From contig NSJX01000007.1 of NCBI GenBank assembly GCA_002286715.1, positions 413,234 to 477,233 on the forward strand: a stretch of 64,000 nt of DNA, in the 5' to 3' direction. The notes beneath the pieces were generated by a model. That model worked only from the letters and a program-made list of their open reading frames with translations. It was not told the origin of the DNA and did no database searches. Shown in pieces: positions 1-64,000 of the stretch (its first letter is position 1; every line of letters starts with the position of its first letter). The position numbers were made by a program, and so were the translations under genes. This stretch comes from Dentipellis sp. KUC8613. Taxonomy: Eukaryota; Basidiomycota; Agaricomycetes; Russulales; Hericiaceae.

Positions 1-1001
1 CATGTAGTTTCTGGTACGCATCCTTCTCTGGGCATTTTGCGGGTAAGGCCTTACTGTTCAACACAGGGTTACTACCGCGCCGCGCACGCCCTGGCCCGGG
101 TAGCACGGCATATGTCCAAGGTCCTCTGGATACCAAGCACGGATGCAGACGGTGTTCCGATGGAGGTGCTGCGCGGTATCATCCATCAGCTGAATGAGTG
201 GCGGGAGCAGTACCTGCCACATGTCGGCGTGCCCACGAATTTTGCTGCGGAATGGGACTTCGTGTCGGCCGTCTCCGCATGTGAGTCACACCGTGTCCTC
301 CTCCTGCCACGTTGCACGCGTTCTGACTCACGGTGTCGCGCGTTCCAGGCGCGAGCGACGCGACGTTTCATATCATGTGGATCATCCTGTTCAATGCGCT
401 CGACGATTTCGGCATCCGGGAGCTGAACGAGGCGGTCCACATGGGCAGCCCCGGCGCCATGCTGCCGAACTTCCACCACATCGAGGAGCTGAAGCGCAAG
501 GTGCTTGACGAGGCCCTCCACGGCGCGCTGCGCATCGCAGGATTGGTCAGTCGCTCCCCCGCTCGGCGCCGCCAAGCCACGCACTCACCGCACGCACTCA
601 CAGGCCGGCGTCCTGACGAAAAACGGGTACCTGGTAAGCCTGTCGCCGCACGCTTCTTCTGCCACGCTTACCGGAGCCGGACGGCCCTTCTCCTCCTTTC
701 CCTTTCCCAGCGCCTCGACCCCGCAGTGATGCACGTCAGCACGAACTACGCGGGCGTGCTCCTCGCGCGCTTCGGCCGCCCCGAGGTGAAGAGCTGCATC
801 GAGGGCCTCGAGCAGTACAGCTACTCGTACGAGGAGGGCGCGGACCAGGCGGCGGATCTGCGCCGCCTGTACACGCTCGCGTCGCGCGGGGAGGGCGAGT
901 TCCAGCATATGACGTCCGTCATCCCGCGCGCGGTCCCGTCGCATGCGCATGTCGCATCGGACGCGCAGATGTACATGGACGCGACGAATGCGTACCGGTG
1001 A
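1..1001 (+). CDS. Fungal transcription factor, C-terminal part (5' end outside window)
   Basis: Probable regulatory domain (fungal-specific transcription factor / MHR type) of a Zn2Cys6 activator; the DNA-binding N-terminus would lie left of the window. The model joins 1..280, 349..545, 604..633 and 711..1001, and all junctions keep frame. The 30-nt exon at 604-633 (AGVLTKNGYL) sits between introns of 58 and 77 nt. Visible motifs are FHIMWIILFNALDDFG, VMHVSTNYAGVLLARFGRPEV and SYSYEEGADQAADLRRLY. Helical, aromatic-rich sequence of this kind is usual in the last third of basidiomycete C6 factors. The family call rests on recalled resemblance, and the zinc cluster cannot be seen. Target genes are unknown. 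Confidence 0.5.
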
Positions 1002-1595
1002 CCGGTGGCCGGTCATAGAGTGTCCGCTATGGACCCTTCCGTGGTGGTAGTTATTGGGTACCGGGGCCGGTACATCGTCTTGCTTCTTGGGGTTGGTTCT
1101 ACGCACGAACGAGAACGAGCCGCGGCGCACTTCTTCTTTATTTCCCCCGCATATCATCGTTTCTTTTTCTTGTGTGTGCTGTGTGTGTGTTGTGTCGTGT
1201 TGTGTTGTTATTCGTCATCATTATCTGCTGGACTGTATTATCAGCATGGATCGCTCTGTATCGCTTTTTTGCCACGATTGAATCTTAATTCATGTGTTTT
1301 ACCACCCCATCCATCTCATCCCACCGCACCTTCCCATTTCCCGTTGATACGTCTTACATTGATACATCGCCGCCGCCGCGAGTCTTGACCACGTAGTATC
1401 TTAGCTAGCTATACGATATCGCTCTGCAGACGAAGTAGCGGGCGCACTAATACTTTAGAATGCTCCATAGTCAAGTCAACATGATGAAGTGCATGATCCA
1501 TAGAAGAATGCCATTCGCAGCAACGTCTCTCCAAATTGACATCGACGAGGAAACATCTGAGTGTACAGGGTAGAGACAGCGCAGGCCGAGGTAAG
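1002..1595. other. Convergent 3' intergenic region
   Basis: Lies between two genes that end toward each other. T-rich and TG-rich runs (about 1135-1215) fit 3' untranslated sequence. I see no coding potential or structured element. Confidence 0.6.
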
Positions 1596-3926
1596 CTAGA
1601 ACCGCACGCTCTTGACGACCTTCGAGATACCGGTCTGCTCCCCACCGTACCGCGTCGCGTCGACTGCGCCCTTGTACACCGCCTTCTGCGACGCGATGGT
1701 CTTCTTCGCCTTCTCGAACCGCTGGCGCTTCTTCACGCGCGGGTTGCGCACGCTCTTCGAGCGGTGCGGCGTCAGCCCGCGGTTCTTGAGGATCGCGCGC
1801 GTGAGCGCCCGCGGCCCTTCCGCTGTGTCGTCTTCGATGTTGGGTCTGCAGACAGTTAGGGCAGGATCAGAACCATACGTGACAAAGGAAAAGGCAAAAT
1901 GAACGCCGTACCTGGCCAGTTCCTGCATGGCCTCGTACTCCGCCTTCTTCGCCTCCTTCCGCTCCTTCTTCTGCTTCTTCACCAACGAATAATACCCATC
2001 TTCGTCCTCCTCCCCGCTTCCGCTCCCACTTGCTTCCTCCTCCTCGCGCGCGCGCTTCTTCCCCACCCCCGATCCCTCCGCATCCCCCGCATCCACATCG
2101 AGATCCTCCCCGCCCGCGCCGAGCCCCTTCTTCGCCGCCTCGCGCCGCAGCCGCTCCTCGCGCTGCTTCTGCCGCTCGCGGTACGGCACGTCGTCGTCCC
2201 CGCCCAGCGCCTCGCGCGCGCCCTGCCGCCGCGCGCTCGCGCCCTCGATGCGCGCCGTGTGGAACCGCAGCGTGCGCCGCCGCGCGGACTTGTCCGCCGC
2301 GTCCACCGCGCCGAGCGCCGTCGCCTCGCCATACGCGTCGGTATCCATGTCTGTCGGTGTGGAGGTGGACGTGGTGTTGTGCTTGGAGGTGGAGGGCACG
2401 AAGGCCGGCTCGATGAGGTCGAACATTGGTGGGGGCCTTGCCGCGGCGGTTTTGCGCTTCTTTTTAGGCGGTTCGGCGGCTTTGGATTCTGATTTCTTCG
2501 TGCTCTTGCTCTTGTCGTTGACGGACGCGGGGGAAGGCGCAGAGAGCTCTTCCTCCGCGTCGCGCAGCAGCGCGGCGAGGTCCTCGAAGTCCATCTTGCG
2601 CATCTTCTTGTTGAGCTTGAACGAGCGCGTGTCCAGCCCCGCGGCGTCGTTGGCCAGGAACGACATCTCGTCGTCGAGGTCGTCGAGATCCTCGTACTCC
2701 TCGTCTTCGTCCTCGTCGACGTCGGAGGAGGCGGAGAGGTCGAAGTCGAGGTCTTCGAGCGTGCTGAGCGCCTGTTTGAGCTGGAGGAGGCGCGGGAAGA
2801 TCGGGTGCGTGCGGAGGAGCTCCGGGCGCTGGGCGTATTTGTCGCTGGCGCGGAGATGGAGGTAGAAGGCGAGGGTGGTGGCGTATGTCAGGAGGGCCTC
2901 TGCAATGTTGGCATTAGATGAAGATGTGTGATTTTAATGCTGATAGAGTGGAACGTACGGTAGTGGAGGTGGATCATGCCGAGGGCGACATTGTCTGGCT
3001 CGTTCGCCTCCAGCCTGAAATTTATGTTAGTAGATAGTTTATTGGACTTGACAGCTTCGTACTCCTTGATGCGCTCTTGTGAGCGGACGAGCTTTTGTGC
3101 AACATCTTCCCAGTCGTTCGCTAGTGCCAATGTTTCAGGGCTGGTTTTTTGTAGGTGGCGGATGATCGCTTTCTTGTCTTGGAGCACAGGCTGCGTTTCG
3201 ACCTTTGGTGGGGGCTCGGTGTCGATGAGGTCTCTGGAGGCGAAATAAACATATGCCAGAGGAACAGAGAAGCCAGAGAAAGTGCGCACACTATGGGGTC
3301 TTCCTCCACCTCCACAACATCTCCCAAACCAAAATCGTCCTCTGCCATGACCTCACGAGCCTTCCCCTGTAACCGCTTCGCCTCCTGCTCCTCGAGCTCA
3401 TTCAGCTCCTCATCATCCGACTCCAGCTCTGCCGCGTTCGAAGAGTAGTATGCGGCCTTCGAGCGCCCCCAGCTTTCCTCTTCTTCGCTCTCCTCGTTCT
3501 CTTCGTCCGAAATCTCCGGTTGCGCCTTCGCTTTGGACTTACTTTTGCTTTTCTTCGCCGGCGCTGGAGCGGATGCCTCCTCGTCCTCGTCTTCTTCTAG
3601 CCCCTCCATATCCTCATCTTCTTCCTCGTCCTCGTCGCTATCGGATGCATGAATACCTTTGAGAGCAAAGACTTCATCCTCGTCGCCCTCGTCGTCGCTC
3701 TGGTATTCACCACCATCCAGGAGAATTTTATCTCGCGACGCATGAACTACAGAGAATTCTTATCAGAGGAATCAGGTCAACTAATAACACGAGGACACGC
3801 ACATTGGTCCTCCTCATCCATGGGTATGTCCTCCGCCCGATTCCACCGCTTCATCTTGCTGTCTTTGCGGTCCACGGGACGCGGCCCCGCTTTCGCGCCC
3901 TTCTTCGGAACGCGGCGTCGTACCAT
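1596..3926 (-). CDS. SAS10: Sas10/Utp3 small-subunit processome protein
   Basis: U3 snoRNP / SSU processome component needed for pre-18S rRNA processing in the nucleolus. Model: complement of 1596..1845, 1912..2899, 2959..3014, 3063..3233, 3290..3746, 3803..3926, giving 681 aa. The N-terminus is basic (MVRRRVPKKGAK), followed by long acidic Glu/Asp/Ser stretches. A Sas10/Utp3/C1D-type helical block follows (ALLTYATTLAFYLHLRA). The C-terminal Sas10 domain contains RNPRVKKRQRFEKAKK and ends ISKVVKSVRF. The start at 3926 is the first ATG of the open frame. The 48-nt intron 3015-3062 keeps frame whether or not it is removed; I splice it because CTAAC lies just before its AG. Its minus-strand neighbour FCF2 works in the same pathway. 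Confidence 0.9.
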
Positions 3927-4271
3927 CGTTGTCTGTTGGTATTGGCGAGGTGATATTTACTCTGCTTGCAAGGAAGCAGGAGCTAGGGTAAATGCGAGCG
4001 GCAACTTGCTTGGAGGAGTCCAAAATTTGGAGACGGCGCGCACGTGGGCGGGGACCTGATATGTTGCCGGTTGGATGCCGGCGTTCCGAGAGCTTTGGGT
4101 ATTTAGTTGCCGGGCTTCTCGCAGACTCCTCCGAGTCGACAGTTGCAGCCTGCAGCAGAGCTTGGCGTATAGATCACTTGATCATGGCAAACCCAATACT
4201 TCTTTGTTCTTTCAGAGTGTCCGACATCGCTTTAGAGTACTGGTTGACCCCGTCCCCCGCCAAATAACTCG
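3927..4271. other. Intergenic region 5' of SAS10
   Basis: 345 bp between the SAS10 start and the stop of the next minus-strand gene. It should contain the SAS10 promoter. No convincing motif or extra gene seen. Confidence 0.5.
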
Positions 4272-4706
4272 TTACAGCTCGGCCCTCTTTGGTAGCGGAA
4301 CCACCGTAGTCTCTCCGTGACTAAACTTCCTCACTCCTGTTCTCACAATCCTCAATCTTGACTTGCAATTCGGGTCTGGACACGCGACCTCTGCATCCGT
4401 CGTCATCCAGTCGTTCGGCGCCGTCACTCGCTGCTTCGCCGCAAGCAAGGGGAGCACGGCACCTGCAGTGAAGGGTAAACGTCAGTAAGTCGTTCACCAC
4501 CACCAATCCTCCGATTGATGCTACATACTGAGGGAATAGATGGAAAACCCTTGATCCGGAGGAAGGCGAAGCATCTCGCCCTCGAGGGTGAAATGGTCGC
4601 CGGGTTTGGCACCGCATAAGATACGTTCTCCGGGCGGGCAGACGACTTCTACGCGAAGATCGTATAGTTCGAAGGTGTCATCAGCTTGCGAGTTTGGTAC
4701 ACTCAT
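4272..4706 (-). CDS. TIGR04076-like small protein
   Basis: Two exons, complement of 4272..4462 and 4529..4706, separated by a 66-nt intron with a GTATGT donor; product 122 aa. It begins MSVPNSQADDTFELYDLRVEV and contains VVCPPGERILCGAKPGDHF, EMLRLPPDQGFSIYSL and, near the end, VACPDPNCKSRLRIV. The layout of a short N-terminal strand region with G-x-K-x-GD-x-F, then a proline-aromatic segment, then a late CPDP motif resembles the TIGR04076 family (function unknown, about 80-120 aa). Four cysteines could bind a metal, but that is inference. Family call from memory, moderately sure. Confidence 0.65.
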
Positions 4707-4934
4707 CGGTGAAAACGGTTGACTGAAGTAAAAAATGCGCGAAACGTTTGGGCTGCGGGATCATGGACTCATCACATGTCTATTCATGATCATCTGGTCT
4801 TTTAGTAAGTTGCCGTTGTGGTTTGATAGGCAGATATGACCCAGATAGAACAGAAAAGTATAAACCTTCTAGAATACCTACGACGAGGCGCTATGTCCAA
4901 ATAGAAACGTCCTTCGCGTACGAAGCAGCCCATA

Positions 4935-7203
<2,269 letters not shown>

Positions 7204-7464
7204 GTTAGGGCGCGATCTCAAAAGACATGATAGGCTTCTTAGAGTAGTGATGCGTTAGTGATTGTCGATATATTATAAAGCCGTGTTGCTCGTTGTTTTC
7301 TGTGGATGGATACGGCGAAAGGACAACTGAGGGTGTCGTGCGCCGGCGTGGCGGAGCCATCGCGACAATTGGCAAGCGCCCGCGAGCTTAGGCGTGTTTG
7401 CACTCGCTTGCCGTCCCTTACCTTACGACCACCACCTCCCCGCCCCTCCTCCTTACCTTCAACC

Positions 7465-10251
<2,787 letters not shown>

Positions 10252-10384
10252 ACTTCTTCTCTGTCTCGCTCACCTCCGCTGTTCTGTAGTTCCTCCCCAC
10301 CTCATTACGTTATCATCCGAAGTTGTCTGTGCTGTAGCATATTCCGCGTCATATCACTATACAGTTGTTTTTTGGCGGAACAGC

Positions 10385-10889
10385 ATGCGCGGTTTGCTTT
10401 TCCGAAGATCTTGTTGCTATGCACGGGGCGCTGAGAAGGTGAGTTTTACGCGCCGGTTCTATCAGTAGTTTCTTTCGGTTCCTTTCGCTTGTCTTTCTTG
10501 GCTATACCGCGGCCGCCAGCATGTGCAGATCCTGAATCCATTGGCTCTCGCGAAGGGCCACCGAAAGAGCTATGGGAGAAAGAAGGTCGTGGACGCCGAT
10601 TTATTGACGTAAGACCACCATTCAAACTCTAAAGGTTCTCCTGTCCTGGCGAGTTGTTCAATTGATTTCAAGGGCACATGCTCACGAGGCGTCTACGATT
10701 TTAGACTCGACAGCACGAATTTACCAGTACCTGCATTCTGCACCGGTTCTGGCCGCCCCAGCCGCGGAGGGGTGTCTTCGTGCAGCTCGTACCTCGGCAC
10801 AGAACCGCATGCCGTCCGGCATGGGTATTCGACTCGTTCAGAAGAGGGCATCGAAGGCGCCGCACCTGCCCCCCCGGGCGAGCCGGTGA
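10385..10889 (+). CDS. Hypothetical 119-aa protein, possibly mitochondrial
   Basis: Tentative three-exon gene: 10385..10438, 10520..10608, 10673..10889, with introns of 81 and 64 nt, both starting GTRAG. It begins MRGLLFRRSCCYARGAEK, Arg-rich and without acidic residues at first, as in a mitochondrial presequence. It continues NPLALAKGHRKSYGRKKVV and ASTILDSTARIYQYL, then an Ala/Arg-rich tail. I recognise no family. It is supported only by frame continuity across two good introns and its position between two solid plus-strand genes. It may have more exons or not be a gene. Confidence 0.35.
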
Positions 10890-11131
10890 GAACGCGGCGC
10901 CTTCCTCGGTATGAGCACGCCCCTCGCGTGCGCTGTTTCCCCGCCACTATTGCCTCCGGGAGTCGCACAAACTCAATGCGTGCGGTGCGCTTGAGAGTCC
11001 TTAAATGCGTGCCAGGCTGGCAGTGGGCGGGTCTCCTGTCGCCTGTCGCCTTCTCGGCTCTTGCCCTCGTTCACCTGCGAGATACGCTCCTTACTTCTTT
11101 TTGAGCCCACTCGGCGAGTTTACGTGACAAG

Positions 11132-13430
11132 ATGGACCAGCCGGTTGTGATTGACGATACCTTTGGGAGCGCACTCATTGGGCTGCTGCTTGGGGCCGTG
11201 TGAGTATGCGTTTCTCTTCCTTGATAAACAAAGGATGCTGATGCATCTTCAACAGGCTCTACGGTGTAACGCTTCTGCAGACGTAGGTGTTCTGTTCATA
11301 TTGTCGAGATGTTGTACTGATGATGTTCAAGGTGGCTATATTTCCGGTAATTGCAGATAACCGAATATGTCGGGAAGTAAAAGAACTGAACTGGTGGAAC
11401 AGACATTATGAGAAAGACTCGCGCATTCTGAAATCTGTGGTTCTTCTTCTGTGGTACGCCCTCCCGTCTTGGACGTTGGATTGCTATGGACGCCGTCTCT
11501 AGGTTTCTCGATACATTACACCTTGCATTATGTGCAAGGACAATCTATTGGTACGTGTGCGGGCGTGAAACGGCAGTCCCATCCAGTGATGCTGACGCCG
11601 TGAATCCAGGTATTTAATCACGAACTACAACAATCCAAGCGCGTTGGCAGACGACATGTGGTGAGTTCATCCGAAACTGATCATTCTCTCAATCCATGCT
11701 CACTGGAACTTTTACAGGGCAATGAGTGTACGTCTTTCCCCTATATATTTATCTCAGTCCTCTGTCTAACCGCTTCTTTTCTCGCATAGCTTCAAACAGA
11801 TTGCAACGTACGTGTCACTTCACTGCACGGGTCGTGTATCCTTGCTTATCAAAAACATCCCAGGGTGTCATCGGTCTCATAGTGGAGGTGTAAGTCCAAA
11901 TGAAAGATTAGATAGTGGATGCCGGTTTCTGACGTAGTCGCAGATTCTTTGCGCGTCGCGTTTACATGAGTAGGTGTTCCGTCCAGTTTCAGGTTGTGCC
12001 CTATCTGACGACATATTATAGTGAGCCGGAACTGGCTCATCACAGGTCTCATAGTAAGTTGCTGTTTCCTGTGCAATTTTTCTTCGCTGACGGCAGTATA
12101 GGTCGTCTTGGCGTGTATTCATTTTGGTACGCTGCGCAATCATAGAAGTCTGTTCCGAAAAAAATCTCATATCTTTCGTCGGAACTGTCAGGACTGGGGG
12201 TCGGTACGTCTGCCACTTGATAACTCGTTCCTGTCATCAGGCTAACTCGCCGGGGCCAGTCTTCACTGTCGAATCGTAAGTGTGGTGGCGTACTGCACGG
12301 GACTCCACTGAACCTAGCCCACAGATTTATCCTCGTTCAATTCTCTCGATTCCCCGAATTGACAGTGAGTCTCGACCTCGGAGCACCAGCATGACGAAAT
12401 GTTCTTAAAACAGACTGACAGTGGATCACCTGCACGGGGCTCGGATGTGCGGCGGCTGCAGACCTACTTATAGCCTTCACGATGTGCTGGTACTTATTCC
12501 GGAGCAGGACGGGATTCGAGCGGTGAGTGCTTCTATCAGATGAATGAAGATCGTCGGTTTCTTACAGGGCTGGTCTATTGGACAGAACGGATAGCATGAT
12601 AACAACACTGATGATATACAGTATCAACACGGGCCTGGTTACAAGGTGCGTCCTTCTGGGTATCTCGTATCTTCATGGTGCTGATATCAGGGCAGCATCG
12701 TGGCCACTGGTGCTGTTATCGCGGTAAGGTCTTTTATTGGATCTGTCACCTCCGCCCTAATCTTAGTGCTCCTGCTATAGTTTGCTGTCATGCCCCTGAA
12801 TTTCGTGTGGCTTGCGTTTTTCTGGGTGCTTGGAAAATGTGAGTCCTTTGCTACCCGTACCTGATCTAATGCTGACAATTTTGAAAGGCTATGTGAATTC
12901 ATTGTTGGCCATGTACGCATGTAGAATCCTGAATCAAGGACACTTCACTGACTTGGCTCTAGTCTGAACAGCCGAGATGTTATACGTGAGAAGGCGTCTG
13001 CGGAACCAGGAAGTTTCGTCCAAATGTCGACAATCAGACCACATCCTGAGGATCACACCCCAACCCGCAGGTCAAGCCTTGTGCGAAAGGTAGGTCACAT
13101 TTGCCGTTCGCACGTTGGCCTGGACGATTCACCAAAAATATACCTAGGTACCAACTGCTCTGACGGTCCAAGTTCAGACCACAACGGAATACAAGAGCGA
13201 CTACCCGAACTCACCAAACTCTCAAACGTCAAAGATCTCGTTTTCGCCAACGAGAACGACAGATATTGTGAGTAGACCCTACGAAGGGTCGAAGTGTTGT
13301 CAATGACGTGCATATGCTTTTTTAGGAAGAGTATAAGCGCAGCGACTCGATGCCGAGTTTCGAGTCGACTCCGCCTTTGCCGGTGACATTCCCGCGGTCA
13401 CCAGGACTTCATGCCAAGTTCGACGTGTAA
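11132..13430 (+). CDS. DUF6534-type seven-helix membrane protein, 23 exons
   Basis: Exons: 11132-11199, 11256-11282, 11332-11346, 11403-11453, 11503-11550, 11610-11660, 11718-11727, 11790-11807, 11864-11889, 11944-11969, 12022-12053, 12102-12126, 12192-12203, 12260-12275, 12325-12364, 12422-12522, 12586-12645, 12696-12723, 12781-12838, 12888-12912, 12963-13089, 13148-13267, 13326-13430. Product 362 aa. Family-typical segments: IDDTFGSALIGLLLGAVLYG, LLQTWLYF, WFLDTLHLAL, FFARRVYMMSRNW, LGVVFTVESF, RTGFERTDSMI, SINTGLVTSI and GKCYVNSLLAILNSRDVI. About seven hydrophobic helices occupy residues 10-255; the Ser/Thr-rich cytoplasmic tail follows. DUF6534 proteins are plasma-membrane-like proteins of Agaricomycetes with unknown function. 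Every junction preserves frame although exons are as short as 10 nt. Confidence 0.85.
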
Positions 13431-14005
13431 GCGCCAATTGGCATCTGTACTTCATCGCCTTCTGGTGGACCGAGAGTTCCGGTCGAACTGTTACTTGTAG
13501 CCAGTGATGTTCATAGATACCCTGTAGTATACCCTACCAATTCCAGGCTGCCTCCCTGCATGGATTGTGTTGCGCATTGAGAGAGCGTCAACCAAAGCTT
13601 TCTCTGTCATGTTGAGTGTGTATTAGAAATACCTGATCAAATGCACTGAGTAAACAGGCGCGTGCATCAAAGAACAGCTGTCGTCAATCATCTGTGGAGT
13701 CACCCTCATAAGAATTTGAACTTGACAAGGCTGAATGATGAAAAATGGAAATGGCGGGGTACCGGTGTAGTATTTCAGTATAGTACCGTTCTGATCCAAA
13801 GCACGCACACCAAATCTCGGAATAGAGCTGCGACTGGTCCTGGAGGCAATGGTCAGGATGATGCTATCCTCGAATATGCAGTACGAAGGTAGAGAGACAT
13901 CAGGTTCTGACTTGATATGGCGATGTACCGATGACCGTGATTCCGAGGCGGCGCTTGGAGGACGACGCGACTCTGAGCCTCGTGCTGGGTGTTCCCACGA
14001 CCGCG
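13431..14005. other. Intergenic region before RTT109
   Basis: 575 bp holding the 3' end of the DUF6534 gene and the RTT109 promoter. The frame of RTT109 stays open upstream to an ATG at 13931, but that extension (MTVIPRRRLEDD...) does not resemble the family. Nothing else seen. Confidence 0.5.
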
Positions 14006-15583
14006 ATGAACCTCCGCGACAGTCTCCTCGCTGCTCTTGCCTCCCTCCCGGGCACCAGGGAAATTCACATCCATGTCCTCGTCACCGCACCAAGGAAATA
14101 CAGCGCACTCTATCCATATGCAATTCCTCGCCCTCGCCTCTATGCACAAGATATCCTGGTCCTACTCTCAGAGCAACCCGACCCTGACGCTCCTCGCGTT
14201 CTAGTCTCCGCTATTGAGGGCTGTCTATACCATTCACCGACGACGTCGACAGCGATCTTGTATGTTGGGAAAGTCGACTCGACTGGCCAGGGCATGGCGC
14301 CCCCACCGACGGCAACCCTAGTGAAAGCCTTTGTGCGCTGGTACGCTGACCCTGCAACGCGACCGGTGCCGGCTGAGCACCTGTGGGTGCATCTCTTCGC
14401 ACGCGCACAGGGCCAGTATCTCTTCCCAAACTCGGTGGAATACGAAGGGAAAAAGCCACTGAGCGATCGAAAGCTCTGTGCATGGTGGCGCCGAGTTCTC
14501 GGCGAGGTTGCGGGGCAGGTGCTAGGCTCGGACAGCATGCGCGACGGCGGACGCGTCAAACTATACTACATCTTGCCCGGCTGCAATGAGCTCGAAGCCT
14601 CACAGATCCTCGGCTCTGCCATCTCTGCCTCATCCTCATCCTTGTCTCTCGCCTCGCCTCAGCCCGCCTGGACTTATGGCCATCCCTACAGCCAGACCGA
14701 ATTCCCCCTGCCATGCCCGCCGCCCACCGCAGATACCCCCAATCTAGGCCATTTCATACCCTCTTTCGAAGATGACCCCAAAAACCGATTCATGGACGAG
14801 ATCGCGCTCCTTACAGAGGCCGAAGGCACCAAGTCGCCCGTGCGCAAGCGCCCACGCCTCGCGTCTCGCGGGGGAAAAACGGAGAAGGATGCTGATCACG
14901 AGAAGGAGAAGGAGAAGGAACATGCCAGGGACGAGAAGCCGAAAGGCGAACTTGGGAGTGTGAAGCCGGACGAGTTCTGGGACCGCATGTCATTCCGCCA
15001 GGAATGCGTCGCAGGGGCAATCACCGGGTTTTTCGTGGCAATATTCTCGTCGCCTCCGTACAAAGGAAAGCCCGTTTCCAGACCGTCGCCTCTCGCTCCT
15101 CAGCCGGGGCAGGTGCCTACTGCCATGAACAAGCGCATTCTCACCAGCTTGATGCAGGGCAATGAGTTTTCTACTTTGGAGCGCGGGCAGAAGGCGACTG
15201 AGATCCTCGAAGGAGCCATCCGCGGCCTTTGCGAAGGCCTTACATCTACCACCGCACCGACCTCTCGCTCTCATGTGCCTGAGGGTCAGTCAGCCCAGAC
15301 CGATGGGGATGGATTGCTCGTGGTCCCGCGCACCCCGCCGCGCAAAAATACGCATCTTCCGTCATTGGAGGACATATCGCCCAATCCCTTCGACGAACCC
15401 GAAGCAACGCTTGAGACCTATCGCGCCCACATCTATGGGTCGGTCTATGTCAGCAACCCTCCACTTCCTCCCAAGGCGGCAGTGCGGAGTGCGGAGACGG
15501 ACGGCGCAGGAGACGGCGCCCCGCAAGCACCCAAGGTGAACGTCCTAACGGTGCGAAAGAAGAAAAAGAAGACAGATGCGTAG
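14006..15583 (+). CDS. RTT109: Rtt109/KAT11 histone H3 acetyltransferase
   Basis: Fungal-specific acetyltransferase acting with Asf1/Vps75 on H3 K56 and H3 N-terminal lysines during replication-coupled nucleosome assembly. Single exon, 525 aa from the Met at 14006 (MNLRDSLLAALASLPGTREI), the start I favour because it matches the family N-terminus. An in-frame ATG at 13931 would add 25 residues. Motifs: LVTAPRKYSALYPYA, RLYAQDILVLLSEQ, YVGKVDSTGQG, LFARAQGQYLFPNS, KLCAWWRRVLG and, after a charged disordered loop (about residues 290-330), DEFWDRMSFRQECVAGAITGF. The tail is basic (RKKKKKTDA). It is the longest intronless gene in the window. Confidence 0.9.
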   Translation: MNLRDSLLAALASLPGTREIHIHVLVTAPRKYSALYPYAIPRPRLYAQDILVLLSEQPDPDAPRVLVSAIEGCLYHSPTTSTAILYVGKVDSTGQGMAPPPTATLVKAFVRWYADPATRPVPAEHLWVHLFARAQGQYLFPNSVEYEGKKPLSDRKLCAWWRRVLGEVAGQVLGSDSMRDGGRVKLYYILPGCNELEASQILGSAISASSSSLSLASPQPAWTYGHPYSQTEFPLPCPPPTADTPNLGHFIPSFEDDPKNRFMDEIALLTEAEGTKSPVRKRPRLASRGGKTEKDADHEKEKEKEHARDEKPKGELGSVKPDEFWDRMSFRQECVAGAITGFFVAIFSSPPYKGKPVSRPSPLAPQPGQVPTAMNKRILTSLMQGNEFSTLERGQKATEILEGAIRGLCEGLTSTTAPTSRSHVPEGQSAQTDGDGLLVVPRTPPRKNTHLPSLEDISPNPFDEPEATLETYRAHIYGSVYVSNPPLPPKAAVRSAETDGAGDGAPQAPKVNVLTVRKKKKKTDA

Positions 15584-17161
15584 AGGTCGAAGGCGAATTG
15601 CGAATTGCCTCTCTCTCTTTCCATTGGTCTTCAGTACGTTATTTCCAAGCGCGTCGCGCGGGTCCAATAGTGCTCACGGGACATGTTTTCAACAGTAGTT
15701 CTGCCTCTATTCCGGGTTTTTGCGTCTTGCGTATACATTCCGTGTCTACACACATTCAATATATATCACCGAGATTCTGTGCACAGTTCCCCGTGATTCG
15801 CCGCCACTTTAGCTCACCGCTTCCTCGCAGGCGAACCTGACTACCAAAACTGCCATTTTTTCCCGGGCTTGCTGCGAGCTTCCTGATCGTTTGTCCTTCT
15901 CATGAGACAGGGGCTCCAATCGCGTCAGAGCGCACCAGGCTCTCTCAAGGCGGTGAGTCAATTGTGCTGAAGACGTCGATGCGTCCTGAAGCTGGGGAAT
16001 TGCGCAAACGTGTCCCTCTGCGTCGGTGCCATGGGGTGGTGAAACACCCCTTGGTTTTGGTAGGGGGTCAGCACACGGGGATGTCATTGGATGTCAAGGG
16101 CTGACAGATGGGATATCACAAATGCTTCCTTTCGTCGTGTGTGCGTCTGCTCGTGGAGCGACACAAGCTTCTGAGGTGGCCGCTATGATGGGTGTATGCC
16201 TTCAATGAACTTCGAGTCGCGAACACACGCCACTGCTCAAGCCGACGTCGTGAGCAGGCAGGTGAGACCCATCCAAAATCCGTTGTCTGTCAATGAATGA
16301 TGCAACATCTCAAAGCACATCAATAGAGCCTTATCAACTCGTTCATACAAGTCAAAGGTCTTCTTCATCTGCGTAGTTGAGTGTATGATCGCTGACGCAC
16401 CGTCTGCAGGTGCTGAATCAGAAGCCAGCCACGGAGCGCGCGCTCATTTCAGTGGCAATGACCGTTTACACAGCTCGTCCAGCCGCTGACAATTACAACA
16501 GACCTACCAATAGTGCTCTCAACAGCCTTTGGTGGAGTTTGGCCACAGTCTCCACTACGAGGGAACCTGTCAACGATGTCAGACCTGATTTCTATCCCAG
16601 CACCTTCCATGACCTGATATTTCCGAGTCTGCATTCCCCAGCAGTCCACGGCCATGGTTCGTATATAACAAATGATGATATCGATGCCGATGCCAATGAC
16701 GATACCATGCACCGATCGAGGCAGGTGAAATAACGTACGTGAGCTCCACCGCCAGAAGCACGGCAGGGCTTCGTTCTGGCCACACCGTGCTCAGCGCCTT
16801 CCTTTGAATTCGGTGTCCACGTGCACGGTGCAACGGCTAGTGTTTCAGTTCCTCGGGACTCAGCCTTGCCGTGTTGGTTGTTTTCTGTTCTCTTCGCCCC
16901 AGGATCGCGTTTCAGCCCGATCAGACACATAGCTGCAGCCTTAGGACGCTCTGACGCCAGCGCCGCAGACGCCCAAGGATCCCGCGCCCATCCCGGACTT
17001 ACTCAGAGCATCGCGTCCTTAGGCCATGTACGTATCCGTACGCGCAGTACCAGCACGGGCCGCACTCAATGACCACTACGGACCGTTGGCCGCAGCCCGC
17101 GGCCTCCAACCCGCGGCCCCAGGCAGCCCGTTCCCGAGAGGCGAAGAAGCGTCGTCCGATC
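15584..17161. other. Gene-poor stretch
   Basis: About 1.6 kb with no coding model I can defend. Short open frames exist on both strands (for example plus 16900-17030, ending at a possible GTACGT donor) but they lack recognisable motifs and consistent splice partners. No repeats or transposon ends seen. Confidence 0.4.
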
Positions 17162-17520
17162 TCAGTACGGCACTTCCTGCAGCCCGTGCAGTAACTGAAT
17201 GTAGCGGTCTATGGTAGCATTGCGACGCCCGAGTGCTTGGATAGGACGCCGTGCGCCAATTGAGGTGCGGAATGCGAGCGCCCATATGTGCACACTCGGG
17301 CATAGATAAGCGGGTGGGCCGCTCGTGGCGAAGGAGAGGCCCAGGAGGCGCGACTGCTTCGTCTGGTCGCCGCGTCTCATGACCTGCTGCGCGGACTCGA
17401 AGCTCGAGTGCATACGGGCGTCGTACCTGACGCGAATATGCCGTTTACTCAGTACGGATGAAACTGAGCGTGCTTGGCGGCAATCCTTGTTGTGTAGCGG
17501 CTGATCGTGAAGAACGCCAT
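17162..17520 (-). CDS. Unidentified coding segment, probable C-terminal exons
   Basis: The minus strand from 17426 to the stop at 17162 is an 88-codon open frame with strong G/C third-position bias, starting at a CAG acceptor. It includes MHSSFESAQQVMRRGDQTKQ, SFATSGPPAYLCPSVHIW and TIDRYIQLLHGLQEVPY. A preceding segment, 17456..17520 after another CAG, reads MAFFTISRYTTRIAAKHAQF. It joins in frame only if a 29-nt GT-AG intron (17427-17455) is removed, which is unusually short. Upstream exons are unresolved. I do not recognise the protein. It may be the 3' end of the gene that starts at 19026, or a separate gene. Confidence 0.35.
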
Positions 17521-18790
17521 CTGTGCCAATATAGGTCGGGAAAGGCGTTGCAATTCGAATCCGAAACAATAAGCAACGACATGAGAAAATTGAGAGAGCA
17601 AACACAGGCTACCGGAGATAGCAGATGCAGTGGGCGTATGTCAAAATGAACCGAGGCAAAACTTGCACAGGAATACTATTCACCAAGGTCATATAGCAGT
17701 AGCATAACATGTATTGTAGCCGTACCTCGGAATACAGCGGAATTAACCGCACACGCGATAGCTCCGTACCACCTAGACGTGCCTCGGCCAGGCAGGTTTA
17801 ATTATGACTGGAATAACACCCGTAACGAACCGCATGGCGCACGGCGCCGCCAGTCAGGCTGGGAAGAAGGGACATAGTGCGAAGCATGGGAGAACCATAC
17901 AGACATTGCTTCGATACATTATGGAGGGCCTCCGGATCAGTGCTGGGCCTGGAGATGAGGGCGATGGACGGCGACGCGTGTACGAAACGAGGAGGAAGTG
18001 CGGAGATGGCAGAATGCTGTTGTCTCTGCCGCGATCGGTCTTTAGGTGCGCCGAATTGCGTACAGCTCCGAGTGACGGCAGGGGCCGGGCTTTGCCAGAG
18101 AAGGTTGAAATACACAAACAGAAAGCCACGAAGAGAACAAGGTGTGAGAGGCGCGTCCAGACTGTCCGGGGTGTGGGGTAAATGAATGACTAGACGTGAG
18201 CCATCCGGAGGCGTGAGCGAGCTCTATCAAACGGGGATGTAGAGTGATGTGTGTTCTGCGGCAGCCGATAAGCGATCGTAGATAGAATATCAGTATCAGT
18301 GCAGCGGAGTGGAACTGCAAGATGAGATAGATGAGACAAATGCAGAACGGCGTCTGTTGCTTCCTCATCTGTCTTGGGTATTTACTCAGCTGGAAGAACG
18401 GCCAATGTTCGAGACAGAAGGCAGTGGCCAGATTTGGATCCGATCATGTGGGGAGGTTAGAGGAGGGTAGAGACAGGCTCGGTGGGCCGACTCGAGGAGT
18501 CAGGGAATGGATATGCTCTGGAGCATTGACCTAGGCATTGCCCGAAATAGGGCTGCTGGCGGAATCAAGGAATCGCGCGAAGCAATGGTCAGGGCTGGTG
18601 AGGTACTTGCGTGTGTGTATAGGTGCCGATGTTGGCGTGGGGACCAGCGCGGAATCTAGAAGAATCAACGAGGAAGCGCGTCGCGTGGTGGGAAGACAGA
18701 CCTGTCAGGAGCGGGTGGATCAACACTGCGCAAGGCGAATTCGCCTTGCTGGACCCTTGAGATAGCAAAACCGGCCGTTCGGGAACTTAC
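17521..18790. other. Unresolved region between two minus-strand coding segments
   Basis: 1.27 kb that may contain further small exons and long introns or a 5' UTR. On the minus strand it is pyrimidine-rich in parts (18350-18480), and a short coding-like block lies near 17880-17970. It contains a 20-bp perfect palindrome at 18730-18749. No complete model could be built. Confidence 0.3.
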
Positions 18791-19026
18791 CGTCGATGCG
18801 ATTGCCAGCGAGTGTATGTCTGTTCGAAAATTTCGCGCACAGTGGTACGGAGGTGGTAGGACCGGTATGTCGCTGGGAGCGGTGCAAGTCTGATGTCGTA
18901 CTGGTCACTGCCGTGCTGTGGCAGGACAAGAGACTTGGGGTTGATTGCTCCTGATGGTAGCATGAGCTTCCCACCGACAGAGGTGGGAAGGACATTGTTT
19001 GCTTTGACACGATACAAAAGAGCCAT
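18791..19026 (-). CDS. Probable first exon of an unidentified gene
   Basis: Starts at an ATG at 19026, preceded on its strand by a pyrimidine-rich leader, and ends at a strong CG|GTAAGT donor (18791/18790), phase 2, 78 codons. Codons favour G/C third positions. Reads MALLYRVKANNVLPTSVGG, then SLVLPQHGSDQYDIRLAPLP and LRTTVREIFEQTYTRWQSHR. I recognise no family. It is divergent from the gene at 19358, 331 bp away, which fits a shared promoter. Downstream exons on the minus strand are not resolved; the segment at 17162-17520 is a candidate 3' end. Confidence 0.45.
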
Positions 19027-19357
19027 TGGCAAAGAAACGACGACAGCTGCAGACAGGATATCTGGGGCTAGGGGTCACGGAATGAAAGACACGGGTGAGA
19101 GGAGGATTATGGCAAGAGGAGGGACAGAAAAGGCGGTGAAAGCACAGGAAGATCAAAGAGTTGAGAGATGGGTGAAGATTGATGATGAAATGGAAGAGGC
19201 TGAGGAGGAGGAGAGGAGAGGAGAGAGTGTGTGTTACGGTAGCGATGATAATCCGTCGATTCGGATTACGCGACGCTTGTTCCTTATAATTGAACCTCTC
19301 CCTCTTCTCGGCTCCGTCGCTCCGTTGCTCTCTCTTCCCCTCCCTCTCTCCCCCGCA
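19027..19357. promoter_or_regulatory. Probable bidirectional promoter
   Basis: Plus-strand purine-rich tract (about 19085-19235) followed by a pyrimidine-rich tract (about 19290-19356) directly before the ATG at 19358. The two tracts would be CT-rich leaders for the minus- and plus-strand genes respectively, as is common in fungal promoters. Inference from composition and gene orientation. Confidence 0.4.
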
Positions 19358-21665
19358 ATGTCTGTCCGCCCCTCGGCGTCGACGCCCCATCACACACAAG
19401 CCCTCCCCTCCTTCGCACAGGCATTCAGCAACTCCTCGCTCGACAGACTCTCCGCCCATGATAATGCCCTTCCCCCCATCCAGCCCCATCCTACATCACT
19501 CCAGCGAAGCGTCTCGCAAGGAACCCCTCCTCCAGGAGAACTGTCAATGCGTCCCGGCTCAGAGAACGGTGCATCGCGCCATAATGGCAAGAAGCGGTCA
19601 CATCCAGACACCGCATCAAATATACGCGACGAAGTCTCGGGTTCCCCGTGAGTTTGCAATGCGTCCCTTTCGTGTCACCTTCTCACCTTCAATGCCCCAT
19701 GTGAATCGTTCCAGTCGCCGACAGCGCGTAGTTCTCGTCAAGGAAGAACAGGACGAGTTGGCTGATGATGATGACCCGCCTACTCGCCAGGCTCGACCGC
19801 AGCCCTCTGGCGCATCGGACGAAGTTACAAATGCTACCATCTCATCCAATGTCCAGCCTCCCGCTCCGAAAAAACGTCGCGTCACTATCAGCGGCCAAGC
19901 CCACCCACTGGATACTCGTGTCTCGCCCAACAGCTCCGACCCCAACGCCGCACCTATGTCGCCTGTTGTCATGGGATTCACCATGCGCGATGACCCGGCC
20001 GCGATTGAGCAGATGCGGTCTGTACTTACCATCAAACAAAACCAGAAGGCGTTAATCGAGCAACGAAGGGGAAGTCTAGGTGGTTTAGCTGCGCCATCAG
20101 GACAAACTGCGCAGGGTGCTACTCACACGTCTGGTATCGCCAATCCTCCCAACGCGCCCAGACAACCTGCGTCCTCCTCCCGGCCCGGTGTTCGCAGTCC
20201 GAACATGAGCGGTACTCGGATACGAGCCTCGATCTCCGGGCCCGAGCTGCCACCTCCTCCCCGCACTTCGAGCCCAAATGCACCCGGTGCATCAAATCAA
20301 CATCCTTCCGCTGCCGGGCATGCTCCTGGACATCCCGACGCCTCTCAGGCGCAGGTCTCCGGGGGCCCGCTCCCAAATGCGCTGCCACCGCCACCCATCA
20401 GCTTCGCACGACGGAGGGCAGGCGGGGGCGGAAAGAAGAAGCCTGCCGACATTGTTATCAGCCCGCGCGATCCCAGCACGAACACGCGCCTGCAGCCTGC
20501 AATCCAGAGTGCCCCGCCTGTCCCCCATGGGCAGGCGGCCGGTCGCTTTCCCATGGTCATTCCGAGCCTCCCGCCAGTGCTCGGGCAAGGCCCTGCCGTC
20601 CGACGCGCGGTGCCCGGCAACGTCCCGCCGACGCCGACTCGCTTATCTATGCGTGGTGCGATTGCTGCTCAGGCAGGCTCTTCAACAGGAGCTGGGGGTA
20701 CTGGAAATGTTGCTGTAGGCGGGACCACTTCGGGGCACTCGCCTCCCGCATCCGTTCCCATTGCTAGCGCCCTCGTCCCACCCACGCCTGCAACTTTGCA
20801 GCACCCTGGATATTCTTCGGACAAAGCCTCCTTCCTCGCTCCATTCGAAGTCTTCTACGACGCCTTGCGGGACGCAAAGGAGCTGAAGACATGGCTCGCA
20901 GACCAATTGCAGAAGTCTCAGGGATTGCAGCAGTCCTTGCAACAGCAGCAGGAGAGATTGGAGCAGGTAGTGGAGGCGGCGGTGGAGCGTAGGGTGGGTG
21001 CTATGCGGGAAGAGATGTTTGGACTGAGGCGTCGGGTGGATGAGCTGGAGGACGCACTGCACGCAGCGAGAGGAGAGAGTTTAAGTCAGGTTCGGAGACG
21101 AAGTCTAGCTATGGATGCCCCCACAAGCAAAGGCCGTCCATCCTCGTTTGGCGGCCCATCTCCGACACCAGCACACTCTAACGTCGTCCCGGAGACATAC
21201 ACGTTTCCTCCCGTGGAGCCGCCACTGCGCCCCGAAGCAGGACGCTCGGGAGTGTCTCCCACCCAACGAGAAAGAGAGTTGGACAATCGGGCGAACGGCG
21301 AATCTGAGAATAATTCTCCGGCCCCATATGACACCCACCATCGATTATCCGTCTCTGCGATTCGCATGGATCCGCCGCCGCCGCCCTCCCACGCCCCTGA
21401 ATCCTCTGCATCAGGTACTCGTGTACCAGTATCGCAGCCGTCGGCATCGAAAGCGAAGGGCATGGGGAGTCCTCGACATACCAACCGCTCTTCCGAACGT
21501 CCGCAGCTCCTGCGTCGGCAATCGGGCCAGCGTGGCGAAGAGGGTGACCAAGGCCCGAAGCGCCCAGCTTCGCGTAGCATATCTCGCGAACGGAAGCGGG
21601 ATCCGTCGTATACGCGTTCGCCCTCGAGCCGTCCGCATACTCCTATGGACGACCGCGAGGGTTGA
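19358..21665 (+). CDS. Large disordered protein with a coiled coil, function unknown
   Basis: Two exons, 19358..19647 and 19715..21665 (67-nt intron, GTGAGT donor), 746 aa. Mostly Pro/Ser/Ala-rich and predicted disordered. Basic patches (NGKKRSHPD, PKKRRVTISG) could be nuclear-localisation signals. The most structured parts are a charged block with FTMRDDPAAIEQMRSVLTIK and QKALIEQRRGSLGG (about residues 185-225), and a helical region LAPFEVFYDALRDAKELK followed by a Gln/Glu-rich coiled coil (about residues 485-580). The C-terminus is Arg/Ser-rich (RSISRERKRDPSY). A nuclear regulatory role is plausible, but I recognise no named family. It is preceded by a CT-rich leader. Confidence 0.75.
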
Positions 21666-22685
21666 AACGTGGCTCGTATCATCACTGGGCCGATGATGAA
21701 AGCACGCCGTCGTTCGTTCATGGTTCTGCGACAAACAATGCCATGCCTACCTTCACGCTATCATTTGCTTAACCCTTTTTATTATGACAGCGGCTTTGTG
21801 TATCCATAACTGCTCTGCTCTCAGCACTTTCGTTGCTTTGCTATCTTTCAGACCAACTGTACACTGTCGAGTGCGTTACCCGCAGCTTGTTCTTGCCTGC
21901 CGATCCTTTGTTCGTTACTTTTCCTTCGCGACACATCTGCTTTCTCCTAATCAACATTTACGTCGTGCCGGACAGTCTTCTTGCGTTTGGGTTTATTTCG
22001 GGTATTTAGGTGGGTCATCTAAGCAGAGCCGCATGGGTTGTTTGCACATGGTTACCCTCGACGCTCTTTGTTCTACTTTTCGATACGAGCGGAGCCATCT
22101 GTTGTACTGAATAAAGAAGTTGATTGTAGTGACGTGTTTTCGACGCGTTTGCAGACGTGTTGACCTAAATTGGAGCAGAGGTGGACTCGGAGTGGCCGGG
22201 CCTGAGACGAGTATGTACGTACGACGGGCGCCTACGCGCACAAATAAGGTTTGTCCTCGCGTGATTTGCCGCCGTGCCGCGGACCTTCCAATTTGAACAA
22301 CGTTGCAATTGCAAGCCTTGGCAACGCGAGCCAGCTTCCTGCCCTTGCGTCCTTCAATTTGCAAAACTCGCCCGCCGGGCGTACTGCGGCTGTGAACACA
22401 AACCGTTCACGTTCCCCAGTGTTTTGGGCAGAAGCGGATTGGCAACAGGTCCTGCACGATATGTCAGGCTACGAACTGTTTATTTCGCGGCCACGCATTT
22501 CGGCCGATAAATCGAATGGCATCCATCCTATGCTGCCCGTTCGAATATCAACGCGCTTTCAAACGACTCCGCTACGCACACCACGACACTTGAACGACCT
22601 CGTCGACTGGGCTTCTACACTACATTATTACTGGCTAATATCCTAGGCTTCACAACACAACAACTAGCAACTTCTTCCGACTGTC
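21666..22685. other. Intergenic region
   Basis: 1.0 kb covering the 3' UTR of the preceding gene and the promoter of the first amylase gene. Only short open frames without splice partners; no repeat or structured element noticed. Confidence 0.5.
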
Positions 22686-24731
22686 ATGAAGAACCTTCTA
22701 TCTTTCGTGGTCTCGTCTTTGCTGACGGTCTCGTCGACACTCGCTGCAACTCCCGACGAATGGCGAGGCAAGGCCATCTATCAGGTACCCCGCCATCCCC
22801 GTGCTACCTGGTGACGCTCGCTAAAGCACCATACAGCTCATAACGGATCGGTTTGCAGTCGCTGACAACAGCTCACCGCCCTGCGACACTCTCCATTTCC
22901 GGCGCTGCGGAGGAACATGGAAAGGCGTCACCAAGCATCTCGATTACATCCAAGGCATGGGCTTCGACGCCGTCTGGATCTCGCCTATTCAGGCAAATCT
23001 GGATGGCGTGACTACGAAAGGCGAGGCGTATCACGGGTAAGAGGATCTTCGTGTTCGCATGCGCTCGGGCTGACCATATCCAGCTACTGGATCCAGGACT
23101 TGGGGAGACTGGATCCCCATTTTGGCACCGAAGAAGACCTAAAGGAGCTCATCAAAGCTCTGCACGACCGCGGGATGTACATCATGATCGACGTCGTAGT
23201 CAACCACATGACGGCGCCCGCCATGCCCCCGAAATTCGACTTCAAGAACTTCTTCCATCCTTTCACCGATCAGTCTTATTTCCGCCCACCGACGTGCTGG
23301 ACCAACGGCTCGATGGAGCTCGAGGTCATGCAGGAATGCTGGCTCGGAGATACGACGCTCCCCATGCCCGATCTGGACACGGAGCAGCAGCGCGTCGCTG
23401 AACTCTTGCAGCAGTCCATTCATGAGCTTGTGCAGAAGTATGATATTGATGGGCTGAGGGTGGACACGGTCAAGCATATCAAGGCTGATTTCTGGCCGGA
23501 CTGGGTTAAGGCTGCGGGGGTCTTTTCGATCGGGGAGATCTTCTCCAGGAACACAACTTTTGTGCAACCTTGGACCGGTGAGTGACGCTTAGCTCCTCTT
23601 TGCATATGTGCCAAACGACGAGATATATCTACAGAGGTCATCGACGGCGTCATGGACTATCCGACATTCTTCCTCATTCGCCAGGCATTCGAAACAGCAG
23701 AAGGCCCGATCCAACCCTTCATCGATGCAATCGAGAGAGCACAGAGCGGCTATAAGGACGGCATGTCCTTCCTAGGATCCTTCCTAGAAAATCATGATAA
23801 CCCACGGTTCATGAACGCGACCCAGGATATGGCGGTGCGTGTCATCACGCCAAAATTCATGGCTTATGGTAAACATTTTTTAGCTCGCCGCGAACGCCAT
23901 GACGTTCCCTTTCGTTCACGATGGGATGCCGATCATCTACTATGGTTCGTCTTCGATTTCCGTTACAAGTACTTCTTTGGAAGAGCTGACATTTCCTCAG
24001 GACAAGAACAAGGGTACACTGGCGGAGACGAGCCTTTGAACCGTGAAGCGTATGTGCCTCGCTCCGTCTAATTATCTGTTTGATACTGATTTTTCCCGCT
24101 CATAGTCTTTGGTTGAGCGCGTACCAAATGGAAAAGCCGATGTATCAGCAGTTCAAGAAATTGAATGCCGCCCGCAAGGCCGCCACAGCTTGGTCAAAGG
24201 ATTTCCTGTCTACGCCCGTGAGCCTCATCTGTGACGTCTCATGCCCGTCTTATATGTGCTCATGGATTGCCACTTCAGCTCAAGTTCCTCTCCGTTGAAA
24301 GGACATCGTTCGCCGTGTTGAAACCTCCTATGCTCGCGCTCCTGACCAACGCAGGCAACCATTCATACGGCATCACCTGGACCGTGCCCGACGCAGGCTT
24401 CTCCGCAAACGAGGTCCTCGTGGACGTCCTCACCTGCAATGTGTTCAAAGCGAACGAAGATGGCGGCGTAGTCGCACGCTCCGCCGGCGGGATGCCACAG
24501 GTGGTCCTGCCTGCATCCGTGATCTCCAAGGCTGGCGAGCTGTGCCCAGATCTGGATAAAGCCGTGGCACATGCGACCTCTCCGGGAGCGGGCACGACCT
24601 CGCAGCAGTCTATCGTGGATCATAGGCTGCAGGCGAGCACTGCGCCGGAGCGGGATCGGAGGCTGGTGCCCTGGGCTGTTTTGTTTGCGAGCTTGGCGTT
24701 TGTGGGGCTCGGAAGGCTGCGTTTCATGTAA
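22686..24731 (+). CDS. Secreted GH13 alpha-amylase, probably GPI-anchored (copy 1)
   Basis: Endo-acting alpha-1,4-glucan hydrolase or transglycosylase. Eight exons: 22686..22784, 22837..23036, 23084..23577, 23635..23834, 23884..23944, 24001..24049, 24106..24217, 24279..24731; 555 aa. Signal peptide [22 protein letters not shown]13 regions: [19 protein letters not shown] (catalytic Asp), III GEIF (acid/base Glu), [10 protein letters not shown] (third Asp), plus YCGG-type RRCGGTWKG. The catalytic set is complete. A C-terminal domain ends in a Thr/Ser/Gln linker and a hydrophobic tail ([14 protein letters not shown]) followed by RLRFM. This resembles a GPI signal, so the enzyme may sit on the cell surface and act on wall alpha-glucan or external starch. 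Tandem to copy 2. Confidence 0.93.
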
Positions 24732-25164
24732 CGAACACATCTGTTCCGTCTTACTAGCCTGTTCGCTGGCGGAGGCTTCACGATTACTATTTTCTATCCA
24801 TCTTCGATGCGTCATCACCAATGCCTCTGCCTTATACAGTGAATTTATGATATTCTCAACCGAGAATGTAGCGTTTGTGCATACACGCTTGAGATACACG
24901 CGCGATGCCGTACCGATGGCATGTTCATGAATTCCAGTGCGGAGGCGTGATACCTTGCCGCTCTCGGCTGCATTGGCATCCAAAAGACTCGGCGTGTTCA
25001 ACTTTTAGGGTGCTTGTCGACCGTCTTCAAATCGTTTCCCAACATCGTCTCCTCCCGCTAGTTTTCTGTCTGCGACACCTACATCCTGCCCGTTTTCCAG
25101 CCCTTGAAGACGAAGGCAACTACACAACGAACATCTAACCCACCCCACCTAACTTTTCAACACC
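24732..25164. other. Spacer between the tandem amylase genes
   Basis: 433 bp with the 3' end of copy 1 and the promoter of copy 2. No open frame of note. CCCCAC at 25143-25148 is close to the start and probably lies in the leader. Confidence 0.5.
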
Positions 25165-27144
25165 ATGCTGTTGCGTTCGTCCTTGCTCGCGGCTGGGCTG
25201 TACGCCGCTGCCCCCGCCCTCGCTGCGTCGGCAGATGACTGGCGGTCGCGCGCTATATACCAGGTGCACTCTATCGTGTCGCGAATTCATAGTATCGGCG
25301 TTGACGACGCTGGGATAGCTCATTACCGACAGGTTCGCAACGAGCAACGACAGCAACTCCCCATGCGACACCACAGAACGCCGCTACTGTGGCGGGTCAT
25401 GGCAGGGCGTCATCAACCATCTGGATTACATCCAGAACATGGGCTTCGACGCTGTCTGGATATCACCCGTCTCCGCTAACATTGAGGGAAACACCACCGC
25501 CGGAGAGGCGTTCCACGGGTGAGCGTGCACGCCGCTTTTCCATGTGTGGCGACGTTGAACGGAACCTTTTCGATAGCTATTGGTACCAGGATATTACCAC
25601 GCTGAACCCACACTTCGGGACACCAGATGATCTGAAGGAGCTGAGCAAGGCGTTGCACAAGCGTGGGATGTACCTGATGCTGGACGTCGTCGTCAACCAC
25701 ATGGCGGCGCCGAAGATGCCGCCCGATTTCAACTTCAAGGACTTCTTCCACCCCTTCACGGACGAGTCGTATTTCCACCAGCCGCCGTGCTTCGCGAACG
25801 ACAACACCACGGACCCGAGCGTGCTCGAGCAGTGCTGGCTCGGAGACACGAACCTGCCGCTGCCGGATCTGAACACGGAGAACCAGACGGTCGTGGACCT
25901 GCTCCAGAAGTCCATCCATGATATCGTGCAGACATATCAGGTGGATGGGCTGCGTGTTGATACGGTGAAGCATATCAGGAAGGACTTCTGGCCGGGTTGG
26001 GCAAGTGCTGCGGGGGTGTTCACGATGGGTGAAGTGATCGCGAATGATACCAGCTTCGCTGCTCCATATACTCGTCAGTTCAAAATAGTTCATTGTCGGA
26101 TTGCGATGCTCACCAATTTCATCCAGAGGTTCTTGACGCTATCTTGGATTACCCTTCGTATTTCCCTATGGTTTCGGCGTTCTCGAGTCCTCAAGGCCAG
26201 TTCGGACCCTTCATCTCGCAGATTACGGCTTCGCAGAAAGCGTACAAGAACGGTCTGTTCCTGACTGGGTCCTTCTTCGAAAACCACGATCAGCCGCGGT
26301 TCCAGTCCTACACGAAGGATATTGCGGTATGTAATGAATAGTTGCAGATTGTCTGTTTAGCGTCCTGACTAGGGCTTAGCTGGTGAGGAATGGGATGACA
26401 TTCCCCTTCATCCACGACGGCATTCCAATCTGCTACTATGGTCGGTGCAAGGCTACTTGCATGGAATGAAATCCTCACATCGGTTTATAGGTCAGGAGCA
26501 AGGCTACCAAGGCGCTTCGGATCCTTTCAATCGTGAAGCGTGCGTAGTCTTGACTTGATGATGATCGATGCGACTAACGGCACTCTAGGCTATGGCTCTC
26601 TGCGTACCAACAGGAGAAGCCTCTTGTAGGTCACTTCAAAACCCTGAATGCCGCTCGCAAGGCTGCGATCAAGAGCTCTAATGGTCAATTCCTGCATACA
26701 CCGGTGAGATGAATTGTTCAGGGGCCGGCGACAGACATATGAAAGACGCATACCTTGCAGATGAAATTCTATGCCATCGAGCAGAACTCCTTTGCCGTCA
26801 GCAAACCGCCGATGCTCGCGCTTTTGACCAATATCGGCAGCGAGACATCGAAATCCGTTGTTTGGAACGTCCCGCAGGCGGGCTTCCAGCCAAATGAAGA
26901 GCTCCTCGATGTCTTTACGTGTAGCAAGGTCATGGCAGACGGACAAGGCGGCGTCAATGTTCGATCAGAGTATGGAATGCCGCAGATGCTCATGCCAGCA
27001 AACGCAGTACAAGGTGGCGACCTCTGCCCAGCGGATCCAAAGCGTCGGGTGGCCAATATGGCAGGGAATAGGGAGAAGATGCTCTCCGGGGCGGTCCTGT
27101 TTGGAAGTGTGCTGTTCTTCTTCTTCAGGTTCTGGCAGCTCTGA
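25165..27144 (+). CDS. Secreted GH13 alpha-amylase, probably GPI-anchored (copy 2)
   Basis: Tandem paralogue of the preceding gene with the same eight-exon structure: 25165..25263, 25319..25518, 25577..26073, 26127..26326, 26380..26440, 26491..26539, 26589..26703, 26761..27144; 534 aa. Exons 1, 2, 4, 5 and 6 have the same lengths as in copy 1 (99, 200, 200, 61, 49 nt). Signal peptide [22 protein letters not shown]13 regions: [28 protein letters not shown]; all three catalytic acids present, with Gln replacing the usual Asn after the region IV Asp. C-terminal hydrophobic tail [14 protein letters not shown] suggests a GPI signal. Exon 2 uses the AG at 25317-25318, restoring [10 protein letters not shown]. 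Confidence 0.93.
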
Positions 27145-27816
27145 AGGAGTATCCTGTCATTTACGCAGAACGACGATACTGGCACATTCCTAGAGACTTG
27201 TAACATTACTATACCTACAAACGATGGATTTTTCAGTTTTCGATGGAGAAGTCGTGGCACGATACTCACCTCTATACACATCCTCGCCCGTCTAGTGCCC
27301 CAAACCAACTCCTAGACAGCGAGTTTCGTTTTGTTGCGATTTTGTACGTGGCTCTGGCCTGGACGAGCTCGAAATCGAAGCAGGACAGCCACTGCGGCAG
27401 GTACGAACAAGCGGATCTCGTCCTTTGGGCCGACCGTCGGATGCCGTCACCCAACTGCCTGCTCTTGACCCGACTCCACATCCTTGCCTTATTACACTCG
27501 CAACCATCCAGCATGTCTCCTCCTCAAACTCCGGCTCGCCCACAAATGAACAAGCCCTGCACCGTCAAAGCAATCGGCCTGTCAGTCTTAGCACAGGCGG
27601 GCGCTGATGGAACACGTTCCGATGCTATATGCGCAGTATTTGTAACACGCTCGTTACCAGTGCAGCTGCCCTAATATCCGGCGAGGGAACGGCTTTCTTT
27701 CCTCACTGTTTGACTCTGTCGACGACCCTTCTACCACTCGGCACCCAGCACTCGCCACTTGCAACTCGCTGCGTCGTTAACTTGAACATCTCTTCTCGAA
27801 TATCGATTAGTAGACC
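27145..27816. other. Intergenic region
   Basis: 672 bp between copy 2 of the amylase and the old yellow enzyme gene. Short overlapping frames on both strands look random. Nothing recognised. Confidence 0.5.
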
Positions 27817-29529
<1,713 letters not shown>

Positions 29530-30293
29530 ACGGCCCTTGCATGAGAAATCGTTGGTATGGGCTTTATCATTATTGTGTTGTTGTATATTTTGTGGTGTGT
29601 TTTCTTGTATGTGTAGAATTTGTATTCAGCACTTGGCACCCTTGGCTACATACAGTGATGTATCTGTGCTACCAGAAACGAAAATGCCGATACTGACTGT
29701 TAACTCTTGTTCTCTCCAAGGTGTCATATAAGCCGTCGAAGCCTGTGCCTGTACCGAGTCACCCTCGACGAGGGTATCGCCATACTAAGACGGTCCATGT
29801 GGTTCCCATCTACGTCATTGCAGATACGCGCAGGCGCACAGTGAGCTGTCTGATATATGTGGGTCTGGGCATGGTGCCGTCGGTGCTGCGGAGAGCAGTA
29901 CGAAGCCGACGGACGCTAGGTTCCCGCGGAAGGCCTAGCACACGTTTTCTTGTGGTAAGTTCAATGCTTGCATCGGTGCTGGGGATGGTGGACGGGGAGG
30001 TGAGTGGTAGGGATTGAAAAAAGAAATCCGGGGTGCGCAAGAAACGTGTCGTTGAGTTCCAACGATCCCAGAGTCGCTACCTTTGAGCCAGCTTGAAGAG
30101 CACACGGTTGGATATTCGTAATAATCGTATTTTAACGGCATGACTCGTTGTGACTCATTATTATTTTCTAGAAAAGGCGTCAATGTGGTGTACACAGACA
30201 ATATATAAGGACTTCACACTCACCTAGTACTGCTCATCGTTCACCGAAACCTATACACCACATCTGATCCTAGACATAACAATTCTCAGCATC
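29530..30293. other. Intergenic region with a TATA box
   Basis: 764 bp; 3' sequence of the ene-reductase gene and promoter of the GST gene. AT-rich from about 30100. Contains TATATAA at 30202-30208. Confidence 0.5.
30202..30208 (+). promoter_or_regulatory. TATA box of the GST gene
   Basis: TATATAA 86 bp upstream of the ATG at 30294, a plausible distance for a fungal core promoter. TATA-containing promoters often belong to stress-inducible genes. Confidence 0.45.
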
Positions 30294-31361
30294 ATGTCCT
30301 CAGCAGCGGGGGAGAAGCCACTTCTCTTGTTCACGGGTCGCGCGCCCAATGGCTTCAAAGTCACCATCCTCCTCGAAGAGCTGAAAGCAGCCTACGGCGG
30401 CCCTCAGTATGAGTGAGTCCCCGCCTCTCCTGCATGCGCTTCAACACCAGACATTCACCGCACTGTATCAACAACAGCGTCTTCGAGATCGACATCTGGG
30501 CGACAGTCCATAAGGAGCCATGGTTCATCAAGCTGAACCCGAACGGCCGCATCCCGACGCTCACAGACCGCGCCCGTGGCGGCTTCAACGTGTTCGAGTC
30601 GGCAGCGATCCTGCTGTACCTGGAGCAACACTACGATCCCGAAAAACGCTTTGGATTCGACCCAGAGGAGGAGGCGAATGACTACAGCGAGATGCTGCAG
30701 TGGATCTTTTTCACGGTGGGTGTTGACCTACCTCATATCATTGATCCCGTTGATTCACGCGGCTTGATAGCATGGTGGTATCGGCCCCATGCAAGGCCAA
30801 GGTATGCCCTTCGCATTTGGTGGATCTAGCCTGAGGGAGAGTGACTGATTTATTAAAAATCTAACAGCCCAGTGGTTCGTGCATTACGCACCCGAGGATA
30901 TTCCCTACGCCAAAGAACGTATGTTCTCTGGAGAAATCGGCTATCCCCCCGCTCTCCTGGCCTTGTCTGACGTGGGTTGCAGGGTATGTCAACGAGACGA
31001 AGCGCCTGTATGGCGTCCTCGAGTTCCGCCTGAGGGACCGTGATTATCTCGCCGGTCCCGGGCGCGGGAAGTACACGCTGGCGGACATGAACGCGTTGCC
31101 TTGGTAGGGTGTTCCACAATTTGAATATGAACGTCAGTGCCCAGCTGATTACGGGGCTTGTGCGTCACAGGGTCGGCATGCACGAGTATGCGACCATTCC
31201 CACTCTGGAGGAGTGGCCCAATGTCAAGGTGCGTCGAGCTTGTGATTACGGCTGGCTTCGATCCAATTTTGAAATTTCCAATTTGGAAGGCGTGGGTTGA
31301 GAGGATCCGTGCGCGGCCGACTGTGAAAGCTGCTATTCTGGTGCCTCCCAAGAGGAAGTAG
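30294..31361 (+). CDS. Ure2p-like glutathione S-transferase
   Basis: Cytosolic glutathione transferase or disulphide-bond oxidoreductase for detoxification. Exons 30294..30412, 30478..30715, 30771..30801, 30868..30918, 30983..31103, 31171..31228, 31290..31361; 229 aa. Thioredoxin-fold domain: [20 protein letters not shown] (APNG carries the Asn used by the Ure2p class), [12 protein letters not shown] and [15 protein letters not shown] (glutathione-binding E-S). The helical domain contains [14 protein letters not shown], a signature of Ure2p-type fungal GSTs, then [21 protein letters not shown]. The 31-nt exon 3 encodes [10 protein letters not shown]. No targeting signal. Confidence 0.93.
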
Positions 31362-31632
31362 CCTCGGTTGCAGTTGCTCGTGGCCGTCAATTTATAGAAA
31401 GGACTCGTAAATTAGATTTGTTACTCATGGAATCCGTTATATTTCGTTCTACATTTTTTGTGAGCGTCCTGCAGACTTATGTTGCCTTCGACGGTGAAGA
31501 CGACCTATGGTTCCACGTGGAGGTGCCATGTAGTTGGCAAGAAGTTGAAGCGTGGGAACTTAGAAAGACGCGAATTGCCCGTCGTAAGCGCCAGCGACAA
31601 GCTGCTCTCCTCCACCAGCCACTTCGTTCACG

Positions 31633-32169
31633 ATGAGGGCGCGTCTCCCCTTCAGCATCTCATCATGTCGCAGCTACTCGACACGTCTCCCTCAAAAGCC
31701 GCGTATGCGCATCAAAGACCCTCTCGCCAACGCGCCCTCTGCGACGGTCACGGCTCTGCCTGAAGACTTGACGTTCATTCACCGACCTCCCCCCTCGCTC
31801 GAATCGCCGGTCTCCTACACGACGAACCCCACATCGCCTTTGCTTAGGAAGGCACACCCGTCTGGCGACGCCCCGCTCCCCCCGCACTTACACAAAGTCG
31901 CGCCCAAGAAGCCGTCGATCTCGGAGGAGGCCCTGGCGGAAATGCGGCGCCTGCGCGCATCAGACCCCACGGCATACACGCGCAAACGATTGGCAGAGCA
32001 GTTCGATTGCACGGTGGCCTTTGTTGGGCGAATGGCCCCACTGTCGAAGCAGGCGAAACGCGACGCGCTGGAACGGCGAGAGGTCGAACACGAGGATGCA
32101 CGGAGTCGGTGGGGAGAGAAGAAGGCGATAGTGCGGGAGATCCGCAAGAAGCGGAGGGAGTTCTGGTAG
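31633..32169 (+). CDS. MRPL20: Mitochondrial large-subunit ribosomal protein mL58 (MRPL20)
   Basis: Component of the mitochondrial 54S ribosomal subunit, fungal-specific. Single exon, 178 aa. N-terminal presequence MRARLPFSISSCRSYSTRLP, rich in Arg/Ser and lacking acids. The conserved part has EEALAEMRRLRASDPTAYTR, KRLAEQFDCTVAFVGRMAP and a basic C-terminus REIRKKRREFW. The element MRxLRxxDP...LAxxFxxS/TxxFV is characteristic of this family. Upstream stretch 31362-31632 is under 300 bp. Confidence 0.85.
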   Translation: MRARLPFSISSCRSYSTRLPQKPRMRIKDPLANAPSATVTALPEDLTFIHRPPPSLESPVSYTTNPTSPLLRKAHPSGDAPLPPHLHKVAPKKPSISEEALAEMRRLRASDPTAYTRKRLAEQFDCTVAFVGRMAPLSKQAKRDALERREVEHEDARSRWGEKKAIVREIRKKRREFW

Positions 32170-32876
32170 GGGATGCCGGTGGGCTTGTCTGGCCGATTCA
32201 GACGCGGAGGAGGGGTTGGGGGTGGGCGCAAACGCCAGACCCCAGAGGATTACACGCGCACGCGCAGGCCGGCGCTCGGTCACTTCCTGCTATAATATCA
32301 CATTCGCTATTCGCAGCTGAATGCTAATTTGCCAGAGTCGTGCGATGCGACGGGCGGTGTTTCAGGCGTTTGTGTAGCTGCATGTCAGCTTCGAGGTGGG
32401 CGCAAAGCTGGGATCTGGCAGTACGCTCCGAGGTCTTCCGTAAGACCAACGTGATTGGGCTGTTCTGAGCACACGACTGTGCGCAGGGCTCACATGAACA
32501 GGACGCTGAGGCGATTCCGCGACGCTGCTCCATTGCGGACCTCCTTTGGAGTTGCGCTCGATGACTCGCACAGTCAACCGAGCACGAATACGGACTCCGG
32601 CCGTCGGCGAGTGTCGGGTAGACATTCTTGCTTCGCCCGATCAGGCAGGATGGAAGAAGGCCTGTAAGGGGGAGCATGGGCAAGTGAATGCTTTTATGTG
32701 ATCATACGGACTTTTGCCAGGCTAGAACATACGATATATATGCGAACATTCCACCATGCACGGAATACGCCCAGCGGTATTTATACGCGCCGAACCTGAC
32801 CCCACACCCTTTCAGATCGCCCCATTTTCTGACTCGTCCATCAATTCTCTCGCTTCCCCGACTCTATATAACTCCC
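32170..32876. other. Intergenic region upstream of malic enzyme
   Basis: 707 bp. A TATTTATA element lies at 32778-32785, about 92 bp before the malic enzyme ATG, and is the better core-promoter candidate. The TATATAA at 32865-32871 is only five bases from the ATG. No other gene seen. Confidence 0.45.
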
Positions 32877-35274
<2,398 letters not shown>

Positions 35275-35629
35275 GCGCCGAGCTCGACTCCAAACCCAAA
35301 CCGCCATACTTACTCACTAGAGCCTGAGGCCGAAGGGCCGGGCGCATATCGTATTTTCCCTATCCTATCTCTACCTCGCCGCACGAATATCGTTGCACTA
35401 CTCGCGGACGGGGCGTCGACTCGCATCTATGCATTTCACCGGTCTCGTTGTTCTCTCTTTCTCTTTCATCTCTGTCCTCTCTTTCTGCTTCGCTCATCTG
35501 ACATCTGACATCTGACATCCAACATCACTATGCATGTTACACTTGCTTTCGTTATTCGTTGCTACATAGATTTGCGCGTGCGTGTACGAGTATGTAGGCC
35601 GGCGTAAATTATACACTTTCAGTTCAGAT
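35275..35629. repeat. Convergent 3' region with a 7-nt tandem repeat
   Basis: 355 bp between the ends of malic enzyme and the SET-TAD3 gene. Contains three copies of CATCTGA at 35495-35515 followed by two degenerate copies. Otherwise CT-rich 3' UTR sequence. Confidence 0.5.
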
Positions 35630-37485
35630 CTAAGCATCAACCTTCTCCCCAACACTCCGACCATCCACTTGTGCCGCCGCCCCTCCTATCCAGTGCAGCA
35701 CGCTATACCGATGGTTCACGCCCTCGAGCCGCGGGACGCACGCGGCGCCGCCACAGCCGCCGGTAAGGCCCATCGCGTGGACGTACACGATCTCCTTGAC
35801 GCGCGAGTGCAGCAGCGCCATGGCGCACATGATGCAGGGCTCGTGCGTCGTGAAGAGCGTGCGGCCTGTGAGGAGGTAGTTCTGCCCGTTGCGTGCATTC
35901 GAGGGCGGTTCCTGCGCGGGTGATGAGGGGACGGGCGTCGATGTCGATGTCGATGTCGATGTGGGGGCTGAGGTTGGGATTGGTGCGGCGTCGTGGGGAG
36001 GCGACGCGGGAGGCGCGCGGTGGTCGGCGACCTTGCGGATGACGTTGAGGACGGAGTGGCGAAGCGGGTGATGCGTGGATGTGCGCGTGTCGTGCGCGAG
36101 GAACGATGGCTGGCTGGGGTCATCGAGCGGTGCGGGGACATAGGACATGATGGGAAGCTGCTCCTACATGATTATCCCGTTGAACGCGCAAGGGGGAGGG
36201 ACACAAGCTCACCTCGCCGCTGCCGCTGTCCCTGACGCGCTGTGCCTTGCGCATGACAGTATTGACGGCGCCGCGCGCCCAGCGCAGCTTGCCGTGCGAC
36301 CATGGCTCAGGCTCGTATTTGCGCCGCGGGGCGAACACGGTCGGCCAGAGTGCGTTTTTGAGCTCGAGGGACGTTTTGGTGAGTGCGGCGAAGCGCGGCA
36401 CGGGAATGATGTAGGGCGCTGAGAGCGCGATGTCGACGTCGACGGAGGGGGAGGGGATGGGGTCGGTGGGGGAGGAGGGGGCGATGAGGAGGGTGGACCC
36501 GGTGGGCGTTTTGCGGATGCGTTTGAGGTGCGCGAGGGCGGGGGTGTCGAAGCCCGAGGTTTTTAACCATCTGAGTACGGGTGAGGGGGGCAGAGATGTC
36601 ATGAGGTGGAGGGGCTTACTTGAGCATTGTGGTTGTATGTCGGGGGTCAGGAATGTCGACTGCCCATGCGTCCACTGATCAGAGTGCAAGTTTACGATCC
36701 TGACTTGAAGTGAAAGAAGATGGAGACGAACAGACCTGTAAAGATAGCCTCTGGTGTTTCTTCCTCCACTTCATCTGGGGTGTTTCTTATTCTGACGAAC
36801 GGCAGCAAGTCTTCAGGTACAATCTCATCAGAGTCCCCATCTACGGATTCCTCGTATAGATCTCCGTCCACTGCAGAATCCATGGACGTCAGGCCTCCCC
36901 ATCCATCATCCGGCTCATTTTCCGCTACTGGAGAACCAGCCGCAGCAGCATCGATATCGTCAAACCATAATTTGTGGCCATAGAAGATACAGAGCTCCTC
37001 CCCGGGCTCAATTGCACGGCTCGTGATGTACCGTATAGAGTCTGTTGCAGACTCAATAATGTACGACACATTTGGGGTATTCGAATGGTTGAACAGGGAT
37101 CCTATTAGAGGTAGTTTGAATGCTGGGAGACTTTTCGCGGAAAATCGAGGGCATACCTAGGCCCAGCGCCAGTGCCATGCGGCCATCTCGCCACTTGAAC
37201 GTAAAATGATCGAGTACGGTGTACTTCCCATGCTGCTCGTACTCGGCTGCAGAGAAGAGTAGCACGGGGCTGATCTCTACCACCGTCTGTGCGGGTATGC
37301 GGCGGGAGGCTGAATTGCACGGCGATTAGGGGGCGTTTGAGGAATCTATGAATGGAGGAGAACACACCAAACACGGCCCTGCCTTTTCCCTCGACATACC
37401 TGATTTCACAGCCGGTACTGTTGAGGTGCTGAGGACTTGGTTTTGTGAAGGGGGCGGGGGCTTCGAGGGAAGTGTGGTCTGGCAT
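35630..37485 (-). CDS. TAD3: SET domain fused to tRNA adenosine deaminase subunit TAD3
   Basis: Model: complement of 35630..36163, 36213..36570, 36620..36674, 36736..37101, 37157..37309, 37368..37485; 527 aa in one frame. Residues about 25-130 form a short SET domain: EGKGRAVFASRRIPA, LFNHSNTPNVSY and RAIEPGEELCIFYG. After an acidic linker the same exon (36736..37101) runs into the TAD3 N-terminus LPFVRIRN, and the next exon gives VDAWAVDIPDP and HLKRIRKTP. The deaminase fold has RHSVLNVIRK (Val where the active subunit has catalytic Glu) and EPCIMCAMALLHSRVKEIVY with GGCGG. TAD3 pairs with TAD2 to make inosine at tRNA position 34. A separate internal start for TAD3 (Met in exon 4 of the list) cannot be excluded. 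Confidence 0.85.
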
Positions 37486-37583
37486 AGCCACAAACGCGTC
37501 GATCTGCGACGCGCCTGAATTAGATCTCGACACGTCGACGCCGCGTCTTGGTCCCGTCCTCCTCCTCCTCCTCCTCCTTCTCC
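37486..37583. promoter_or_regulatory. Very short bidirectional promoter of SET-TAD3 and ALG7
   Basis: 98 bp between divergent ATGs at 37485 (minus) and 37584 (plus), with a CCT/CTC trinucleotide run (about 37558-37578) directly before the ALG7 start. No TATA box. Confidence 0.5.
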
Positions 37584-39370
37584 ATGCCCAACCCAATTGC
37601 CCCCAGACCACTCCCGTCTCTGCTCCTCCTCGCCCTCGTACCCGTCGCGTCCTGGTTCATCTGCAGGCCGCTCATTGACCCTGTACCGTCGCTGCCCGCA
37701 CTCCATATATCCTTTGGCCTGTCCATATTTGCATTCATCGCGACTCTCCGTCTCGTGCCTGCACTCGGGCCCACATTCATACATGCGAATTTGAAGGGGC
37801 GGGATCTGCTCAAGACTTACAGTAATCCCATGTATGTCCCCTCTCCGGGTGATCGGGCCCTGCTGACCCATGTCCATGTCCGTGTCCATGTCCGTGTTTA
37901 TCAGACCAGAAAGCCTCGGCCTCGTCTGCGCATCGATATATATCCTGATCCTTATAATCTTCATCCCCTTTGCGTTCTCGAGCATCTCCCTCAGTGCGTC
38001 GCCCCAGTATACCGTCCATGAGGGCATTATTATCAATGCGTTTCCGCATTACCAGGTACGTCTGTTCGCCACTTCTCAGGCGCGTGCTTATAGGTGGCGG
38101 CGAGCTAGCTCTCGGTCTACCTCTCATCCTTATTGTCGTTGCTCATCGCGACTCTGCTGGGCTTCTTGGACGATGTGTTTGACATCCGATGGAGGCACAA
38201 GCTGCCCATACCCATCATTGCCTCCATCCCCCTCCTGATGGTGTACTATGCTGAGCGCGGAAATACACACGTCGTGGTGCCCATACCACTTCGCCCTATA
38301 TTCGGGACCCTCCTGAATCTGGGTACGTATACTTCGTCGATAATCATTCCATCCTAACACAATGCACGTGTTTTCCAGGTCCAATATACTATCTGTACAT
38401 GTCACTTCTGTCTACGTTCTCCACGAACAGCATCAACATCCTTGCGGGGATCAATGGGTCCGAGGTGTCCCAGGCCCTCGTCATCGCGCTCTCCGTCGCG
38501 CTCAACGACCTACTGTATCTACCATGGCCAGCAGACTTCAGCATCCCGCTTCACCTGCTTGGCAACCCTGCGGAAGTTGAGGTTGGCGGCGTGTGGAGTG
38601 CGGGTATGGCGCATGGTAGTAAAGAGCTGGTGGAGAGGCACCTGTTTAGTTTGTACTTCATGCTGCCGCTCATCGGCGTGTGTGCAGGATTCCTCTATCA
38701 CAACTGGTGCGCGTTTGCACGTTCACGAACAAAGGAAGGCTTGCTGAACTGGTCTGGCCACAGGTATCCTGCAAGAGCGTTCCCAGGGGACACCCTGTGT
38801 TATGTGACGGGGATGGCATTCGCAGTCGTGGGCATCCAAGCGCACTTCTCAAAGACACTCCTGCTGTTCTTCATACCCCAGATATTCAACTTCCTGTTGT
38901 CGTGCCCACAACTCTTCGGCCTCGTCCCATGTCCGCGGCATCGTGTTCCTCGGTCAGTCGCCAACGTGACGGCACCTGAGTAATTGCTGACATCCGCCCA
39001 ACAGATTCGACCCAGACACCAGCCTGCTTCACCCGTCGAAGGCACTCTTCCTCAAGCCGCCGAAGAAGCTGACGGTCGTTGTGCTCCGCGCGCTGGCCTC
39101 GGTCGGCCTCACAGAGCTCACGGTGCACCCCGACACCGGCAGCATCCTAGAAGCGACGAATCTGACCATCCTGAACTTCCTGCTGCTTCGGATACGCCCC
39201 ATGACCGAAAAGAGGCTCGTCCAGGTGCTGATAGCGGTGCAGGTGCGTCCGCGTGGCCGCCCCGCATACCCCATACTCACGCCAAGATGTCATAGATCGC
39301 GGGGAGCGTTCTGGCCTTTACGGTGCGCTACGGCCTGGCGTATCTTGTATACGACGGCGACAGGCACTGA
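37584..39370 (+). CDS. ALG7: UDP-GlcNAc:dolichyl-phosphate GlcNAc-1-P transferase
   Basis: ER membrane enzyme of the first step of N-glycan precursor synthesis (tunicamycin target). Exons 37584..37831, 37905..38055, 38109..38322, 38379..38706, 38764..38952, 39005..39242, 39296..39370; 480 aa, usual length. About ten membrane helices, starting [14 protein letters not shown]. Catalytic and binding motifs: [33 protein letters not shown] (the Asp pair of the GPT family), [35 protein letters not shown] and [19 protein letters not shown]. Intron 1 (73 nt) has a GTCCATGTCCGT repeat near its 3' end. Confidence 0.95.
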
Positions 39371-40125
39371 GTGCAGAGGCAGTGGGATCGAGGCGGGGCG
39401 GATGCGAGAGCGCGCGCCGCGTGCGGGCGAGCAGGGGTGTCTATATCCGAGGACGGAGTGCCGCGCTGTGGAGCCCCGCAGTGAATTGACTCGAACGAGG
39501 GCGGGTTTCCGGACGAGCGACGCTCGCGTCAGTTGGTGTGCTTGATCGGCGCAAGACGGAGAATGGCGGGTGGACGCGGCGGGGGATTGGTGCGTTGATG
39601 CCTGAATCTGATGCCCTGGCTGGGAGCGCCCGCTGTATATCACACCGGGCTGTTGACGAATTACATCACGGCGAGACCAAGAGATGCACGCAATGCAGCA
39701 CGGGGGCACCGCTTCCCCGCGGACGGGATTTATTTGATTTTACACGACGTCGGCCGAGTCATGCGATGGGTTGTGCGCCGTGCAGAGCAGGTGAGTGCAT
39801 TTCAGTGCAGCGGCGATAGAGCGCGGAGGAGGTGGGGAAGCGGGGGATGTTCATTGGCAAACTGGACGTGCCTCGAAGATGCGAGAGGGAATGCGGGGCT
39901 GGGCAGGCGGGGAGCCGGCAGCGGGGCGGGGCGCGGCCGAGGCGGGTTTACTTTCTTCGGCAGGCTGCCGAGTGCGGGACACAGCGGGCGTTACAATCAC
40001 ATGCCCTCCCGCCTAGGCTCGAAACAGGTGCCAAAATTCACCTCCTACGCCTTAAATTACCCCGCTCCGCTTCCACTCCTCTACACGCGTGCGCGCCCCT
40101 CCTCTTCCCTCTACCATCTACTACC
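39371..40125. promoter_or_regulatory. ICL1 upstream region with clustered GGGG boxes
   Basis: 755 bp. Six S/YGGGG sites (GTGGGG 39832-39837; GCGGGG 39840-39845, 39893-39898, 39907-39912, 39921-39926, 39926-39931) lie 195-295 bp before the ICL1 ATG. SYGGGG is the core bound by CreA/Mig1 glucose repressors, and isocitrate lyase is a classic repressed gene. Function inferred. No other gene seen. Confidence 0.45.
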
Positions 40126-42021
40126 ATGTCGTCCGAGAGAGCCCAGTTCCAAGCCGAAGTTGCTCAGGTTGAGCAATGGTTCAAAGTACGCCGCCGCACA
40201 TCCTTTGTGTTCACCCCTGTATGCTCATATGACTCCCCCAGAGCCCCCGCTTCGCCAAAGTGAAGCGCCCCTACACCGCTGCCCAGGTCGTCGCGAAGCG
40301 CGGGACGATCCCCATTGAATACCCTTCAAACATCACTGGCAAGAAGGCTTTCCGCATCTTCAGCGAACGCTTCGCAGCGGGCACACCATCGCACACCTAC
40401 GGCGCGTGAGTCATATTCTGTATGCGGTACACTTGCCTTCGTTCTGACTCCTCTCCCAGTCTCGACCCCGTGCAGGTCACCCAGATGGCAAAGTACCTCG
40501 AGACTGTCTACGTTTCCGGCTGGCAGTCGTCGAGTACCGCGTCGAGCACAAACGAGCCTGGCCCGGATCTTGCTGGTGAGTGACGTCAGGTTATTGCATA
40601 CCGTCCCCCTGTGCTAAAGCAGCCGACCAGACTACCCCTACAACACCGTGCCTAACAAGGTCGAGCACCTGTTCATGGCCCAGCTCTTCCACGACCGGAA
40701 ACAGCACGAGGACCGCTCCAACCTGTCCGAGGCGGAGCTCAGCAGCAAGCCCTACATCGACTACCTCCGCCCCATCATCGCGGACGCGGACACCGGCCAC
40801 GGCGGTCTCACCGCGACGATGAAGCTCGCGAAGCTGTTCGTTGAGAAGGGCGCGGCCGGCATCCACATCGAGGACCAGGCGCCCGGCACGAAGAAGTGCG
40901 GCCACATGGCGGGCAAGGTGCTCGTGCCCATCCAGGAGCACATCAACCGCCTCGTCGCCATCCGTCTGCAGTTCGACATCATGGGCGTTGAGAACCTCGT
41001 CATCGCGCGTACCGATTCGGAGGCCGCCACCCTGATCACGACGAACGTCGATGAGCGTGACCACGCCTTCATCCTCGGCTCGACCAACCCCACCCTGAAG
41101 CCGCTCGTCAAGGCCATGAACGAGGCCATCGCGGCGGGCAAGACGGGCGAGGCTCTCCAGGCTGTCGAGGACCAGTGGACGGCCAGCGCGGGCCTCGAAC
41201 TCCTTTCCGTCACGCTCAGCAGGGCGCTCCAACAGGCCGGTGCGTCGCAGGCGACCCTCGCCAAGTTCAACGAGCGCGTCGCGCATGCGTCGCAGCCGGA
41301 CGCGATCGCCATTGCCAAGAACGAGTTCGGACTGAAGACCGTGCCGTTCTGGGACTGGGACGCACCGCGGACGCAGGAGGGCTTCTACCGCTACCAGGGC
41401 GGCACCCAGTGTGCCATCAACCGTGCGGTTGCCTTCGCGCCGTACGCTGACCTCTTGTGGATGGAGACGAAGAAGCCCATCCTCGCGCAGGCGACCGAGT
41501 TCGCCGAGGGCGTGCACAAGGTGTACCCCAACCAGTGGCTGGCATACAACCTGAGCCCCAGCTTCAACTGGGACGCCGCTGGCCTTGGTGAGCGGGACAT
41601 GCGCGACTACGTCTGGCAACTCGGGAAGCTCGGCTTCGTCTGGCAGTTCATCACTGTGAGTCCACGTCCTTTACTATTGGGATGGCTGACTAACCTGTCT
41701 CTTCTTAGCTCGGTGGACTCCACTCGAACGGCTACATCTCCGACCTGTTCGCCCAGAACTTCGCGAAGGATGGAATGAAGGCGTACGTCGAGCTGATCCA
41801 GCGCAAGGAGCGCGACCTCGGCACCGACATCCTTACGCACCAAAAGGTATGCATTGTGTGCATCTTGCTATCGAGGAATGCGCTGACCAGATTGCGTGCA
41901 GTGGAGCGGCGCCGAGTACGTGGACAACTTGTTGAAGACCATCACTGGCGGCGTGTCGTCGACAGCTGCCATGGGCAAGGGTGTCACGGAGGCGCAGTTC
42001 GCGGCTAAGAGCAAGATGTAA
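40126..42021 (+). CDS. ICL1: Isocitrate lyase
   Basis: Glyoxylate-cycle enzyme splitting isocitrate to succinate and glyoxylate, needed on acetate, ethanol or fatty acids. Exons 40126..40185, 40242..40405, 40460..40575, 40631..41655, 41709..41846, 41902..42021; 540 aa. Motifs: [48 protein letters not shown] with the catalytic Cys at about residue 203, [13 protein letters not shown] and [11 protein letters not shown]. The C-terminus ends AKSKM; SKM is a plausible type 1 peroxisome signal. Exon 4 begins at the AG at 40629-40630, not the earlier CAG, to restore [11 protein letters not shown]. Confidence 0.96.
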
Positions 42022-42332
42022 GCTCAAGGACTGTTGTAGTAGGTGTCCATGTAGATGGATCTCGGAGGCGGAGTAGCATTACCCTGTATCACTATCATTA
42101 CTACCATTCCGCATAGTCTATGTTAACCAGCATTCATTTTCCGAATTTCTCTACCAGACGTGTGATTGAGGCATTGAAAGGATCGTTGTTGTGAGCTTGA
42201 GAACAAAAGGCGAAAATTGAGATGGCGGACGAGAGGGAAGACAAAGTTTGGCGTAATTGCCGGATCGAGAGCCTCTGCAAGAGCACGTTCGGCATCCGCC
42301 GACAGCACCCAGCTTGCACCGCGAAACCGACA
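42022..42332. other. Short intergenic region
   Basis: 311 bp between ICL1 and the capping protein gene. The capping frame stays open upstream to an ATG at 42222 (MADEREDKVW...), but the extra residues do not match the family, so I treat them as leader. Confidence 0.5.
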
Positions 42333-43657
42333 ATGGACACAGACCAGCGTATCCAGGCCGTCTCCAACTTTCTCCTCCAGTCGCCCCCAGGCGAAATCAA
42401 CGATGTGATAAACGGTGAGCCCCACCTGCGCCCTGTCCAATATCTAATTCTCAACCCTCCGCCGCTCACCTACGCGTCCAGATGTCCGGAACATCATCGC
42501 GGACGACCAGAGTCTGCAGGCTGGCGTGCAGCCGGCGCTGCAGGAGTACAATCTCGCGCAGTTCATCGTCGCGGAGGTGCCCGGCGCGGGCCATCAGGTG
42601 CGTTGCGCGTTGCGCGTCCACCGCGTCCTCGGTGTGCCCTATGCCCGGATGCTTACTGGTACTGGTGCGCGCGCGCCGTGCAGTCGATCATCAGCGATGC
42701 GGCGAAGGTAGAGGGCGAGGAGGAGCGCTTCCTCGACCCGCGCTCGAAGACGACGTTCCGATTCGACCATCTGTCGCTGGTGCGTGCGCGTGCTGTGTTG
42801 TTGCCGAGTGCGCGGATTCTTATTCGAGGGAGTGCAGGAGACGTCCGATCCGCAGGAAATCGAGCCGAACCCGGAGTCGGAGCCGTTCCGGTGCGTTTGT
42901 ATCCCATGGTAGAGATGAATGGGTGATGCTGACGTTCTATGCCCCGCCTAGTGCTGCACTGGAGGCGTCCGCGATTGAATATCTGACTGCACACTTTCAT
43001 GAGGGCGTCGTGTCCGTCTTTGCGGCGCCGCAGTACCCCGAACGCTTTACCATTCAGATCGTCGCGAACAAGTACAACCCGAATAACTATTGGTGAGGCA
43101 CTGTATCGTTTGTCTTTGTGGAAGTGGTGGACTGAATACAGTTTCCGCGCGTAGGGCTGGACGGTGGCGCTCGGAGTACCTTGTTGATCTGGAGGAAAAG
43201 ACAGTGACGGGGCGCATTCTTGTGAACGTGCATTACTACGAGCAAGGAAATGTACGTGTTGCTTCCTTTGTACTTAACGCCACAGCATATTGATAGGCTG
43301 CGATTTCCTCGTGCAGGTTCAACTAGAGACGCACCACAAAGCTTCGCTCACACTCCCCTCAACAATATCCGCGTCGACGCCCTCGCCATCTGCCTCGAAG
43401 GTCATCGCGCTGATCGAGGACGAGGAGAGCAAGTACCAGACGGCGCTGACGGAGACGTACTCGGACATGAGCGAGAAGACGTTCAAGAATCTGCGTCGTG
43501 CGCTTCCGCTTACGCGCCAGAAGCTCGACTGGGACCGGGTGAGTGCCATGCTCTCCTATACTGGGATGAATGCTGATAACGTCATTGGCAGGTGCTGGGA
43601 TACAAGCTCGGCGCCGAGCTATCTGCGAGCAAGGGCGTGTTCGGCGGCTCGTCATGA
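42333..43657 (+). CDS. CAP1: F-actin-capping protein subunit alpha
   Basis: Heterodimerises with CAP2 to cap barbed ends of actin filaments. Exons 42333..42414, 42482..42597, 42684..42779, 42829..42890, 42952..43092, 43155..43251, 43317..43538, 43592..43657; 293 aa. Start at 42333 gives MDTDQRIQAVSNFLLQSPPG, matching the family. Other motifs: INDVRNIIADDQ composed across intron 1, EYNLAQFIVAEVPG, RFTIQIVANKYNPNNYW, AGRWRSEYLVDL, NVHYYEQGNVQLETHH and the C-terminal actin-binding helix LRRALPLTRQKLDW. It converges on the SAP-domain gene 143 bp away. Confidence 0.93.
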
Positions 43658-43800
43658 GCGGATAGATCTTGCGGATGAGGAGATGCTGGGTAGGGAATTC
43701 GAATCACACTGTTGTATAATCTTGGGAACCCTTCAAATGGACTTATCATGCAGCAACCTCGGAGCAATTATTCGCACTGATCGGTGCGTTTTCACTCGTG

Positions 43801-46335
43801 CTATGACAGTTTGCGGACGTGGTCTACCAGCTGAGCGAGGAATATGGTTCCGGGGCCTAGTGCCATCCCAGACTGATCACAGCCTAGGATGCCTTGCCAT
43901 ACATCAACTATCCCGTCCTCTTCGCATCCAATCTGCATCCCGTTGTCTTTCAAGACGAAGTACTCTCTGGCTAGGGTGTGTATAACCGCGATGGCCGGGT
44001 GCAAGGGCGCGCAGCTAGCGGCGGTGAAGTGCACGCTCTCGACATGATGGTGACTGAACAAAGGTCTGGTTAGCTGGCGAATGGAGTCACTGCGGGTGAA
44101 TGGTCTTACGCTGGCAGGAACATGCTGACTTGCGGCTGTCGCGGCTTTCCTGGTTCGCGCTCAGCGAGACCCGCAAACTCCTGCGCCATCTGCACAGCCG
44201 ACATCCAGCTACCGCTCACACTGCGATTCATCAGCACTCAAATTACATTCTCTCATAGCTGATATACAGGACCCACCTGTTCCCAACCACACAAGCCAAC
44301 ACATACCTCTCCGCAACAACCCTCAGCGCGCGTCCCTCCTTACCCTTCTTCTCCACACGCTCCAGCCAGTGCCGGCTAATCCCGCGCTCATACTCGCCCT
44401 GACTCGCCCACTTCAGATGCGCAAGCAGGGGCACATGCTGCCCCGTGGGCGCGGGCACGATGCGGCTCTCGATGTACCGCGACCAGTCCGCCCGCACGGG
44501 CAGATCGCCAGCGGTCACATTGCCATTTCCTGCAATATGCAGCTGTGGCTTGCCGATGACCTCGCAGGTGCTCTCGAGCACGTAGAACGACTCGGTTCGG
44601 GCTGAGACACCGCGGCGCTGTGCCCGTACGGCCACGGTGACCGTCCAGATCTCGCCCGGGACGACTTCTTGTGCGTCGAGCACGGTGTCGGCGAGCCACT
44701 CAGGGCGCGCGCTACCGATGCAGATCGTGAACCACAGTCGGGTGAGGAGGAACCTGTGTTACATGCATCAATATCTGGCTAACAACCGATACTGTAAAGA
44801 CAGGTAGAGGAGGACTCAGACAAACCTGACAGCGACGCCCAACTGCCGCTCGTGGTCCGGGCTCGACCACAGCCGCGACGCGATGGGGACGAAGGCCGCG
44901 TAGAACGCGCGCAGGAAGCTCGCGTCGAACAGCGCGCGGCGGGTCTGCGTTTCGTGCGCGCGCTGCGCGAGGTAGGGCCAGAGGTTGAGCGAGCTCGAGG
45001 CGGCGGGGTGGTGGACGTGCAGCAGGGCGAGGCGGCGGCCGTTGTGGTTCTGCGAGAGCCGTTCGCCTGCGGAGAGGTATACTGTGTGCGGGAGAGATTC
45101 AGAAGATGTCAGTGTCTGCGAATTGCGAAGATTAGAGGGTGTTTAGGGAGGACATCACCTGCGTAGCGGAAGGTTTTCGACACGAGCGCGCAGATGTTGC
45201 GTTCGGCGGGCCCGAGGCCGCTGAGAATTACGGCCCACCGCTGGACGTGCTTTCGCTGGGACAGCGAGGGCGGGAGCGTGAGTGGCGGCAATGGACCTGG
45301 GCTCGCAGACGGTGGGAAGTCGAGGTAATACAGAGCCGCTGGTTTTTGAGACGTAATATTGTGAGTCTTATTTGATCCAGCTGCCGAGCTTGAATTTTTC
45401 GCGGATACTGACTTGGATTTGTCGACTAGGAGGGGCTTGAACCGCTTTCCGGTTGCGGTGAGGGACTGGTAGCCCTCTGCGGGAGTTGAAGCTGAAGAGA
45501 TTGACCCCCGAGCATTTGTGGACAGAGTGACGCGAGATGGAGCGGAAGGACGAGATCCAGAAGATGGAGTAGGCGTAGCCCGAGATACAGGCAGAGCAGG
45601 AACTTTAAACACCGAAGCGGGGCCAGGAGCTGCAGAAGGTGGCCGGGAATCCGGCTGTATGCGCCCCACTGTCGCAGGAGTAAGAGCAGTAGGTTTTGAC
45701 TTCTTATGCGGCCGCTGGGGCTGGAGAGGTGTTTCAGGTTGTCTTTTCGAAGATGGTGCAGACGTGGTGGATGCGACCTGCTTATTTGCCGCCAGAGGAG
45801 TTTCAGCCGTACTAGACCGTGCGTACGTATCTTTCGGGGCTGAGATGGCAGAAATGTTGCTAGGAGGAGCGGGAGCACTAGCGGAGGCAGCGGTAGAAGT
45901 ACTGAGAGTTTGAGCGACAACAGAAGCAGGACGAGAAGGGACAGCAGAGATCGCAGTATTGACGCTTGCGGATGGATCTGGTGCAATGCCAGTAGAAGGA
46001 CCAGCAAGACTCGTTTCATGGGTCGCCGAGTTCGACGCAGAAGCAGCCAAAGATGGGGCAGAATCAGGAGAAGACGCAGGACCCGACTGCCCATATTGCT
46101 TCGGCTTTGTACCAGAAGACAATTTGACTGCCTTTGACGACGAAGCAGCACTAGCAGGCGCCGGGGCATCGCCTTCGAGTCCTAGTTTCTGTACGAGAGC
46201 CGCCTTGCCTAGCTTCGAATAGCCGGTGACGCCTCGTTCTTTGCAGAGCGCCTTGAGCTGTGGTACAGTCAGCTTCGAGATGTCCGCAGTGGCTGGTGCG
46301 GGGCCATTCTGCGCGCAGACGGTAGGTTCAGACAT
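43801..46335 (-). CDS. SAP-domain protein of unknown function
   Basis: Model: complement of 43801..44053, 44110..44220, 44277..44753, 44826..45081, 45159..46335; 757 aa. An N-terminal SAP motif (about residues 18-52: ISKLTVPQLKALCKERG, GYSKLGKAALVQKLGL) suggests DNA binding or chromatin association. Residues about 55-310 are Ser/Ala/Pro-rich and disordered with a basic patch RPHKKSKP. The C-terminal 450 residues are folded-looking and conserved in style (YYLDFPPSASPGPLPPL, RWAVILSGLGPAERNICALV, LSQNHNGRRLALLHVHHPA, LAREYFVLKDNGMQ) but I cannot name a family. Probably a basidiomycete nuclear protein. Introns of 56-77 nt all keep frame. Confidence 0.8.
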
Positions 46336-46738
46336 CAATATCTTGGCTCAGTCTTGCCTGGAGAAAGGTGTGTCTGGAGTTGGAGATACAAGACTGGGTG
46401 ATGGGGGAAAATACGGGCGCATATAGTCGCCTTGACCTCGCGCCAGAGTGGGCAACAGGTGAAAGCGTCGATGTCCGTGTCGCGCTAATCAAGACATCGC
46501 GAACCCACGTGACCGCGATACCTTCCCTTCGCTAAATCGCTCGAGTCTATGTAGGAATCACGACAGCGGTAAATAACAGAGAAAGAAGAGATACACGTTT
46601 ATAGTAGTACCAGCAATAGCGCTATAGCGGGTATTATGACAACAACAACCAAGAAAAAAAAAACAATACAGCCCCGACGCACCACTCACAATACCATAAA
46701 TCACCCAACGGGCCTTGAACCTTCCCTCCAGCACAAGA
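46336..46738. other. Intergenic region between two minus-strand genes
   Basis: 403 bp containing the 3' sequence of the PHD-finger gene and the promoter of the SAP gene. An A-rich stretch (AAGAAAAAAAAAACAA) lies near 46649-46664. Nothing else seen. Confidence 0.5.
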
Positions 46739-48337
46739 TTACGCTCCCGCCAACACCCGATACCCAACCATCACAAACCCCCTCTCCCGCTTCTCCCTCC
46801 TCGTCGCCTTCCTCGCCTTGACCTTCCGCGCCCGTCTCGGCGCGTCCGCATCGGCATCGCGCACGCGCAGCCGCGCCCATGCGCGCACGAGCGCCGCTTC
46901 TGCCTCGGAGTCGCACTTTTCGCGGATGTACTCTCCGGGCAGCTTGCCTGCGCGAGGCGCCAGGGCGGGCGCGGGCGCGGGGGAGAGCGACATGGGCGTG
47001 GGGAAGGAGGCTTCGGGTGCGGCGGGCGCGGGGGTTCTGGTTCTCGTGTTCGCGTCGGCGGGTTCGCGCGGTGGCCAGTATAGGTCCTCGATGTCGTAGT
47101 CCTCCACTTCGGGTTTCGCTTGTGCCGGCTCTGACCTTCGTGCAGGTGCGGGCGCGGGTGAAGACGCGCGGGGAGTTGGCGTGCGTATTTGAGGTTGGTT
47201 GGCGGGTGGAGCGCGGGCGCTGGTGATGGTGCTGCTCGAGACTTGCGCCAGGGCGCGCTCGAAGGCGGGCGGGTCGAGCCGGCCTGAGGCGCGCATGCGG
47301 GACGAGATGCTGCGGAAGTCGGGCAGGCCGGTGCTGGCGAAGGGTATCGAGGGCGCTGGTGGTGGTGGTGGTGGTGGTGGTGGCGGCGGCGGCGGCGGCG
47401 GCGCTTGGGGAGGGATGTTACGCGTGTGGTGGGAAGGGATGTCGCGTATGCGCTGCATCGGAGGTCTGCCCATCTGGCTCGGAGGACGCGCTCGCGGGTC
47501 CTGCGAATCGGGGACGGTGGCCGTCGACGCGTTCCCTGGGGTTATATGGCTGGTATCTGGTCTGCGTGAAGGGCCAGCTTGGGATATAGATGCCTACAGC
47601 ATTATTAGTAAAATAATTTGAGGAATTACGCGCGACTAGCCTTGTTCGGTGCGGCGGGAGGTCGATGCCAGGTAGACTTATTTGAGAGGCCATTTGAGGA
47701 GCTGGTTGACGGCTGCGGCGGTCGTGGCGGGGCTTTCGAAGGGTGAGATATAGCCTCCGATGCCTCACGCATGTGTAGAGGTCGCGCATAGGGCTGGAAG
47801 GTGACCGCGGGTGCGGGCGGGCGGGGAGGTTGTGCAGGTGCTGCGGGCTTCGCGACGACTGGCTCGGGCTGCACCTCGACCACCTCAGGCTCTGCAGGTC
47901 GCTTTCGCGGGACATGGGTATGGTCTATATCCTTCGAGGGCTACGTCCCTGTTGATTTATACGCGGTGAGGGAGATACAATATAACGTACAGTTGCAGAT
48001 TGCGCAGTCGAAGCCGCCGGGGCTGGAGCTGGGGCTGGAGCTCCCCCTCCCGTCGCCTTTCCCTGGGCCTTCTTGCATCGCTTGCACATCCAGCCATCGA
48101 GGCCGTTATCCACATCGTTCGCCATCGTCGCCTTCACGCGCGCGATGAGATCGGCCTCTTCGACGGGCGGAACGTGACATCCTACGCAGCAAACCGCGTT
48201 AACACCGTCCTCCACGACGAGGAAGAGAAAGCCTCACGATGGTGCCATGACCTCCTGCATTCTGAACACGTCAGGAGGAAGTTGGTGGGGCCTGTACCGT
48301 CCTTGCCGCAGCGCACGCAGATCGGACTGGGTGGCAT
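46739..48337 (-). CDS. PHD-finger protein with polyproline tract
   Basis: Secure exons: complement of 48238..48337 and 47991..48181. They encode a C4HC3 PHD-like finger: CVRC, LTCSEC, SWHHRC with VPPV, and WMCKRC; such fingers read histone H3 tails. Downstream, complement 47630..47901 is Pro/Ala/Val-rich (VVEVQPEPVVAKPA) and complement 46739..47465 carries QRIRDIPSHH, about 15 consecutive Pro, then GKLPGEYIREKC and a basic end RKATRREKRERG. The last two junctions are uncertain: an AAG acceptor at 47902 and a 164-nt intron 47466-47629 are the only choices I found that keep frame. Under this model the product is 429 aa. Probably nuclear. Confidence 0.65.
47358..47402. repeat. Trinucleotide repeat GGT(8) GGC(7)
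   Basis: Forty-five bases of pure GGT then GGC units. They lie inside the minus-strand PHD-finger gene and encode a run of prolines. Length is likely to vary between strains by replication slippage. Confidence 0.9.
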
Positions 48338-48511
48338 GGCCGCCTCGGCGCGCTAGTGCAGATCCAGAGTGGCCATTGGCGGGGAACGCGATCGGCGCGG
48401 TTGGGTTAGGGTTCTGCCCTCACATTGCATGCCTCAGCTCAGCCTTATACTTGCCTCACCTCCCCGCGATCGCACCGTTTCTCACCTGGTTCTGGCGCAG
48501 CAAGATTTAGC
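48338..48511. promoter_or_regulatory. Bidirectional promoter of PHD and SIKE-like genes
   Basis: 174 bp between divergent ATGs at 48337 (minus) and 48512 (plus). No TATA box or repeated motif noticed. Confidence 0.4.
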
Positions 48512-49591
48512 ATGGCGATCATGGAGTCGCAGGGAGAACAAGACATGATGCGGTTCTGGCAGATGCTCACGGAGCTCGCGGAGCAGACGAACCAGCATAG
48601 GTCGTATACGGCGAACTTGCATGTGCACGCTGGGAGTGTCAGGGTGAGTGTTCTTTGGATGTAAAGTGAGATGGTCCGTAATGTACTATTCCAGAATCAA
48701 GCGTATCATACTCAGACGGGTTTTGTCCTGCGCCGGTGTGTGTGGTCTATACGTTGCTTGGGTGTGGCGAAATGTCGTGTCTGACCGCGTCTTTCTAGAT
48801 TTAACCTAGACAAAACGAAAGGTGCGTGATGGATCCGCCATCGTGCGGCATTGCAGTGCTGATTTTCTTTCGTCAGAGGAATATGATGCGGAACTGGAGC
48901 GCATGAATACAACTATGTCCGCCGAGAACCAAGCTCTGCAACATGATAACAAACAGCTGAACGCGCTCATCAAGGAGTACGAGACAACACTAGACAACGT
49001 CATGACCCAGTTCCGGCATCGCGCAGTACAGCCATTTTCCTTATGATACTCCACTTTTTCCTGACACGCCGCGTATAGCATGAGGTCCAACAACAGGAGC
49101 TCGCGCTCGTGCGAGAATACGAGACGAAGATCATTGCGCGCGAGACCGAACAGCAGGCACAGCAGCTCGAAGCTAGCACGGCCTTCTCGTCATCGCTCTC
49201 GCGGCTCTCGAATCACCTGCGGCTGACGATGCGCTCGCTGAACGGCGAGGACGTGACGGAGCTGCCGCCGTCCGCGGCAGAGGACTACGAGGCAGACGAG
49301 TGGGATGCCGTCGCGGCAGCAGATTGGGCGCTCGAGCGTGAGTGCGAGCTGGCGCGTCTGGAGAAGGAGAATGAAGTGCTGCGGCGGTTGCTCGGACAAC
49401 CTGTTGAGGACGGACGGCCATCTGTTGACGAGCGACAGAGCATCGGGCCCTCGGCAGGCACGGGCATGGGACCGGGGGAAGATGGAAGACAGAGCGTGCT
49501 TCCTGCCACGAGGGGCCAGCGGGCGCTGGGTGGGCCGAAAGGGACGGTGGGTCCGTTTGGGACATACAAGAAGATGCGTGGAATCAGTTGA
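48512..49591 (+). CDS. SIKE/FGFR1OP2-like coiled-coil protein
   Basis: Exons 48512..48643, 48695..48735, 48799..48821, 48877..49025, 49079..49591; 285 aa. Mainly coiled coil: MTTMS-like AENQALQHDNKQLN, IKEYETTLDNVMTQFRHRA, HEVQQQELALVREYETKI and, near the end, RECELARLEKENEVLRRLLG. The pattern of heptads followed by a terminal ENxxLRxLL helix resembles the SIKE family, a STRIPAK-complex subunit involved in septation and signalling. The tail is Gly/Pro-rich and ends FGTYKKMRGIS. Exon 3 is only 23 nt. The family call is from memory and moderately sure; the gene structure is firmer. Confidence 0.75.
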
Positions 49592-50470
49592 GGTGAGTAT
49601 GGCTGTGAACATGATGTCCATTCCGCGCAGACTGAGAGTTTGTGGCGCAGGAAGCACTTGGAATTCGATATACCCCGTGTGTGCACGAATTAGATTGTGA
49701 TGCACGCTTTTCTTGGATTCAGACGCATGAATGGTGCGAATGCATGTGAGACCAGGGTGTTGATGGCCACGGGTATCGTATGGGCCGCCGGGCGTGATGA
49801 TGCTGATGGTCTGATGTTCGGATGACTGAACGATGCGGTCAACGTGCGGCTGTGGGATGAGTGATCATCAGGGCGACCGGCCGGTCGCCAGACGTTGAGC
49901 GATGTGTGAAGCGCGTTTGGTCAACCACGACCGGTTACCCTGGGACTAGGAGCGGGCACGGTCGCGTACTTAGTCGGAGGCCCGTTGCCGGCGGATGGCG
50001 TTGCGTAAGATGCTTGCTGGAGTGACGTGTTCCGTAAGAAGTCGGACTCTTACTCTGCACGACAAGGCGGGACAGGACTCATAACGCTGGCACTGGAAAG
50101 ATGATTTGAGGACGCGCCGGGGCGGGCTGAGGATGAGGATATTTGGAATGAAATGGGGTGAAATGGAGAAGGCCGGTGGCGGAACCAAACTGGGGCAGAT
50201 GTGCCTGCTAGTTTCCATTTTGGCAGGGCCGGAACGGGGGTGGGATAATGAAAAGTGCCATAAGGGGAGTGACCGACGTGGATCGGGGCCTGGACACTCG
50301 TCCCAAACCGCGCTCTCGCCGCCGAATGTCTCTTGGTCCTCCCCCGATCCTCTTCCAACAGGCATGGCGTTCCTCCTCCTCTGACCCCTCCGACCACCAG
50401 GTGTGCTCCCTCTTCTCTTTATTTTCTTCCTATTTCTCTCGCTCACTCTCCCCAGCCCTCTCTCTCCGGC
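49592..50470. other. Intergenic region with an 18-bp palindrome
   Basis: 879 bp before the PH-domain gene. Contains a perfect inverted repeat ggcgaccggccggtcgcc at 49872-49889 and a related half-site cgaccggt at 49929-49936. CT-rich leader at 50400-50470. No gene on the plus strand; the minus-strand frame here is a shadow. Confidence 0.6.
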
Positions 50471-53400
50471 ATGTACTTTGCTCCCCGCCCCACGTCGCCA
50501 CCTGTTCCTGTCCCCAAGGCCTTCCGTGTCGTCCAGTCCGACCACGCGCCCCACCCAAAATCGGCGTGGCCGTCCGACACAAGGAGCAATGGCGACGCTC
50601 GCACGCGCACGTCCTCTATCGTGTCGGTGACACGGCACACCGGCAAGGGCAAGGAGAAGGAGACCACAGATAGCATTGCCTCCAGCACCTTCAGTATGCC
50701 GCTCCCTCTCTTCTTCACATTTCAACATGTCGTTGACATACACCGCATCAGCTGATCCATGGCCCGCAGTTGAGCGCGTAAAATCAACATCGAGCAGGTT
50801 GGGCTCGACGCATTCCTCCTCGCGACCGAACAGCGCAGACCCCTCCACGCCCCGCAGACACGGCAGCCTTCTCGGAGCCGCCTCTGACGCCCTGCGGTTT
50901 GGCCGCCGTCGCAAGTCTCTCAAACAGCCGCCTCCAATCAGACAGGAAGTTCTCACTGAGGTCATCGAGATCAGCGCGCCGAAGCCTGATGAAGAGGAAG
51001 AGGAGCGGCAACGTCTTCGCGACGCCGCTGCGCGCTCAGTCGGCCTCGGCATCGATCTCTTGGAACCTGCGCGCTCACGCGACGACAGTCTGTACGAGGA
51101 AGAGGAGGACGAGGAGCATATCCAGCACGCGCCTAGTCGCGATGACATTAGGTCAATGGACAGCTCCAACACGGATGCGCTGTCACCGAACCGGTCTATG
51201 CGCGAGTCCGCGCCGGTCATCCTCTCCGCGCATCCGTTTGCCAACAGCAACAGACGACGCGCAGGCTCGCTGGTGCTCTCGCTCAACAAGACGCCGTCGC
51301 GGGCGACGAGCCAGTCGCCCTCGCCTACCGTTCCCGCGTTTCCGGCCACCCATTCATCATTGACACCGTTCGTGCATCTCTCCGCGACACTGCCCAAGTA
51401 CTACCCACCGCCATCTCTGTTTATGATGGCGCTATCTAAGCAGTGGAGAACGCGCTTTATCGTTCTGACCACCCCGGTACAAGGCACACGCTCGAAGCGT
51501 GCTAGCCTGGGTCCCACGGTCTCGTACCTTCATCTGTTCAAGTCGTCTGGGAACGACGAGAGGGAGATAGAGAGGCTCGAAATCAACGAGAACAGTGTTG
51601 TGTTTGTTACCGATGAGGAGATCGGTAGCCGTCGCAATGTAGTCAAGGTGGGAGGTGTGGATGTCGGGGCGATGAAGAAGGAGCTGAACGCGGAGGAGAC
51701 TGGCTTGACGATGATGATGCTGCAAATCGTGGATCACGGGGAGTCGCGCAAATGGATAAATGCAATCAAGAGTAACATTCTGGGGCAACGGTATGTCTAC
51801 TTGCCTTTTGTGTCAGATATATGCTCATAGTGTATAGATCCATTCGAGCCGGATTGGGCCTTCCGTCCAATAACCTCGGAGGCGTCGAGCCGCGAGGGGA
51901 TATGGACGTCATGCTGTCTATGCGAAAGCAAGGCATGGTGTCGCCCTCACTCCCTAGTTCGCCCCTCTCGCCCGACTTTGCTACACAAGCCGCCCAGAAC
52001 CACATCCTCGAGAGCCTTGATCTGACGTCAAAGTCTCCTACGTCGACTGTTCGCTCGCAGAATTCCCCTCAGAGGTCACCGAAGGCTGTCACTGCGCTGA
52101 AGGGTCTGTTCACAGGTTCGGGTCGTTCGCGTTCGTCTTCTAGGGCGACGTCACCAGAACCGGACGACGATTTTCCTGGAGACTCGTTCGGGAGCGTGGC
52201 TAGCAGCATGATGGCCATGCCCAAGCCAAATGGCACTGCGATGAGCATAGGAGAACGCGCTAGATCTCCTCAATCCTCATCTCCCATCATCAAATCGCTC
52301 GCGTTGCTTTCCCCAACGACATCGCCCGTGTCGTTGCAGGAGACGCATTTGGAGCGCAGGATCGTGGACAACCAGACAAATATGGACTGGGCGATTTCCG
52401 GGCCGCCGTCGCCAACAATCGTGACCCCGACGCGCGCCATGTCCCCTTCCTCCTTGATGCCGCCACCGCCACGGAGACGCGCATGGACGACAAACGAGGC
52501 GCCGCCTGTCAAGCGCGAGAGCCCGGGACTGCTCATCTACAACCACGGCAATGCGAGTACCGCGGGCAGCTTTGGAGTCGCGCTGTCGGCCGATTTCCAG
52601 TCCAATGGCTCTAGCGGCCGCCCTAGCACCGAGTTCTCTGGCTCGGGTTCTAATGGCACGCCCATGCAGAAAGGGAGGGGCTCCTCGGTGTCGTCGGTGT
52701 CGACACTTGCGTCTGGTGACAGGGAGAACATGGGACTGGACAGGTCAAACTCGAATAACCGTCGGTGGTCCAGGCAGCCACCGATGTCGAAAAGGTCTTC
52801 CCCATCTTCAGTGTCCCCGCCACCGGGTACATGGCAGTCAGGTTCTGTCTATTCACCCCGCCTGTCCCATCCGTACGCGGCAGAACGGCTGTCATCCGAC
52901 CGTCCATCCAGTAGAGCGTCGTCATCGAACCAGTCTCATAAGAGCCCACCTAGCCTTGGGAGCAATCTTCAAAAATTCTCTAAGCGTGCCTCTGCGTCAT
53001 CCTCGATTTACAGCGTCTCGACGACCAACTCGTCTCCGCCACCTAAGAGCAATCGACTGTCTGTGCCCAGACCTGGAAGCAACAAGAGGCTGTCTCTCCC
53101 TCCACCCCAACGGCCGGCCCCTGTCATGGCGCTCCCTCCCACTCCTCCCGGGCCTTCAGACTCGTGCAGTTCAGCAAAGAGACCCGGCTCCGCGCCCGCC
53201 ACCAAAACCTCGTTTCGCGATTCCTTTGCCCAGCGCGCGAAGCGCTTATCCATGCTACCCCCGACTAATCCACCCTCGCACTCTCTTCCCCCACGGCCCG
53301 ACGAACTGGACACCCGTTCTCATAATAGGGCTTCAAGCATAGACAGCAAGCCCCCGTCCGAATCATTGTACACTATACCCTCCACCCCCACGGATACTCC

Positions 53401-54013
53401 ATACCCTCTCCCGTCAGGCCCCCCTCCCACATCGACACCATCCTCCCCGAGACTCTCCGCCGCATTCAAGCAGCGCCTGCGCATCCTCAGCGCGCCCTCC
53501 GCGCCCCCGCCCCTGCACACGCCTCCCGCCGCGCCGCCCCCGCTGTTCGACCTGGAAATCGCCGCGGCTCAGGCCTCGACGCCATCAACGCCTATCGGGG
53601 AGCGCATCACGAACATGCAGAACGACCCGAACTTCCTGCTGCTCGCGACGCCCATCACGCCGACGCAGCCCATCGACATCCCGGTGCCGCCGCAGCTGCC
53701 GCCGCGCAGCCCGTTCCGCCCGCCGCCGCCCGAGCGCTCGCCGCAGGACCACGAGATGACGTCGCTCTCGCCGCCGCCGCGCCGTGGCTCGCGCCAGATC
53801 GCGACGCCCGAGCGCGAGAAGAGCACGTCCGAGGTCGAGGCGGGCATGTCGGCGTCCCTGGTCTCGGCGCTGCGCGTCCCGGAGGACGCGAGTGTCGAGC
53901 TGGGCGAGAGGCGGCCCGAGCCGGAGGTGCAGGTGGAGATGGAGATGGAGATGGAGATGGATCTGAGCCGCAATGCGTCGACGCTGTCGTTGGGCGTTAT
54001 GGGGGTGTCGTAG
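50471..54013 (+). CDS. Large PH-domain protein, otherwise disordered
   Basis: Exons 50471..50693, 50752..51790, 51838..54013; 1145 aa. A pleckstrin-homology domain lies at about residues 280-425: SLFMMALSKQWRTRFIVLTT, SYLHLFKSSGNDEREIERLE, ENSVVFVTDEEIG and the C-terminal helix GESRKWINAIKSNIL, suggesting binding to membrane phosphoinositides. The rest is Ser/Pro-rich with many SP/TP sites and several proline stretches that could bind SH3 domains. Near the C-terminus an acidic EM repeat (EMEMEMEMD) precedes the end. Likely a cortical or signalling scaffold in basidiomycetes; no named family. Introns are 58 and 47 nt. Confidence 0.85.
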
Positions 54014-55485
54014 GTTGGTTGTTTTGTTCTCGGCTTTTTCGCTTTTCATTTTCGTTCCTCGTTTTTTTTATCTATATCCATCTCGCGTCCCGTCCGTGAT
54101 TTCTCTGTATGATATCCTTCCTTGATCTATGTTATCCACTTCTGGCTTCTTGATGCAGCGCATTCCGTCTCTCTTCTCTTCATGTTACCCCCCATCTCTC
54201 CCGTGTTCCGCGCTTCGTTCTCCTTGTTCCCGCTTTTCGCTGTCACAGTCCGCCCGGCTCCGGCGATGTCCATTTGGATCATATGTACTCTACTTGACCC
54301 GCACCACCACCCCCACTACATCTATGATGCTTATTAGATATCAACGCCCTATATTCTCGCCTACCATTCACATTGACACCGCCCCGCGTTTTGCAAAGTA
54401 CATACTCGTAACTCAGTACAGTACGTATACTGCTGTGGCTTTCGTGTATATTAATCTAGTTGTTGAAATTGCGGATTTCGCTATTCAGATTGCCGGTGAG
54501 GATTTGACGATGGGAAAAGGAAAAGGAAAATGTCGCATACTAGTACGGCGGCCTGCTCGAGTAATTACTGCCTCTTATATGTTGCGGACTTCAATGTATC
54601 GGGCAGGAGGCCTTGTGCCGTTCGCTGGCTAGATCCTCAGGACATGTTCTAAAGAACATGTCGACATCAAGAAGACCAGGATTGGCGGTTCGGAGCCTGC
54701 AGGAAATTACTTCCGTTGGATGAACGGAAGAACTTTCATTTAATTTGCAGCGGGCGCGATCGACGGGCTGACCATGACTCAATGTTGCCCGCCTCGATTT
54801 CATCGACCGCCATGCCGCGCTACAGGCCGACCATTCCAAGTTCCTCGCCAGTGGGTGGGTGAGAAAGTAGGGCCAATCCGGGGCAGCGCGCTCGTCATGG
54901 GTCTTACGTCCCCCACGTTCCCGTCCGAGGGCGGTGACTAACGCTCGCGACATCGCGGATCTGGCGGTCGTTGCAAGTCGCTGGAAATGGTGTCTTTTTC
55001 TCGACGCTCCTGAGCACCTGCAGGTACCACCGCAGCCCAGGCGCCCTTCCGCGCGCGCTAGCGCGCCGTTGTGTCATGCCGGGCGTGAGCTGAGGACGGG
55101 GCTATCGCGCGAGGGGCGTCTGGGCTCCGCCAATTCATCCAGCAGCCAGTCAGCGCGCGCGCGATACTGACAAACGGGCCCGCCAGCCAATCAGGCGTCC
55201 GTGTGCGTCTCAGCATTTCAGTCGCGTACCGGACCGTGTGTGCTGCTGCTGTTTTTATGGCTGCCTGGACGGTAAGTGCACAAGGACTAGCGCCCGGGGC
55301 GTTCGTGGACTGGCGGGGTTGATGGGGACGTTTGACTAATTCTTTGAAAGGACGGGAGGGGGCGGGCGATGGTAGGATCGCACATTGCGCATATATACTA
55401 GGCCCTCCGGCGGTGGTTGGGCTCTGCATTCCAACACATACCATACCCGCCTCCCTTGCGTCGAGCCTCCTAGTGTGTCCACGCG
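54014..55485. other. Long intergenic region with two hairpins
   Basis: 1.47 kb. 54014-54480 is T-rich 3' UTR-like sequence. Two perfect short inverted repeats follow: 54641-54662 (9-bp arms, 4-nt loop) and 54710-54730 (8-bp arms, 5-nt loop). The rest is GC-rich promoter sequence for the MFS gene, with TATATA at 55392-55397. No gene model found. Confidence 0.5.
55392..55397 (+). promoter_or_regulatory. TATA box of the MFS gene
   Basis: TATATA 94 bp upstream of the ATG at 55486, in otherwise GC-rich DNA. Plausible core promoter element. Confidence 0.4.
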
Positions 55486-57495
55486 ATGTCGCTCCTCGGG
55501 ACCCCTTCTGACGGCACACCAGACGTCGAGAAAAAGAAGGACTCAGAGGTCCTGCCGGCATCCCCGGACTTGTATGAAGTCACGCTCTCCGAGGCAGAGG
55601 ACCCGCAAAATATCTCTCTGGGCAGGAAGTGGCTAGCCACGCTTATACTCAGCCTATCGTGTGTCTGCGTAACGTGCAACGCATCCATAGTAAGCATCTC
55701 TCCGACTTCTCTATATTTCCATACGTATTGACAATGGTGTGGTACGTTTGTAGTCTGCTTCTGCCTCAGTTGGTGTAGCGAACGCATTCGGCGTGAGCCA
55801 AGAAGTGACCGTGCTCGCCCTCAGCCTCTTCATCCTCGGTCTCGGCCTGGGCTCGCTGATTTTCCAGCCTCTGGGCGAGATATATGGGAAGAACATCATC
55901 TACCGGCTCTCCTTCATCTTCTTGTTCGCCTTTACATGGGCCGTTGCGTTTGCGCCAGATATTGGTACGCGCCTACCTCCTCCTCGACGCACACAGAGCC
56001 GATTCTGACGTAGTGGCACGCGTCTAGCGGTGTACATCATCTTCCGGTTTATCTGCGGCTTCTGCGGTTCTGCATTCCTTTGCATTGCCGGCGGCACGAT
56101 CAGCGACATGTTCTCGAATGCGGAAGTAGCAACGTGAGTAGCCCCATGGTTGATTGAGGCGCATATATGCTCATAATCATGCAGCCCCATGGCAATATTC
56201 ACTATTTCGCCAGTTATAGGCCCCATTGTCGGCCCGGTAATTGGAGGGTCAGTAAAGCGGCCTGTGTTCTCCGGTCGGCATGTGGAAACTAATCTCATCC
56301 ATGCAGATTTATCAACCAAAACACCTCATGGAGGTGGACTTTCAGAGTCATGCTCATCTGGATATTCTTTCAGACGATCCTTATCATCATTGTAAGTAAC
56401 ACTGACTTGCCCCTTCCTGGTTCCCCCTCTCACCTTTCCTGCGCAGTGTGTACCAGAGACGACCATCCAGGTGCTCCTGAGCAGGAAGGTGGCAAAGCTG
56501 CGCAAGACCACAGGAGATAACAAATATTGGGCATCTGTGGACCGAGTCCCCGGAGGCAGCGTCCGCTCTGCATTGCTCGCAAATTTATACAAGCCGTTCG
56601 GTACGGCTCCCTATGCTATATCTGCTGCTACCCGGCGCCAACAGCTTACCTGGTACCCCACAGAAATCCTCATCTTCGACCTCATGTCATTCTTGCTAGC
56701 ACTATGGTATGCCCTCCGCTCCCTCCACCTTCGCCTACATCTTACCCGATATCCACAGGAACGCCCTCATCCTCGGCATCCTCTACCTCGCCTTCCAGTC
56801 CTTCCCCATCGTCTTCGCGAAGCAGCACCACTTCAACGCCCAAATGACCGGCCTCTCCTTCCTCGGCCTCCTCGTCGGCGTGCTCCTCGCGCTCTCGACC
56901 CAGCCGCTCTGGAACGCATACATGCGTAGACAAGCCACAGCACACCACGGCGTTCCACCTCCCGAGGCCAATCTCGTCATGGGCCAGGCCGGCGGCGTGC
57001 TGGTCCCCCTCGGTGCGTCCCTCCCCCCTTCCCACCTCACCCAGATCAGCAGACTAACCCTCGCATTCTCCAGGCTTGTTCTGGTTCGCCTTCACGACGT
57101 ACTCCTCCGTGCACTGGATCGTGCCGATGCTCGCCTGCGTCCCGCTCGGCGCGGGGATGTACGGCGTGTTCGTGTCGACGTTCACGTACCTCGCCGTCGC
57201 GTACCGGCCCGTCGCGGCGCTCGCGCTCACGAGCAACAACGCGTTCCGCTCCTCGTTCGCCGCCGGCTTCCCGCTCTTCGCCGCCGCGATGTACGCGCGC
57301 CTCGGCACCGCCGGCGCGACCGCGCTGCTGGCGGGGCTGACGACCGTGATGGCGCCTTTGCCGTGAGTGCTTGAGTGCTTGGGCTCTTCTCTTTTGGGTT
57401 GTGCGGTGGCTGATGCTGATGACGCTGGTTTCTTTAGGTTTATCTTTTACTTTATTGGAGCACGTCTCCGTGCGAGGTCACGCTTTGCAGCGTAG
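55486..57495 (+). CDS. MFS multidrug/polyamine-type transporter (DHA1-like)
   Basis: Twelve-helix plasma-membrane proton antiporter. Ten exons: 55486..55689, 55754..55964, 56028..56133, 56185..56247, 56307..56391, 56447..56600, 56664..56706, 56759..57012, 57074..57362, 57438..57495; 488 aa. The N-terminal cytoplasmic tail is followed by WLATLILSLSCVCVT (TM1). Motif A-like GLGSLIFQPLGEIYGKN, RFICGFCGSAF, motif C-like SPVIGPIVGPVIGGFI and NTSWRWTFRVMLIW mark the drug:H+ antiporter-1 group. The cytoplasmic loop contains VPETTIQVLLSRK. The C-terminus is short (GARLRARSRFAA). Substrate unknown. Confidence 0.92.
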
Positions 57496-57853
57496 ATCGC
57501 CCTCCATCGCCTTCTTCCTAGTTCACGTACTTTATCCACAGGGTTCAATGGGGTCATATACTAAACAGTGCTCTAATATCGGGACTAAAACATCTGTACA
57601 TTAGTACCTTACTAGCAAAGACCAGAGTCGTAATCACGCATTACCTGTACTTTTATACTTTGACATCCACAGCACTCGTCTACAGCGCATATCGAGTCCG
57701 GAGTAATGAATCATGCAGATAACATTGTCAGAAATCAGGGAACTAATACAACTATAAAGCACTGTACGAATACATAAGAAAGCATTTTAGAACGAGGCGT
57801 GAGGCGTGAGGCGTGATGCACGATGCACGATGATGCGAAAACCCAAGATACGA
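57496..57853. repeat. Convergent 3' region with short tandem repeats
   Basis: 358 bp between the MFS and PRP8 stops. Three copies of GAGGCGT (57794-57814) run directly into two copies of GATGCAC (57815-57828), in the 3' UTR of PRP8. AT-rich otherwise, with likely polyadenylation sequence for both genes. Confidence 0.6.

Positions 57854-64000
<6,147 letters not shown>

Follow-up and report, generated by a model that had tools for sequence, protein, structure and literature searches.

A Set7-type SET domain joined to the tRNA deaminase subunit TAD3 in a single gene of Dentipellis and related Agaricomycetes

The window analysed here is a stretch of 64,000 nucleotides from the genome of Dentipellis sp. 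KUC8613 (Hericiaceae, Russulales, Agaricomycetes, by taxonomy look-up), and all coordinates below refer to it. Its minus strand carries at 35630..37485 the complete coding region of a SET-TAD3 gene, which we assembled by eye from the genomic DNA as six exons encoding 527 amino acids and a stop codon, with five introns of 58, 55, 61, 49 and 49 nucleotides, every one of them GT-AG. All parts of the gene given below likewise lie on the minus strand. Exon 1 (37368..37485) supplies the start codon, the N-terminus and the first SET strands (GKGRAVFA), and exon 2 (37157..37309) the middle part of the SET domain (EISPVLLF to ALGL). Exon 3 (36736..37101) is the fusion exon, encoding the NHS..PN and EELCIFYG motifs, an acidic linker with WGGL and, from residue 190, the TAD3 start LPFVRIRN. 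The TAD3 N-lobe continues through exon 4 (36620..36674; VDAWAVDIPDP) and exon 5 (36213..36570; HLKRIRK to WPTVFAPRRK), and exon 6 (35630..36163) encodes the pseudo-deaminase domain and the stop codon. This model bears out the earlier note on this DNA, which had placed NHSNTPN, GEELCIFYG and LPFVRIRN in one open frame of this third exon and had the following junction complete a GTG codon (Val, split as G and TG) ahead of DAWAVDIPDP; on re-reading, its coordinates, junctions and quoted motifs revealed no error. The public protein record from the same fungus (P0001, labelled ‘partial’, 368 amino acids) is identical to the model over residues 1-350, corresponding to exons 1-5, and then ends after 18 residues translated from intron 5; owing to this read-in, the deaminase end is absent from the public Dentipellis record. 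Downstream of the SET-TAD3 gene lies a convergent malic enzyme gene, and a divergent gene of the glycosyltransferase-4 family, presumably ALG7/GPT, begins at a distance of about 100 bp, provided that it starts with the ATG at 37584; given this short gap (37486-37583) between divergent starts, the two genes may share a promoter.

Two Pfam matches exceed the curated cut-offs: SET at residues 35-132 (5.4e-15) and dCMP_cyt_deam_1 at residues 441-478 (1.1e-7). The SET match (36977..37383, with introns 1 and 2 inside) fills positions 1-105 of the 105 in the Pfam model and scores 56.1 bits (cut-off 22.4). Its nearest solved SET protein is Schizosaccharomyces pombe Set7, both in a PDB sequence search (5h6z, E 1.1e-39, the next SET match being at 8e-8) and in a structure comparison, where Set7 had the highest Z among the SET chains listed (17.5 versus 15.0); the Dentipellis SET is 54% identical to it. 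Shen and colleagues reportedly found in 2019 that S. pombe Set7 is an H3K37 methyltransferase tied to gametogenesis, and that it dimerises. In the Dentipellis genome the histone H3 genes at three places encode GGVKKPH, so K36 and K37 are both present in this fungus. The Dentipellis SET contains N95, H96, P100, N101 and Y131 (the NH..PN motif and the final Tyr), which we take to be the AdoMet-binding and catalytic residues of the domain. Across 119 fused relatives N95 is found in all, H96 in 114 and Y131 in 117, with all three together in 113, and conservation is highest in the SET, which has a mean commonest-residue frequency of 0.78 as against 0.61 in the TAD3 N-lobe, 0.71 in the deaminase end and 0.39 in the linker. 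For the family as a whole, these results do not support the earlier suggestion that the SET part is short, lacks some usual motifs and may be non-catalytic.

Six fused relatives depart from the full N95/H96/Y131 set, namely four Lactarius species, Gloeopeniophorella (at Y131 only) and Agrocybe pediades (at H96 only). The Lactarius proteins (P0035, P0039, P0056 and P0076) have Arg at position 96 and His at position 75, their SET domain has lost its LWF end, and one of them is also without Y131; their SETs are still recognised by Pfam, and their TAD3 zinc residues are intact. Judging from these residues, Lactarius has likely undergone a natural loss of SET catalysis, and the persistence of the fusion there despite these changes suggests that SET activity is not needed everywhere.

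The linker (residues 138-186; 36815..36961) is modelled with low confidence, residues 144-171 falling under pLDDT 50, and is predicted to be flexible; nevertheless, W158 within it is conserved in 98 of the 119 fused relatives. The WGGL could represent the old C-terminus of Set7, a reading for which the tail comparisons are suggestive only. A profile of it was equalled by no more than 10 of 200 shuffles in 6 of the 20 tails taken as unfused (26 tails were scored). A WGGL-like pattern, chosen after inspection, occurred in 9 of 40 tails where shuffling gave 4.2 (26 of 1000 shuffles as high), and Trp alone in 15 Set7 tails against 12.3 (89 of 1000 as high). Beyond the linker, the TAD3 half shows an N-lobe followed by a pseudo-deaminase fold. 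Its zinc ligands are all present, as H386 in the H386-S387-V388 triplet (36050..36058) and as C460 and C463 in the PCIMC motif (residues 459-463; 35825..35839), and V388 occupies the position of the catalytic Glu, the triplet aligning with H-A-V of mouse ADAT3. Both cysteines are found in 119 of 119 fused relatives, and a Glu at position 388 in none of them. The catalytic partner is encoded separately: a TAD2 gene with HAE and PCIMC motifs lies on contig C1, and its top PDB matches are ADAT2 (4.1e-42). In the whole genome (34.1 Mb, 171 contigs) there are 14 SET matches and 4 matches to PF00383, with deaminase-family genes also on contigs C106 and C150. A search in which the best candidates were scored recovered no second TAD3 or Set7-type SET at E 0.01, the sole extra match (6.7e-5) being TAD2 itself.

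Both Pfam domains are present in 118 of the 120 homologues listed (the best 120 of 384), the exceptions being P0001 and P0093, and the named fused homologues are, by our assignment, all Agaricomycetes from the Russulales, Polyporales, Gloeophyllales, Boletales, Agaricales and Hymenochaetales. The earlier remark that this is not a standard TAD3 architecture holds against the solved yeast, mouse and trypanosome proteins but not within the Agaricomycetes, where it is widespread. To place the fusion, we derived a SET tree of 49 chosen rows, comprising 24 fused proteins, 6 rows inside their branch that are not known to be fused and 19 outside. The 24 fused SETs fall in one branch (support 96/81); together with the frequency of the two-domain form, this supports the idea of an old gene merger that had been raised before. 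The six other rows in the branch are two Auriculariales, one similar to them and three divergent sequences (P0333, P0344, P0330), and because of them the fused label needs two changes rather than one: 0% of 200 bootstrap trees had a single change, and yet the AU test did not reject a tree with all fused SETs in one clade (p-AU 0.48). By eye, the Set7 tails of the two Auriculariales, Exidia and Auricularia, resemble a TAD3 start, but with a profile of the TAD3 start that is itself noisy (0 and 2 of 200 for the unfused Linnemannia and Serendipita), 95 and 161 of 200 shuffles did as well as these tails; with the same noisy profile 163 of 200 shuffles were as high for P0257, the row similar to them. 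The divergent trio forms a Set7 lineage of its own inside the branch, two of its members having TAD3-like tails by eye; 65 and 190 of 200 shuffles were as high for P0333 and P0344. Clathrus P0191 is a long branch in the tree and its model is without the SET start.

Stand-alone Set7 records among the matches listed come from Serendipita, Cantharellus, Clavulina, Meira, Schizosaccharomyces japonicus, Exophiala and many Mucoromycota. Serendipita belongs to the Sebacinales and Clavulina to the Cantharellales by taxonomy look-up, the latter order also including Cantharellus. The SET and TAD3 records differ in longest contig in both Clavulina (217,580 and 806,932) and Hydnum (275,180 and 528,465), so the two genes are probably not neighbours there. 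The Sebacinales and Cantharellales branched off before the other Agaricomycetes orders considered here. With the fused SETs in one branch and a single clade not rejected, one origin within the Agaricomycetes is the simplest reading, and the fusion most likely arose once, after these two orders had split off. All five listed Amanita TAD3 models (P0178, P0180, P0181, P0184, P0190) lack a SET match, and none of them starts before the linker, which points to either a lineage-specific loss or an annotation error. Wolfiporia cocos has a second SET record (P0350), 52% identical to the query and with the same longest-contig size as the fused Wolfiporia gene P0024; it is possibly a paralogue.

Such TAD3-only models bear on whether two adjacent genes have been merged in error, with transcripts that begin inside exon 36736..37101 and separate SET and TAD3 proteins. 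Many of the matches listed are indeed models of TAD3 alone, a number of them starting in the linker. However, their start positions are scattered, and we read most of them as putative split gene models; for seven, a matching SET record shares the longest-contig size, one of these, Botryobasidium, being outside the fused branch. The SET-only and TAD3-only queries were shortened (residues 20-153 and 279-527), such that filtering by length tilts the listing towards unfused proteins, and with 120 of 253 and 120 of 279 matches listed, respectively, the frequency of unfused forms is not readable from them. Against a spurious merger, the end of the SET domain and the start of TAD3 (LPF or IPL) lie in one exon here and in one frame in 22 short ORFs among the best 120 of 253 SET-query matches, including a Sistotremastrum gene model (P0245); the pattern matched 23, from which P0344 was removed as spurious, and some of the 22 are near-copies of each other. 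Unspliced relatives have intron-like inserts at the sites of introns 1 and 2 (P0041) and of intron 3 (P0136). Moreover, P0075 encodes 490 residues on a contig of 1,593 bases with about 120 bases left over, and hence resembles the spliced transcript from a fused gene, although a fused gene with fewer introns could look the same. On the strength of the one-exon frames, the scattered starts and P0075, we reject the merger artefact as very improbable.

We consider it probable that the protein is a bifunctional fusion, in which one gene encodes a Set7-type SET lysine methyltransferase and TAD3 as largely independent halves joined by a flexible acidic linker. What carries this reading at the sequence level is one gene model with both domains, their joint occurrence in more than 100 listed relatives, single copies as searched, a single origin compatible with the tree and the strong conservation of both halves. 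By analogy with yeast and animals, the TAD3 half would pair with the separate catalytic TAD2 and bind tRNA for A34-to-inosine editing, while the SET half would be a lysine methyltransferase whose most likely target is H3K37, the residue reported for S. pombe Set7. The merger would then mainly fix co-expression and a 1:1 amount of the two activities; their independence is suggested by the existence of each half alone in other fungi and by Lactarius, which apparently lost one and kept the other. An unlikely alternative has the SET half act on the editing complex, either by methylating TAD2, the TAD3 N-lobe or a bound ribonucleoprotein or through SET-SET dimers that pair two TAD2-TAD3 units, so that methylation or AdoMet supply would regulate wobble inosine. 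The retention of one linked polypeptide in nearly all listed homologues and the dimerisation and tie to gametogenesis reported for Set7 speak for such coupling, as does the docking of the sexual-stage regulator Ame1 on the TAD3 N-lobe in the published outline of the Fusarium system (PMC11087585); the separate Set7 and TAD3 records of Clavulina and Hydnum, the predicted flexibility of the linker and the Lactarius proteins, with SET residues lost and TAD3 residues kept, speak against it. A broader form, in which lysine methylation is an integral part of wobble-inosine editing by this enzyme, we regard as quite unlikely: SET-SET pairing would join two TAD2-TAD3 units and bring the complex to chromatin or methylate it, thereby coupling tRNA decoding to a histone mark of the sexual stage, and Lactarius would have kept the assembly without methyl transfer. 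Returning to the bifunctional fusion, its methyltransferase half could still be non-catalytic in Dentipellis itself, as a scaffold or a decaying remnant of the kind suspected in Lactarius of the same order, and to this extent the earlier doubt survives for this copy. Residue 37 in its GRG motif is A where 112 of the 119 fused relatives have G, and residue 75 is F where 114 have Y. Nevertheless, F75 also occurs in S. japonicus Set7, the five NH..PN and Tyr residues are intact, and identity to Hericium is 82% in the SET, exceeding the 60 and 71% of the TAD3 parts, rendering a dead SET half distinctly unlikely.

Neither the SET nor the TAD3 family is new, and database annotation already shows the two domains together; in one open-access library, judged by titles and abstract starts, we found no publication describing the fused architecture. 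In many mushroom orders a core tRNA-editing subunit and a histone-methyltransferase-like enzyme are a single protein, and as fusions often signal that two activities belong to one pathway or must be expressed together, this suggests a concrete and testable connection of lysine methylation to decoding. Natural experiments on it exist in Lactarius and perhaps in Amanita, where the SET half is apparently broken or absent. Lysine methylation may act on the deaminase, and such a coupled role would be more interesting than independence. Public records name family members variously ‘Set7’, ‘TAD3’ or ‘cytidine deaminase-like’, and this mixed naming may lead to wrong counts when either family is surveyed in mushrooms.

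Among known systems, S. pombe Set7 (PDB 5h6z, 5ww0) is a separate small protein, whereas the Set7-type SET of Dentipellis, known from sequence, is the N-terminal part of TAD3. TAD3 is essential in yeast. With the solved TAD3/ADAT3 proteins (yeast 7bv5, mouse 7nz7, trypanosome 8aw3) the Dentipellis protein shares the N-lobe and pseudo-deaminase, the zinc ligands, the Val in place of the catalytic Glu and a separate TAD2, but it has about 186 extra N-terminal residues, mostly the Set7-type SET. As outlined for the yeast structure, TAD3 pairs with TAD2 and binds tRNA (PMC7713142). The account of Fusarium graminearum, in the passages on which we draw, presents FgTad2-FgTad3-Ame1 as an mRNA editing complex in which the TAD3 N-lobe docks the sexual-stage regulator Ame1, and these passages describe FgTad3 with a tRNA-binding N-terminal domain and a deaminase domain, naming no SET (PMC11087585). 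The likeness lies in TAD3 as a docking subunit for an added function, there in sexual stages; the difference is that Ame1 is a separate DUF726 protein (PMC11087585), whereas the SET of Dentipellis is joined to TAD3 itself.
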